Origin: Candidatus Rokuibacteriota bacterium
GTDB lineage: Bacteria > Methylomirabilota > Methylomirabilia > Rokubacteriales > CSP1-6
DNA length: 63,385 nucleotides
Assembly: GCA_023248995.1 (NCBI GenBank)
Contig: JAHFDN010000014.1
Location: forward strand, 1-63,385
Reading direction: 5' to 3'
Part shown: positions 1-63,385 of the stretch, piece after piece
Numbering within the stretch: position 1 is the first letter of the stretch
Layout: every line of letters begins with the position of its first letter
Notes under the pieces: generated by a model
The model's database searches: none
Told to the model about the DNA's origin: nothing
The model's input: the letters and a program-made list of their open reading frames with translations, nothing else
Position numbers and translations under genes: made by a program

Positions 1-2177
1 CTCGACGCGGAGCTAACATGGGGATCCTGAAGGTGGATCACCCGGACATCCTCGAGTTCATCGAGTGCAAGCTCGACGGGGGGATCACCAACTTCAACAT
101 CTCCGTGGCCGCCACCGATCGTTTCATGGACGCCCTCGAAAAGGGCGAGGACTACGAGCTGATCAACCCCCACACGGGCGCGGTCGTCGGGAAGCTGTCC
201 GCGCGCGAGGTGTTCGAGCGGATCGTGAGGGCGGCTTGGCGCACCGGCGACCCGGGCATGGTCTTCATCGACCGCATCAACCGGAGCCCGGCCAACCCGA
301 CGCCCGAGATCGGCATGGTTGAGGCGACGAACCCATGCGTGACCGGCGACACGCTGGTGGCAACGCCGGAGGGAATGCATCGGGCTGATCGCATCCGGCC
401 TGGGGATCTCATTCTCACTGTCAAAAGCCCTCGACCTGTTGAGTGGGTGGAGACTAGCCGCAATACGCCGGTCTTCCGAGTCCGGTTCTCAGACGGGGGA
501 ACCATCCGGGTAACAGCCGGTCATCAGTTCTATGTGCACCGAGAGGGAGCTGAGATTGAGCCGATCCGGCTGGATCGCTGCTGTCCTGGCGATGAAGTTC
601 AGACATTCCATGCCGGCGTCTCCGGCGCGGCGAAAATCCTGAGCATCGAGCAGGCTGGAGTGGAAACCACTTACGATCTGTACGAACCAGAAACTGATAC
701 TTGGATCACGGAGGGTTACGTTTCTAGAGGCTGCGGTGAACAACCTCTCTTACCGAACGAAGCGTGCAACCTCGGCTCCCTCAACGTGTCCAAGTTCGCC
801 AGGCGCGCCCCCAACGGCGAGTGGACCTTGGACTGGGAGGAACTCGAGCGGGTGGTGCGCCTCGCGGTGCGCTTCCTCGACAACGTGATCGAGATGAACC
901 CGTACCCGCTGCCCCAGATTGACGCCACGGTCAAGGCCAACCGGCGGATCGGGCTGGGGGTCATGGGCTGGGCGGACCTCCTGTTCATCACGGGGATCCC
1001 GTACGACGGCCAGGAGGCGCTGGACCTGGCCGAGCAGCTCATGGCGTTCATCAAGGAGAAGGGGCACGACCAATCGGCCAAGCTCGCCGAGGAGCGCGGG
1101 CCCTTCCCCAACTGGTCGCGCTCCATTTACAAGCACGGCCGGCCCATGCGCAACTCCACGGTGACCACCATCGCTCCCACCGGGACCATCTCCATGATCG
1201 CGGGTTGCTCCTCCGGCATCGAGCCGATCTTCGCGCTGGCTTTCGAGCACCGGGTGAAGCAGGCGGACGACGAACGCGTCCTGACGTTCGTCAACGACGC
1301 CTTCGAGCGGATCGCACGCGAACAGGGCTTTTACTCCGACGCGCTGATGCGGGAGGTCCTCAAGCACGGCAGCCTCGGCGGGATCCCGGGAGTGCCCGAG
1401 CAGGCCCAGCGCGTCTTCAAGACCTCCCACGAGATCTCCTACGACTGGCACGTGCGCCACCAGGCGGCCTTCCAGAAATACACGGACAACGGCGTCTCCA
1501 AGACGATCAACCTGCCTAACTCGGCGACCGAGGAAGACGTGGAGAACGCGTACAAGCTGGCCTGGGACCTCAGTTGCCTCGGGATCACGGTCTTTCGCGA
1601 CGGCTGCAAGGGCGAGCAGGTGCTGAACGTCGGGGTCGGCGCCAAGGTCAAGAGGGAAGAGGCTCCGTCGGCGGCCCCCGCGCCCGCGGTCATCCGACCG
1701 CGGCCGCACAGCCTGAGCGGCAGCACGTACCGGATGGAGACACCCATCGGCACCGCCTTCATCACGGTGAACGAGACCACCGAGGGAGAGCCCTTCGAGG
1801 TCTTCGTCCAGGTTGGCAAGGGAGGCTCAGACACCATGGCGGTGGCCGAGGCCCTCGGGCGCCTGATCTCCCTCGTCCTCCGCCTGCCCTCGCCGTTCTC
1901 GGCCACACGCCGGCTCGAGGAGGTCATCAGCCAGCTGTCGCGCATCGGCGGCGGCCAACCCACGGGCTTCGGCACCGCGAAGGTGCTCTCTCTGCCCGAC
2001 GCCCTCGCGCGCACCCTCGCCGAGCACCTCGGTCAAGTAAAGGGGGAAGCGGGGGAGCAGGGGAACGGGTCCCGGCCGCACCGGATCGGCGACCTCTGTA
2101 AGGAGTGCGGCCAGGCGACCTTCATCTACGAAGAGGGATGCAAGAAGTGTCTGTCCTGCGGCTACAACGAGTGCTAG
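1..2177 (+). CDS. nrdJ: Adenosylcobalamin-dependent (class II) ribonucleotide reductase, 5'-truncated by the window edge
   Basis: Reduces ribonucleotides to deoxyribonucleotides in the cytoplasm using a B12-generated radical. The frame is open from base 3 and reads RRGAN then MGILKVDHPD, an internal conserved NrdJ stretch, so the ATG at 18 is not the start and the real N-terminus lies upstream. When the insertion at 336-731 is removed, ATNP joins CGEQPLLP. This recreates the Asn-x-Cys-x-Glu active site in which the Cys carries the thiyl radical. Further on are TIAPTGTISMIAGCSSGIEP (about 1167-1226) and a Cys-rich tail (CKECG, then CKKCLSCGYNEC) typical of NrdJ. A strong hairpin follows the stop. 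Family assignment is secure. Whether the protein is active depends on the odd intein. Confidence 0.95.
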   Translation, partial: RRGANMGILKVDHPDILEFIECKLDGGITNFNISVAATDRFMDALEKGEDYELINPHTGAVVGKLSAREVFERIVRAAWRTGDPGMVFIDRINRSPANPTPEIGMVEATNPCVTGDTLVATPEGMHRADRIRPGDLILTVKSPRPVEWVETSRNTPVFRVRFSDGGTIRVTAGHQFYVHREGAEIEPIRLDRCCPGDEVQTFHAGVSGAAKILSIEQAGVETTYDLYEPETDTWITEGYVSRGCGEQPLLPNEACNLGSLNVSKFARRAPNGEWTLDWEELERVVRLAVRFLDNVIEMNPYPLPQIDATVKANRRIGLGVMGWADLLFITGIPYDGQEALDLAEQLMAFIKEKGHDQSAKLAEERGPFPNWSRSIYKHGRPMRNSTVTTIAPTGTISMIAGCSSGIEPIFALAFEHRVKQADDERVLTFVNDAFERIAREQGFYSDALMREVLKHGSLGGIPGVPEQAQRVFKTSHEISYDWHVRHQAAFQKYTDNGVSKTINLPNSATEEDVENAYKLAWDLSCLGITVFRDGCKGEQVLNVGVGAKVKREEAPSAAPAPAVIRPRPHSLSGSTYRMETPIGTAFITVNETTEGEPFEVFVQVGKGGSDTMAVAEALGRLISLVLRLPSPFSATRRLEEVISQLSRIGGGQPTGFGTAKVLSLPDALARTLAEHLGQVKGEAGEQGNGSRPHRIGDLCKECGQATFIYEEGCKKCLSCGYNEC
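336..731 (+). other. Mini-intein (132 codons) in NrdJ, with Arg-Gly in place of terminal His-Asn
   Basis: In-frame insertion between ATNP and CGEQPLLP, directly before the catalytic Cys, which would serve as the Cys+1 nucleophile. The N-terminal block is CVTGDTLVATPEGM with Cys1. The block B equivalent is VTAGHQFYV, keeping Thr and His. The block F equivalent is TYDLYEPETDTW. The final block aligns without gaps to the usual end, but reads EGYVSRG before the Cys where inteins normally end in His-Asn. At about 132 residues there is no room for a homing endonuclease. The nucleotide stretch is visibly less GC-rich than the flanking exteins, suggesting acquisition. The insertion itself is clear; its splicing competence is doubtful. 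Confidence 0.9.
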
Positions 2178-2200
2178 AAGGCTCAGGAAGCAGGGGGTGA

Positions 2201-2233
2201 ACGGGGGCGGGAGATCCGCCCCCGTCGTCTTTC
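2201..2233 (+). terminator. Intrinsic terminator after nrdJ
   Basis: A perfect 10-bp stem (ACGGGGGCGG with CCGCCCCCGT) has a 5-base loop GAGAT, followed by CGTCTTTC. It lies 24 bases after the nrdJ stop and before the next ribosome binding site. The T-tract is short, but the stem is strong. Confidence 0.7.
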
Positions 2234-2269
2234 AGCCCGGCGGCCCGCCCCGGGTGAAAGGAGAAAACC

Positions 2270-2464
2270 ATGGAGATCCTGCGCACGCTGATCATCCTCT
2301 CCATCCTGTTCGCCGGGACCTGCTTCGTCGTGGGACTCGCGTACATGGCTGGCATGATCAGCACCGTCTACCGAGTCACCCCCGGGGGCTGGCTCAACGG
2401 CGCCCAGACCTTTCTTCTCTTGGCCATCGCGCTCTACTGTTATGGCCGCTCTGTCAGGTGGTAA
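2270..2464 (+). CDS. Small two-helix membrane protein, unknown function
   Basis: A 64-residue product beginning MEILRTLIILSIL. The ATG follows a good ribosome binding site (GAAAGGAGAAAACC). Two hydrophobic segments, about residues 4-27 and 44-59, flank a short loop containing Gly-Gly-Trp, so an inner-membrane hairpin protein is likely. It lies between the nrdJ terminator and the next small gene. I do not recognise the family. A longer in-frame reading from 2197 would run through the terminator hairpin and lacks a ribosome binding site, so I reject it. Confidence 0.65.
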   Translation: MEILRTLIILSILFAGTCFVVGLAYMAGMISTVYRVTPGGWLNGAQTFLLLAIALYCYGRSVRW

Positions 2465-2466
2465 TC

Positions 2467-2475
2467 TGCTAGAAT
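2467..2475 (+). promoter_or_regulatory. Extended -10 promoter directly upstream of a GTG start
   Basis: TGCTAGAAT is an extended -10 element (TGn plus TAGAAT). Seven bases after its end lies the GTG at 2482, so the expected transcript would start on the start codon. No clear -35 and no ribosome binding site are visible. Confidence 0.45.
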
Positions 2476-2481
2476 ACCGGG

Positions 2482-2802
2482 GTGTTTTCCGGGGGAACGT
2501 ACGAAGAGGTCGGCCGCTGGCTCCTGGGTTTCCTCAACTCCCACGCGAAGCGAGAAAGCCCGCGGGCTGAGGCCGTCGTCGAGGCCGGGGCGGATCGGGC
2601 TGGCAGGTCGTTCGGCGTCAGGCTCCGCCTCGGTGAATCGTACTACCCGCCGCTGAGCCAACCGGCCATCGAGCTCTCGTTCCACGAAGCCTCGACCGGC
2701 AAGGGTAGCTTCTCCTGGTGCGACGCGCTGGCCAAGCGCGCGCGCGGCTGGGCCAGGGAGTTGCTCGCCGCCGAGCCGAGCCAGACCAGCAAGTCGGCCT
2801 GA
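2482..2802 (+). CDS. Hypothetical protein, 106 residues
   Basis: Starts at GTG 2482 with no ribosome binding site but an extended -10 exactly one promoter-to-start distance upstream, so probably read from a leaderless mRNA. The product is soluble, with no signal peptide or membrane segment, and mixed alpha/beta in character. Notable residues include GESYYPPLSQPAIELSF in the middle and a Trp/Arg-rich helix near the end (AKRARGWARELL). I do not recognise the family. It is followed by the CBS gene after 44 bases, which has its own ribosome binding site. Confidence 0.55.
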   Translation: MFSGGTYEEVGRWLLGFLNSHAKRESPRAEAVVEAGADRAGRSFGVRLRLGESYYPPLSQPAIELSFHEASTGKGSFSWCDALAKRARGWARELLAAEPSQTSKSA

Positions 2803-2846
2803 CTCGACCATCGGAACCCATCGTCGGACGCGGGGGAGGGGAAGGG

Positions 2847-3281
2847 ATGAATATCGCGAGCATCCTGGCAACCAAGGGCGGTCGGGTGATCACCATTCGG
2901 CCGGAGCAGTCGGTCGGAGAAGCCGTCCGAGTGCTCGCGAGCCATAACATCGGCGCGCTGGTCGTCGTGGACCAGGCCCTGACACCGGTCGGGATCCTCT
3001 CCGAGCGGGACATCGTGCGGGCGGCCGCCCGGAGCGAGCAGGCGTTCGCGCAGCGCGTGAGCGAGATCATGACCAGGGACGTCATCACCGGGCTGCCGCA
3101 CGATGACCTGCTGTCGGTGGCCAACACCATGACGGACCGGCGAATCCGGCATCTGCCGGTCGTGGACGGGGGCAGGCTCGTCGGGATCGTTTCCATCGGC
3201 GACCTCGTCAAGGCCGAGCGGGACACGTACCGGGGCAAGGTGGACACCCTGGAAACGCAGATCCTCGCGGACCCGGCGTGA
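2847..3281 (+). CDS. Tandem CBS-domain protein
   Basis: A 144-residue protein made of two CBS motifs (one Bateman module), roughly residues 8-65 and 75-130. Characteristic stretches are VGEAVRVLASHNIGALVVVD, GILSERDIVRA, MTDRRIRHLPVVD and LVGIVSIGDLVKA. Such stand-alone modules usually sense adenosyl nucleotides and regulate a partner. The start at ATG 2847 is chosen because it follows GGGGAAGGG and begins the domain directly; upstream in-frame codons add low-complexity sequence only. The stop overlaps the start of the ferredoxin reductase (GTGA), so the two are probably translationally coupled and the reductase is a possible partner (inference). Confidence 0.9.
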   Translation: MNIASILATKGGRVITIRPEQSVGEAVRVLASHNIGALVVVDQALTPVGILSERDIVRAAARSEQAFAQRVSEIMTRDVITGLPHDDLLSVANTMTDRRIRHLPVVDGGRLVGIVSIGDLVKAERDTYRGKVDTLETQILADPA

Positions 3282-4690
3282 CGGGGCTGCCGGGCACCGG
3301 CGCGCGGCCGCTGCGGGTGGGGATTGTCGGGTCCGGCCCGGCCGCCTTTTACGCCGCCGACCACCTGCTGAAACGAGAGGCCCCGGTCGTCGAGGTCGAC
3401 ATGTTCGAGCGCCTGCCGACGCCCTACGGGCTCGTGCGCGCCGGCGTGGCCCCCGACCATCAGAAGATCAAGTCCGTGACCGCGGTCTTCGACAAGACCG
3501 CCGCCGATCCCCGGTTCAGGTTCTACGGCAACGTGGAGTTCGGCAAGGACCTCACGCTGGCGGACCTGAAGGAGCATTACCACCAGGTCCTGTTCGCCAC
3601 GGGGGCCCAGACCGACCGGCACATGGGCATTCCCGGCGAGAATCTCACGGGCAGTCACGCGGCGACCGAGTTCGTGGCCTGGTACAACGGTCACCCCGAT
3701 TACCGGGGGCACCAGTTCGACCTCACACAGGAGCGAGCGGCGGTGGTCGGTGTCGGCAACGTGGCGGTGGACGTCGCGCGCATCCTGTGCCGCACGCCGG
3801 AGGAGCTCGCCGCCACCGACATCAGCGACGAGGCGCTCGACGCCCTGCGCGAGAGCCGCGTCAGGGAAGTGTACATGCTGGGGCGCCGCGGGCCGGCGCA
3901 GGCGGCGTTCACCAATCCCGAAGTCAAGGAGCTGGGGGAAATGCCCGGGGCCGACATCGTGGTGCTCCCGGAGGAAGTCGAGCTCGATGAGCTGAGCCGT
4001 GCCGCGCTGGAGCGGAGCCAGGACCGCGCGGTGCTGAAAAAAGTGGAGATCCTGCGAGGATTCGCGCTCGGCAAGCCGAGCGCGAAGTCCCGGAAGTTAA
4101 TTCTCCGCTTCCTGGTCTCGCCCGTCGAGCTGCTCGGCGACGCGGCGGGTCGGGTCGTGGCCATGCGCCTGGTGAAGAACGAGCTCTACGCCACCCCGGC
4201 CGGCACCCTCCAACCTCGCCCCACCCAAACATTCGAAGACCTGCCGGTAGGCCTGGTCTTCCGCTCAGTCGGGTACAGAGGGGTCCCGCTCCCGGGTCTG
4301 CCCTTTCACGAGGGCTGGGGGCTCATCCTGAACGAGAAGGGGCGGGTGGTGGATCCCGAGACGCGCCAGCCCGTCGTCGGTGCCTACGTCGCGGGCTGGA
4401 TCAAGCGCGGGCCGACGGGTGTCATCGGCACGAACAAACCGGATGCGGCGGAAACCGTGGCCTGCATGCTCGAAGACCTGGCGCGCGGAGCGATCCTGGC
4501 CCCGTCGCTCCCCGAGGCGAAAGCGGTGGACGAACTGGTCCGCCAGCGCCAGCCGCATTATTTCTCCCTCGCCGACTGGCAGCGCCTCAACGAGCTGGAA
4601 CTGGCCCGGGGGCGGCGTGCGGGGCGTCCGCGGATCAAGTTCACGCGCGTGGAGGAGATGCTGGCCGCGCTCGGCCGACAGCCGTGCTGA
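3278..4690 (+). CDS. Ferredoxin--NADP+ reductase, adrenodoxin-reductase (FprA) type
   Basis: A 470-residue flavoprotein that moves electrons between NADP(H) and a ferredoxin. The FAD Rossmann motif GIVGSGPAAFYAADHLL is at about residues 15-31, followed by FERLPTPYGLVRAGVAPDH, which is diagnostic of the adrenodoxin reductase group. The NADP motif VVGVGNVAVDVARIL is near residues 155-169. FAD is held again near the C-terminus by GAYVAGWIKRGPTGVIGTNK. It starts at GTG 3278, overlapping the CBS gene stop by four bases. Its natural ferredoxin partner is not in the window. Confidence 0.93.
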   Translation: MTGLPGTGARPLRVGIVGSGPAAFYAADHLLKREAPVVEVDMFERLPTPYGLVRAGVAPDHQKIKSVTAVFDKTAADPRFRFYGNVEFGKDLTLADLKEHYHQVLFATGAQTDRHMGIPGENLTGSHAATEFVAWYNGHPDYRGHQFDLTQERAAVVGVGNVAVDVARILCRTPEELAATDISDEALDALRESRVREVYMLGRRGPAQAAFTNPEVKELGEMPGADIVVLPEEVELDELSRAALERSQDRAVLKKVEILRGFALGKPSAKSRKLILRFLVSPVELLGDAAGRVVAMRLVKNELYATPAGTLQPRPTQTFEDLPVGLVFRSVGYRGVPLPGLPFHEGWGLILNEKGRVVDPETRQPVVGAYVAGWIKRGPTGVIGTNKPDAAETVACMLEDLARGAILAPSLPEAKAVDELVRQRQPHYFSLADWQRLNELELARGRRAGRPRIKFTRVEEMLAALGRQPC

Positions 4691-4698
4691 GAAACCGC

Positions 4699-4728
4699 TT
4701 GACCAGGGTCTCCCGGCGCGGTTAAATA
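4699..4728 (+). promoter_or_regulatory. Candidate promoter for the cytochrome c gene
   Basis: TTGACC (4699-4704), an 18-base spacer and TAAATA (4723-4728), directly after the ferredoxin reductase stop. The leader to the cytochrome start is about 110 bases and ends with the ribosome binding site AAGAGGAGGGG. Confidence 0.5.
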
Positions 4729-4846
4729 CGCGCGTCGGTTTGACAGAGCCGCCCACGAGGCGCCTCCCGCCGTCGGGCCCGCCCCGTGAATGGGCACCGG
4801 GCCTCGCCCGTCAGATAAAGCGAGAGAACCGCCAAGAGGAGGGGAC

Positions 4847-5257
4847 ATGAACGCGCGCTGGTTTCCGCCCACCAGGGGAGCAGTAGCGGTGACAGTGACG
4901 GCCGTCCTCGCGCTGGGGACGGCGGTCTGGGCCCAGGGAAAGTGGGTGGCGCCCCCCGAAGCCAAGAACGTGAAGAACCCGGTCGCCAAGTCGGACAAAG
5001 TCGTGGCCGACGCCAAGAAGACCGTCGAAACCAACTGCGTGCCCTGTCACGGGCCCAAGGGACTCGGCGACGGACCGGCCGCGGCGGCCCTGCCCGTCAA
5101 GCCCGCCAACTGGACCTCCGCCGCCGTTCAGGCCGAAACCGACGGCGAGCTCTTCTGGAAGATCACGAACGGACGCGGTCCCATGCCGCCCTGGAAGCAC
5201 CTCCCCGAAAAGGATCGCTGGGGACTGGTGCAGTACATCCGGAGCCTCAAGAAGTAG
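4847..5257 (+). CDS. Periplasmic mono-haem c-type cytochrome
   Basis: A 136-residue protein. Residues 1 to about 33 form a Sec signal (basic start, hydrophobic VTVTAVLALGTAVWA, cleavage after a small residue). The haem attachment motif CVPCH is at residues 64-68, and a likely axial Met lies in GRGPMPPW (Met113), giving a small class I cytochrome fold ending in YIRSLKK. The function would be soluble electron transfer in the periplasm; the partner oxidase or reductase is not in the window. The ATG at 4847 follows a strong ribosome binding site. The adjacent FprA gene is cytoplasmic, so a direct link is not implied. Confidence 0.92.
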   Translation: MNARWFPPTRGAVAVTVTAVLALGTAVWAQGKWVAPPEAKNVKNPVAKSDKVVADAKKTVETNCVPCHGPKGLGDGPAAAALPVKPANWTSAAVQAETDGELFWKITNGRGPMPPWKHLPEKDRWGLVQYIRSLKK

Positions 5258-5338
5258 ACCCTGTCCTGGCTTCTACGCCTCCTCCGAACCGGGCGGGGGC
5301 GTTTTCTCTTTCCGCGAGCGCGTAGGCGGAAGTTGCAC

Positions 5339-5368
5339 TTGACTTGCGCTCGCCATCCTCTCTATAAT
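5339..5368 (+). promoter_or_regulatory. Sigma70-type promoter for the hybrid kinase
   Basis: TTGACT (5339-5344), an 18-base spacer and a consensus TATAAT (5363-5368). The leader is about 110 bases. It ends in a small hairpin GGTCC-GGAA-GGACC (5467-5480) that contains the only Shine-Dalgarno-like bases before ATG 5485. Confidence 0.65.
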
Positions 5369-5484
5369 TCGCGCGACTTCTGCCCGCGCCGGCGTCCTCC
5401 CGCTCGACCGTCTGCGGCACGCGCACGGCAACCCTGCAGCCGCGGATGATGCGTCCCGGGCCGCGAGGTCCGGAAGGACCCTGA

Positions 5485-7830
5485 ATGGATCGCCCTCAGG
5501 TTGAGCCGCAGGACCACCCCCTCTGGAATTCCCTCTTCGAGGTGGGCCAGGCCCTCGAATCACTGCGCGAGCGGCTAGCACAACTGGAACGATCCGCCGC
5601 GTCCCCCCCGCCAGTCGCCCCCGAGCGGCCGCCCGAGGCGGCACAGGCGGTCGGGGGCGCGCCCCTGACCGAGCCCCAGCGGTCGGTCCTGGCCAACCTT
5701 CAGGAGATCGCGTCAATCCCCTCCACCAGCCTCGACCCGAACGAGCTCTTCGACGTGGCCATGGACCGAGTCACCCGCCTCCTGATCGTGGACCGGGCCG
5801 TCCTCTTCCTCCTCGACCCCGACGAGGGCCGCCTGCGCCCGCGAGCTTCCCGGGGGTTCCGCCGGGACGACCTGACGGAGTTCTCGCTGATGGCGGGAGA
5901 GGGGCTCGTCGGGCAGGCATTCCGGGAGGGGCGGCCGCTCGTGTATGGGGCGCCAGGGGGAGACTCCCAGGTTGATCCGCTTATCTTCCGCTTCCCGGTC
6001 CGGGACGCGATGGCGCTGCCGATCCGCGCCGAGGGGGAGGTGGCCGGGGTCCTGTTCGCCGGTCGGAGCGGCCGGCCCGCGCCCTTCACCGTGGACGAGC
6101 TTCAGCTCCTGAGCCTGATCGCCGACCGAGTCGGAACGGCCCTGGCTCACCGCCGGCTCGTGGACAAGACGAGCAGCCAGGTGGACCGTCTGCGGGAACT
6201 CGCGGCGGTTTCTGCGCGATCGAGCCTGCGCGACGATGTCGGGCAGATGCTGTCGTCCGCCTGCGAGGCCGGCTGCCGCCTGCTCCACGTCGGCTCCGCC
6301 GTCCTCGCCGTCGCCACTCCCGACGGGGAGTTGACGCTCCGCGGCAGCTACGGGGTGCCCGAAGAGGCGCTCGGGCAGTGGCGCCCCCGAGTCGACGAAG
6401 GCCTCACGGCCGAGCTCTTCGCGAGCCGGCAGCCGGTGCTCTGCTCCGACCTCCTGACGGGTTCGGCGCCGAAGGACCCGCTGCTGGAGGCGCTGGGCCT
6501 GCGCTCCTTCCTCCTCGTGCCGATCCGGACGCGGAACGGGATGATGGGGTGCCTCTACCTCGGCGACCGGGGGGTCAAGGACTTTTCCGCCGAAGACGTA
6601 GAGGCGGCCCGACTGCTGGCGGCGCTGGTCGGGATCGCCGTGGAAAACACCCAGCTCTACAACGAGCTCCGCCAGTCTCACGAAGAGATCCAGGCCACCC
6701 AGGAGCAACTCGTCCAGAGTGAGCGGGTCCGGGCCCTGGGTGAGATGTCGGCGGGCATCGCCCACGAGTTCAACAACATTCTGGCCATCATCGTGGGGAA
6801 GACCCAGCTCATGCACGAGCGGGGCCAGACAGCTTCGCTCCGCGAGGACTTCGCCGTCATCGAGGAGGCGGCCTGGCGCGCGGCTGACATCGTGCGCCGG
6901 CTGCAGGCGTTCGCCCTGACACGGATGGAGGAAAAGCCCGCGTCGCTGGATCTCAACCGGCTCGTGGAGGACGCCGTCACCCTCACGCGACCGCGCTGGA
7001 AGGACGAGGCCGAGGCGCGGGGGCTCCGTCTCGAGGTCGTCACGGATCTGGACGAGACCGCCGTGGTCCTCGGCAACCCGGCGGACCTGCGCGAGGCCGT
7101 GACCAACCTCATCCTGAACGCGCTCGACGCGATGCCGAACGGAGGCCGGCTCGTGCTCAGCACCCGCACCCGGCGGGACACGGTGGAGCTCCTCGTGACC
7201 GATACCGGCGTCGGCATGCCGCAGGAGGTCCGCCGCCGCGTCTTCGAGCCGTTTTTCACGACGCGCGCCCCGCAGCGCTCCGGGCTCGGCCTCTCCGTCG
7301 TCCACGGGATCGTCGCCCGCCACAAGGGAAGCATCGAGATCGAGAGCCAGGAGGGACGGGGAACCACCTGCCGGGTCCTTCTGCCGGCCGGGACCTCGGC
7401 GGGGATCGTCGGCGCACCCCAGGTCGCTCCCCCGGGCCCCCCCGCCCATAGAGGCGCCGCGATTCTGGTGATCGAGGACGAGGACCACCTCCGGCGAACC
7501 CTCGTGGACATTCTGACGGCTTCCGGGCATTCGGTGGAGGCGGCCCGCGACGGCCTGGACGGACTGGCCCGCTTCCAGCGCGGCCGGTTCGACCTGGTGA
7601 TGACCGACCTCTCCATGCCGGAGCGCTCCGGCCTGGACGTGGCCCGCGCCGTGAAAAAACTCAGCCGGGGGACGCCCGTCGTCCTCATGACGGGCTGGGG
7701 CGATCTGCTGGACCCGGCCCGCATCCAGGAGGCCGGCGTGGACCTGATGATCGTCAAGCCGTTCCGAGTCGAGCGCGTCCGGAACGTCGTCGCCGACGCC
7801 CTCGGACTTCGACGCCCCGCCGGTTCCTGA
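5485..7830 (+). CDS. Cytoplasmic hybrid sensor histidine kinase: GAF-GAF-HisKA-HATPase-REC
   Basis: A 781-residue two-component sensor without membrane segments. Order: a short coiled N-terminus with a Pro-rich linker; GAF 1 (about 60-215); GAF 2 (about 230-390); a coiled-coil linker; HisKA with phospho-acceptor His427 in AHEFNN; HATPase with NLILNALDAM, DTGVGM and GLGLSVVHGIV; and a C-terminal receiver whose acceptor is Asp708 in MTDLSMP, with the conserved Lys in VKPF. The AHEFNN box and the receiver are typical of kinases that pass phosphate on to another protein. The signal for the GAF domains is unknown. The gene is monocistronic from its own promoter or coupled to the next gene, which begins one base after the stop. 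Confidence 0.93.
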   Translation: MDRPQVEPQDHPLWNSLFEVGQALESLRERLAQLERSAASPPPVAPERPPEAAQAVGGAPLTEPQRSVLANLQEIASIPSTSLDPNELFDVAMDRVTRLLIVDRAVLFLLDPDEGRLRPRASRGFRRDDLTEFSLMAGEGLVGQAFREGRPLVYGAPGGDSQVDPLIFRFPVRDAMALPIRAEGEVAGVLFAGRSGRPAPFTVDELQLLSLIADRVGTALAHRRLVDKTSSQVDRLRELAAVSARSSLRDDVGQMLSSACEAGCRLLHVGSAVLAVATPDGELTLRGSYGVPEEALGQWRPRVDEGLTAELFASRQPVLCSDLLTGSAPKDPLLEALGLRSFLLVPIRTRNGMMGCLYLGDRGVKDFSAEDVEAARLLAALVGIAVENTQLYNELRQSHEEIQATQEQLVQSERVRALGEMSAGIAHEFNNILAIIVGKTQLMHERGQTASLREDFAVIEEAAWRAADIVRRLQAFALTRMEEKPASLDLNRLVEDAVTLTRPRWKDEAEARGLRLEVVTDLDETAVVLGNPADLREAVTNLILNALDAMPNGGRLVLSTRTRRDTVELLVTDTGVGMPQEVRRRVFEPFFTTRAPQRSGLGLSVVHGIVARHKGSIEIESQEGRGTTCRVLLPAGTSAGIVGAPQVAPPGPPAHRGAAILVIEDEDHLRRTLVDILTASGHSVEAARDGLDGLARFQRGRFDLVMTDLSMPERSGLDVARAVKKLSRGTPVVLMTGWGDLLDPARIQEAGVDLMIVKPFRVERVRNVVADALGLRRPAGS

Positions 7831-7831
7831 C

Positions 7832-8767
7832 ATTCGCCGTCTGGCCGCCATTGACCTCGGGACCAACACGGTCCGGCTGCTCGTCGTCGAGCTCTCGAGC
7901 CCGGGCCCCTGGCGCGCGCTCCACCAGAGCCAGGCCATCACCCGCCTCGGCGAAGGCGTCGGCGCCACCGGGATCCTCGGCGACGACGCCATGGCACGCA
8001 CCATCGAGACCGTCGCCGACTTCTGCCGGACCGCCGAGGCCCTCGGCGCGCGCGAGGTCCTGATCGTCGCCACGAGCGCGGTGCGCGACGCCCGGAACCG
8101 GCAGGAGTTTCTGGACCACGTCGAGCGGAGTGTGGGCCGCAGGGTGAAGGTCGTACCGGGAGAGCAAGAAGCCCGCCTCGCGCTCCTCGGAACGCTCCAC
8201 GGGCTCCCCGGTCTGTCGGGCTCCTTGCTCCTCTTCGACATCGGAGGCGGGAGCACAGAGTTCATCCTGGCCCGGGAGCGGCGCCTCGCGGCCGCGGTGA
8301 GCCTGAGGCTCGGGGTGGTGGCGCTGGCCGAGAGCTACCGGACAGCGGACCCCGTGAGCCCGGCCTGCTACGCCCTGATGGAGCGGGAGGTCCGTGCCCG
8401 ACTGGCGACCGGCCTCGCCGCGCTCGCCCCCGTCACCCGCCCGGACCACCTGGTGGGCACGGCGGGGACCGTCACGACGCTCGCCGCGCTGGACCAGGAG
8501 CTCCCGACCTACGATCCCGAACGGGTCCACGGCTACGTCCTCGGGCGAGACCGGATCGAGCGGCTCCGCGAGCGACTGACCGCGCTCCCCGCGAGCGTCC
8601 GCGCCGAGCTGCCGTGCCTGCCGGCCGGGCGGGCCGACGTCATCATCCCGGGGATCGCCATCTGCCTCGCCGCCATGGAGCGCTTCGGGTTTCCGTCGGT
8701 CCGCGTGAGCGAGTTCGGCCTTCGCGAAGGAATCCTGATCGAGCACGTCGCGGCGATCGCGCCTTGA
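7832..8767 (+). CDS. ppx: Exopolyphosphatase/guanosine pentaphosphatase family protein with a non-standard start
   Basis: Ppx/GppA hydrolyses terminal phosphates of polyphosphate or pppGpp. The family's phosphate-binding motif appears near the start as LAAIDLGTNTVRLLVVE, the second as FDIGGGSTEFIL, and TSAVRDARN is also conserved. The length of 311 residues fits short Ppx proteins. No ATG, GTG or TTG exists in frame between the upstream stop at 7748 and the ATG at 7991, which would delete the essential first motif. Aligning to relatives, whose proteins begin M-R-(I/V)-A-A-I-D, puts the start at ATT 7832, one base after the kinase stop; CTG 7841 is the alternative. Translation is probably coupled to the kinase gene. 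Confidence 0.85.
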   Translation: MRRLAAIDLGTNTVRLLVVELSSPGPWRALHQSQAITRLGEGVGATGILGDDAMARTIETVADFCRTAEALGAREVLIVATSAVRDARNRQEFLDHVERSVGRRVKVVPGEQEARLALLGTLHGLPGLSGSLLLFDIGGGSTEFILARERRLAAAVSLRLGVVALAESYRTADPVSPACYALMEREVRARLATGLAALAPVTRPDHLVGTAGTVTTLAALDQELPTYDPERVHGYVLGRDRIERLRERLTALPASVRAELPCLPAGRADVIIPGIAICLAAMERFGFPSVRVSEFGLREGILIEHVAAIAP

Positions 8768-8793
8768 CCCGTGCGCCGGGGCGAGGCTAGGGT
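8764..8793 (+). promoter_or_regulatory. Promoter giving a leaderless proline dehydrogenase transcript
   Basis: TTGACC (8764-8769, overlapping the ppx stop), an 18-base spacer and TAGGGT (8788-8793). The expected start, seven bases after the -10, is the A of ATG 8800. No Shine-Dalgarno sequence precedes the ATG. Confidence 0.5.
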
Positions 8794-8799
8794 CCGAGC

Positions 8800-9726
8800 A
8801 TGCTGCGGGCGCTCCTCCTCTATCTGTCCCGCCGAGAACGCCTCGGGCAGGCGATGGAGCGACTCCCGTTCACCCGCCGGCTGGTCCGGCGGTTCGTGGC
8901 CGGCACGGGAGCCGACCAGGCCTTCACCGTCATCGCGGATCTCCAGCAGAGCGGGCTCCTCTCCGCCGTCACCTACCTGGGAGAAAACGTCCGCACGGCG
9001 GACGACACGCGGCGGGCCCGAGACGTCTATCTCGCGCTCCACGACGAGATCAAGCGCCAGGACTTCCGCTGCACCCCGTCGCTCAAGCTCACCCACCTGG
9101 GGCTACACCTTTCGGTGACGATCTGCCGGGAGAACCTGGAGCGCGTCCTCGAGCACGGGCAGGGCAACGGGCAGCTCACGTGGATCGACATGGAGTCCTC
9201 GACCTACACCAACCGCACCCTCGACCTCTACGACTCCGTGCGGCAACGGTACCCCAGCGCCGCGTGTGTGATCCAGGCGTACCTCAGACGGAGCGAAGCG
9301 GACATCCGGCGACTCATCGCCCGCGGGGCCATCGTCCGGCTCTGCAAGGGTGCCTATCGAGAACCCCCGCGGCTGGCTTTCCCGACGAAGCAGGAGGTGG
9401 ACGAACAGTACGCGCAGCTCATGGACCTGCTCCTCTCCCCCGAGGCGCTCGCCGCGGGGGTTTATCCCGCCTTCGCGACCCATGACGAGCGCCTGATCGC
9501 CCGCGCAGTCCGCCGGGCCCGCGACCTTCAGGTCCCCGCGGAGAAATTCGAAATCCAGATGCTCTACGGGATCCGCCACGACCTCCACGACCGGCTCCGC
9601 GATCAGGGGGTGCGGCTCCGCGTGCTCGTGCCCTTCGGGGAAGAGTGGTACGGGTACTTCGTGCGGCGGCTGGCCGAGCGGCCGGCCAACCTGATCTTCC
9701 TCTTGAGGAGTCTCTTCCGTGGCTGA
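8800..9726 (+). CDS. Proline dehydrogenase, monofunctional PutA/PRODH type
   Basis: An FAD enzyme oxidising proline to pyrroline-5-carboxylate and passing electrons to quinone. The 308-residue length suits the short bacterial PRODH family. Diagnostic stretches in order are TYLGENV, SLKLTHLGL, WIDMESS, CVIQAYLRRS, RLCKGAYREP, ATHDERLI, FEIQMLYGIR and FGEEWYGYFVRRLAERPAN; the last is the substrate-clamping YxxRRxxER signature. No pyrroline-5-carboxylate dehydrogenase gene is adjacent, so the second step must be encoded elsewhere. Likely peripheral to the inner membrane. Confidence 0.95.
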   Translation: MLRALLLYLSRRERLGQAMERLPFTRRLVRRFVAGTGADQAFTVIADLQQSGLLSAVTYLGENVRTADDTRRARDVYLALHDEIKRQDFRCTPSLKLTHLGLHLSVTICRENLERVLEHGQGNGQLTWIDMESSTYTNRTLDLYDSVRQRYPSAACVIQAYLRRSEADIRRLIARGAIVRLCKGAYREPPRLAFPTKQEVDEQYAQLMDLLLSPEALAAGVYPAFATHDERLIARAVRRARDLQVPAEKFEIQMLYGIRHDLHDRLRDQGVRLRVLVPFGEEWYGYFVRRLAERPANLIFLLRSLFRG

Positions 9727-9851
9727 CACCGGCCCGGGCCTGTCTCCAGAACGGACAGGGCCGGACGTCCGTTTCTGTCAGCACTTGCGATTCCCTCTCC
9801 CCCACGCCAGGCTAACTGCCCGAAAAGTCAATCCCTTCTGGATCGAGGGCT

Positions 9852-9868
9852 TTGGCATTTCACGTGCA
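9852..9868 (+). promoter_or_regulatory. Possible sigma54 (RpoN) promoter
   Basis: TTGGCATTTCACGTGCA carries GG (9854-9855) and GC (9866-9867) with exactly ten bases between, the -24/-12 spacing. The GG half is good; the -12 half reads GTGCA rather than TTGCA. It lies about 27 bases before ATG 9895. An rpoN gene is present in this window. Confidence 0.35.
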
Positions 9869-9894
9869 GTCCTCCTAGCCGGGGGGAAACCACT

Positions 9895-10344
9895 ATGGGT
9901 GTCCGTGGAGGAGCCGTGGCACATCTGGAGTATCGGCAGAGCCGTCCTTGGATCGAGCTCATCCTCCCCCTCTACGCCCTGGCCATGGTGATCGTCTACT
10001 ATCGCCCGCAGGCACTCCCCGCGGCCATCGAAGAAAAGTTCGTGGACGGGATGTTCCGGTGGGCGCTCTGGGGCATCGTGGGGGCGATGGGCGGAGTCCT
10101 GGCCCTCTCGGCATTCTTCCTCGCCTTCTACCTCCTGTATTCCCCCTTCTACCTCGTGGAGAACGCCAAGCGGATCCTCGACCCGCACGCGTGGGTGGAT
10201 CAGCGCGAGGTGCGCTTCTACGTCGGCTGCTTCCTTGTGTTCTGCAGCCTCCTCGCGCTCGGGTTCCTGAACCCGGAGGCTGCGCTGGTTTCCTTCACCC
10301 TCCTGGCGGGGTCCGCCCAGTTCCTCTGGCGCCTGCTCGTCTGA
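9895..10344 (+). CDS. Small polytopic membrane protein, family of unknown function (copy 1)
   Basis: A 149-residue protein with about four hydrophobic segments (near residues 20-38, 55-80, 103-122 and 128-147 by eye). A cytoplasmic-looking signature RILDPHAWVDQREVRFYVG lies between the second and third. Ribosome binding site GGGGGG lies before ATG 9895. A second copy at 60697-61152 shares about half of its residues, including RPW at the start, YYRP after the first helix and the RILDPHA-x-VDQ-x-EVRFY signature. Both are isolated from recognisable partners. I know no function for it. Confidence 0.8.
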   Translation: MGVRGGAVAHLEYRQSRPWIELILPLYALAMVIVYYRPQALPAAIEEKFVDGMFRWALWGIVGAMGGVLALSAFFLAFYLLYSPFYLVENAKRILDPHAWVDQREVRFYVGCFLVFCSLLALGFLNPEAALVSFTLLAGSAQFLWRLLV

Positions 10345-10392
10345 CGAGCTTCGCCGACCGATCCGCTCGACGGCCGGAGGGTCCCCCGGAGG

Positions 10393-10421
10393 TTGACAGC
10401 CGCGACCCTCCCGACTATGCT
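10393..10421 (+). promoter_or_regulatory. Strong sigma70 promoter for the HNH gene
   Basis: Consensus TTGACA (10393-10398), a 17-base spacer and TATGCT (10416-10421). The expected start near 10428 leaves a leader of only about five bases before ATG 10433, too short for a Shine-Dalgarno sequence. Confidence 0.7.
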
Positions 10422-10432
10422 TTGTCAGATAT

Positions 10433-10963
10433 ATGGATGAAATTGCCGTACTGGTCCTCAACTACACCTTCGAGCCGCTTCACTTCACCAACGCCAAGCG
10501 GGCCGTCACCCTCCTCCTGAGCGGGAAGGCCGAGAGCGTCGAGCCATCCCCCCGGGTCATCCGCTCGCCGTCCGTGAGCTTCCAGTTGCCCGCGGTGATC
10601 CGGCTGGCGGTCTACATCCGGAAACCCTTCCTGGACCGGGTCGCGTTCAACAAGAAGAACATTCTTCGGCGCGACAGCCACACCTGCCAGTACTGCGCCC
10701 GACGCGGCGAGCGCCTGACCGTGGATCACATCCTGCCGCGCTCGCGGGGCGGGGAGACCACCTGGACCAACGTGGTCGCCGCCTGCCTCCGGTGCAACCT
10801 CCGGAAGGGCAACCGCACGCTCACCGAGGCGGCGATGTCGCTGATCCGCGAGCCTGGCCACCCCCAGTTTTTGTTCTCCGTGCACCTCTTGCGTCATCCC
10901 CACGCCAACTCCTTCCTGGACTCCTGGCGCAAGTACCTGGTCGCCGTTCCCTCCGTCCTCTAA
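10433..10963 (+). CDS. HNH endonuclease-domain protein
   Basis: A 176-residue protein. The N-terminal half (VLNYTFEPLHFTNAKRAV) is typical of a widespread chromosomal HNH family of unknown role. The nuclease domain holds two zinc-type CxxC pairs (CQYC and CLRC) around LTVDHILPRSRGG and NVVAACLRCNLRKGNRT, the beta-beta-alpha-metal His-Asn-His arrangement. It precedes uvrB-uvrC by six bases, so it probably heads that operon and may take part in DNA processing (inference from context). It is a cellular gene of ordinary composition, not an obvious homing endonuclease. Confidence 0.88.
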   Translation: MDEIAVLVLNYTFEPLHFTNAKRAVTLLLSGKAESVEPSPRVIRSPSVSFQLPAVIRLAVYIRKPFLDRVAFNKKNILRRDSHTCQYCARRGERLTVDHILPRSRGGETTWTNVVAACLRCNLRKGNRTLTEAAMSLIREPGHPQFLFSVHLLRHPHANSFLDSWRKYLVAVPSVL

Positions 10964-10969
10964 GCCTCC

Positions 10970-12951
<1,982 letters not shown>

Positions 12952-12955
<4 letters not shown>

Positions 12956-14772
12956 CCTTAGAGGACAAGCTCGAACGCGCGCCGGACCGGCCCGGCGTCT
13001 ACCTCTTCAAGGACGCCAAGAGGCAGGTCATCTACATCGGCAAGGCGGCCTCGCTCCGGAGCCGCGTGCGCTCCTACTTCCAGGAGTCCCGGGCGCGCGA
13101 CCCGAAGACCGACGCCCTCGTCCGGCAGATCCGGGACCTGGACTACATCCTCACTGACAACGAGCTCGAGGCCCTGATCCTCGAGTCCAACCTGGTCAAG
13201 AAGCATCGCCCCCGTTACAACATCGTCCTGCGCGACGACAAGCACTACCCGTTCCTCAAGCTCACGACCAACGAAGACTTCCCGCGGCTGTTGGTCGCCC
13301 GCCGCGTCGAGAAGGACGGTGCCGCGTACTTCGGGCCCTTCTATCCCGCCACCGCCATGCGCGAGACGCTGCGCCTCGTGCGGCAGCTGTTCCCCCTCCG
13401 TACCTGCCGGATCAAGATCGACGGCACCCTCGAGCGCCCCTGTGTCCAGTACTACATCCACCGGTGCAAGGCCCCGTGCACGGGGTGGGAGACGCAGGAC
13501 GGGTACGCGCAGACCGTCCGCGACGTGCAGCGGTTCCTCGAGGGCAAAGACGACGACCTGGCCAAAACCCTCACCCGCGAAATGGAGGATGCGGCGGCCG
13601 AGCTCAGGTTCGAGCGGGCCGCGGTGCTTCGGGATCAGATCCAGGCGCTCCACAAGGTCCGGGAGCGCCAGAAGATCATCTCGACCGACGAGATGGACCA
13701 GGACATCCTCGGGGTGGTGCGCCAGGGGGGTGACGCGTGCGTGCAGCTGTTCTTCGTCCGGAAGGGACGTCTCCTGGGGCGGGAGTCGTTCTTCTTCGAG
13801 CGGCTGGCCGGCGTCGGGGACGGCCTGATCCTGGAGGCCTTCATCCGTCAGTTCTACGCTCGTAACGTCACGCCGCCGCCCGAGATCCTCCTCTCGGAGG
13901 AGACCCCGGAGCCGGCCCTGACGGCCGAGTGGCTGAGCCGGCGCCGGGAGGGCCGGGTGGAGCTCCAGGTGCCCCGCCGCGGCAAGAAGCGCGAGTTCAT
14001 CCTCATGGCCGAGGACAACGCGGCCCAGGCGCTCCAGACCCACCTTCTCTCAAGGGACGACCGGCAGCAGGTGGTCCAGGGCGACCTCCGTCGTGCGCTC
14101 AACCTCCCCGGCCCGCCCCACCGCATCGAGGGATTCGACATCTCGAACATCCAGGGGAGCGAAGCCGTCGGCTCCATGGTCGTGTGGGAGAACGGGGCCA
14201 TGAGGAAGGACGACTACAAGCGCTTCAGGATCCGGAGCGTCAAGGGCGCCGACGACTACGCCATGCTCGAGGAGGTGCTCTCCCGCCGCTACGCGCGAGC
14301 GCTCGAGGAGGGGACCGCGCTGCCGGACCTGATCCTGCTCGACGGCGGGCGCGGGCAGCTCAACGTGGGGGTCAAGGTCCTCGAGGCCCTCGGGCTCGAC
14401 TGGCTCCCCATCGTCTCCCTCGCCAAGCGCGAGGAGGAGGTCTACACGCCCGAGGGCCTCCACCCACTCGTGCTGGACCTGACCTCCCCGGGGCTGCTCG
14501 CGCTCCGGAAGATCCGTGACGAGGCCCACCGCTTCGCCGTCTCCTATCACAAGAAGCTCAGGAGCCGCCGGACGATCCAATCGATCCTCGACCAGATCCC
14601 CGGCGTCGGCCCCGCGATCAGGACCAACCTCCTGAAGTCGCTGGGATCTGCCCGGAAGGTCCGGGAGGCATCGGTCGCCGAGCTGGCGGCCGTGGCCAAG
14701 GTCACCCCGAAGCTGGCCCAGAAGATCCACGCGTTCTTCCACCCGCCGGACGAGCCGACCCGCACCACCTGA
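12952..14772 (+). CDS. uvrC: Excinuclease ABC subunit C
   Basis: Makes the 3' and 5' incisions during nucleotide excision repair. The 606-residue protein has an N-terminal GIY-YIG nuclease ([18 protein letters not shown]), a UVR motif (about 200-235) contacting UvrB, the RNase H-like endonuclease region ([32 protein letters not shown]) and a C-terminal double helix-hairpin-helix ([18 protein letters not shown]). It starts at GTG 12952 within the uvrB stop. A large hairpin follows the stop. Confidence 0.98.
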
Positions 14773-14823
14773 GGGCGCGCCACCGGTCTCCTGGATGGAG
14801 GGCGCCCGACCCGGTGCGCGCCC
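14773..14823 (+). terminator. Hairpin closing the HNH-uvrB-uvrC operon
   Basis: GGGCGCGC-C-ACCGG pairs with CCGGTGCGCGCCC (13 bp with one bulged C) across a loop of about 24 bases, starting just after the uvrC stop. There is no T-tract, so it may act as a 3'-end stabiliser or Rho-linked site. Confidence 0.5.
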
Positions 14824-14959
14824 AGAAGACTCCTACCCATGGAGCCCAGCCTGGGGCATAATAGCTGGCCGTCGGCCGGACCTTCCATGAGCCAGGGGAA
14901 CCTTTGGGGGAGCCCGGCTGTTACGCGCAGTGGAATCTCTCACGAAAGGGGGTGAATCC

Positions 14960-15220
14960 TTGATAAAAGCACTCGTCATCGCGATTGCGGCGCTGAGCCT
15001 GGTGGCCAGCCCCGCCATGGCCAGCCAGTGCCCGCTCCTGATCAAGCAGCTGAACGAGTCGGTCGGCAAGATGAAGGCCGACGACCCGAAGGTGGCCAAG
15101 GCCAAGGGGATGATCGCCGAGGCCCAGAAGCTCCACGACGCCGGCAAGCACGCCGACGCCATCAAGCAGGCCGAGGAAGCGGCCAAGCTTCTCGGGGTCA
15201 AGCTCCAGATGAAGAAGTAG
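14960..15220 (+). CDS. Small secreted helical protein, unknown function
   Basis: Starts at TTG 14960, chosen because a nearly perfect anti-ribosomal sequence (AAAGGGGGTGA) ends six bases upstream and the product then begins directly with a signal peptide (MIKALVIAIAALSLVASPAMA). The mature part is about 65 residues, highly charged and helical, with a single Cys near its start (SQCPLLIKQLNES) and repeated AKA/AEEA patterns suggesting one helical hairpin. It is a free-standing transcription unit between two hairpins. I do not recognise a function; abundance or a stress role would fit the strong ribosome binding site (inference). Confidence 0.75.
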   Translation: MIKALVIAIAALSLVASPAMASQCPLLIKQLNESVGKMKADDPKVAKAKGMIAEAQKLHDAGKHADAIKQAEEAAKLLGVKLQMKK

Positions 15221-15233
15221 CCCCCGTGGTCCC

Positions 15234-15264
15234 GGGGTGGATGGGCCGCCGGTCCATCCACCCC
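15234..15264 (+). terminator. Perfect 11-bp hairpin terminator
   Basis: GGGGTGGATGG pairs with CCATCCACCCC across a 9-base loop. It begins 14 bases after the stop of the small secreted protein gene and is followed by a weak T-rich tract. It separates that gene from the leuS promoter. Confidence 0.7.
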
Positions 15265-15273
15265 CTGCCGTTC

Positions 15274-15302
15274 TTGCTTCCCGCCGCTAAGTGTGGTAAA
15301 AA
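15274..15302 (+). promoter_or_regulatory. leuS promoter with a very short leader
   Basis: TTGCTT (15274-15279), a 17-base spacer and TAAAAA (15297-15302) preceded by TGG (extended -10). The predicted start near 15309 is about five bases before ATG 15314. Confidence 0.55.
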
Positions 15303-15313
15303 TCGGCATTAAT

Positions 15314-17808
<2,495 letters not shown>

Positions 17809-17809
<1 letters not shown>

Positions 17810-18312
17810 TGACCCGGCGCGCCCTCGTCCTGTCCCTGGCGCTGGCCCTCCTGGGAGGGTGCGGGTACTCCCTCCGGGGGAATCTCCCCGGCCACATTCG
17901 GACGGTGGCCATCCCCGTCTTCGCCAACAAGACTCAGCAGCCCGGCGCGGAAACCCTGCTCACGGCCGCGGTCGTGGATGCTTTCGTCACGAGCGGGCGG
18001 CTCCGGGTCGTCCGCCCGGAGGAGGCCGACTCGATCCTCCAGGGGGAGATCGTTGGCTACCAGTTGAATTCGCTCTCCTTCGATCCCGGCGCCAACGTCC
18101 GGGAGTACCGGCTGACGGTCACGCTGAACCTCGAGTTCCGCGACGTCAAGAACAACGCGGTGCTCTGGCGCCAGGATGGGCTCCAGGAAAAGGGCGACTT
18201 CCGGGTCCAGGGGCAGGTGGCGGCGACGATCACCAGCGAGGAGACCGCGCTCCGCGGCGCGGCGGTGGACATCGGACGGTCGATCGTCAACCTGGCCGTG
18301 GACCGGTTCTAG
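17809..18312 (+). CDS. lptE: LPS-assembly lipoprotein LptE
   Basis: Outer-membrane lipoprotein that plugs and chaperones LptD during LPS insertion. The 167-residue product has a lipoprotein signal MTRRALVLSLALALLGG with lipobox LGGC (Cys near residue 18), then GYSLRGNLPGHIRTVAIPVF, matching the LptE family. The position between leuS and holA is the same order as in many Gram-negative bacteria (leuS-lptE-holA), which supports the call. lptD is not in the window. Confidence 0.92.
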
Positions 18313-18324
18313 CGGTCGCGGCGG

Positions 18325-19323
18325 ATGGACTACGCCGGCTTTCTCCGCGAGGTCGAGCGGGGCGGCGTCCCGCCGGTCGCCCTTCTGCACGGGCCCGAGG
18401 CGCGCCTGCTTGACGAGGCGCTCGCCCGGGTGACGCAGGCTCTCTTCCCCGATCCGGCCCTCATTCCGCTGAGCCGCGAAGTCTTCCATGCGGCCGAGAC
18501 CGAGGTCGAGGTGATCGTCCGGTCGGCGCTCACCCTGCCGTGGACGACGGCCGCCCGGCTCGTCGTCGTCAAGGGTGCCCAGGCGCTCTCGGGAAAGAAC
18601 GCGGCGGCGCTCAGCGACTACCTGGGGGCACCCAACGCCTCCGCCCGCCTTCTCTTCCTGGCGGCGGAGCCGCTTCCGCCGACCCACTGGCTCGTCAAGG
18701 CGTTTCCCCCGACGGGGATAGTCGAGGTCCCGCGTCTCGCGGGCCGGGCGCTGGTCGCCTGGCTCCGGGCTAAGGCCGACGAGGAGGGGTACGAGTTGAC
18801 GGAGCCGGCGGCCCAGCTCCTGGTCCGCTGGGCCGGCGAGGACCTGACGACGCTCTCGGGCGAACTCGAAAAGGCCCTCCTCTTCTCCGGGCCGGCGGCG
18901 CGCAGGATCGACGAGGCAGAGGTGCGGCAGGTGGTCGGCGAGCACCGACTCCTCAAGACCTTCGAGCTGGCCGACGCTCTCGAGCGGCGGCAGCTGAGCC
19001 AGGCGCTGCCGCTGCTCGAGCATCTGCTCGCCTCGGGCGAAGAGCCGCTGGCGATCCTCGGGGCCCTCGTGCGGCAGGTCCGGACCACCTGGCAGGTGAA
19101 GGAGTGGCTCCGCCAGGGGAAGTCGGCCGAGGAAGTCGCCCGGACTCTCCGTCGCCCCGCCTACGCGATCGAGAACCTCGCCCGGACGGCCACATCCCTG
19201 ACCTCCCGCTCGCTGGCCCGCGGCCTCGCCCAGTGCTGGGAGGCGGAGCGGCGCCTGAAAGCGAGCGCGCGGCCGCGCTCGGAGCTGACGCTGCTCCTCG
19301 CCGACCTGTGTCGAGCCGGATGA
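18325..19323 (+). CDS. holA: DNA polymerase III delta subunit
   Basis: Clamp-loader wrench subunit that opens the sliding clamp. The 332-residue length and fold-typical stretches (PPVALLHGPEARLLDEAL, PWTTAARLVVVKGAQAL, KAFPPTGIVEVPRL, ELEKALLFSG, HRLLKTFELADALERR, ILGALVRQVRTTWQVKE) fit HolA. There is no functional Walker A, as expected for delta. It overlaps the next gene by four bases (ATGA). Confidence 0.93.
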   Translation: MDYAGFLREVERGGVPPVALLHGPEARLLDEALARVTQALFPDPALIPLSREVFHAAETEVEVIVRSALTLPWTTAARLVVVKGAQALSGKNAAALSDYLGAPNASARLLFLAAEPLPPTHWLVKAFPPTGIVEVPRLAGRALVAWLRAKADEEGYELTEPAAQLLVRWAGEDLTTLSGELEKALLFSGPAARRIDEAEVRQVVGEHRLLKTFELADALERRQLSQALPLLEHLLASGEEPLAILGALVRQVRTTWQVKEWLRQGKSAEEVARTLRRPAYAIENLARTATSLTSRSLARGLAQCWEAERRLKASARPRSELTLLLADLCRAG

Positions 19324-20687
19324 GGCGTCGGCTCGCTCTGGTCGGCCTCACCGTCCTCTGGCTCTCTCTCTCGGGGTGGTCGGCAGGCGCCGTCCGGGCC
19401 TCGGCCGAAGGGCGCCCTCCCGTCGGCCGCCCGGCCGGTCCGGGACTCCTCGCCGGCGCCCGGACGGTGGACGTCGCGCTCCCGGTCGGAGTGCCGCTGG
19501 CGGGCTACGGCGGTCTCGAGCGACGCCTCCGGATCCCCGACGTCCTGAATCGCTACCCGTACGCCTTCTGGTTCAAGCCCGGGACCGGCACCCATGATCC
19601 CATCACGGCGCGGGCCCTCGTGCTGGAGGGCGGCGGGCGGCGGCTCCTGTGGCTCGCCGTGGACCTCGTCGCGGTCGAACGCGACATGGTGCGAGAGGTC
19701 CGAACGCGCCTCGAGAGCCGGGGGTACCGCTACGACGGCGTCATCCTCGCCGCCTCCCACACGCATTCGGGCCCGGGGGCGTTCTCCCGCTCCGCCTTCC
19801 TGGGCTTCCTCGCGGTGGACCGCCTCGCCCCCGCCGTCCGCGCGCGACTCCTGGACGCGATGGTCCGGGCGGGCGAAGAGGCCGAGAGTCGCAAGGCCCC
19901 CGCACGCGTCGGAATCGGGCGGGGTGAGGTGCAGGGCATCACCCGGAGCCGGGTTGGCCGACCGCTCGACCCTGAAGTCGGGGTGCTGAAGGTCGTCGGC
20001 ACCGACGGGGAACCCATCGCGCTCGTCTGGAACTACGCCATCCACGGGACCGTGCTCGGCAAGGGCAACCTGCTGCTCTCGGGGGACGTCATGGGCGCCG
20101 TCTCAGAGGAGGTCGAGGGCGCCCTCCACGTTCCGGCGCTCTACGCCAACGGCGCCGTCGGGGACGTGAGCCCGGCCCTTCACGGCTGGCGCGGCCTCCA
20201 CGAGATCAGCCAGGCGCTCTCGAGCGAACTCCTCGCCGCGTGGAAACGCATACCGGTCGCCGCCGGCTCGCCCCTCTCCGTGGTGTCCCTGCGCGTCGGG
20301 CTGCCGCCTCCCCACCTGGCGCTCCGGAACTGCCTCGGCCGGGGGGTGCCGCGGTGGCTGACGCTCGGGATGGGGTGGGCGTTCCCCGCCGAGTCGGAGA
20401 TGGTCGCGGTCGCCATCGGCGACAGCGCCTGGGTGACGATCCCGGGGGAACTTGAGACGCAGCTCGGGCAGGCGGTCAAGGCGGAGGGCCGGCGGCTCTT
20501 CCGCCATGCCTTCGTCGTGGGGCTCGCGAACGATTACGGCGGGTACTTCCTGACGCCGGAGGCGTACGACCGGCCGAGCTACATCGCGTGCGCAAGCCTC
20601 TACGGAGACACCGGAGGACGCGTCGTGACGGAACGGGCGAAGGAAATCCTCAGAACGCTCTACGACCTGCAGGCCCGGGGAACGTAG
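19320..20687 (+). CDS. Secreted neutral/alkaline ceramidase-like hydrolase
   Basis: A 455-residue protein with a signal peptide (hydrophobic LALVGLTVLWLSLSG near residues 5-19). Family hallmarks are a zinc-binding His-x-His at residues 147-149 in SHTHSGPGAFS, NYAIHGTVLG (His242), LSGDVMGAVS and ANGAVGDVSPALHG. Ceramidases of this family release the fatty acid from ceramide. Bacterial relatives are often annotated only as neutral/alkaline non-lysosomal ceramidase, and true substrates are unknown. The C-terminal beta-sandwich of the large enzymes is absent, since these are normally 600-750 residues. It is coupled to holA by ATGA overlap, an odd functional pairing. Confidence 0.85.
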   Translation: MRRRLALVGLTVLWLSLSGWSAGAVRASAEGRPPVGRPAGPGLLAGARTVDVALPVGVPLAGYGGLERRLRIPDVLNRYPYAFWFKPGTGTHDPITARALVLEGGGRRLLWLAVDLVAVERDMVREVRTRLESRGYRYDGVILAASHTHSGPGAFSRSAFLGFLAVDRLAPAVRARLLDAMVRAGEEAESRKAPARVGIGRGEVQGITRSRVGRPLDPEVGVLKVVGTDGEPIALVWNYAIHGTVLGKGNLLLSGDVMGAVSEEVEGALHVPALYANGAVGDVSPALHGWRGLHEISQALSSELLAAWKRIPVAAGSPLSVVSLRVGLPPPHLALRNCLGRGVPRWLTLGMGWAFPAESEMVAVAIGDSAWVTIPGELETQLGQAVKAEGRRLFRHAFVVGLANDYGGYFLTPEAYDRPSYIACASLYGDTGGRVVTERAKEILRTLYDLQARGT

Positions 20688-20696
20688 GCGGAGCGA

Positions 20697-20951
20697 CTAA
20701 TGCGCGAGCCCGCGCGCCAAGGCGGACTTCCGCCGCGCCGCCGTGTTCGGATGAAGGACGCCCTTGGTCACAGCTTTGTCCAGCGCGCGCATCGCCTCTC
20801 GCACGGAGGCTTCGGGCGTCGCGCCCTTTGCGCCGAGCGCGGCGTAGGCCGCTTTCACGGTCGAGCGGACCCTGGACCGGATCGCCCGGTTGCGGAGCCG
20901 TCGGCGCTCGCTCTGCCTCATCCGCTTCTGAGCGGACTTGATGTTCGCCAC
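20697..20951 (-). CDS. rpsT: 30S ribosomal protein S20
   Basis: An 84-residue basic helical ribosomal protein beginning MANIKSAQKRMRQSERRRLRN and ending KSALARGLAH, fully matching S20. The GTG start at 20951 is preceded (minus strand) by AGGAGG. It is divergent from murJ and convergent with the ceramidase-like gene, with only nine bases between the two stops. Confidence 0.97.
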   Translation of the reverse strand: MANIKSAQKRMRQSERRRLRNRAIRSRVRSTVKAAYAALGAKGATPEASVREAMRALDKAVTKGVLHPNTAARRKSALARGLAH

Positions 20952-20992
20952 TTCGCCCGTCCTCCTGCTCCGTCGCGTGACGAAGCCCGTCC

Positions 20993-21021
20993 AAAGTACC
21001 GTCGGGCCCGACCACTGTCAA
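20993..21021 (-). promoter_or_regulatory. Consensus promoter of rpsT
   Basis: On the minus strand, TTGACA (21021-21016), a 17-base spacer and TACTTT (20998-20993). The leader is about 35 bases and carries an AGGAGG ribosome binding site, so rpsT is not leaderless. The -35 overlaps the ribosome binding site of divergent murJ. Confidence 0.75.
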
Positions 21022-21034
21022 GGAGTTTGTCACG

Positions 21035-22654
21035 ATGACGCTGCCGGATCCGAACGACAACGGGACGCCGACGGCGTCGGTGGAGGCCGGCGTCGTCCAG
21101 GCGGTCGGCACCATCGGGCTCGCGACGCTCGCCAGTCGCGTGCTCGGATTCGTCCGGGACGTGGTCGTGGCGCGCGCCTTCGGCGCCGGGCCGACCACCG
21201 ACGCCTTCTTCGTCGCCTTCCGGATCCCGAACCTCTTCCGTCGCCTCCTGGCGGAGGGCGCCCTCGCCACGGCCTTCATCCCCGTGTTCACCGACTATCT
21301 CGCCACCCGATCCCGCCCGGAGTTCGACCGGATGGTGCGGGCCGTGGCGGGCACGCTGCTCCTGACCCTCCTGGTCGTCGCAGCACTCGGCGCCTGGCTC
21401 GCCCCGTGGATCGTCGGCGTGATGGCTCCGGGCTTTTCCGCGGTCCCCGAGCAGCTCCGCCTGGCCACGACGCTCACGCGCCTCATGTTCCCCTATCTCG
21501 TGTTCGTGGGGCTGGCCGCCCTCGCCATGGGCCTCTTGAACGTCCACCACCGGTTTTTCACTTCGGCCCTGGGTCCCGCGGTCCTCAACGTCGGCATGAT
21601 CGCGGCGGTCCTGACGTTGCCACCCCATGTGGGCGTGCCGATCCTGGCGCTCGCCCTGGGAGTTTTGGTCGGAGGGCTGGGACAGTTCGCGATCCAGCTG
21701 CCGGAGCTCCGACGGGCCGGCGTCCCCCTCCAGCCCTCGGCCGAGTTCACCCATCCGGCCCTTCGACGGATCGCCCGTCTCCTCGGGCCGGCCGTGTTCG
21801 GTCTCGCCGCCGTGCAGCTCAACGTCTTCGTCAATACGCTCTTGGCCTCGCTCCTGCCCGAGGGCAGCATCTCGTTTCTCTACTACGCCGACCGCATCGT
21901 CGAGTTCCCGCTCGGCGTCTTCGGCATCGCGGTCGCCACCGCCACGCTCCCGCCCATGGCCACGCAGGCCGCCCGGCGCGACCTGCCCGGCCTCACCGGG
22001 ACCCTGAACTTCGCGCTGAGACTGTCGTGCTTCGTCGCCATCCCGGCGTCCGTCGGCCTCTGGCTCCTCCGAGACCCGATCACCCGCCTGCTCTTCGAGC
22101 GGGGGCGTTTCGGCCCCGACGATACCCAGGCCACCGCCTGGGCGCTGGGCTTCTTCGCGTTCGGGTTGCCCGCATTCTCCGCGGTGAGAATCGCGGCCCA
22201 GGCGCTATACGCCCTGGAGGACCCCCGCACGCCGGTACGGGTAGGAGTCGCCGCCGTGGGGCTCAACGTCGCCTTCGCCCTGGCTCTCATGGGGCCGCTC
22301 AAACACGGCGGCCTCGCCCTCGCAGCGTCCGCCTCGGCGACCTTCAACCTCATCGCCCTGCTCTGGCTCCTCCGCCGCCGGCTGGGGCGTCTGGGCGGCC
22401 GGCGCCTCCTCGGGAGCCTCTGGCGGGTGGCAGGAGCGACGGCGGTGATGGCCGCCTGGTGCGGCCTCCTCATCTGGAACTGGCCCCACGGGCCGACGCG
22501 GAAGGTCGAGGCCCTGTGGCTCCTCTTGGCCATCGGCGGCGGGATCGTCGCCTTCACCGCCACGAGCCTCCTCCTCCGCTCCGAGGAGGGGCCGGCGCTC
22601 CTGGGCCTCCTGCGACGCCGGAGTCGCAAGTTGCCTTCGGGAAGCGATCGCTGA
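21035..22654 (+). CDS. murJ: Lipid II flippase MurJ
   Basis: Inner-membrane MATE-like transporter moving lipid II outward for peptidoglycan synthesis. The 539-residue product has about 14 hydrophobic segments. Family signatures are TLASRVLGFVRDVVVARAFG, TDAFFVAFRIPNLFRRLLAEG, SISFLYYADRIVEFPLGVFG, RLLFERGRFGPDDT and FALEDPRTP-like ALYALEDPRTPVRVG. ATG 21035 follows AAGGAG. The murJ stop (22652-22654) lies in the spacer immediately before the TATACT of the downstream promoter. Confidence 0.96.
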   Translation: MTLPDPNDNGTPTASVEAGVVQAVGTIGLATLASRVLGFVRDVVVARAFGAGPTTDAFFVAFRIPNLFRRLLAEGALATAFIPVFTDYLATRSRPEFDRMVRAVAGTLLLTLLVVAALGAWLAPWIVGVMAPGFSAVPEQLRLATTLTRLMFPYLVFVGLAALAMGLLNVHHRFFTSALGPAVLNVGMIAAVLTLPPHVGVPILALALGVLVGGLGQFAIQLPELRRAGVPLQPSAEFTHPALRRIARLLGPAVFGLAAVQLNVFVNTLLASLLPEGSISFLYYADRIVEFPLGVFGIAVATATLPPMATQAARRDLPGLTGTLNFALRLSCFVAIPASVGLWLLRDPITRLLFERGRFGPDDTQATAWALGFFAFGLPAFSAVRIAAQALYALEDPRTPVRVGVAAVGLNVAFALALMGPLKHGGLALAASASATFNLIALLWLLRRRLGRLGGRRLLGSLWRVAGATAVMAAWCGLLIWNWPHGPTRKVEALWLLLAIGGGIVAFTATSLLLRSEEGPALLGLLRRRSRKLPSGSDR

Positions 22655-22660
22655 TATACT
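22631..22660 (+). promoter_or_regulatory. Strong promoter at the 3' end of murJ
   Basis: TTGCCT (22631-22636), an 18-base spacer and TATACT (22655-22660) preceded by TGA (extended -10). The expected start is near 22667, well before xerC at 22812, with an intrinsic terminator in between. Confidence 0.65.
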
Positions 22661-22666
22661 TTCCGA

Positions 22667-22771
22667 GTCGGACGTTTTCGATGAGCGTGTTTCCGCAGCG
22701 GGTGAAGGACGCCTCGAAGGCGGCCGGTCATCGGCTGACCGGCCCGGATGCCCGAGGCGTCAGCGTTTTTC
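22667..22771 (+). ncRNA. Candidate small RNA or transcription attenuator upstream of xerC
   Basis: About 105 bases run from the predicted start after TATACT to the T-run. The 3' end is a two-level hairpin: outer 9-bp stem 22708-22716 (GACGCCTCG) with 22753-22761 (CGAGGCGTC), and inner 8-bp stem GGCCGGTC (22722-22729) with GACCGGCC (22737-22744), followed by GCGTTTTT. It could be a free-standing small RNA, an attenuator controlling xerC, or simply a read-out terminator. A 43-codon reading frame (22681-22812) ends overlapping the xerC start but has no ribosome binding site. No match to SRP RNA or 6S RNA by eye. Confidence 0.45.
22708..22771 (+). terminator. Two-level hairpin with T-tract before xerC
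   Basis: Outer 9-bp and inner 8-bp perfect stems, the inner with a 7-base loop, then AGCGTTTTTC. It is the best intrinsic terminator in the window. It lies 48 bases downstream of the TATACT promoter and 41 bases before the xerC start. Confidence 0.8.
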
Positions 22772-22811
22772 TCCAGGCCGACGACCCTCCGACACACACC
22801 CGGGATCGCTG

Positions 22812-27048
<4,237 letters not shown>

Positions 27049-27126
27049 GACCATGCCGGCCGGACGCGCGAGCGGAGGCGAGCCTCCTCAGCGGGCACCC
27101 GAGCGGGTCGCGGAGCCGACCCCCTA

Positions 27127-27975
27127 ATGCGAGGGTCGCGCGAGGTGGTCGTCGGGCAGGTCCGGATCGGGGGCGCCAATCCGCTGGCGCTCATCGGCGG
27201 CCCGTGCGCGATCGAGGACGAGCCTCACGCCCTGATGCTGGCCGAACGGCTCGCCCGGATCGCCGGCGACCTGAAGGTGCCGTTCATCTACAAGTCCTCC
27301 TACGACAAGGCCAACCGCTCCTCGGTGACGTCTTACCGGGGCCCCGGCCTCAAGGAGGGCCTCCGCATCCTGGCCCGCGTGCGCGAGGAGGTGGGCTGCC
27401 CCGTCCTGTCGGACGTGCACGATGTCTCCGAGGTCGGGCCCGCCGCTCTGGTACTGGACGTGCTGCAGGTCCCCGCGTTCCTCTGCCGGCAGACCGACCT
27501 CGTCCTGGCCTGCGGCCGGACGCGAAAGCCGGTGAACGTCAAGAAGGGCCAGTTCCTCTCCCCCCGGGAGATGGCCAACGTCGTGGAGAAGCTCCGCTCC
27601 ACCGGGAACGACGCGATCCTGCTCACCGAGCGGGGAACGACGTTCGGCTATAATAACCTGGTCGTGGACTTCAGGAGCCTCCAGGACATGCGCGAACTCG
27701 GCTATCCCGTCGTCTTCGACGCGACGCACTCGGTGCAGCTCCCGGGAGGCCAGGGCAACCGCTCCGGGGGTGAACGGAAGTACGTGGCGGCGCTGGCCCG
27801 CGCGGCGGTTGCCGTTGGCATCGACGCGCTGTTCATGGAGATCCACGAAAATCCGGACCGCGCGCTGAAGGACGGGCGGCCCCTGTCGGACGGCCCCAAC
27901 ATGCTCCGGTTGGACGATCTCCCGCGACTGCTCCAGGAGATCGGCGCCATCCAGGCCGCGCAGGCGCGGCGATGA
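27127..27975 (+). CDS. kdsA: 3-deoxy-8-phosphooctulonate (Kdo-8-P) synthase, metal-type
   Basis: Condenses phosphoenolpyruvate with arabinose-5-phosphate in LPS inner-core synthesis. The 282-residue TIM-barrel carries [58 protein letters not shown] and [11 protein letters not shown]. The Cys in GGPC marks the metal-dependent group; metal-free enzymes have Asn there. ATG 27127 has no obvious Shine-Dalgarno. The stop overlaps kdsD (ATGA). Confidence 0.96.
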
Positions 27976-28940
27976 ACGCAAGGCTCCTCCGGCTGGCCGA
28001 GCGCGTCCTCAGGATCGAGGCGGAGGGAATCCTGGCCCTGGTCCCGCGGCTGGACGCGCGCTTCCTACGAGCCGTCGAGCTGCTGCACGCCTGCCGGGGG
28101 CGCGTGATCGTCACGGGCATGGGGAAATCCGGGCTCATCGGTCGGAAGATCGCCGCGACGCTGGCAAGCACGGGGACGCCGGCGTACTTCCTCCACCCGG
28201 CGGAAGGGATCCACGGCGACATCGGCATGGTGGCCCGCGACGACGTGGTGATCGCGCTCTCCAACTCGGGCGAGACCGACGAGGTGCTGGCGATCCTCCC
28301 CCAGCTCAAGCGGCTCGGCGTCTCGCTCATCCTGCTGACGGGCACGACGGGATCCGCGCTCGCCAAGCAATCCGACGTGGTCCTGGACGTGAGTGTCAGC
28401 GAAGAGGCGTGCCCGATGAATCTCGCCCCCACCTCCAGCACCACGGCCGCCCTGGCGCTGGGGGACGCCCTCGCCATGGCCCTCCTCGAGCTCAAGGGGC
28501 TCCGCCCGGAGGACTACGCGGCGCTGCACCCGCGCGGGACGCTGGGCTGGCGGGCGCTCTTCAAGGTGGCCGACCTCATGCACACGGGCCTCGCCGTTCC
28601 CAGGGTGGTCGAAGACGCTCCGCTGGAGGCGGTGATCCGCGAGATAACCGACAAGCGCCTCGGCGTCACGACCGTGGTGGACGCCGCGGGGCGCTTGGTC
28701 GGGATCTTCACCGATGGAGACCTCCGCCGCGCGCACTTCCGCGAGGGCGGCATTCAGAACCTCAAGGCTCGCGACTGCATGAGCCGATCGCCGAAGGTCA
28801 TCACCCCCGACGAGCTCGCGGCCAAGGCGCTTTCCGTCATGGAATCCTTCGCGATCACGAGCCTCGTGATCGTGGATGAGGCCGGCCGCCCGGCGGGCGT
28901 CATTCACATGCACGACATTCTCCGGGCCAAGATCGTCTGA
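27972..28940 (+). CDS. kdsD: Arabinose-5-phosphate isomerase (KdsD/KpsF)
   Basis: Interconverts ribulose-5-phosphate and arabinose-5-phosphate, the substrate of KdsA. The 322-residue product has a SIS sugar-isomerase domain ([52 protein letters not shown]) and a C-terminal pair of CBS domains (about 205-320). It overlaps kdsA by four bases and is followed 13 bases later by kdsC, giving three consecutive Kdo-pathway steps in one operon. Confidence 0.96.
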
Positions 28941-28953
28941 GCTGAGTGGCACG

Positions 28954-29490
28954 GTGGCCCGGTCTAGCCCCGCTCCATCCACCTTCAAGGCACGCGCCAG
29001 GGCTCTCCGGCTCCTGGTCCTCGACGTCGACGGCGTCCTGACCGACGGGCGTCTCGTGTACGGCCCGGCCGGCGAGGAGGTCAAGGTCTTCCACGTCCAG
29101 GACGGCCTCGCCATCGAGGCGGCGCGGGGAGGCGGCCTCCGGGTGGCGATCATCTCCGGCCGGGCCTCACCGGCCGTATCCCGCCGCATGGCCGACCTCG
29201 GGGTGATCGAAGTCCACCAGGGGGCCGGCGACAAGCCCGCCGTCCTCGACGCTGTCCTCCGGAGGCAGGGGGTCAGACCGCGGGAAGCCGCCTACATGGG
29301 GGATGACCTGACCGACCTCGCTCTCCTCCGGAGTGTGGGCCTCGCCCTGGCTCCGGCCAACGCCGCCGCCGAAGTGAAGCGAGTCGCCCACTGGGTCGGG
29401 ACCCGGAGAGGTGGTGACGGCGCCGTGCGGGAGGCCGTGGAGGCGATCCTGAAAGCCCGCGGCGTCTGGCCTCCACCCCAGTTCGTCTGA
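28954..29490 (+). CDS. kdsC: Kdo-8-phosphate phosphatase
   Basis: HAD-superfamily phosphatase releasing Kdo from Kdo-8-P. The 178-residue length fits the small KdsC-type tetrameric phosphatase. Motif I is LLVLDVDGVLTDGRL (nucleophile and acid Asp residues), motif II lies in VAIISGRAS, Lys in GAGDKPAVL, and motif IV is MGDDLTDLALL. GTG 28954 is taken as the start because it is the first start codon after the kdsD stop in this frame; the ribosome binding site is weak and coupling to kdsD is likely. Confidence 0.9.
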   Translation: MARSSPAPSTFKARARALRLLVLDVDGVLTDGRLVYGPAGEEVKVFHVQDGLAIEAARGGGLRVAIISGRASPAVSRRMADLGVIEVHQGAGDKPAVLDAVLRRQGVRPREAAYMGDDLTDLALLRSVGLALAPANAAAEVKRVAHWVGTRRGGDGAVREAVEAILKARGVWPPPQFV

Positions 29491-29511
29491 TCGGCCCCCG
29501 GTTCTTTCTTC

Positions 29512-29541
29512 TTGCCGGGCCGATGGGTCACATGGTATAAG
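29512..29541 (+). promoter_or_regulatory. Promoter of the lptC-lptA-lptB-rpoN cluster
   Basis: TTGCCG (29512-29517), an 18-base spacer and TATAAG (29536-29541) with TGG before it (extended -10). The predicted start near 29548 leaves about eight bases before ATG 29556 and excludes the TTG at 29544 as a start codon. Confidence 0.6.
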
Positions 29542-29555
29542 AATTGCATACTGTT

Positions 29556-30155
29556 ATGAAGCTCACCCCGCAACGAACCTCCCAACTCATCCTCGCCACC
29601 ATCGCCCTCTTCGCCCTCGGCGTCGCCGGCAGCCTCTATATCAAGGCTCGCGCCGTGCCCGAGCCCCTCGACACCCCGCCGACACAAGCCGACTACCAGA
29701 TCAAGCAAGTGCGCCTCCAGGAGATGGGAAGCGGCAACACCCACTGGCGGCTCATCGCCGATCAGGCCGAGGTCTTCGAAGGCGAGGGAAGAACCCTCAT
29801 GCGGAAGGTGAAGATCACGATCGAGGAGCCCGACAGGACCTGGACGGTCACCGGGGACGAAGGCGACCTCCTCAACGCCACGAAGGACGTCGAGATCCGG
29901 AAAAACGTCGTGATGGTCAACACCCAGGGCGTCCGGCTCCAAACTGAGACGCTCCGCTGGCAGGCCAAGGAGCGGCGCGTCTGGACCACGGACCCGGTGA
30001 CGATCTTCCGCGAGGGAACCGTCGTCACGGGGCAGGGGCTCGATTCCTGGATGTCGCTCGAGCAGACCCGCGTGAAAGGCCGGGTCCGGGCGATCTTCTC
30101 CGACGAGAAGGAACCCCGCGTGTCCTCCGCCACCGATCGGGAGCGCGCCAAATGA
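29556..30155 (+). CDS. lptC: LPS export protein LptC
   Basis: Bitopic inner-membrane component of the LPS transport bridge. The 199-residue protein has a single N-terminal membrane anchor (LILATIALFALGVAGSLYI) and a periplasmic beta-jellyroll with alternating strands (WRLIADQAEVFEGEGRTLM, WTVTGDEGDLLNATKDVEI, VRLQTETLRW). ATG 29556 is preferred on promoter grounds. It ends in ATGA overlapping lptA. The gene context of lptC, lptA, lptB and rpoN confirms the assignment. Confidence 0.92.
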   Translation: MKLTPQRTSQLILATIALFALGVAGSLYIKARAVPEPLDTPPTQADYQIKQVRLQEMGSGNTHWRLIADQAEVFEGEGRTLMRKVKITIEEPDRTWTVTGDEGDLLNATKDVEIRKNVVMVNTQGVRLQTETLRWQAKERRVWTTDPVTIFREGTVVTGQGLDSWMSLEQTRVKGRVRAIFSDEKEPRVSSATDRERAK

Positions 30156-30760
30156 GGCGGGCTCTTCCCCTCGCCGTCCTGCTCCTGGGGGCGCTCCTGC
30201 CCCCGCTGGCCCTGCCGTCCCCGTCCCCCGTGCTCGCCCAGCCGGCCACACCCAAGAAGCCGGCCGTCAGATCGGACGCCCCCTCCCCGAAGCCCGAGGA
30301 AGACGAGAAGAACCAACCCGTGACCGTGGACGCGGACCAGATGGAGAGCATGCAGAAGGAAGGGCTCGTCATCTTCACGGGGAACGTCGTGGCGCGGCAG
30401 AACAACTCGGTCCAGTACGCCGACCGGACCGAGGTGTACCTGGACGCCAAGGGGGACAAGGTCGTCCGCACCGTGTCTCTCGGCAACGTGCGCATCATCA
30501 CCAAAGACTGCCGCATCGGCACGGCCGGGCGCGCCGAGTACTACGACGCCGAGCAGCGCGTGGTGCTCATCGGCAACGCGCGCGTCTGGCGGGACGACAA
30601 CATGGCCACGGGGGATCGCATCACCATCTTCCTGGCCGAAGATCGGAGCGTGGTCGAGGGGGGCCGTCAGGGGCGCGTGAAGGCGATCTTCTACCCCAAG
30701 TCGCAGGACGGGCAGAAACCGGTCCGGCCGGCCGTTTCCGGCCCCTTTCCCTGCGGGTGA
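30152..30760 (+). CDS. lptA: LPS transport periplasmic protein LptA
   Basis: OstA-like protein forming the periplasmic bridge for LPS. The 202-residue product has a signal peptide ([19 protein letters not shown]), a charged Pro/Lys/Glu linker, then the OstA core ([60 protein letters not shown]). It ends in a Pro-rich tail with a lone Cys. It overlaps lptC by four bases and is seven bases from lptB. Confidence 0.93.
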
Positions 30761-30767
30761 TCGGCCG

Positions 30768-31490
30768 ATGGAAGGGCTCATCGCCCAGGGGTTGCTCAAG
30801 CGCTTCGGCCCCCGCCGGGTCGTGGACAACGTCAGCTTCGACATCCAACGGGGAGAAGTCGTCGGCCTTCTCGGCCCGAACGGGGCAGGGAAGACGACCT
30901 CCTTCTACATGATGGTGGGCCTCCTCAGGCCCGACGGGGGCCGGATCTTCCTCGAAGGGGAGGAGGTCACCGACCTGCCGATGTACAAGCGCTGCCGGAT
31001 GGGTCTGGGATACCTGCCGCAGGAGTCCTCCGTCTTCCGGAAGCTCACGGTGGAGGAAAACCTCCTGGCGATCCTGGAAACCCTCGACCTCTCCCACTCC
31101 CACCGGCTCGAGCGCCTGCACGAGCTCCTCGAAGAGCTGGACCTCACGCGCCTCGCCCACCACAAGGCCTTCAGCCTGTCGGGAGGCGAGCGCCGGCGAC
31201 TGGAGATCACGCGCGCGCTGGTGACGTCACCCCGCTACCTGCTCCTGGACGAGCCGTTCACCGGGATCGACCCGATCGCCATCGGGGACATCCAGGAAAT
31301 CGTCGCCCGGCTCCGCGAGCGCGGGATCGGCATCCTCATCACCGATCACAACGTGCGAGAAACGCTCGCGATCACCGATCGGGCGTACGTCCTCTACGAC
31401 GGCAAGGTCCTCGTCTCGGGCACCGCCATGGAGCTGGCTCAGAACCCGACCGCCCGCGAGATCTACCTGGGCGAGAAGTTCTCCCTGTAA
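30768..31490 (+). CDS. lptB: LPS export ABC transporter ATP-binding protein LptB
   Basis: The cytoplasmic ATPase that, as a dimer with LptF and LptG, extracts LPS from the inner membrane. The 240-residue product has Walker [11 protein letters not shown], the Q-loop in [16 protein letters not shown] signature [11 protein letters not shown], Walker B YLLLDEPF and switch His in [10 protein letters not shown]. Its membrane partner in this genome is the single fused LptF-LptG gene at 44501-46807. Confidence 0.97.
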
Positions 31491-31514
31491 GGCCAGGTCG
31501 CGAGCACGATCCCC

Positions 31515-32960
31515 ATGCCCGCCGAAACGCGCCTCTCCCTCCGGCAGACCCAGCGGATGGTGATGACCCCGCTTCTGCAGCAGGCGATCCAGCTGCTGCA
31601 GCTCTCCACGCTGGAGCTCCAGGAGCTGGTGCAGAAAGAGCTCCTCGAAAACCCCCTGCTGGAGGAGACGCCCGCCGACCCCCCCGAGGGGACGGCCACG
31701 AGCGCGGAGGCGATCCCCGGCACCGTCACACCCGACGTCCCCCAGCCCACGCCCACCGTCGATGCGACCCAGACGGACGCGCTCCCCTTCGACCTGACCG
31801 CCGCCATCTTCGACTACCCGGAGGAGCCCACGCTGGTGCAGCAGGAAGACCGCGAGGAGCCCCCCTTCGAGAACTTCACCAGCAGGGCCACCACCCTGGC
31901 CGACCACCTGGACGCGCAGCTCCGGCTCGCGACGAACGACGCGCGCGTCCGGGTGATCGGCGAGGCCATCATCGGAAACATCGACGACGACGGGTACCTC
32001 CGCGCCGAGCTCGCCGACATCGCGCAGAATACCAAGGCGAGCGTCGAAGACGTGGAGAAGGTCCTCAGCCTCGTCCAGTCGTTCGACCCGCTGGGCATCG
32101 GCGCCCGCACCCCCCAGGAGTGCCTCCTGATCCAGCTCCGGGCCGACCCCTTGCCCGACCCCGTCGCGGTGGAGATCCTCGAGCAGCACTGCGAGGCGCT
32201 GGAGCGCCACGGCTACACAGACATCGCCAAGGCGCTCAAGCTCCCGCTGGAGCGCATCATGGAGGCGGTGGAGGAGATCGAGGCCCTCGAGCCGAAGCCG
32301 GGCAGAAAGTTCGCCGCGTCCGACGCGCGCTACATCACCCCCGACGTGTTCGTCCACAAGATGGGGGATGACTACACGGTGGTCCTGAATGAGGACGGCA
32401 TCCCGCGGCTCAGGGTCAACGCGCTCTACCGGAGCCTCCTGCGCGGCGGCGGCCTGGAGGCCAAGCAGTACGTGGAGCAGAAGCTCCGCTCGGCGATCTG
32501 GCTCATCAAGAGCGTCCACCAGCGCCAGCGGACGCTCTACCGCGTGACCGAGAGCATCGTGAAGTTCCAGCGCGAGTTTCTCGACAAGGGCCTCGCCTCG
32601 CTCCGCCCGCTCTCCCTCCGGGACGTGGGCGAGGACGTGAGCATGCACGAGTCCACGATCAGCCGCGTCACCACCAACAAGTACGTGCAGACCCCCCAGG
32701 GACTCTTCGAGCTGAAGTACTTCTTCCACAGCGGCATCGCCACGGGCAACGGCGATCGGGTCTCCTCCCTCTCGGTCAAGAAGATGATCCGCGATCTCCT
32801 CGGAGGGGAAGACGCGGGCAAACCGCTCTCCGACCAGGAAATCGCCGACATCCTCAAAGGCCGCGGCCTCATCATCGCCCGGCGGACGGTGGCCAAGTAC
32901 CGGGAGGAGCTCGGGCTCTCGCCGTCCCACCGGCGCCGGCTCGCCCCCAAGAAGCGGTAG
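31515..32960 (+). CDS. rpoN: RNA polymerase sigma-54 factor
   Basis: Directs RNA polymerase to -24/-12 promoters with the help of AAA+ activators. The 481-residue protein has the Gln/Leu-rich activator-interacting region I (LRQTQRMVMTPLLQQAIQLL, ENPLLEE), an acidic linker, a core-binding domain, a helix-turn-helix region (DVGEDVSMHESTISRVTTNK) and the RpoN box ARRTVAKYREELGL near the C-terminus. The position between lptB and hpf is the classical Gram-negative order. No sigma-54 activator with an AAA+ domain is encoded in this window. Confidence 0.98.
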   Translation: MPAETRLSLRQTQRMVMTPLLQQAIQLLQLSTLELQELVQKELLENPLLEETPADPPEGTATSAEAIPGTVTPDVPQPTPTVDATQTDALPFDLTAAIFDYPEEPTLVQQEDREEPPFENFTSRATTLADHLDAQLRLATNDARVRVIGEAIIGNIDDDGYLRAELADIAQNTKASVEDVEKVLSLVQSFDPLGIGARTPQECLLIQLRADPLPDPVAVEILEQHCEALERHGYTDIAKALKLPLERIMEAVEEIEALEPKPGRKFAASDARYITPDVFVHKMGDDYTVVLNEDGIPRLRVNALYRSLLRGGGLEAKQYVEQKLRSAIWLIKSVHQRQRTLYRVTESIVKFQREFLDKGLASLRPLSLRDVGEDVSMHESTISRVTTNKYVQTPQGLFELKYFFHSGIATGNGDRVSSLSVKKMIRDLLGGEDAGKPLSDQEIADILKGRGLIIARRTVAKYREELGLSPSHRRRLAPKKR

Positions 32961-32969
32961 AGGTCGATC

Positions 32970-33494
32970 ATGCGGTTCATCGTCACCGCCCGCGGCGTGG
33001 CCATCACCCCGGCGTTTCGCGCGCTGGTCGAGCGCAAGGTGGAAAAACTCTCGCGGATCTTTCCGAAGATCATCGACGCCAAGATCACGCTGTCGGCGGA
33101 AAAGTACCGCCGCACCGCGCGGCTGACCCTCATCGCGAAACGGAAGATCTTCACGAGTGAGGAGACAGCGGCCAACCTGGGTGCCGCGGTGGACTTGGCC
33201 GCGGACGCGCTCTCCCGCCAGGTGAGGCAGGTCAAGGACCGCCTGCGCGAGCGCAAGCCGCGGGTCTCGCGACGGCGGGCGCTCGCCCGGACGCCGCGCG
33301 AGGGCGAGCCGGCGGCCCCCCTGCTGGTGTCCCGGCGGCCGGCCCCGAAACCCATGTCCGTGGAAGAGGCAGTCATGCAGCTCGGTCTCCGCGGCGACCA
33401 GTTTCTGGTCTTCACGAACGCCGTGACTGACGCCATCAACGTCCTCTACCGGCGGAAGAACGGCGGGCTCGGCCTGATCGAACCCGCCCGCTGA
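32970..33494 (+). CDS. hpf: Ribosome hibernation promoting factor, long form
   Basis: Binds the 30S decoding centre and pairs ribosomes into inactive 100S dimers. The 174-residue protein has an N-terminal S30AE domain (residues 1-95, FRALVERKVEKLSRIFPKII) and a C-terminal dimerisation domain (PMSVEEAVMQLGLRGDQFLV, NVLYRRKNGGLGLIEP) joined by an Arg-rich linker. The second domain marks the long type, which can dimerise ribosomes alone. Spacing from rpoN is nine bases. Confidence 0.95.
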   Translation: MRFIVTARGVAITPAFRALVERKVEKLSRIFPKIIDAKITLSAEKYRRTARLTLIAKRKIFTSEETAANLGAAVDLAADALSRQVRQVKDRLRERKPRVSRRRALARTPREGEPAAPLLVSRRPAPKPMSVEEAVMQLGLRGDQFLVFTNAVTDAINVLYRRKNGGLGLIEPAR

Positions 33495-33499
33495 TCGCC

Positions 33500-34369
33500 A
33501 TGGACGACAAGCCGCGCTTCGTCATCATCACGGGTCTCAGCGGGGCCGGGAAGAGCTTCGCCATCAAGTGCTTCGAGGACATGGGCTACTTCTGCGTGGA
33601 CAACCTGCCGACGACGCTCATCCCGACCTTCGCCGAGCTGTGCGCCCAGTCCACCCTCGAACGGCGCCGGATCGCCCTCGGCGTGGACGTCCGGGAAGGC
33701 GAGTACCTGGCCCACTTCGTCGAGACGCTGAGAGAGCTGCAGGGGAAGGGGTATCCCACCGAGGTGCTGTTCCTGGAAGCGGGCGACGAGTCGCTCGTCC
33801 GCCGCTACCACGAGACGCGGCGGCAGCACCCGCTGGCGGGGACGGGCAACGTCCTGGACGGGATCCGCGCGGAGCGGAAGGCGATGGCCCACCTCCGCGA
33901 GATCGCCGATCGCATCGTGGACACCTCGGGGCTGACCGTCCACCAGCTCAAGGACCTCTTGGTGGACTGCTACGGCGCGACGAAGGGCCGGAAGGCCTTC
34001 ACGGTGTCCCTGGTCTCCTTCGGCTACAAGCACGGGATCCCGTATGATTCCGACCTGGTGTTCGACGTCCGTTTCCTCCCCAATCCCCACTTCGTCGAAG
34101 GGCTGCGCGCCCTGGACGGACGCGAGGCCTCGGTGCGGGAGTTCATCCTCAAGCACGACGAAAGCCGCCAGCTCCTGGACCGGCTCAAAGACCTCCTCGC
34201 CTTTCTGCTCCCCTTCTACCAGCGGGAGGGCAAGGCCTATCTCACGGTCGCCGTCGGTTGCACGGGCGGACGCCACCGGTCGGTCGCCCTCGTCGAGGAA
34301 CTCCGACCGTTCCTGGAGGCCCAGGGGTTTCCGCCCACCGTGACCCACCGGGACCTCGAGCGTGAGTGA
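33500..34369 (+). CDS. rapZ: RNase adapter/P-loop protein RapZ
   Basis: A 289-residue nucleotide-binding protein. Walker A is ITGLSGAGKSFAIKCFEDMG near the N-terminus, followed by YFCVDNLPTTL, FLEAGDESLVRRYHETRRQHPL, VDTSGLTVHQLK, SFGYKHGIPYDSDLVFDVRF and GCTGGRHRSVAL, all RapZ/YvcJ signatures. In enterobacteria RapZ controls glucosamine-6-phosphate synthase through small RNAs; elsewhere the role is less clear. ptsN, normally between hpf and rapZ, is missing here. The stop overlaps the following GH57 gene by eight bases. Confidence 0.95.
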   Translation: MDDKPRFVIITGLSGAGKSFAIKCFEDMGYFCVDNLPTTLIPTFAELCAQSTLERRRIALGVDVREGEYLAHFVETLRELQGKGYPTEVLFLEAGDESLVRRYHETRRQHPLAGTGNVLDGIRAERKAMAHLREIADRIVDTSGLTVHQLKDLLVDCYGATKGRKAFTVSLVSFGYKHGIPYDSDLVFDVRFLPNPHFVEGLRALDGREASVREFILKHDESRQLLDRLKDLLAFLLPFYQREGKAYLTVAVGCTGGRHRSVALVEELRPFLEAQGFPPTVTHRDLERE

Positions 34370-36503
34370 GCCTGGCGGGGAGACGGGCACGGCCGACAAG
34401 CTGACCTTCCTCTTCGGCGTCCACAACCACCAGCCGGCGGCGAACTTCGACCGGGTCATCGCCGAGGCGACCGAGCGGGCCTACCACCCCTTCCTGGCCG
34501 TCCTCCGCCAGTTCCCGGGTCTCCGGCTCACGATCCACTCTTCCGGCAGCCTCCTGCTCTGGCTCCGCGAGCACGCGCCCCGGACGTTCGATCTCCTGGG
34601 GACGCTCGCGGCGGAGGGACAGGTGGAGCTCCTGACCGGGGGATTCCACGAGCCGATCCTCCCGATCCTTCCCGACTGGGACAAGACGGGTCAGATCCAG
34701 GAGTTCACCGAGTTCATCCGAAGCCAGTTCGGGGTGACCGCGCGCGGCATGTGGTTGGCCGAACGGGTGTGGGAGCCGCACCTCCCGAAGGTCCTGCGCG
34801 AGGCGGGTGTCGAGTACGTCCTCCTCGATGACAGCCACTTCGCCCTGGCCGGTCTGGACCCCGCGACGCTCGGCGGCTACTTCCTCACGGAGGAACAGGG
34901 CGCCGCGCTGGCGGTCTTCCCGATCAGCCAGCGGCTCCGCTACCTCGTGCCGTTCGCCGAGCCGGACGAAACGCTCGCCTTCCTCGGCGAGCGGCGGGGG
35001 GCTCGGACAGCCCTGACGCTGGTGGACGACGGCGAGAAGTTCGGCGTCTGGCCGGGAACCTTCAAACGCTGCCACCAGGAGGGGTGGCTCCGCCGCTTCT
35101 TTGAGAAGCTCGCCGAGGCCGACTGGCTCTCTGTCTCCACTCTCTCCGCCTATCTCGACCGCCATCCGCCGACGGGACGGGTCTATCTGCCCACGGCCGC
35201 GTATCGGGAGATGGGGGAGTGGGCGTTGCCTGCCGATGCCGCCTTCGACCTCGAGGAAATCAGGCACCGCGTGCTGGCCCTGCCGGACGGCGAGAAGCTC
35301 GCGAGCCTGCTGCGGGGCGGTTTCTGGCGCAACTTCCTCGTCAAGTACCCGGAGGTGAACGATCTCTACTGGAAGATGCTGAGGCTCTCCCGCGCCATTC
35401 ACGACGCTCTCGCCCGGCAACCGGCGGACCCCCGGCTGCTCGAGGCCCGAGCGCAGCTCTGGCGCGGGCAGGGCAACGACGCCTACTGGCACGGCGTCTT
35501 CGGCGGATGCTACCTTCCCCACCTCCGCCGGGGAGCCCGCCAGGCACTCATCACCGCCGAGCGCCAGCTGGGCGAGACTCTGGAGGGGGCGCCGGTCCAG
35601 TGGAGTCGTCAGGATCTGAACGGCGACGGCCGACAGGAGGTCCTGATCCGGACTCGCGCCTTCACGCTCACGCTCGAGCCCGAGGCGGGCGGGAGTCTCA
35701 CCGAGATCGCCTACCTGCCCAAGGCCATAGACCTGGCCGACGTGCTGACGCGGAGGCCCGAAGCCTACCACGGACGGGTCAAGGCGGCCGGCCCCGTCGA
35801 GGGCGCCCAGGATTCCGTGAAGACGATCCACGACCGCGCGGCGGTCAAAGAGCCGGGGCTCGCGGACCTCCTGGGCTACGACCGGTTCCGCCGGGCCTGC
35901 CTCCTGGACGGGCTCTTCCCGGATGCGGGCGACCTGGACGCGCTCTCACCGTGGGACCGGGCGCACGTCGCCCTCGGCAACCGGCCGATGGAGCCCTTGA
36001 TCCAACGCTCGGCGGGGCGCCTGAGCGTCGGCCTTTCGATCATGAATCCGGACGGATGGCCGATCCGGGTTGAGAAAACAGTCGGAGTCTCGGAGACGGG
36101 CGCCGACCTGAGCGTGACGTACCGCCTAGAGTGGCACGGCACATCGCCCCTCCACGCCCGCTGGGCTATCCAGTGGAACGTGGCGCTGACCGGCGGCGAC
36201 GCGCCCGAGCGCTACTTCCGGCTCCCCGGGCGACCGGGCCTTCGGAGTCGAGGCCGCGCGGCCAGCCAGACGCGTGTGGAGCTGGTGGACGAGTGGATCG
36301 GCCTCGACGTGATCCTGGCGTGGCAGCAGCCGGCGCTCTTCGCGTGGGCACCCGTGGAAACCGTCTCGCTCTCGGAAGCCGGCTTCGAGCGCCTCTTCCA
36401 GGGCTCGGCCGTGCTTATCACGTGGCCGCTCGCCCTCGGGCCCGGCGGAGAGTGGGAGGAGCGGATCTCCTTCGGCGTGCGGGATCGGCAGGATTGTCCT
36501 TGA
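34362..36503 (+). CDS. Glycoside hydrolase family 57 alpha-amylase/4-alpha-glucanotransferase
   Basis: A 713-residue cytoplasmic enzyme acting on alpha-1,4-glucans, probably glycogen or maltodextrin. The N-terminal catalytic barrel has FLFGVHNHQPAANFD, VELLTGGFHEPILPILPD, the nucleophile Glu134 in WLAERVWEPHLPKVL and a general-acid Asp (222 or 223) in LVDDGEKFGVWPGT. After a helical region comes the beta-sandwich C-terminal part typical of the 4-alpha-glucanotransferase subgroup. GTG 34362 overlaps rapZ, so it is co-translated with the LPS/rpoN operon, an unexpected partner. Confidence 0.93.
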   Translation: MSEPGGETGTADKLTFLFGVHNHQPAANFDRVIAEATERAYHPFLAVLRQFPGLRLTIHSSGSLLLWLREHAPRTFDLLGTLAAEGQVELLTGGFHEPILPILPDWDKTGQIQEFTEFIRSQFGVTARGMWLAERVWEPHLPKVLREAGVEYVLLDDSHFALAGLDPATLGGYFLTEEQGAALAVFPISQRLRYLVPFAEPDETLAFLGERRGARTALTLVDDGEKFGVWPGTFKRCHQEGWLRRFFEKLAEADWLSVSTLSAYLDRHPPTGRVYLPTAAYREMGEWALPADAAFDLEEIRHRVLALPDGEKLASLLRGGFWRNFLVKYPEVNDLYWKMLRLSRAIHDALARQPADPRLLEARAQLWRGQGNDAYWHGVFGGCYLPHLRRGARQALITAERQLGETLEGAPVQWSRQDLNGDGRQEVLIRTRAFTLTLEPEAGGSLTEIAYLPKAIDLADVLTRRPEAYHGRVKAAGPVEGAQDSVKTIHDRAAVKEPGLADLLGYDRFRRACLLDGLFPDAGDLDALSPWDRAHVALGNRPMEPLIQRSAGRLSVGLSIMNPDGWPIRVEKTVGVSETGADLSVTYRLEWHGTSPLHARWAIQWNVALTGGDAPERYFRLPGRPGLRSRGRAASQTRVELVDEWIGLDVILAWQQPALFAWAPVETVSLSEAGFERLFQGSAVLITWPLALGPGGEWEERISFGVRDRQDCP

Positions 36504-36528
36504 GGCGCTTGGGACGATGTGCTAAAGT
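36500..36528 (+). promoter_or_regulatory. metK promoter
   Basis: TTGAGG (36500-36505, overlapping the GH57 stop), a 17-base spacer and TAAAGT (36523-36528) preceded by TGC. The leader is about 38 bases and ends with GGGAGG before ATG 36573. It is too short for a SAM or SAH riboswitch. Confidence 0.6.
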
Positions 36529-36572
36529 CGCACGTTTAGAACGAGGCCACGGTCTCCAACGGGAGGAATGAC

Positions 36573-37724
36573 ATGGCGCGGGAGGAACATCTCTTCACCT
36601 CTGAGTCGGTGACCGAGGGGCACCCGGACAAGATCGCCGACCAGATCTCCGACGCGGTGCTCGACGCGATCCTGGCTCAGGATCCCGTGGGCCGCGTCGC
36701 GTGCGAGTCGCTCCTGACGACCGGCCTCGTGGTGGTCGCGGGGGAGATCACGACCTCCTGCTACGTGGACATCCCGCGGATCGCGCGCGACACGATCAAG
36801 AATGTGGGGTACACGCGCGCGAAGTTCGGCTTCGACTACGAGACGTGCGGGGTCATCACGGCCATCGACGCACAATCCTCCGACATCGCCATGGGCGTGG
36901 ACGCCCTGGGCGCGGGGGACCAGGGGCTCATGTTCGGCTACGCCTGCAACGAAACGCCGGAGCTGATGCCGCTGCCGATCATGCTGGCCCACCGCCTCGT
37001 TCGGCGGCTCGCCGAGGTGCGCCGCGCCGGCACCCTGGACTACCTCCGTCCGGACGGCAAGAGCCAGGTGACGCTCCGGTATGCGGAGGGCCGGCCGCGG
37101 TCGGTGGAGACGGTGGTGATCGCGGCCCAGCACAGCCCCGACGTCACCCTCCAGAAGATCCGCGAAGACGTGCTCGAGCACGTGATCCTGCCGACGATCC
37201 CGCCGGAGCTCATAGACCGGCAGCGCTGCGTCTTCCATATCAACCCGACGGGGCGCTTCGTCACCGGCGGGCCGATGGGCGACACCGGGCTCACGGGCCG
37301 CAAGATCATCGTGGACACCTACGGCGGCGCCTGCCCGCACGGCGGCGGGGCCTTCTCGGGGAAGGACCCGACCAAGGTGGACCGCTCCGCCTCCTACATG
37401 GCCCGGCACATCGCCAAGAACATCGTCGCTGCCGGCCTGGCCGAGCGCGCGCAGATCCAGGTGGCGTACGCCATCGGCGTGGCGGACCCGGTCTCGGTGA
37501 TGGTGGACACCTTCGGCACGGGCAAGGTGCCGAACGCGAAGCTCCAGCAGATGATTCGACGCCATTTCGATCTCACGCCGGCGGCGATCATCAAGTACCT
37601 GAACCTGCGCCGCCCGATCTTCAAGAAGACGGCGGCGTACGGGCACTTCGGGCGGCACGAGCCCGAGTTCACGTGGGAGCGGACCGACCGCGTCAAGGAT
37701 CTCCTGGACGACGCGGGAGTGTGA
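36573..37724 (+). CDS. metK: S-adenosylmethionine synthetase
   Basis: Makes SAM from methionine and ATP. The 383-residue product has the family landmarks [60 protein letters not shown], the glycine-rich [20 protein letters not shown] and [13 protein letters not shown]. It is followed after 30 bases by ahcY, so SAM production and clearance of its product S-adenosylhomocysteine are co-expressed. Confidence 0.98.
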
Positions 37725-39014
<1,290 letters not shown>

Positions 39015-39042
39015 GCCCGGCCGGCCCCGCACCCGGCTCGGC

Positions 39043-39071
39043 TCGACACCACCCCGACGGTCGGCTATGAT
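39043..39071 (+). promoter_or_regulatory. Candidate promoter of the UPF0182 gene
   Basis: TCGACA (39043-39048), a 17-base spacer and TATGAT (39066-39071). The expected start near 39078 leaves about 20 bases before ATG 39098, with a GAGG in the leader. Confidence 0.5.
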
Positions 39072-39097
39072 GCCCCCGTCCTGACCCTCGAGGCCTT

Positions 39098-41815
39098 ATG
39101 CCCAGTAGACGCCCCAAGCTGCTCCTCTGGCTGCTCCTGATCTTCGTCGCCCTGACCGTGGTGGGCCAGGCTGTGCCGCTCTACACGGACTGGCTCTGGT
39201 TTCAGGAGGTCGGGTACGCCCAGGTCTTCGTGACCATCCTCACCCTCAGGGGATGGCTCGTCGTCGGGGTGGGCCTCGGGACATTCCTCTTCCTCTATCT
39301 GAACCTGACGTTCGCCGCGCGCACGGCGCGCCCGGACGTGCTCTGGGAGCTGGAGGACCAGCTGGGGCTGCCGGGTCGCGTCGTCCTCGAGCCTCTCATC
39401 CGACGCCTCCTCGTGCCCATCCTGGCCCTGATCGCGTTCCTCTCGGGAGTCTCGGCCAGCGCCGAGTGGGACGTCGTGCTGCAATACCGGAACGCGACGC
39501 CCTTCGGCAGCACCGACCCGCTCTTCGGCCGCGACCTGGCCTTTTACGTCTTCACCCTGCCGTTCTGGCGACTCCTCTACGGCTGGACCCTGTTCCTCCT
39601 CTTCGCCACGACGGTCCTGAGCCTCGTCCTGTACGTGCTCCAGCGGAGCCTGGTCCTGACCGCCCGCGGACCGCGCCTGGCCGCCGGGGCCCGCGTCCAT
39701 CTCCTCTTGCTGGGCGCGGCGATGCTGGCGGTCAAAGCCTGGGGCTTCTGGCTCGACCGCTACGAGCTCCTCTACTCGCCCCGCGGCGTGGTGTTCGGCG
39801 CCTCCTATACCGACGTCCACGCCTCGCTCCCCGTCCTCGGGTGGCTGGCGGCGCTCGCCGCGCTCTGCACCCTGGCGTGCCTGGCCCAGCTCTGGCGGCC
39901 GGGGTGGCGGTTCCTGGTGGCCGGGCTCGTCGTCCTCGGGGGATTCTGGGTGGGCGGCCTGGGCGCCTACCCCGCGCTCTTGCAGCGCCTCCGGGTGACG
40001 CCGAACGAGCTGGCCGCCGAGCGGCCGTTCATCGTGCACAGCATCCGGATGACGCGGCAGGCGTACGGCCTGGATCGGGTCGAGGAGAAGGATTTCCCGG
40101 CGGAGGAGAACCTGACCCCCGCCGCGCTCGACCGTAACCACGTCACGGTCAAGAACATCCGGCTCTGGGACCACAGTCCGCTCCTCACAACCTTCTCGCA
40201 GCTCCAGGAGATCCGGACCTACTACAAATTCATGGACGTGGACAACGACCGCTACCTGATCGACGGGGAGTACCGGCAGATCATGCTCTCCCCCCGCGAG
40301 CTCTCCTACCGCCACCTGCCGAGCCGGATCTGGATCAACGAGCACCTGACGTACACCCACGGCTACGGCGTGATCGTCGGGCCCGTGAACCGGATCAGCC
40401 CGGAGGGCCTGCCGGAGTTCTTCGTCAAGGACATCCCCCCGGTCTCTTCCGGCTTCGGCAAGGTCACGCGGCCCCAGATCTACTACGGGGAGGTCGGCAA
40501 CGACTACGTCTTCGTCCGCACGAAGTCCCAGGAGCTGGACTACCCGGCGGGAGATCAGAACGTCTACACCCGCTACGTGGGGCGGGGCGGGATCTCCGTC
40601 GGCTCGTTCCTGACGAAGCTCGCGTTCGCGATCCGGTTCGGCGAGATCAAGATCGTCCTCTCCGACGACCTCACCTCCGAGAGCCGCATCATGATCTACC
40701 GGGAGGTCGCCCGGCGAGTGCGCCAGATCGCGCCGTTCCTCCGCTTCGACCGCGACCCGTACATGGTGATCGCGGAGGACGGCAAGCTGGTCTGGATGCT
40801 GGACGCCTACACGGTGAGCGACCGGTACCCCTACTCCCAGCCGATACGCGAGCTCGGCAACTACATCCGCAACTCGGTGAAGGTCACGGTGGACGCCTAC
40901 GACGGCACGGTGACGTTCTACCTCGCCGATCCGGCGGACCCGGTGATCCGCACCTACGCCCGCGCATTCCCGGGGCTCTTCAAGCCCCTCGGCGAGATGC
41001 CTGCCGATCTCCAGCGCCACATCCGCTACCCCGAGGACCTCTTCTCGATCCAGGCGAAAATGTACGCCACGTACCACATGGAAGATCCCCAGGTCTTCTA
41101 CAACAAGGAGGACCTCTGGTCAGTGCCGCGGCGGACGGTGGAGGGGCGGGAGCGGGAGATGGAGCCCTACTACACGATCATGCGCCTGCCGGCCGAGAAG
41201 AAGGAGGAGTTCGTCCTCCTGACCCTCTTCAACCCGAGCCGGCGCGACAACATGATCGGCTGGATGGCCGCGCGCTCGGACCCGCCCAACTACGGCCGCC
41301 TCCTCGTGTTCAACTTCCCCAAGGCCAAGCTCGTCTACGGCCCCCGCCAGATCGACGCGCGCATCGACCAGGACCCGCTCATCTCGCAGCAGCTCTCCCT
41401 CTGGAACCAGCGCGGCTCGGTCACCCTCCGGGGGTCGCTCCTGGCGATCCCCATTGACCAGTCGCTCATCTACGTCCAGCCCCTCTACCTCGCGGCGTCG
41501 GCGCAAGGCGCACTGCCGGAGCTCCGCCGGGTCTTCGTCGCCTACGGCAACCAGATCGCCATGGAGGCGACGCTGGAGCAGTCGCTGGCGCGGATCTTCG
41601 GCGGGCGCGCCCGGGCCGGGGAGGGCGCCGCGCGGCCGGCCGCGGTCACCGGCGCCGTCCCGGACGCCGGCGTGAGAGCCCTCACCCAGCGGGCCTGGGA
41701 AGCCTGGAGCCGCGCGCAGGAGGCCCTCCGCCGCGGCGACTGGTCGGGCTTCGGGGAGGAACAACGCCGTCTCGAGCAGACCCTCAGGGAGCTTCGCGAA
41801 CGCTCCGGGCGGTAG
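39098..41815 (+). CDS. UPF0182 family large membrane protein
   Basis: A 905-residue protein. About seven hydrophobic segments occupy the first 300 residues (for example LLLWLLLIFVALTVVGQAV). A large, probably extracytoplasmic region follows, carrying family stretches such as PNELAAERPFIVHSIRMTRQ, LWDHSPLLTTFSQLQEIRTY, WINEHLTYTHGYGVIVGPVN, YYGEVGNDYVFV and PEDLFSIQAKMYATYH. The last 70 residues are Ala/Glu-rich and coiled. The family is widespread in Actinobacteria, Cyanobacteria and several environmental phyla but has no established biochemical function. It is followed 13 bases later by a GT39 gene. Confidence 0.93.
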   Translation: MPSRRPKLLLWLLLIFVALTVVGQAVPLYTDWLWFQEVGYAQVFVTILTLRGWLVVGVGLGTFLFLYLNLTFAARTARPDVLWELEDQLGLPGRVVLEPLIRRLLVPILALIAFLSGVSASAEWDVVLQYRNATPFGSTDPLFGRDLAFYVFTLPFWRLLYGWTLFLLFATTVLSLVLYVLQRSLVLTARGPRLAAGARVHLLLLGAAMLAVKAWGFWLDRYELLYSPRGVVFGASYTDVHASLPVLGWLAALAALCTLACLAQLWRPGWRFLVAGLVVLGGFWVGGLGAYPALLQRLRVTPNELAAERPFIVHSIRMTRQAYGLDRVEEKDFPAEENLTPAALDRNHVTVKNIRLWDHSPLLTTFSQLQEIRTYYKFMDVDNDRYLIDGEYRQIMLSPRELSYRHLPSRIWINEHLTYTHGYGVIVGPVNRISPEGLPEFFVKDIPPVSSGFGKVTRPQIYYGEVGNDYVFVRTKSQELDYPAGDQNVYTRYVGRGGISVGSFLTKLAFAIRFGEIKIVLSDDLTSESRIMIYREVARRVRQIAPFLRFDRDPYMVIAEDGKLVWMLDAYTVSDRYPYSQPIRELGNYIRNSVKVTVDAYDGTVTFYLADPADPVIRTYARAFPGLFKPLGEMPADLQRHIRYPEDLFSIQAKMYATYHMEDPQVFYNKEDLWSVPRRTVEGREREMEPYYTIMRLPAEKKEEFVLLTLFNPSRRDNMIGWMAARSDPPNYGRLLVFNFPKAKLVYGPRQIDARIDQDPLISQQLSLWNQRGSVTLRGSLLAIPIDQSLIYVQPLYLAASAQGALPELRRVFVAYGNQIAMEATLEQSLARIFGGRARAGEGAARPAAVTGAVPDAGVRALTQRAWEAWSRAQEALRRGDWSGFGEEQRRLEQTLRELRERSGR

Positions 41816-41828
41816 CCCGCCCGTCCGC

Positions 41829-43424
41829 ATGACGCGCCTCCAGGGAGCGGTGCTGGTGTCGGCGGTCGCGGCACTCCTCGTCCTCCCGTCGCTCGGGCAG
41901 CGGACCCTGGCCACCAACGACGAGGTCCGGTTCGCGCTCCTGGCCCGCGACATGATCGAGCGCGGCGTCTGGTTCGACGTCCAGGTCCGCGGCACGCCGT
42001 ACCGCAACAAGCCGCTCCTCTACCCCTGGAGCATCGCCCTGCTGGCGCGCCTTCGAGGGGGCGTCACCGAAGCCGCGGCCCAGCTGCCCCCCGCCGCGGC
42101 GGCGATCGGCTCGGTGCTCTTCACCTTCCTCCTGGGCGACCGGCTGTTCGGCCGGCGCGCCGGACTCTGGGCGGCGCTGATCCTGGCGACGAGCTACGGT
42201 TTCTTCGCCCTGAGCCAGCTGAGCCTGCCGGACCTGCTCGTCGTCTGGTTTCAGACCATGGCCGGTTTGAGCTTCTGGCGCGCGGTGCGTGAGCCGCCCG
42301 GACGGCAGGCGCTCCCGGCCTTCTACGTCTTCCTCGCCCTGGGCGTCTTCGCCAAGGGACCGGTCGGGCTGCTCCCCCTGCTCCCGGCCGCCCTCTGGCT
42401 CCTCACCGAGCACGGCGCCGGAGGTGTCCTCCGGCGTCTCTGGAGCCCGGTGGGCGCGGCGGCCTTCGCCCTGATCACCGCGCTCTGGCTGGGCCCGTTT
42501 CTGGCACTCGGCGCGGGGAGTTTCGGCCGGTCCGTCGTGTGGCAGGACTGGCTCGCCTGGTACTTCGGCCTGCCCGCCGCCCGGAATCTGGGAAACGTCG
42601 CCGTGGATCTGAGCGTGGGCTTCCTGCCCTGGACGCTCCTGGCCCCTCTGGTGCTCGTCGCCGCCTTCGGGGCGCGCCAGAACCCCGGGGTGAGGTTCGC
42701 CCTCCTGTGGGCCGCCGTGCCGCTCCTCGTGACCATGCTCGCCCTACATCAGCGGACGCGCTACCTGGCGCCGGTCTACCCGGGAGCCGCGCTGCTCGTC
42801 GGCTGGTGGGCGGATGCCCGCGGCAGCGCGCGGACCACCGCCGGCCGCATCGTCGGCTGGGCGGCGCTGGCGAGCGCCCTGGGTGCCATCGTCCTCCTCG
42901 GCATGCCGGCGTGGCTGGGACCCGAGCAACGCCCATTCGTTCCCGGACTCTCGTGGCAGGTGCTCCCGCTGGCCCTGGGACTCGGGCTCCTGGGGATCGC
43001 CTTCTGCTGGGGGCTCTCGGCCGGCCGCCCGGCGCTCGTCGTGGGCGGCGGCGTGGCGGCGCTCGTCCTGATCCTGGGCTACGGCACCTGGCTCTACACC
43101 TCGCGCTTCAACAGGCTGTGGGACTTCAGGGGGCTGACGGCCAGCCTCGAGCGCCACGCCGGGGGCAGGGAGGCGGCGATGTACGGCGTGCGGTGGTTCG
43201 CGCTCGACTTCTACCTGGGCCGTTCGGTCCGCTGGATCGGCACGCCCGCGGAGTTCAACGCCTTCCTCGCCGGGAGCGACCGCCCGGTGGCGGTGGTGAG
43301 CGGGCGCACCTGGCGAAGCATCCAGGCGGAGACCTCCCCGGGGATCCGCGTCCTGGAGCGGACGAGCGTCGGCCTCCAGGACGTGCTCATCGTGGGGCCG
43401 GGCAGGCCGAGCGAAAAACCCTGA
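41829..43424 (+). CDS. Glycosyltransferase family 39 (ArnT-like) membrane protein
   Basis: A 531-residue multi-pass membrane protein using a polyprenyl-phosphate sugar donor. The catalytic first periplasmic loop is LATNDEVRFALLARDMIERG, in which the DE pair is the family's acidic motif, followed by YRNKPLLYPWSIALL. About twelve hydrophobic segments and a soluble C-terminal tail (residues about 430-531) complete the fold. Relatives modify lipid A or cell-wall glycans. With the next gene (a PAP2 lipid phosphatase) this looks like an envelope-modification pair; the acceptor is unknown. Confidence 0.88.
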   Translation: MTRLQGAVLVSAVAALLVLPSLGQRTLATNDEVRFALLARDMIERGVWFDVQVRGTPYRNKPLLYPWSIALLARLRGGVTEAAAQLPPAAAAIGSVLFTFLLGDRLFGRRAGLWAALILATSYGFFALSQLSLPDLLVVWFQTMAGLSFWRAVREPPGRQALPAFYVFLALGVFAKGPVGLLPLLPAALWLLTEHGAGGVLRRLWSPVGAAAFALITALWLGPFLALGAGSFGRSVVWQDWLAWYFGLPAARNLGNVAVDLSVGFLPWTLLAPLVLVAAFGARQNPGVRFALLWAAVPLLVTMLALHQRTRYLAPVYPGAALLVGWWADARGSARTTAGRIVGWAALASALGAIVLLGMPAWLGPEQRPFVPGLSWQVLPLALGLGLLGIAFCWGLSAGRPALVVGGGVAALVLILGYGTWLYTSRFNRLWDFRGLTASLERHAGGREAAMYGVRWFALDFYLGRSVRWIGTPAEFNAFLAGSDRPVAVVSGRTWRSIQAETSPGIRVLERTSVGLQDVLIVGPGRPSEKP

Positions 43425-43434
43425 GGGGGCCGCC

Positions 43435-44484
43435 GTGGACCTGATCGCTCTGGGGTGCCCCCTCGTGAGGTCGGACGCGCTCGAGCGCCTGATGGGCGTG
43501 CTCGTCTATCTCGGGCACGGCGTGGTGGACGCCCTCGTCGCCGCCCTCATCTTGGCCCTCGGGGGGATGACGACGGACCGGCGCTGGCGGCGAGCGGGGC
43601 TCGCCGCCTTGCTCGCCGTGGTGATCTCGGGCCTCCTGGCGAACCTGTTCAAGCTCCTGTTCGCGCTGCCGCGCCCGACGCCGAGCGAGAGCTTCGGCTT
43701 TCCCTCGGGTCACACGAGCACCGCGTTCGCCCTGGCGGGAGCCCTCGGTCGGGCGTTTCCGGCCGCCGCTCCGTTCCTCTACCTCCTGGCCGTCCTCGCC
43801 GCCGTCGCGCGACTGTACGTCCGCTCGCACTTCGTCGTGGACGTCATCGGCGGCTCCCTTCTCGGCAGTTCCACCGGCTTGATCGCCGCACTCTTCCTGC
43901 GCGCCGACCCCAGCGCCCTAGCCCCGCGGCCTCGGACCCGCTGGGCCTGGGTGCTCCCCGTCGCCGTCGGCATTCCGGCCCTCGCATTCTTCGGCGTGTA
44001 CGAGCGGGACGTCTCGGCCCACCGGCTCGAGCGCACCCCCGCCGCCGCGCCGGCGGGTGGTCTACACATCGCCTTCGGGACGCCCGCCGCGAGGCAGTTC
44101 CTCCTCGACGGCTGGTCCGGGGACGACGGGAGATGGGGCGACACACCCGTGGCCTGGGCCCTGGGCCGGGAGGCCACGCTCCGCCTCCCGGGTCCGGCGC
44201 CCGGGAACCACCGGCTTCGCCTCCGGCTGCGCGCCGACGGTCGCCCCGCGGACCGCCCGCCCTGCCAGGTCATGGAGGTGGTGGTCAACGGCGCTCCCGT
44301 CGCGCGCCTGCTCCTGGAAAAGGGGTGGAACACGTACGAGGTGAACGTCCCGAAGGAACGGGTCCGCCCCGGGCCGAACGAGCTCCGCTTCCGGTTCGCC
44401 TACGCCCAGCTCGCGGGAGCCGGCGCCCCGAGCGCCGCCTTCGCCTCCCTCGCGATCTTCCCCGCCGGCGACGGGGGCCGCTGA
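43435..44484 (+). CDS. PAP2-family lipid phosphatase with an extra C-terminal beta-rich domain
   Basis: A 349-residue protein starting at GTG 43435, ten bases after the GT39 stop. The N-terminal 190 residues are a membrane PAP2 domain with all three motifs: Lys73-x6-Arg80-Pro81 (KLLFALPRP), Pro-Ser-Gly-His93, and Arg130-Ser-His132-x3-Asp136. It would dephosphorylate undecaprenyl pyrophosphate or another lipid phosphate. After the last helix (VLPVAVGIPALAFFGVY), residues about 200-349 look like an exported beta-sandwich (REATLRLPGPAPGNHRLRLR, VMEVVVNGAPVARLLLEKGW), an uncommon addition, perhaps carbohydrate-binding. Confidence 0.87.
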   Translation: MDLIALGCPLVRSDALERLMGVLVYLGHGVVDALVAALILALGGMTTDRRWRRAGLAALLAVVISGLLANLFKLLFALPRPTPSESFGFPSGHTSTAFALAGALGRAFPAAAPFLYLLAVLAAVARLYVRSHFVVDVIGGSLLGSSTGLIAALFLRADPSALAPRPRTRWAWVLPVAVGIPALAFFGVYERDVSAHRLERTPAAAPAGGLHIAFGTPAARQFLLDGWSGDDGRWGDTPVAWALGREATLRLPGPAPGNHRLRLRLRADGRPADRPPCQVMEVVVNGAPVARLLLEKGWNTYEVNVPKERVRPGPNELRFRFAYAQLAGAGAPSAAFASLAIFPAGDGGR

Positions 44485-44504
44485 CGGACCCGACGCTCCG
44501 TCAG
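44481..44504. terminator. Shared hairpin between two convergent genes
   Basis: CTGACGGA pairs perfectly with TCCGTCAG across an 8-base loop. The PAP2 stop codon lies on one arm (44482-44484) and the lptF-lptG stop codon on the other (44501-44503). The structure is symmetrical and could serve both strands. T-runs are weak. Confidence 0.5.
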
Positions 44505-46807
44505 GTCCGGGCCCGCAAAAAGAGCGAGAGGCCGAGGCCGGCGAACACGACGTTCGCCGTCCAGGCCGCGAGCACGGGAGGAAGGAGATCCGCCTTCGCG
44601 AAGGAGATCGCCAGCGAGTTCACCACCCAGTACCCCATGGAGATCCCGATGGCCAGGGCGATCCCGATGATGCGCCCCCCGCGCGGCCACTGAAGCGCGA
44701 ACGGGATCGCCACCAGCGCCATGATCACGTGGACCAGCGGGAAGGAGAGCTTGGAGTAGAGCTGGACCAGGTACTTGCCGACCTGGTGGCCGCTCTCCTG
44801 GAGCTTCTGCATGTAGGCCCGGAGCTCGCGGAAGCTCATGGTGTCGGCGGGCTTCTGGATCTGGATGAAGTCGTTGATGGATTCCGGCAGCTCCAGCGCC
44901 GTCAACGTGAACGGCACCGACTCCGCGCTCCCGTCGGCGCCGAATTCCCGGAACGTCCCGCGCTCGAACTCCCACCCCGCAGGACGCCAGAACGCCCGGG
45001 CCGCGTCCAACCGATCCAGCAGGCGGAAGCCCCGGTCAATCTCGAACACGGTCACCCCGTCCATCTGCTTCCCCGCGGGGTCCAGGAGCTCCAGCCGGAA
45101 GAAGCGGGACTCCGAGCTCCGGTACCAGATCTGGGACCGGCGCTGGAGGTGGCGCGGCATCTCGCCCCGGATCTTGATCCGATCCACCTCCTCGCCCTTG
45201 GAGTTGAGCATCGGCAGGAGCGTCTCCTGGAACGCCACCGAGCCGACGCTCACCAGGAAGGCCAGCAGCAGGATGGGCAGGCTCACCCGGTAGAGGCTGA
45301 CGCCCGCCGCCTTGAGCGCGGTGAGCTCGTGCTGCCGGCTCAGCGCGAGGAAGAGAAAGATCGTGGCGATCAAGACGATGATCGGGAGGCCCTGGTAGAG
45401 CCCGGCCGGCAGCCGGAAGACGAAGTGCTCGAAGATGTAGACGAGAGGGGGCTTAATGCGGAGATAGCGATCCAGGTCCTGGATGAGATCCCCCACGACG
45501 AAGAGCGTCGCGGCGACCCCCAGCCCGAGCCCCATGTACATGAGGAACTCGCGGACTAGGTAGCGATCCATGAGGTGCGTGGACTGTCGCAGAGTCCCCA
45601 CCTGCCGCAGCCGCTGCCGCGCAACGAGGCGCCGGGAGGCCGAGGGTCGCGCCGCGAAGCGCTGCCGGATGAGCGCGACGACGTTCCCCCAGCCCGCCGG
45701 GACCTGCGCGGCGCTGCCACGCAGCAGCCCGAGCCCGACGACCGCGAACAAGAGCGTCGGCGTCCAGATGGCCAGCCACGGGACCACGCGCCCGCTGAGC
45801 GCGAGGCCCTCCAGGGAGGTGAGCAGCAGGTAATAGGTCACCACGATGGCCAGGCTGCCGACCAGGGCCACCCCGCGGCCGCCCCGGTGGGACCGGATCC
45901 CCAGCGGGAAACCGACCATGACGAAGACGACCGCGGCCGCGGGAAAGGCCAGCCGTTTGTGGAACTCGACCAGGAACGGCGCGGCGACCCGGGGATCTCC
46001 TGTAGACTGGTGGCCCTGGGCGATGAGCGCCCAGACGCCCAAATCCTTCTCCGGCTTTTCCACCCGCGGGGCGGCGGTCAGCGGGCTCTCGACGGCGAGG
46101 TTCATGTCGTAGAGCCCGAACGCCGTCCGGCGGTAGCGCGCCGGGTTGTTGGTCTCCGACTCGTGGATCGCGCCATCAATGAGCCTGAGCGTGATGCGGC
46201 GGTTTTCCTCGTCGGTGAAGAGCCGCCCCTGGCGCGCCGTGATGATCCGGGAGAGCTTCGGATCCCGCTCGTCGGCCACCATGAGCCCGCGCAGCCCGAC
46301 CTGGGACGCCGACACCTCCTCCACGTAGATCACGAACTGCCCGAAGGTCGTGTTGAACACCCGCTCCTTGATCCCCGTGGCCGCCCGGGTCTGGAGAATC
46401 TTGAAGAGCTGCCACCGGAACGCGTTGTTCGACCACGGGTTCACCGCCAGGGTCAAGGCGGCGGTCAGGGCGGTCACGACGAGTGCTCCCACCAGGAACG
46501 GCCGGAAGAGCCTGAGGGGGCTCACACCCGAGGCTTGCAGCGCGACGACCTCCAGGTCCGCGGCGAACCGGCCCGCCGCCAGCAGGACCGCCACGAGGAG
46601 CGCGATGGGCAGGGTGTGAGCGAGGAAGGACGGCAGCATGAAGACCAGGAGCTGGAGCACGAGGTAGAACGGCACGCCCTTGGTGACCACCAGATCCGTG
46701 AGACTGTAAATGCGGTCGATGGTCAAAAAGAAGGTGAACAGCCCCACCCCGATGGCGAACGGGGAGACGAGCTCCCGGAAGACGTAGCGGTCGAACACGC
46801 GGGTCAC
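44501..46807 (-). CDS. Fused LptF-LptG LPS export permease
   Basis: One 768-residue reading frame carries both permeases of the LPS exporter. Residues 1 to about 385 match LptF: RVFDRYVFRELVSPFAIGVG, VLLAAGRFAADLEVVALQAS, a periplasmic beta domain, then FPAAAVVFVMVGFPLGIRS. A basic linker (about 386-412) follows. From Met413, MDRYLVREFLMYMGLGLGVA begins a complete LptG with SRQHELTALKAAGVSLYR and KLSFPLVHVIMALVAIPFAL. Each half has about six membrane segments and one periplasmic jellyroll. The start at GTG 46807 has GGAGG six bases upstream. No stop or frameshift lies in the linker. The ATPase partner LptB is at 30768. Confidence 0.93.
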   Translation of the reverse strand: MTRVFDRYVFRELVSPFAIGVGLFTFFLTIDRIYSLTDLVVTKGVPFYLVLQLLVFMLPSFLAHTLPIALLVAVLLAAGRFAADLEVVALQASGVSPLRLFRPFLVGALVVTALTAALTLAVNPWSNNAFRWQLFKILQTRAATGIKERVFNTTFGQFVIYVEEVSASQVGLRGLMVADERDPKLSRIITARQGRLFTDEENRRITLRLIDGAIHESETNNPARYRRTAFGLYDMNLAVESPLTAAPRVEKPEKDLGVWALIAQGHQSTGDPRVAAPFLVEFHKRLAFPAAAVVFVMVGFPLGIRSHRGGRGVALVGSLAIVVTYYLLLTSLEGLALSGRVVPWLAIWTPTLLFAVVGLGLLRGSAAQVPAGWGNVVALIRQRFAARPSASRRLVARQRLRQVGTLRQSTHLMDRYLVREFLMYMGLGLGVAATLFVVGDLIQDLDRYLRIKPPLVYIFEHFVFRLPAGLYQGLPIIVLIATIFLFLALSRQHELTALKAAGVSLYRVSLPILLLAFLVSVGSVAFQETLLPMLNSKGEEVDRIKIRGEMPRHLQRRSQIWYRSSESRFFRLELLDPAGKQMDGVTVFEIDRGFRLLDRLDAARAFWRPAGWEFERGTFREFGADGSAESVPFTLTALELPESINDFIQIQKPADTMSFRELRAYMQKLQESGHQVGKYLVQLYSKLSFPLVHVIMALVAIPFALQWPRGGRIIGIALAIGISMGYWVVNSLAISFAKADLLPPVLAAWTANVVFAGLGLSLFLRART

Positions 46808-46841
46808 GGAAAGCCTCCACGTTCTGTTGTACCATAGCCCC

Positions 46842-47924
46842 GTGAATCGGCGAACCATCCTGGGCCTCCTGCTCGCCGGGCTCGCGCTGACCGGGGGCAC
46901 GCCCGCCGAGCCCGGTGACCCCGCGCCCGGCGATCGGCTGGAGCGGTTCCGCCAGCTCGCCGCCTCCCGGCTCGGGGCGCTCGAGCTCTCCGGCCACGCC
47001 CCGTCCGAGGAAGCGCTCGCCGAGATCTACGCGCTCTTGGACGACGAGATCGTCGAGAGCCTCGCGAGCGGGAGCCTCTTCGCCTCGGAAGCGTTTCTCC
47101 AGGAGCAACTCGACGCGTTCACCGACACCTGGGGGGGCGCGGCCCTCCGCATTCGAGCCGTCGGCGACGGTCTCCTCGTCGGAGCGTTCCAGTTGTCCCC
47201 CGGCGGACCGGGCAACAGCGTGCGGGTCTATGACCGGCGCGGCGGGGCCCGGCTGATCCAGGCCATCCACGGGGAGGGAGCTCCCCTCCTCGAGGAACTG
47301 CCGCCGCGGCGCACCGGCGCGCCCCAGTTCCTCGTGGCGTGGGTCGGGCCCCAGTCGAGCCGCGGGAACACGGCCCTCAGACTCGAGCTCTGGCAGGTCA
47401 CCGGCGCCTCCGTGAGCCGGGCCTGGTCCACCGACGGCGTGACGGAGGGCCGCCTCTGGGTCAGCCAGTTCTCCGTCGGCCGGCAGGAGGTCTCGTTCCG
47501 CTACGAGGTGCGGTACCCGGGATGGAAGCCCGGCTGCGACGGCCAGACGGAGCACGAGGACCTCTACCGCTACGTCCCGGCCCGCGAGACCTTCGTCCTC
47601 GCCCGACGCCAGGTGCACCACGGCTGGCACCGCGACTTCCACGCCGGCCTGCTCAAGTTTCTGAGAGCGCTCGAGACGGACGACGCTCGGCTCCTGGCGG
47701 AGCTGGCTCCCGAGCGCGCCGTGCGGGCCAGGCTCCCCGCCCGCCTCGCGCCCGACCTCGCCTGCGACCAGGCGGACGCGCCGTCGCCGGCCACCGTCGC
47801 CACCGCCGCCGTCTCGGCGGGCGACGGACAGCCCTGGACGCTCGTCTTCCGACGCACCGCCAAGGGTTGGCGACTCGCCGCCGCCGACCCGGTGGAGCCC
47901 TTTTCTGCTACAATAACCCGATGA
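46842..47924 (+). CDS. Secreted protein of unknown function
   Basis: A 360-residue product with a signal peptide (NRRTILGLLLAGLALTGG). The mature part is soluble, rich in Arg/Leu/Ala, with a helical N-terminal region, a beta-rich middle (ALRIRAVGDGLLVGAFQLSP; QEVSFRYEVRYPGWKPG) and a C-terminal Ala/Asp-rich part ending in a beta motif (PWTLVFRRTAKGWRLA) resembling small NTF2-like or lumazine-type repeats, though I cannot name a family. GTG 46842 lies exactly seven bases after a weak TACCAT -10-like element. It is divergent from lptF-lptG and overlaps valS by four bases (ATGA), so it may be co-transcribed with valS-birA-coaX. Confidence 0.7.
   Translation: MNRRTILGLLLAGLALTGGTPAEPGDPAPGDRLERFRQLAASRLGALELSGHAPSEEALAEIYALLDDEIVESLASGSLFASEAFLQEQLDAFTDTWGGAALRIRAVGDGLLVGAFQLSPGGPGNSVRVYDRRGGARLIQAIHGEGAPLLEELPPRRTGAPQFLVAWVGPQSSRGNTALRLELWQVTGASVSRAWSTDGVTEGRLWVSQFSVGRQEVSFRYEVRYPGWKPGCDGQTEHEDLYRYVPARETFVLARRQVHHGWHRDFHAGLLKFLRALETDDARLLAELAPERAVRARLPARLAPDLACDQADAPSPATVATAAVSAGDGQPWTLVFRRTAKGWRLAAADPVEPFSATITR
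47906..47914 (+). promoter_or_regulatory. Extended -10 promoter for a leaderless valS transcript
   Basis: TGCTACAAT (extended -10) inside the end of the upstream gene. The predicted start seven bases later coincides with ATG 47921. No -35 consensus and no Shine-Dalgarno are visible. Confidence 0.5.
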
Positions 47925-50539
47925 ACCCCCTCGCTGATCGGTACGACCCCGTCTTGGTCGAAGAGCGGTGGTACCGTCTCTGGCGGGAGCGGGGTTATTT
48001 CCGCGCCGACGCCGCCTCGCCCAAGAAGCCGTACTGCATCGTCATCCCGCCGCCCAACATCACCGGGTCGCTCCACATGGGGCACGCGCTCGACTGTACG
48101 ATCCAGGACATCCTGATCCGCTGGAAGCGGATGGACGGGTTCAACACGCTGTGGCTGCCGGGCACCGACCACGCCGGGATCGCCACCCAATACGTGGTGG
48201 AGCGCCAGCTCGCCGCGATCGGGAAGACCAAGGAGGACCTGGGACGGGAGGCGTTCGTCGCCCGGGTCTGGAAGTGGAAGGAGGAATCGGGCAGCACCAT
48301 CATCCGCCAGCTCCAGCGCCTCGGAGCGTCGTGCGACTGGGAGCGCCTCCGCTTCACCATGGATCCTGGGCTCTCCGACGCCGTGAGGGAAGTCTTCGTC
48401 CGCCTCTGGGAGGAAGGCCTCGTCTACCGGGGCGACTACATCGTCAACTGGTGCACCCGCTGCCGCACCGTCCTCTCGGAGCTCGAGGTCGAGCACGAGG
48501 AGCGTGACGCCCAGCTCTTCTACATCAAGTACGGCCCGCTCACGCTCGCCACGGTCCGCCCCGAAACGAAGCTGGGCGACACCGCGCTCGCGGTCCACCC
48601 CCGCGACCGGCGGTACGCCAGGTACGTGGGGAAGATCCTGGACGTGCCCTCCGTGGAGGGGACGATCCGGATGAAGGTGGTCGCCGATGCCGCGGTGGAT
48701 CCCAAGTTCGGCACAGGCGTCGTGAAGGTGACGCCGGCCCACGACCCCGCCGACTTCGAGATCGGCAAGCGCCACGGCCTCGAGGTGCGCCAGGTCATCG
48801 GCTTCGACGCGAAGATGAACGCGCGCGCCGGCAAGTACGCCGGCCTGGACCGCTTCGAGTGCCGTCGGCGGATCGTCGAGGACCTCACGGGCCTCGGCCT
48901 CATCGAGAAAGTCGAGCCGTACCACCACAACGTGGGCGTCTGCTACCGGTGCAAGACCGTGGTGGAGCCGCTGGTCTCCACGCAGTGGTTCGTCCGGACG
49001 AAACCTCTGGCCGCCCCCGCCATCAAGGCGGTCCGGTCGGGGAAGATCAGGCTCATCCCGCGCGGGTGGACCAAGACATACGACCACTGGATGGAGAACA
49101 TCCGCGACTGGCCGGTCTCCCGGCAGCTCTGGTGGGGGCACCGCATCCCGGCCTGGTACTGCGACCGGGACGGCTCCGTCCACGTGTCGCGCACCGACCT
49201 CGCCCGGTGCCCCCGCTGCGAGGGGCCGCTCCGCCAGGACGAGGACGTCCTGGACACGTGGTTCTCCTCCGGCCTCTGGCCGTTCTCCACGCTCGGGTGG
49301 CCGAAGGAGACGCCCGACCTCCGGACGTTCTACCCCACCTCCTGCCTCGTGACCGGCTTCGACATCCTCTTCTTCTGGGTCGCGCGCATGATCATGCTCG
49401 GGCTCAAGTTCATGGGCGACGTGCCGTTCCACGACGTCTACCTGCACGCGCTCATCCGCGATCTCGAGGGGCAGAAGATGTCCAAGGTCAAGGGGAACAT
49501 CGTCGACCCCCTGGACCTCATGGACCGCTACGGCACCGACGCCCTCCGCTTCACGCTGGCGGCGCTCGCCGGACAGGGGCGGGACATCCGCTTCGGCGAG
49601 GAGCGGGTGGAAGCGTACCGGAACTTCGCCAACAAGATCTGGAACGCCGCCCGCTTCGCGCTCGGCAACCTGGAGGACTACGATCCGGCCAAGGCGAAGG
49701 GGGCCGAGCCGGCGCTGCCCGACCGCTGGATTCGGAGCCGGCTCGCCGAGGCCACGGGCAAGGTGCGGCGGGCGCTCGCCGGCTACCGGTTCAACGACGC
49801 GGCGGGCGCCCTCTACCAGTTCGTCTGGCACGAGCTCTGCGACTGGTATCTCGAGTGCGCCAAGCTCACGCTCTACCGGAACCTGGACCCCGCGGCGCGG
49901 GCCCAGACCCAGAAAACGCTGGTGGAGGTGCTGGAGGCCACGCTCCGCCTCCTCCACCCGTTCATGCCGTTCATCACCGAGGAGATCTGGCACCGGATCC
50001 GGCCCGAGGGCCCGAGCATCATGCTGGCCCCCTATCCCAAGGTGGAACCACGAAGGCATGACCGCCCCGCCGAGCGCGAGATGGCCACGCTCATCGCCGT
50101 GGTCACCGCCATCCGGAACATCCGGGGCGAGATGCGCATCCCGCCCGCCACGACGCTCCAGGCTGTCCTGAAGCCGCCCACCCGCGCCGCCGCCCGCCTC
50201 CTCGAGGCTCACGCCCCGCTGGTCCAGACGCTCGCGCGCGCCCAGGTCGCCGTGGATCCCCGCGCCGCGCGCCCCGCCGCGGCGGCCACGGCGGTCGCCG
50301 CCGGCATCGAGTGTTTCGTCCCGCTCGCGGGTCTGGTGGATCTCGAGGCCGAGCGCCAGCGCCTGACGAAGGAGCTCAAGAAGGTCGAGGACCAGATCCG
50401 GTTCTTCAAGGGGAAACTCGCGCGCAGAGAGTTCAGGGCCAAGGCCCCGCGCGAGGTCGTGAAGCGCGAGGAGGAGCGGCTGGCCGAGCAGCGGACCACC
50501 CGGGAGAAGCTCCTGAAGGGCCTCCGGAGCATCAGATGA
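47921..50539 (+). CDS. valS: Valyl-tRNA synthetase
   Basis: Charges tRNA-Val. The 872-residue class I synthetase has HIGH-type PPPNITGSLHMGHALD, LPGTDHAGIATQ, a CP1 editing domain (ATVRPETKLGDTALAVHP, GTGVVKVTPAHDPADFEIG), KMSKVKGNIVDP as the KMSKS loop, and a C-terminal coiled-coil arm (about 805-872, Lys/Glu-rich). ATG 47921 is the family N-terminus (MNPLADRYDPVLVEERW). The gene overlaps birA by four bases. Confidence 0.98.
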   Translation: MNPLADRYDPVLVEERWYRLWRERGYFRADAASPKKPYCIVIPPPNITGSLHMGHALDCTIQDILIRWKRMDGFNTLWLPGTDHAGIATQYVVERQLAAIGKTKEDLGREAFVARVWKWKEESGSTIIRQLQRLGASCDWERLRFTMDPGLSDAVREVFVRLWEEGLVYRGDYIVNWCTRCRTVLSELEVEHEERDAQLFYIKYGPLTLATVRPETKLGDTALAVHPRDRRYARYVGKILDVPSVEGTIRMKVVADAAVDPKFGTGVVKVTPAHDPADFEIGKRHGLEVRQVIGFDAKMNARAGKYAGLDRFECRRRIVEDLTGLGLIEKVEPYHHNVGVCYRCKTVVEPLVSTQWFVRTKPLAAPAIKAVRSGKIRLIPRGWTKTYDHWMENIRDWPVSRQLWWGHRIPAWYCDRDGSVHVSRTDLARCPRCEGPLRQDEDVLDTWFSSGLWPFSTLGWPKETPDLRTFYPTSCLVTGFDILFFWVARMIMLGLKFMGDVPFHDVYLHALIRDLEGQKMSKVKGNIVDPLDLMDRYGTDALRFTLAALAGQGRDIRFGEERVEAYRNFANKIWNAARFALGNLEDYDPAKAKGAEPALPDRWIRSRLAEATGKVRRALAGYRFNDAAGALYQFVWHELCDWYLECAKLTLYRNLDPAARAQTQKTLVEVLEATLRLLHPFMPFITEEIWHRIRPEGPSIMLAPYPKVEPRRHDRPAEREMATLIAVVTAIRNIRGEMRIPPATTLQAVLKPPTRAAARLLEAHAPLVQTLARAQVAVDPRAARPAAAATAVAAGIECFVPLAGLVDLEAERQRLTKELKKVEDQIRFFKGKLARREFRAKAPREVVKREEERLAEQRTTREKLLKGLRSIR

Positions 50540-51285
50540 CCGAGACCGCCGACCTCCTCGGGCGCTGGGCCGGCCGCGCCGCCGTGAGGCTCGCCCACGT
50601 GGATTCGACCCAGAACGCGGCCCGCGGAGAGGCCGAAGCCGGCGCTCCCGAGGGCACCGTCGTCTGGGCCGACCACCAGACGGCGGGCCGGGGACGCCTC
50701 GGACGAACCTGGACCGACGAGCCGGGCGCGGCGCTGCTCGTGTCGGTCCTCCTGCGCCCTGGCCCCAACGTATCCTGCCTCCCGCAGATCTCGCTCCTGG
50801 CGGGCGTGGCGGCGGCCGAGGCGCTCGGCGCGGAGTCGGGGCTGCCGGTCAGGCTCGCCTGGCCGAACGACCTCCTGGTCGGGGGCCGCAAGGTCGCGGG
50901 CATCCTCGCCGAGTCGGTGACGTCAAAGAATGCCGAGCCGGTCGTGATTCTCGGCCTCGGGGTCAACGTCAACCAGACGCGCTTCCCCGAGTCGCTCGCG
51001 GGGCGGGCGACATCGCTCGCCCTCGAGGCAGGACGCCCGTTCGACCGGGAGCGGCTCCTCCGGGCACTGCTCGTCGCGCTCGAGGGTTGGTACGGGCGCT
51101 GGGCCCGGGAGGGCTTCGCGCCGGTTCGCGAGGCCTGGCGCCGGGCAGCGGAGACCCTCGGCCGGCGCGTCCTCGTGGAGGAGGGGCTGGCCGGGATCGC
51201 GGTGGATCTCGCGGAGGACGGAGCCCTCCTAGTGAAAACCGACGCGGGCCTCCTCGTCCGGCATGTCGCCGGCGAGCTGGTCTGA
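50536..51285 (+). CDS. birA: Biotin--[acetyl-CoA-carboxylase] ligase, short (no repressor domain)
   Basis: Attaches biotin to the carboxyl-carrier protein of acetyl-CoA carboxylase. The 249-residue enzyme begins directly with the catalytic domain (HVDSTQNAARGEAEAGAPEG), then the biotinyl-AMP loop ADHQTAGRGRLGRTW, LAWPNDLLVGGRKVAGILAE and GLGVNVNQ, and a small C-terminal SH3-like cap. The N-terminal winged helix of bifunctional BirA is absent, so it cannot act as the bio-operon repressor. The substrate complex is represented here by accA at 59743. Confidence 0.95.
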   Translation: MTETADLLGRWAGRAAVRLAHVDSTQNAARGEAEAGAPEGTVVWADHQTAGRGRLGRTWTDEPGAALLVSVLLRPGPNVSCLPQISLLAGVAAAEALGAESGLPVRLAWPNDLLVGGRKVAGILAESVTSKNAEPVVILGLGVNVNQTRFPESLAGRATSLALEAGRPFDRERLLRALLVALEGWYGRWAREGFAPVREAWRRAAETLGRRVLVEEGLAGIAVDLAEDGALLVKTDAGLLVRHVAGELV

Positions 51286-51295
51286 GGAGGCGAGC

Positions 51296-52072
51296 ATGCT
51301 ACTGGTCCTCGACGTGGGCAACACCAACACGGCGGTCGGCGTCTTCGACGGCCGGCGCCTCGTCGTGTCCTGGCGCCTGGCGAGCCGGCGGGAGCAGACC
51401 GCCGACGAGTACGGCGTCTTCATCCAGAGCCTCCTGGCGACCCAGGGGATCGACAAGCCCCGGATCGCGGCCGTCGCCATCTCCAACGTCGTCCCGCCGG
51501 TCCAGCAGACCCTCGAGGAGATGTGCGAGAAGTACTTCGGCCTGCGGCCGTGGAGCGTCGAGCCGGGCATCAACGTGCGCCTGCCCTTGCGCGTGGAAGT
51601 CCCGCACGAGGTCGGGCCCGACCGCGTCGCCAACGCCGTGGCCGCGATCGAGCTGTACGGTCCTCCCCTCATCGTCATCGATTTCGGCACGGCGACCACC
51701 TTCGACTGCGTGAACCCGCGCGGGGAGTTCATCGGCGGCGCCATCGCCCCCGGGATCACCTCCGCGGCGGAGGCCCTCTTCGCCAAGGCGGCGCGCCTGT
51801 CCCGCGTGGAGCTCGTGCGGCCCAAGGAGGCGATCGGGCGGAACACGGTCACCAACATCCAGTCCGGCCTGATCTACGGGTATGCCGCGCTCGTGGATGG
51901 GCTCGTCGCCCGCCTCAAGGGCGAGATGGAGGGGGACCCCAAGGTCGTCGCCACCGGCGGCCTCGCGGGCCTGATCCAGGAGGCCACCCGCAGCATCCAG
52001 CACGTGCGCCCCGATCTCACCCTGGAGGGGCTCAGGCTCGTGTGGGAGCAGGCCCACCCCCAGGGTCCTTGA
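51296..52072 (+). CDS. coaX: Type III pantothenate kinase
   Basis: First step of coenzyme A synthesis. The 258-residue ASKHA-fold enzyme begins MLLVLDVGNTNTAVGVFDGR (phosphate 1 motif), contains the DxGTA-type motif IVIDFGTATTFDCVNPRGEF, EFIGGAIAPGITSAAEALF and VATGGLAGLI. ATG 51296 follows TGAGGAGG. The birA-coaX pair is a common bacterial arrangement. Confidence 0.96.
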   Translation: MLLVLDVGNTNTAVGVFDGRRLVVSWRLASRREQTADEYGVFIQSLLATQGIDKPRIAAVAISNVVPPVQQTLEEMCEKYFGLRPWSVEPGINVRLPLRVEVPHEVGPDRVANAVAAIELYGPPLIVIDFGTATTFDCVNPRGEFIGGAIAPGITSAAEALFAKAARLSRVELVRPKEAIGRNTVTNIQSGLIYGYAALVDGLVARLKGEMEGDPKVVATGGLAGLIQEATRSIQHVRPDLTLEGLRLVWEQAHPQGP

Positions 52073-52098
52073 CAGGGAAGGGGCCGGACCGGTACACT
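52069..52098 (+). promoter_or_regulatory. guaB3-guaA promoter with structured leader
   Basis: TTGACA (52069-52074, overlapping the coaX stop), an 18-base spacer and TACACT (52093-52098). The leader is about 70 bases and includes GGGGCC-CAG-GGCCCC (52142-52156) just before the GGAGGG ribosome binding site of guaB3. Confidence 0.65.
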
Positions 52099-52174
52099 AC
52101 CCCGAAATATAGTATGCAGGAGGGCCGGGGTTCCCATATACGGGGCCCAGGGCCCCAGCGGAGGGCGTCCAGAC

Positions 52175-53335
52175 ATGGGCATGTGGATCGGCCGGGGGCG
52201 TAAGGCCAGGATCGCCTACGGGTTCGACGACATCGCGCTCGTGCCAGGGGCGGTCACTGTCAACCCCAACGAGGTGGACATCTCGTGGGAGCTCTGCGGC
52301 CGGCGCTTCGAGCTCCCGATCATCGCCGCCGCCATGGACGGCGTGGTGGGTCCCCGGCTCGCGACCGAAATGGGCCGGCTGGGCGGCCTAGCGGTGCTCA
52401 ACCTCGAAGGCATCCAGACCCGCTACGACGAGCCCGACGAGGTGCTCGATCGGATCGTGTCGGCGAGCCTCGACGAGGCGACCCGGATCATCCAGGGGAT
52501 CTACGGCGAGCCCATCAAGGAAGAGCTGGTCCACAAGCGGATCAGCGAGATCAAGAAGGGCGGCGGCCCCGCCGTGGTCTCGTCCATCCCCCAGCGGGCC
52601 GAGCGCTTCGCGAAGATCGCCGAGGAGGCGGGCGCCGACATCTTCGTGGTGCAGTCCACCGTCACGACCGCCCGGCACATCGCCACCGAGTACACCCCGC
52701 TCGACTTCACCCAGCTCAAGAAGCACCTCTCGATCCCCCTCATCGTCGGCAACTGCGTCACCTACGAGGCGTGCCTCGAGCTCATGCAGTGCGGGGTTGA
52801 CGCCTTGCTCATTGGCGTAGGGCCGGGTGCTGCCTGTACCAGCCGCGAGGTCCTGGGGCTAGGCGTCCCCCAGGTGACCGCGACCACGGATTCGTCGGCG
52901 GCCCGCGACTTCCACTTCAAGCAGACGGGACGCTACGTGCCCATCATCACCGACGGCGGGATGACCACGGGCGGCGACATCTGCAAGGCGCTCGCCGCCG
53001 GCGCCGACGCCGTCATGATCGGCTCGGCCTTCGCCCGCTCGGAGGAGGCCCCCGGCCGCGGCTATCACTGGGGCATGGCCACGCCCCACCAGAACTTGCC
53101 GCGGGGCACGCGCATCCGCGTGGGGGTGTCCGCCCCGCTGGAACAGATCCTCCTCGGCCCGGCCTTCACCGACGACGGGACCCAGAACCTGGTGGGGGCC
53201 ATCCGCACGTGCATGGGCTCGGTGGGGGCCCGGACCATCCGCGAGTTCCAGCTCACGGAACTCATCATCGCCCCGGCCATCAAGACCGAGGGGAAGGTCT
53301 TCCAGCGCGCGCAGAAGCTGGGAATGCCCAAGTAA
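52175..53335 (+). CDS. guaB3: GuaB3-type IMP dehydrogenase (no CBS module)
   Basis: A 386-residue TIM-barrel that oxidises IMP to XMP in GMP synthesis. The N-terminus ([19 protein letters not shown]) and [17 protein letters not shown] are characteristic of the GuaB3 subfamily known from Actinobacteria and Cyanobacteria. The catalytic Cys is in [18 protein letters not shown], the phosphate site in [20 protein letters not shown] and [14 protein letters not shown]. The CBS pair that splits the barrel in canonical GuaB is absent, so the usual allosteric nucleotide control is not available. It sits directly before guaA, where canonical guaB normally lies. Confidence 0.88.
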
Positions 53336-53341
53336 TGTCGA

Positions 53342-53361
53342 GGGGGGCGACGCCGCCCCCC
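53342..53361 (+). terminator. Hairpin between guaB3 and guaA
   Basis: GGGGGGCG pairs perfectly with CGCCCCCC around the loop ACGC, six bases after the guaB3 stop. There is no T-tract, so it is more likely an RNA stability or attenuation element than a full stop. Confidence 0.45.
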
Positions 53362-53413
53362 GCGTGAACGAGTCTCGTCGCCGGGCCGTCTCGGCCGGCC
53401 ACCACTTCAACTG

Positions 53414-54955
53414 ATGGATAAGATCGCCGTCCTCGACTTCGGCGGGCAGTACACCCAGCTGATCGCCCGCCGCATCCGCGAGCTCAACGTCTACTCCGAG
53501 ATCTTCTCCTGCCATCACCCGCTGGAGGAGATTCTCCGGGGCGGCTACAAGGGCATCGTGCTCTCCGGAGGCCCGTCCAGCGTCTACGAGGACGGCGCGC
53601 CGCTCCCCCCCAAGAAGCTCTTCGAGGCGGGCATCCCGATCCTCGGCATCTGCTACGGGATGCAGGCGATGGCCTACCTCCTGGGCGGCCACGTGATCCC
53701 GGCCGAGCGCCGGGAGTACGGCCGGGCGGAGCTCCAGCTCGACGGAAGCGCGGGTCTCCTCGACGGCGTCAGGCCCGAAACCGGCAATCGGATCACCGTG
53801 TGGATGAGCCACGGCGACACGGTGCTGCGGGCCCCGAAGGGCTTCGTCGCCATCGCCTCAACGGAAAACTGCCCGGTGGCAGCCATGGCGGACCCCCAGC
53901 GACACCTCTACGCCGTCCAGTTCCACCCCGAGGTCGTCCACACGTCCCAGGGCAAGACGATCTTCCAGAACTTCCTCGCCCAGTGCGAGGCCAACCCCAC
54001 CTGGTCCATGGCCTCGTTCATCGACTCGGCGGTGGACGGGATCCGGAGCACGGTGGGGAGCGACAGGGTCCTCTGCGCGCTCTCCGGGGGGGTCGATTCC
54101 GCGGTGACGGCGGTCCTCGTGCATCGCGCCGTCGGCGATCAGCTCACGTGCGTCTTCGTGGACAACGGGGTGCTCAGGAAGGGCGAGGCGGCCTCGGTCG
54201 TCCACACCTTCCGGGACCACTTCAAGCTGAACCTGGTGCATGTCGACGCGTCAAAACGCTTTCTCCAGCAGCTCCGCGGCGTCGCCGATCCCGAGCTCAA
54301 GCGCAAGCGCATCGGGGCCGAGTTCATCGCCGTCTTCGAGGAGGAAGCGCAAAAGCTCGGATCGATTCCGTGGCTCGCCCAGGGGACGCTGTATCCGGAC
54401 GTCATCGAGTCCGTCTCCTTCCGGGGCCCGTCGGCGACGATCAAGACCCACCACAACGTCGGCGGGCTGCCGAGCATCATGCAGTTCAAGCTCATCGAGC
54501 CGCTCCGGGAGCTCTTCAAGGACGAGGTACGCCAGCTGGGCGAGCTCCTGGGGCTGCCGCCCGAGATCGTCTGGCGCCAGCCCTTCCCGGGGCCCGGGCT
54601 GGCCATCCGCATCCTGGGGGAGGTGACCGCCGACCGGCTCGAGCTGCTCCGCGAGGCCGACGCCATCGTCCAGGAAGAGGTGAGGCGGGCCGGACTCGAG
54701 CGGGAGCTCTGGCAGGCCTTCGCGGTGCTCCTGCCGGTCCGGACGGTGGGGGTGATGGGCGACTTCCGCACGTACGCGGAAGTCATCGCGCTGCGCGCCG
54801 TCATGAGCCAGGACGCGATGACCGCTGACTGGGCCCGCCTGCCGTACGAGCTCCTGGGACGGATCTCGAGCCGCATCATCAACGAGGTGAAGGGCGTCAA
54901 CCGCGTCGTCTTCGACATCTCCTCCAAGCCCCCGAGCACGATCGAGTGGGAGTGA
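53414..54955 (+). CDS. guaA: GMP synthase (glutamine-hydrolysing)
   Basis: Amidates XMP to GMP. The 513-residue product has an N-terminal class I glutaminase with Cys in [15 protein letters not shown] and the His-Glu pair in QFHPEVVHT, the ATP pyrophosphatase loop [20 protein letters not shown], and the C-terminal dimerisation domain ([20 protein letters not shown], ending STIEWE). It is downstream of guaB3, completing IMP to GMP. dnaE follows after 13 bases. Confidence 0.98.
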
Positions 54956-54968
54956 CGGCCCGGGTCCC

Positions 54969-57900
54969 ATGATCCACTCCGATTTCGTCCACCTGCACGT
55001 CCACTCGGAGTACAGCCTCCTCGACGGGGCCAGCCACCTCGACAAGCTCGTCGCCAGGGCCCGGGAGCTCCGCTTTCCGGCGCTCGCCCTCACCGATCAC
55101 GGCAACCTCTTCGGCGCCATTGACTTCTACCTGGCCTGCCAGAAGGCGGGGGTCAAGCCGCTCATCGGCGCCGAGCTCTACGTCGCGCCGGGAAGCCGGT
55201 TCGAGCGGGCCAACGTGGACGGCTCCTACGAAGGCGCCAACCACGTGACAGTCCTCGCGCGCAACCGGACCGGGTACAAGAACCTGATCAAGCTCGTCTC
55301 CAAAGCGTATCTTGAAGGGTTCTACTATAAACCCCGGGTGGACAAGGAACTTCTGGCCCAGCACGCCGACGGCCTCCTGGTCCTTTCCGGGTGCCTGAAC
55401 TCGGAGGTCTCGCGCCTCCTCGGGGAGGGGGAGGAGGACAAGGCCCGCCAGGTGGCCGGGTGGTTTCAGGAGGTGTTCGGCAAGGACTACTACTTCATGG
55501 AGGTGCAGTCCCACGGCCTCCCCGAGCAGCAGCGGGTCACGGAGGCCACCCTCCGCATCGCCAAGGCGCTCGGAGCGCCCATCGCCGGGACCAACGACGC
55601 CCATTACCTCGAGGCCGCCCACGCCCGGGCCCACGAAGCGCTCCTCTGCATCCAGACCGGGACCACGATGCGGGACCCGAACCGCTGGCGCTTTTCCACC
55701 GACCAGTTCTACCTGAAATCCGCCGAGGAGATGCTGCGGGTCTTCGCCGATCTGCCGGAGGCCTGCCGCAACACGCTCGCGGTGGCGGAGCGCTGCAACC
55801 TGGACCTCGCCTTCGGCGAGCTCCACCTCCCGCGCTACCAGGTCCCGGAGGGGCACACGCTCGAGAGCTACCTCCGGCAGCTCGCCTCAGAAGGACTCCG
55901 GCAGCGCTACGGCCCGACGCCCCCCGACGCCGTGGCCGAGCGGCTCGACCAGGAGCTGGCCGTCATCGAGAAGATGGGGTTCGCCGGGTACTTCCTCGTC
56001 GTGTGGGACTTCATCCGCTACGCCAAGGGGAAGGGGATCGCCGTGGGGCCGGGCCGCGGCTCGTCCGCCGGCTCCCTCGTCGCCTACGCGCTCGGCATCA
56101 CCAACATCGACCCGATCCGGTATGGGCTCCTGTTTGAGCGTTTTCTCAATCCCGAGAGGACCTCGATGCCCGACATGGACATCGATTTCGCCGACGACCG
56201 GCGCGACGAGGTCATCCAGTACGTCGCCGCCAAGTACGGCAGCGATAACGTGGCGCAGATCATCACCTTCGGCACGCTCGGCGCCAAGGCCGCCCTCCGG
56301 GACGTGGGGCGGGTGCTCGGGATGCCGTACAGCGAGGTGGACCGGCTCGCCAAGCTGGTCCCCGCGTTCCCGCTCAACATCGCGCTGGACAAGGCGCTGG
56401 AGCAGTCGCCGCCGCTCGCCGAGGCGATCCAGAGCCGCCCGGAGCTGGCGGAGCTGTGGGAAACGGCCAAGTCTCTGGAGGGGCTGACGCGCCACGCCTC
56501 CAAGCACGCCGCCGGGGTCGTGATCTCCGACGAGCCCCTGATCGAGCACGTGCCGCTCTACAAAGATCCGAAGCGGAACGAAGTGGTCACCGGCTACGCC
56601 ATGGGGCCCATCGAGAAGATCGGCCTCCTCAAGATGGACTTCCTCGGCCTCCGTACGCTCACCGTGCTCGCCAGCACCGCCCGGCTCGTGGGGGAGACGA
56701 CCGGCCAGGCCGTGGACCTGGACCGGATCCCCTTCGACGACTCCAAGACCTACCAGCTCCTCTCCGAGGGCAAGACCTTCGGCGTCTTCCAGCTGGAGTC
56801 GGCGGGGATGCGCGAGGCGCTGAAGAACCTCCGGCCCGAGCGCCTCGAGGACATCATCGCGATGGTGTCCCTTTACCGTCCCGGCCCCATGGAGCTCATC
56901 CCCGAGTTCATCAACCGGAGGCACGGCCGGGCCAAGATCGCCTACGACCACCCGCTGATGGAGAAGTACCTCAAGGACACCTACGGCATCATGGTCTACC
57001 AGGAGAGCGTGATGCAGATCGCCTCCGAGATGGCGGGCTTCACCATGGGCGAGGCCGACATCCTCCGCCGCGCCATGGGGAAGAAGGACCGCGAGCTCAT
57101 GGCCAAGCAGCGGGCCAAGTTCATCGAGGGGGCGAAGGCGCGGGGCGTCACGGAGAGAAAGGCCGAGAAGATCTTCGACCTGATGGAGAAGTTCGCAGGC
57201 TACGGTTTCAACAAGTGCATAAGAGGTGACGCCCTTATCGAGTTGGCAGACGGCACCGTGAAGCCGATCACCGAGGTGCGCGCCGGCGACCTCGTCCTGA
57301 CTAAGGACGGCCCGTTCAGGGCGCTCGGTGTCCGGCCGAGCGGTGTCCGCCGGGTCGGGCGGCTCCGGCTCGCCAATGGCATGGAGGTGCGCTGCACTCC
57401 CGACCATCCGGTCTTCACGCAGCGCGGCTGGGTGAACGCGGAGGACCTGACCAACGACGACTTCGTGGCCGTCGCGCGCCAGCTTCCTTGCGGAGTGAAG
57501 GCCGTGCCGAATCATCACGCGGCGCTCCTCGGCTATGCCCTCGCCGAAGGGAGTCTTGGTTACGACAGCCACTTCTATCTCTACTCGAGCGATGTGGATG
57601 AGCTGGAGGACATGAGCCGAATCGTCGGCAGCTTCCCTAACACCGCTCCACGCGTTGAGCACCGGGCCGACGGCAAGGCTTCCTCCGTCCGCCCGGTCCG
57701 GGTGGACCCCAAAATTCCATCCGAGGCGGTGGAGTTCCTATTCCGACCCTGCGGGCTTCAATGGAAGAACGCGCTGAACAAGCGGGTTCCCTCGTTGGTC
57801 GACCAGTGGAGCCGGGACGCGGTTGCGGTCCTCGTGGCCAAGCTCTTTCAGGGCGATGGATGTTTCCACCCGAAGACTTATTCCATCTTTTATGCCACGT

Positions 57901-59759
57901 CATCAAAGGGGCTTGCATTCGACGTCCGGCGGCTCCTCCTAAAGCTCGACATCCCCTCGACGATCCATCAGAAGAGATTCCGGTACCGGGGCGGGCATCG
58001 GGTGGGCTACACGGTCAACCTCATCGGCGGCCGGCCGACCTATGAGCATTTCGCCGGCCTGATCGGCCCTCATCTGGTGGGTAAACGGCGGCGGGCTCTC
58101 CGCCGACTCGTAGCCTCCTATGTGGGCTCGAAGGCCCTCTTCGCTCGAGGCACCGTGGACGTCATCCCACTGGCAGTTTGCCTGGAGCCTCTCCGGGAGG
58201 CCATCCTGAAGCGGTTCCCGAGCCTCAAAGCCGGCTGCCGGGCGCTTGGGGTCTCCTACCGACTCGTCGCTCACGAGCGGCAGAAGCACGGCATCCGCCG
58301 CGACACGCTAGAATACCTGGCTCACCGGCTCGATTCCCCTGTGCTCCACACGCTCGTTGACCCTGCCATGGGCTGGTCGCGGCCCAGGAAGTTCGTCACG
58401 GAAGGATATGAGCCGACGTACGACTTCGAGGTTCCCGGGGCTGAGAGCTTCATCGCTAACGGAATTGTCGTCCACAACTCCCACGGGACCGCGTATGCCG
58501 TGGTCTCCTACCAGACCGCCTACTTCAAGGCCAACCACCCGGTGGAGTTCATGGCCGCGCTGCTCACCTCCGAAATGGGGGACACGGACAAGATCGTCAA
58601 GTACATCGAGGAGTGCCGCACCATGGGCCTCCGGGTGCTGCCGCCGGACGTGGATCTCTCGGGCATCCAGTTCACCGTCGTCGGCGAGACCATCCGGTTC
58701 GGCCTCGCCGCGATCAAGAACGTGGGAGAGGCCGCGATCCAGTCCATCCTCGCCACCCGCGAGACGAAGGGGCGCTTTTCCTCGCTGGCGGACTTCTGCG
58801 GGCGCGTGGACCTCCGGCTCGTGAACCGGCGCGTGATCGAGAGCCTCATCAAGGCGGGCGCGTTCGACTCGCTCGGCCTCGCCCGGGCGGCCCTCCTGGC
58901 CACGCTCGACCGCGCCATGGAGGCGGGCCAGCGGCTCCAGCGCGACCGCCAGGAGGGGCAGGGCTCCTTCTTCGACCTGATGAACGCCAAGGAGGCCGGC
59001 GCCGCTCGGCCGGCGGCCTTGGAGGACGAGGCCATCCCCGAGTGGCCGGCCGACCAGCGGCTCGCCTACGAGAAGGAGGTCCTCGGCTTCTACCTCACGG
59101 GCCACCCGCTGGCCCGCTTCCGGGAGGTGGCCCTACGCCTCGGGGCCGTGGCCATCGCCGACCTCGCGCAGAGAGCGGTCGGCGCGCGCCTGACGCTCTT
59201 CGGCCAGGTGACGGCCCTCAAGGAAATCCCGACGAAGAACGGCGACCGGATGGCGTTCGCCACGCTGGAGGACATGGGCGGGAGCGTCGAGCTCACCATT
59301 TTCCCGGGGCCCTTCAAGGCCGCGGCCGCGCTGCTCCGCTCCCGCGAGCCGATCATCGTCAGGGGCCGGGTGGACGACACCGACAAGGGCCGGGTGGTCC
59401 TGGCGGAGGAGATCCGCCCCGCGGAGGAGAGCCCAGCGGCGAAGGCCGCCGAGCCGTACGGGGCCGAGGCCAGTTTCCCCGGCGACCCCTTCGCCGATCC
59501 GGTCGGCCTCGAGCCCCAGACCTGCCGGATCCGCGTGCCCGGCCGGAGCGACGCCCAGGGGCTCCTGGAGGCGGTCCGGCAGCTCCTGCTGGCGCACCCG
59601 GGCCGGGTGCCAGTGTTTCTCCACCTCCTCCTGCCGGAACGCGAGGTCGTGGTCCGCGCCACAGGGGTCGCCGTCGAGCCTACGGACGAGCTGGCAGCGA
59701 AAGTCAACACCCTCCTGGGCGAAGGGAGTATGCTGGTCGAGTATGCCGGAAGAGCTTGA
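54969..59759 (+). CDS. dnaE: DNA polymerase III alpha subunit containing an intein
   Basis: Replicative polymerase of 1596 codons; about 1175 residues remain after removal of the 421-residue intein at 57216-58478. The N-terminal PHP domain starts [20 protein letters not shown]. The polymerase catalytic Asp pair is Asp402/Asp404 in [16 protein letters not shown], with [18 protein letters not shown] before it and [14 protein letters not shown] after. The fingers end [21 protein letters not shown], interrupted exactly there by the intein. A tandem helix-hairpin-helix and an OB domain ([20 protein letters not shown]) close the protein. It overlaps accA by 17 bases. Confidence 0.97.
57216..58478 (+). 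other. Full-length DnaE intein with LAGLIDADG homing endonuclease
   Basis: 421 codons between GYGFNK and SHGTAYA. It starts [20 protein letters not shown] (Cys1), with block [12 protein letters not shown] (Thr and His present), and ends [13 protein letters not shown] before Ser+1, so all splicing residues are in place. The inserted endonuclease has two dodecapeptide motifs, LLGYALAEG (residues 104-112) and AKLFQGDG (208-215), both retaining an acidic catalytic residue. The base composition is lower in GC than the exteins. It is predicted to splice and possibly still to home. Confidence 0.95.
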
Positions 59760-60696
59760 ATTCGAAAAACCGATCCTGGAGTTGGAGAACCGGATCGCCG
59801 CGCTCAACGTCTCGTCGGAGCCGCTCGAAGCCCGGGACGAGATCGCGGCGCTCGAAGAGCGCCTGCGGCGGCTCCAGCAGCGCACCTACGCCAATCTCAC
59901 CGCGTGGCAGCGGACCCAGCTGGCCCGCCACCCCAAGCGGCCCCACACGGCCGATTTCTTCCGGCTCCTCCTCGAGGAGTTCATCGAGCTCCACGGCGAC
60001 CGGCTCTACGGGGACGACAAGGCCATCATCGGGGGGCTCGCCCGCTTCGAGGGACAGGCGGTGGTCGTGATCGGCCACCAGAAGGGGCGGGACACGCGCG
60101 ACAAACTGGCGCGCAACTTCGGGATGCCGCACCCCGAGGGGTACAGAAAGGCCCTCCGGCTCATGAAGCTCGCGGAGAAGTTCGCCAAGCCGGTCATCAC
60201 GTTCATCGACACGCCGGGGGCCTACCCGGGGCTCGGCGCCGAGGAGCGCGGGCAGGCCGAGGCCATCGCGCGGAACCTGCGCGAGATGTCGGCCCTCAGG
60301 ACGCCCGTGATCGCCGTCGTGACCGGCGAAGGGGGGAGCGGCGGCGCGCTGGCGATCGGGGTGGCCGACCGCGTCCTGATGCTCCAGTACGCGATCTACT
60401 CGGTGATCTCGCCGGAGGGGTGCGCGGCGATCCTCTGGGGAGACGCCACGAAGGGCCCCGAGGCGGCGGAGCTGCTCCGCATCACCGCGCCCGACCTCCA
60501 GCGCCTCGGCGTCATCGACGGCATCGTCCCCGAGCCCGTGGGCGGGGCGCACCGGAACTGGGAAGACACCGCGGCCGCCGTGCGCCAGGCGCTCCGGGAC
60601 CACCTCTGGGAGCTCCGGTCCAAGGAGGCCGACGAGCTCGTCCGCGACCGGTACCAGAAGTTCCGCCGGATCGGCGTCTTCGAGGAATCTGCTTGA
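59743..60696 (+). CDS. accA: Acetyl-CoA carboxylase carboxyltransferase subunit alpha
   Basis: Transfers the carboxyl group from biotin to acetyl-CoA in fatty acid synthesis. The 317-residue product has the family start [52 protein letters not shown], the crotonase-fold oxyanion region [20 protein letters not shown] and [20 protein letters not shown]. The start overlaps the dnaE end by 17 bases, the dnaE-accA order seen in many bacteria. accD is not in the window. Confidence 0.97.
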
Positions 60697-61152
60697 GTGG
60701 CTGCCATGAGCGGATTCGGGCCGCTTCCGGATCTACGCGTACGCCCCAACCGTCCCTGGATGGAGTTCGTTCTCCCGATCTATACGCTGGCCCTCTTCCT
60801 CTTCTACTACCGGCCGGGAGTGCTTGCCCCCCTCCTGGGGGAGACCCTCCCGCATAACATCCTCTGGTGGAGCCTGTGGATCGTCATCGGGGCTTTCGGG
60901 GGGATCCTGTCGCTGTCGGCCTTGGTCCTGGCTATGACCCTCCTCTACGCTCCCATTTATCTGGTTGGCCGCGCGACACGAATCCTGGACCCGCACGCAT
61001 ATGTGGACCAGCACGAGGTGCGCTTCTATCTCGGGTCCTTCCTCATCCTCTGCGGTCTCATCGCCCTGGCGGTCTTCGACCCGCGGGCCGCGCTCGGATC
61101 GTTCATCCTCCTCGCCGGGTTCACCCAGCTCGTCTGGCGGGTACTCGTCTGA
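60697..61152 (+). CDS. Small polytopic membrane protein, family of unknown function (copy 2)
   Basis: A 151-residue protein beginning at GTG 60697, directly after the accA stop, with GAGGA ten bases upstream; ATG 60706 is an alternative. About four hydrophobic segments. It is roughly half identical to the protein at 9895-10344, sharing RPW, the LP-x-Y start of helix 1, FYYRP, the loop RILDPHAYVDQHEVRFYLG, and LLAGFTQLVWRVLV at the C-terminus. The two copies lie 50 kb apart in unrelated contexts. The function is unknown; conservation of the loop suggests a binding surface. Confidence 0.8.
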   Translation: MAAMSGFGPLPDLRVRPNRPWMEFVLPIYTLALFLFYYRPGVLAPLLGETLPHNILWWSLWIVIGAFGGILSLSALVLAMTLLYAPIYLVGRATRILDPHAYVDQHEVRFYLGSFLILCGLIALAVFDPRAALGSFILLAGFTQLVWRVLV

Positions 61153-61170
61153 CATCGAGAGGAAACGCGT

Positions 61171-61437
61171 ATGCACACCCAAGCGCCTGAACAGATGCGG
61201 TGTCTCTTCATCGTCGCCAGGGATCAGCCAGCCCTCTGGCACTCCCTGAGGCGGGGTTTTGCCAGAGACAAAGCGGTCGGCATCTTCCTGGACCGGCGGG
61301 GAGAGGAGCGGCGGCAGAGGCACGAAGCCCACGCGGGGGAGCGGCGCCGGGCCGAGCGGCGCCAGCCGGTGAGCGTAGACAAGGACCTCCGGTACCGATC
61401 GTTTGTGATTCTGTACCAACAGCAGTCCGCCCGGTGA
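61171..61437 (+). CDS. Arg-rich micro-protein with ERR repeats, unknown function
   Basis: An 88-residue protein. ATG 61171 follows GAGAGGAAAC. The first half (MRCLFIVARDQPALWHSLRR, GFARDKAVGIFLDRR) resembles a small alpha/beta receiver-like start. The second half is an Arg/Glu-rich stretch with RRGEERRQR and ERRRAERRQ, and the end reads DKDLRYRSFVILYQQ. I recall similar short proteins from Rokubacteria-type genomes but no function. It could bind nucleic acid or a regulator through the charged helix. It contains one copy of a 19-base repeat found again at 62363. Confidence 0.65.
   Translation: MHTQAPEQMRCLFIVARDQPALWHSLRRGFARDKAVGIFLDRRGEERRQRHEAHAGERRRAERRQPVSVDKDLRYRSFVILYQQQSAR
61333..61351 (+). 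repeat. 19-base direct repeat, copy 1
   Basis: GCGGGGGAGCGGCGCCGGG, inside the ERR micro-protein gene. An identical copy lies at 62363-62381. The two copies bracket the toxin-antitoxin pair. Confidence 0.6.
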
Positions 61438-61496
61438 AGCGGCCTGCCCGTTCCACCGCCGGCCCTCGGGGCTGACCCTTACGGCGCCCTCGGTAT

Positions 61497-61538
61497 CATA
61501 ACATTTTTGTGTTGACGTGCCATAACACCATTGTTATG
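61497..61538 (+). promoter_or_regulatory. Tandem palindromic operators of the HigB/HigA pair
   Basis: The downstream site (61521-61538) is a perfect palindrome CATAACA-CCAT-TGTTATG. The upstream site (61497-61514) is CATAACA-TTTT-TGTGTTG, the same left half with a 5/7 match on the right. They start 24 bases apart. The perfect site lies over the promoter spacer and -10. This is the expected layout for autorepression by the helix-turn-helix antitoxin. Confidence 0.7.
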
Positions 61539-61540
61539 CT
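61512..61540 (+). promoter_or_regulatory. Toxin-antitoxin promoter, leaderless
   Basis: TTGACG (61512-61517), a 17-base spacer and TATGCT (61535-61540). The predicted start, seven bases on, is GTG 61547. Confidence 0.65.
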
Positions 61541-61546
61541 TTGATC

Positions 61547-61897
61547 GTGGGCGACGGAGAGCGGTGGCTGCTCGACGACTGGCAGACGCCCCAGGGTAAC
61601 CACCCGGTCTGGGCGTACGTTGATGCCCTCTCGAAGGGCGCCCGCGCGAAGGTGTACGCGGCACTCGACCGCCTAGCCGAGCACGGGAACCGGCTCGGGA
61701 TGCCGCTGTCCCGGGCGCTCGGCGGCGGGCTCTTCGAGCTGCGCGTGGGGTATCCCGAAGGCCCGTTCCGGCTGATCTACTGCTTCCGGCCGGGTCGGCG
61801 GATCGTGGTGCTACATGCCTTCACGAAACGGACCGAGCAGACGTCGAAGGAGGACCTGGAGCTTGCGCGGGCGCGAGCAGCCACGCTCGACGAGTAG
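61547..61897 (+). CDS. HigB/RelE-like toxin (phage Gp49 family)
   Basis: A 116-residue protein from GTG 61547 (TTG 61541 would add two residues but lies upstream of the expected transcript start). The fold signature of Gp49/HigB toxins is present: LSRALGGGLFELRVG, GPFRLIYCFRPGRRIVVLHA and FTKRTEQT with basic residues at the expected mRNA-interferase surface. Such toxins cut mRNA on the ribosome. The toxin gene precedes its antitoxin, as in higBA modules. Promoter and operators lie immediately upstream. There is no sign of inactivation. Confidence 0.85.
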   Translation: MGDGERWLLDDWQTPQGNHPVWAYVDALSKGARAKVYAALDRLAEHGNRLGMPLSRALGGGLFELRVGYPEGPFRLIYCFRPGRRIVVLHAFTKRTEQTSKEDLELARARAATLDE

Positions 61898-61921
61898 CAC
61901 AACACAATGGAGGATCACGCG

Positions 61922-62329
61922 ATGAACAAGCCCAAGACCCTGATGGAGAAGATCCGCCAGGACCTGGCGGCGGACCCGGAGCTCAACGAGCTCTTCCAGA
62001 AGGAGCTCGCGGAGCTGAAGCTGGCTGAGCAGATCCAGGCGGCACGGCAGTCCGCAAAGCTGAGCCAGGCCGGCCTGGCCGAGCGCATCGGAACGAAGCA
62101 GACCGGCGTCGCGCGGATGGAGCGCGCGGACTACACGGGGTACACCGTGACGACGCTCGCGAAGATCGCGGCGGCGACCGGCTCGAGGCTTGACGTCAGG
62201 CTCGTGCCGATTCGAGTCGTGGACACCGTGACGGGAGGCTCGGGCCGAGAGGTGCTCCGAGACCTGGTAGCTGGGCGCCGGCCCACCAAGCTGGTGGGCT
62301 ACCGGATCGCCACCAAGAAGAAGAAGTAG
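61922..62329 (+). CDS. HigA-like helix-turn-helix antitoxin
   Basis: A 135-residue protein from ATG 61922, which follows GGAGG by eight bases; ATG 61907 overlaps that ribosome binding site and is rejected. An XRE-type helix-turn-helix occupies about residues 40-95 (AARQSAKLSQAGLAERIGTK, QTGVARMERADYTGYTVTTL). An N-terminal helix (MEKIRQDLAADPELNELFQK) likely wraps the toxin, and a C-terminal basic tail (ATKKKK) follows. It neutralises the toxin and, with it, probably represses the promoter through the two CATAACA operators. Confidence 0.85.
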   Translation: MNKPKTLMEKIRQDLAADPELNELFQKELAELKLAEQIQAARQSAKLSQAGLAERIGTKQTGVARMERADYTGYTVTTLAKIAAATGSRLDVRLVPIRVVDTVTGGSGREVLRDLVAGRRPTKLVGYRIATKKKK

Positions 62330-62362
62330 AGCGGTCGCGAGGCGAAACCCTTCCTGGGCTTG

Positions 62363-62381
62363 GCGGGGGAGCGGCGCCGGG
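62363..62381 (+). repeat. 19-base direct repeat, copy 2
   Basis: Identical to 61333-61351. It lies 34 bases after the antitoxin stop. Confidence 0.6.
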
Positions 62382-62400
62382 TGGGGGGGAGTCCCCTATC

Positions 62401-62604
62401 TCAGCGTTTCTTCTGACCTAGGTATTGCTCCAGGGCATCCGCGACGGCCTGGTTGAAGCTCTGGCCCGTCTCCTGGCAGAACCTTCTGAGCCGCAAGGCC
62501 AACTCACCGGGAACACGCGCCGCGAGCTGAGCAACCAACTTCAGGTCAGGAGCCGCCGGCTCGGCGGGGACCGCCCGCTGACTTTTGCGACGCTCCCGCT
62601 TCAT
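62401..62604 (-). CDS. Ribbon-helix-helix-like small protein
   Basis: A 67-residue basic protein. The C-terminal half (VPGELALRLRRFCQETGQSF, NQAVADALEQYLGQ) reads as beta-helix-helix, the pattern of Arc/CopG-type repressors and plasmid or toxin-antitoxin regulators. The N-terminus is Lys/Arg-rich. The ATG is preceded on the minus strand by GAGGGGAAG. No partner gene is adjacent on the same strand. It could regulate the neighbouring toxin-antitoxin locus or be an orphan antitoxin; neither is shown. Confidence 0.6.
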   Translation of the reverse strand: MKRERRKSQRAVPAEPAAPDLKLVAQLAARVPGELALRLRRFCQETGQSFNQAVADALEQYLGQKKR

Positions 62605-63080
62605 CGCTTTCTTCCCCTCAGCCTGGTCGCCTCAGTCCCTTTAAGACCCGAGACAACCCCCCCTTTCCCTACTATCCTTACATGCCCCTGGAAACCAAAG
62701 AAAAAAAGACCTTCCGGGGGAATGCCAGACTGGCGCCGGTCAGCGGATCCAAGGGTTGCGGCAGAGAGTTTTGGGGCCCGTGCGCTGGCGCAGCTCCGAA
62801 AGCAGGCTCGGAATCGCAATCCTTAAAGTAGGTAAGTCGCTACCCAAAAGTTTGGAGCGGAGACAAGAGGACAACTTCGCATGTGACTGTTTCCGCTGTC
62901 TTCTCGTGTCTGGTATGAGGTTTGCCTTTCACTCCGGGGGGGACGCTCTCGCCGTTGTCGCCCGGGGAGGGGAAACGCTTGATTGATCCGGGGGTCCGTC
63001 CCATGGCTCAGGGGCTCCCGAAGGAGAGCCCTTCGCATGGTCGGAAGGGCTCTCGGGTCGCCCTTAGAGGAGGGGAGCAG
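62605..63080. other. Non-coding gap of about 475 bases with a leader hairpin
   Basis: No convincing gene. The right-hand part forms the probable 5' leader of the Pro-rich peptide gene and contains a perfect 11-bp hairpin, GAGAGCCCTTC (63024-63034) with GAAGGGCTCTC (63044-63054), loop of nine bases, followed by the AGAGGAGGGG ribosome binding site. The middle (62650-62720) is poor in GC for this genome, with an A-run. I recognise no riboswitch family and no promoter with confidence. Confidence 0.5.
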
Positions 63081-63341
63081 ATGAAGAGAGAAGGAATAAA
63101 GAGTGTGATTTTCTTCGTACTCGGCGTGGGAATGGTCAGTCTGATGCTGGTGGCGTCAGGCACTGCCAACGCTACGGGAAAACCGTTCACGCCGAACGCG
63201 CCGGACGCGCCACCGCCAGTGACGCTACCTAGCCCAACGAGCGCACCGCCGAGGGCCCAACCGGATCCGATGCCTGGACCGCCCGAGCCGCTACCACCGG
63301 TGTGCGACGAATTAAGCGTTTGCCCACCACACTTTGAGTAG
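63081..63341 (+). CDS. Small Pro-rich secreted peptide
   Basis: An 86-residue product from ATG 63081, chosen because AGAGGAGGGG lies just upstream and the frame then opens with a signal peptide (VIFFVLGVGMVSLMLVASGT, cleavage likely after ANA). The mature 50-55 residues are extremely Pro-rich (PDAPPPVTLPSPTSAPP; PMPGPPEPLPPV) and end with two Cys residues (VCDELSVCPPHFE), possibly a disulfide. It looks like an extended, surface-exposed or periplasm-spanning peptide. I know no family. Confidence 0.65.
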   Translation: MKREGIKSVIFFVLGVGMVSLMLVASGTANATGKPFTPNAPDAPPPVTLPSPTSAPPRAQPDPMPGPPEPLPPVCDELSVCPPHFE

Positions 63342-63361
63342 GGAACTACTTTCCCCCGCCA

Positions 63362-63385
63362 GGCCGCCTCATCGACGAGGCGGCC
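63362..63385 (+). terminator. Hairpin at the window end
   Basis: GGCCGCCTC pairs perfectly with GAGGCGGCC around the loop ATCGAC, 20 bases after the last stop codon. Any T-tract would lie beyond the window. Confidence 0.6.

Follow-up and report, generated by a model that had tools for sequence, protein, structure and literature searches.

LptF and LptG in one predicted chain: a lineage-wide fusion of the lipopolysaccharide exporter halves in Rokubacteriales

In E. coli and other Proteobacteria, the lipopolysaccharide (LPS) exporter LptB2FG, or LptB2FGC with LptC, has a membrane part made of two separate chains, LptF and LptG, whose genes overlap in E. coli by one base. The end of LptF and the start of LptG both lie in the cytoplasm, and the two halves of the exporter are believed to contribute unequally. 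Two membrane halves fused on one chain are familiar from full-size ABC exporters; however, the folds of these transporters are different and their chain includes the ATPase, whereas the LptB ATPase is separate in the LptFG system. The kind of machine considered here is known, but a single-chain LptFG is apparently undescribed in the literature searched: we could not find a description of a natural LptF-LptG fusion in the open-access papers (subscription papers and preprints lay outside the search).

The window analysed here (the whole stretch of 63,385 nucleotides) comes from a Candidatus Rokuibacteriota genome of 2.34 Mb that is 97% complete. On its minus strand, a single gene, lptFG (44501-46807), comprises 768 codons and a stop (44501-44503) and starts with GTG at 46807; a Shine-Dalgarno-like GGAGG (46814-46818, minus strand), read directly from the sequence, is separated from this GTG by six bases. 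The original prediction had placed LptF and LptG in one 768-residue frame at 44501-46807; its coordinates were right, its missing strand is minus, and both halves are complete by NCBIfam. Pfam PF03739 matches the product twice. The LptF half (residues 1-363; 45719-46807, minus strand) matches the equivalog model TIGR04407 at residues 5-362; taken alone, it scores 247.1 bits against a curated cut-off of 230 and covers model positions 2-345 of 347. The LptG half (residues 413-768; 44504-45571, minus strand) matches TIGR04408 at residues 413-765, with 252 bits against a cut-off of 240 and model positions 2-350 of 351. Between them lies an inter-domain segment (residues 364-412; 45572-45718, minus strand). 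No further PF03739 gene was found in the source genome. In place of the usual separate LptF and LptG chains there is a conserved single frame.

Just before the start of lptFG, a GTACAA motif (46827-46832, minus strand) is conserved upstream in relatives, occurring ahead of 45 of 60 fused genes and in 16 of 1200 control windows; possibly it is the -10 element of a promoter, the message then being nearly leaderless. A promoter scan found nothing. As for the flanking genes, a 365-residue frame without a Pfam match (46827-47924, plus strand) is divergent from lptFG; a similar sequence accompanies 39 of 50 Rokubacteria loci, and ValS likewise 39 of 50. On the other side, the region 41829-44484 (plus strand), convergent to lptFG, encodes a PAP2 phosphatase carrying an additional C-terminal portion and an ArnT-like membrane glycosyltransferase, the latter match scoring below the cut-off.

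An AlphaFold model of the fusion chain alone, built with 77 aligned sequences (mean pLDDT 87.2, pTM 0.77), predicts two folds of the LptF/LptG type joined by a disordered linker, with pLDDT below 50 solely at residues 245-249 and 386-405. In fold comparisons, which included Foldseek, solved LptF chains align with model residues 3-377 and LptG chains with residues 409-768 (Z 18.8-27.4), and each half is predicted to have the membrane helices and periplasmic beta domain of the family. No unrelated fold exceeded Z 9.7 in the comparison of the model; MATE and MurJ chains (Z under 10) were taken to reflect common helical arrangements. Certain residues of E. coli LptF (R33) and LptG (K34, K40, and K41) are basic and presumably touch LPS; in a low-identity alignment, R33 corresponds to S35, K34 to D440, and K40 to D446, none of which is basic, and K41 to R447. 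The coupling helices retain their glutamates: E86 of the LptF half aligns with E. coli E84 and E494 of the LptG half with E88, and both are invariant in 24 fused proteins. According to PMC5082905, these glutamates couple LptF and LptG to LptB.

The distribution of the fusion was surveyed in 95 genomes of the phylum, 60 from Rokubacteriales and 35 from other families of the class, with loci checked in stop-free frames. An in-frame LptF-LptG junction is present in 56/60 Rokubacteriales genomes (54/57 in the family of the source and 2/3 elsewhere in the order). In the remaining four, no junction could be used: two gave no match, one gave a fragment, and in one the contig ends inside LptF. None of the 60 has a split pair alone. 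In three fused genes, 77, 55, and 218 bases are deleted from within a half, the junction being unaffected. By contrast, the other families of the class (Methylomirabilota) have split lptF-lptG in 26 of the 27 genomes that could be checked; among the other eight of their 35 genomes, six gave no match, one gave a fragment, and one (G002) was left out. These split genes, the close outside relatives of the fusion, are adjacent and in the same order, but they occupy separate frames, with ATG or GTG as the lptG start. An alignment of 24 fused proteins was used to scan named genomes and yielded 50 loci from Candidatus Rokubacteria or Rokuibacteriota, including CSP1-6 and one labelled Methylomirabilota; the best of them are 75-80% identical in the best segment. 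All 50 are in frame at the junction (46 whole in one frame, one cut by a contig end, and three with deletions elsewhere). In a quick tree search of 99 chosen rows, some of them on long branches, 26 Rokubacteria fusions form one clade (SH-aLRT 100). On sequence grounds, lptFG is a real, old, and lineage-wide fusion in Rokubacteriales. It should be noted that one genome (L048 (L164), G054) has a fused copy of another kind, 47% identical to that of the source, in addition to two other fused copies, and that some other genomes have two fused copies.

The linker joining the halves had been described as basic and about 25 residues long. It is indeed basic, with a net charge of +10 in the source sequence, but the length holds only for its flexible part; the whole segment spans about 50 residues. 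It is predicted to comprise a helix (residues 371-384) and then a disordered basic stretch of about 24 poorly ordered residues, this stretch ending in STHL; the next helix starts at residue 409. Across 64 fused frames, the linkers range from 45 to 59 residues and from +3 to +17 in net charge, with an overall arginine content of 20%, and a Ser-Thr-His ahead of the LptG half is conserved. Among 13 close pairs tried, dN/dS of the linker was below 1 in 12/12 computable pairs (range 0 to 0.82), exceeding that of the halves in most pairs. Judged by these comparisons, the linker is coding, with a weakly constrained sequence. Such a segment, arginine-rich and predicted to be disordered, could be a site at which a full-length chain is cut, in which case the working complex would again be a two-chain LptFG; however, no common cleavage motif was seen by eye in the linkers, and their Ser-Thr-His end is conserved, and we regard later cleavage as unlikely. 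In the preferred reading, in which the chain stays whole, the linker would be cytoplasmic, as follows from how LptF and LptG are known to be oriented in the membrane; its positive charge agrees with this.

The gene content of the source genome bears on the substrate of the fused protein. The window contains lptC (29544-30155; TIGR04409, PF06835), lptA (30152-30760; TIGR03002, PF03968), and lptB (30768-31490; TIGR04406), all on the plus strand, together with genes matching the DAHP synthetase I family (the family of KDO8P synthase), an SIS-CBS protein, KdsC, and RpoN. LptD is encoded on contig 47 and LpxC on contig 42; the genome thus has LptB, LptC, LptA, and LptD as partners. It had been correctly pointed out that lptFG lies apart from lptCAB (29544-31490), but this separation of approximately 13 kb is ordinary: LptA, LptB, or LptC was found within up to 4 kb on either side of lptFG in 0/50 Rokubacteria loci and 0/25 other loci, and PMC8871954 also reports separate lptFG and lptABC loci for Proteobacteria. 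Membership in the LptF/LptG family alone does not fix the cargo. Divergent split LptF/LptG-like pairs (L106, L110, L119, L120, L071, and L074) occur in one family of the same class and, beside the fused gene, in two Rokubacteria (G074 and G077); four such rows form a separate clade in the tree (support 100), and their cargo may differ. The fused protein might likewise be a relative that moves a lipid other than LPS, but this seems quite improbable, given that lptFG is the sole PF03739 gene of a genome carrying LptC, LptA, LptB, LptD, and LpxC, and that each half exceeds an LptF or LptG equivalog cut-off. Most likely, the product of lptFG belongs to an LptB2FGC exporter of the ordinary type whose membrane part is a single chain. 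Both halves, the fold, the coupling-helix glutamates, and the partner genes are shared with the exporters of E. coli and other Proteobacteria, whereas the single chain and its linker are not.

The LptG half might also, or even solely, be translated from a start of its own, either at ATG 45571, which is present in the source sequence and had been named as the position that could undo the fusion, or at another point of the linker. All 64 fused frames contain an in-frame ATG, GTG, or TTG in the junction or close to it, and in 22 of them a Shine-Dalgarno-like match of at least four bases precedes a junction start codon. Nevertheless, across the 64 frames, of which that of the source is one, the codon at the position of ATG 45571 is ATC in 35, GTC in 14, CTC in 8, CTG in 1, ATG in 3, GTG in 2, and TTG in 1; 58 of the frames thus have a non-start codon there. 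Among 30 split lptG genes of the class, counting divergent paralogs, the start codon lies three codons ahead of the x of xDRY in 27 and four codons ahead (ATG) in 3; neither position is a start codon in any of the 64 fused frames. At the first of them, the fused frames encode threonine (56), serine (7), or isoleucine (1), and the source has ACG (Thr410; 45578-45580, minus strand), where lptG begins in most split relatives. Furthermore, none of the junction starts of the source has a four-base Shine-Dalgarno match, and no one junction start position is common to the whole clade. Two products by internal initiation are therefore very improbable, and the fusion stands against this objection.

An artefact of assembly, or a frameshift error in the linker as had also been suggested, could in principle join two genes, as G010 of the same class illustrates (L095; lptF runs in frame into an lptG that lacks its first 47 residues, the others of its family being split, probably a deletion or an assembly fault, so that such in-frame joins can arise as artefacts), but full halves and an in-frame junction in many separate assemblies, the 50 named loci and one frame across the junction in all 64 fused frames included, refute this origin, to which we give practically no credence.

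Fusions of LptF and LptG also appear outside the order. Since the open frames of the genome search read through stops, apparent fusions outside Rokubacteria were re-examined in stop-free frames. In the phylum of Zixibacteria, full-length matches without a stop were found in 5/132 genomes (G192, G193, G195, G224, and G225) and with stops in seven; 21 loci examined in stop-free frames comprised five fused and 16 split. Like lptFG, the five fusions hold both halves in a single stop-free frame (856-877 codons), but they are nested among split Zixibacteria in the tree and have another linker. At the position three codons before the xDRY motif, they have ATC, ATC, ATC, TTG, and TTC; thus, one possible start is kept. 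The nesting points to separate origins: in the same quick search of 99 chosen rows, from which the partial loci L179, L186, and L193 as well as L095 were left out, the fused or split state changes three times, twice inside Zixibacteria. The tree needs at least three origins of the fusion, once in Rokubacteriales and twice in Zixibacteria, and this is a minimum, as Pseudomonadota, Bacteroidota, Nitrospirota, and other phyla lay outside the survey. In the other groups sampled here, the pair was split. Of the 25 loci from other groups in the named-genome scan, 22 had both halves, and all 22 were split. In Desulfobacterota (the phylum of G098; 198 genomes), a stop lies inside all 19 both-half matches among the matches listed, and the nine loci checked in stop-free frames were all split, with no fusion.

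Taken together, lptFG is very probably an ancient true fusion of adjacent lptF and lptG, yielding one polypeptide that comprises the two transmembrane halves of the ABC transporter for LPS extraction. We infer that this polypeptide is translated as one chain and not cut afterwards, that it assembles with LptB2 and LptC, and that its cargo is LPS. The lptF stop and the lptG start codon would have been lost near the base of Rokubacteriales. The two halves would pack face to face, each coupling helix docking on one LptB of the dimer, and LptC would take over LPS on the periplasmic face. A basic linker of about 50 residues could join the halves with the topology unchanged, since it would run in the cytoplasm, the side on which LptF ends and LptG starts, and it would allow the halves to fold side by side; it is a fair inference that the fusion fixes the LptF:LptG stoichiometry at 1:1. 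A more tentative idea, which we consider possible but rather doubtful, is that the linker of the single-chain LptFG, a form that arose three or more times (once in Rokubacteriales and twice in Zixibacteria), is more than a tether: its juxtamembrane helix and Ser-Thr-His end might place the LptG half or contact LptB and so bar misassembly or exchange of the non-equivalent halves.

These observations have practical and biological implications. The fusion is a marker of Rokubacteriales. A naturally occurring single chain such as LptFG, whose linker is free, would be a ready tool in which the stoichiometry is locked and one half can be mutated at a time, and it may ease expression for structural studies and inhibitor tests. 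Finally, the repeated origins of the fusion suggest that the two-chain arrangement of LptF and LptG is not needed for the function of the exporter.
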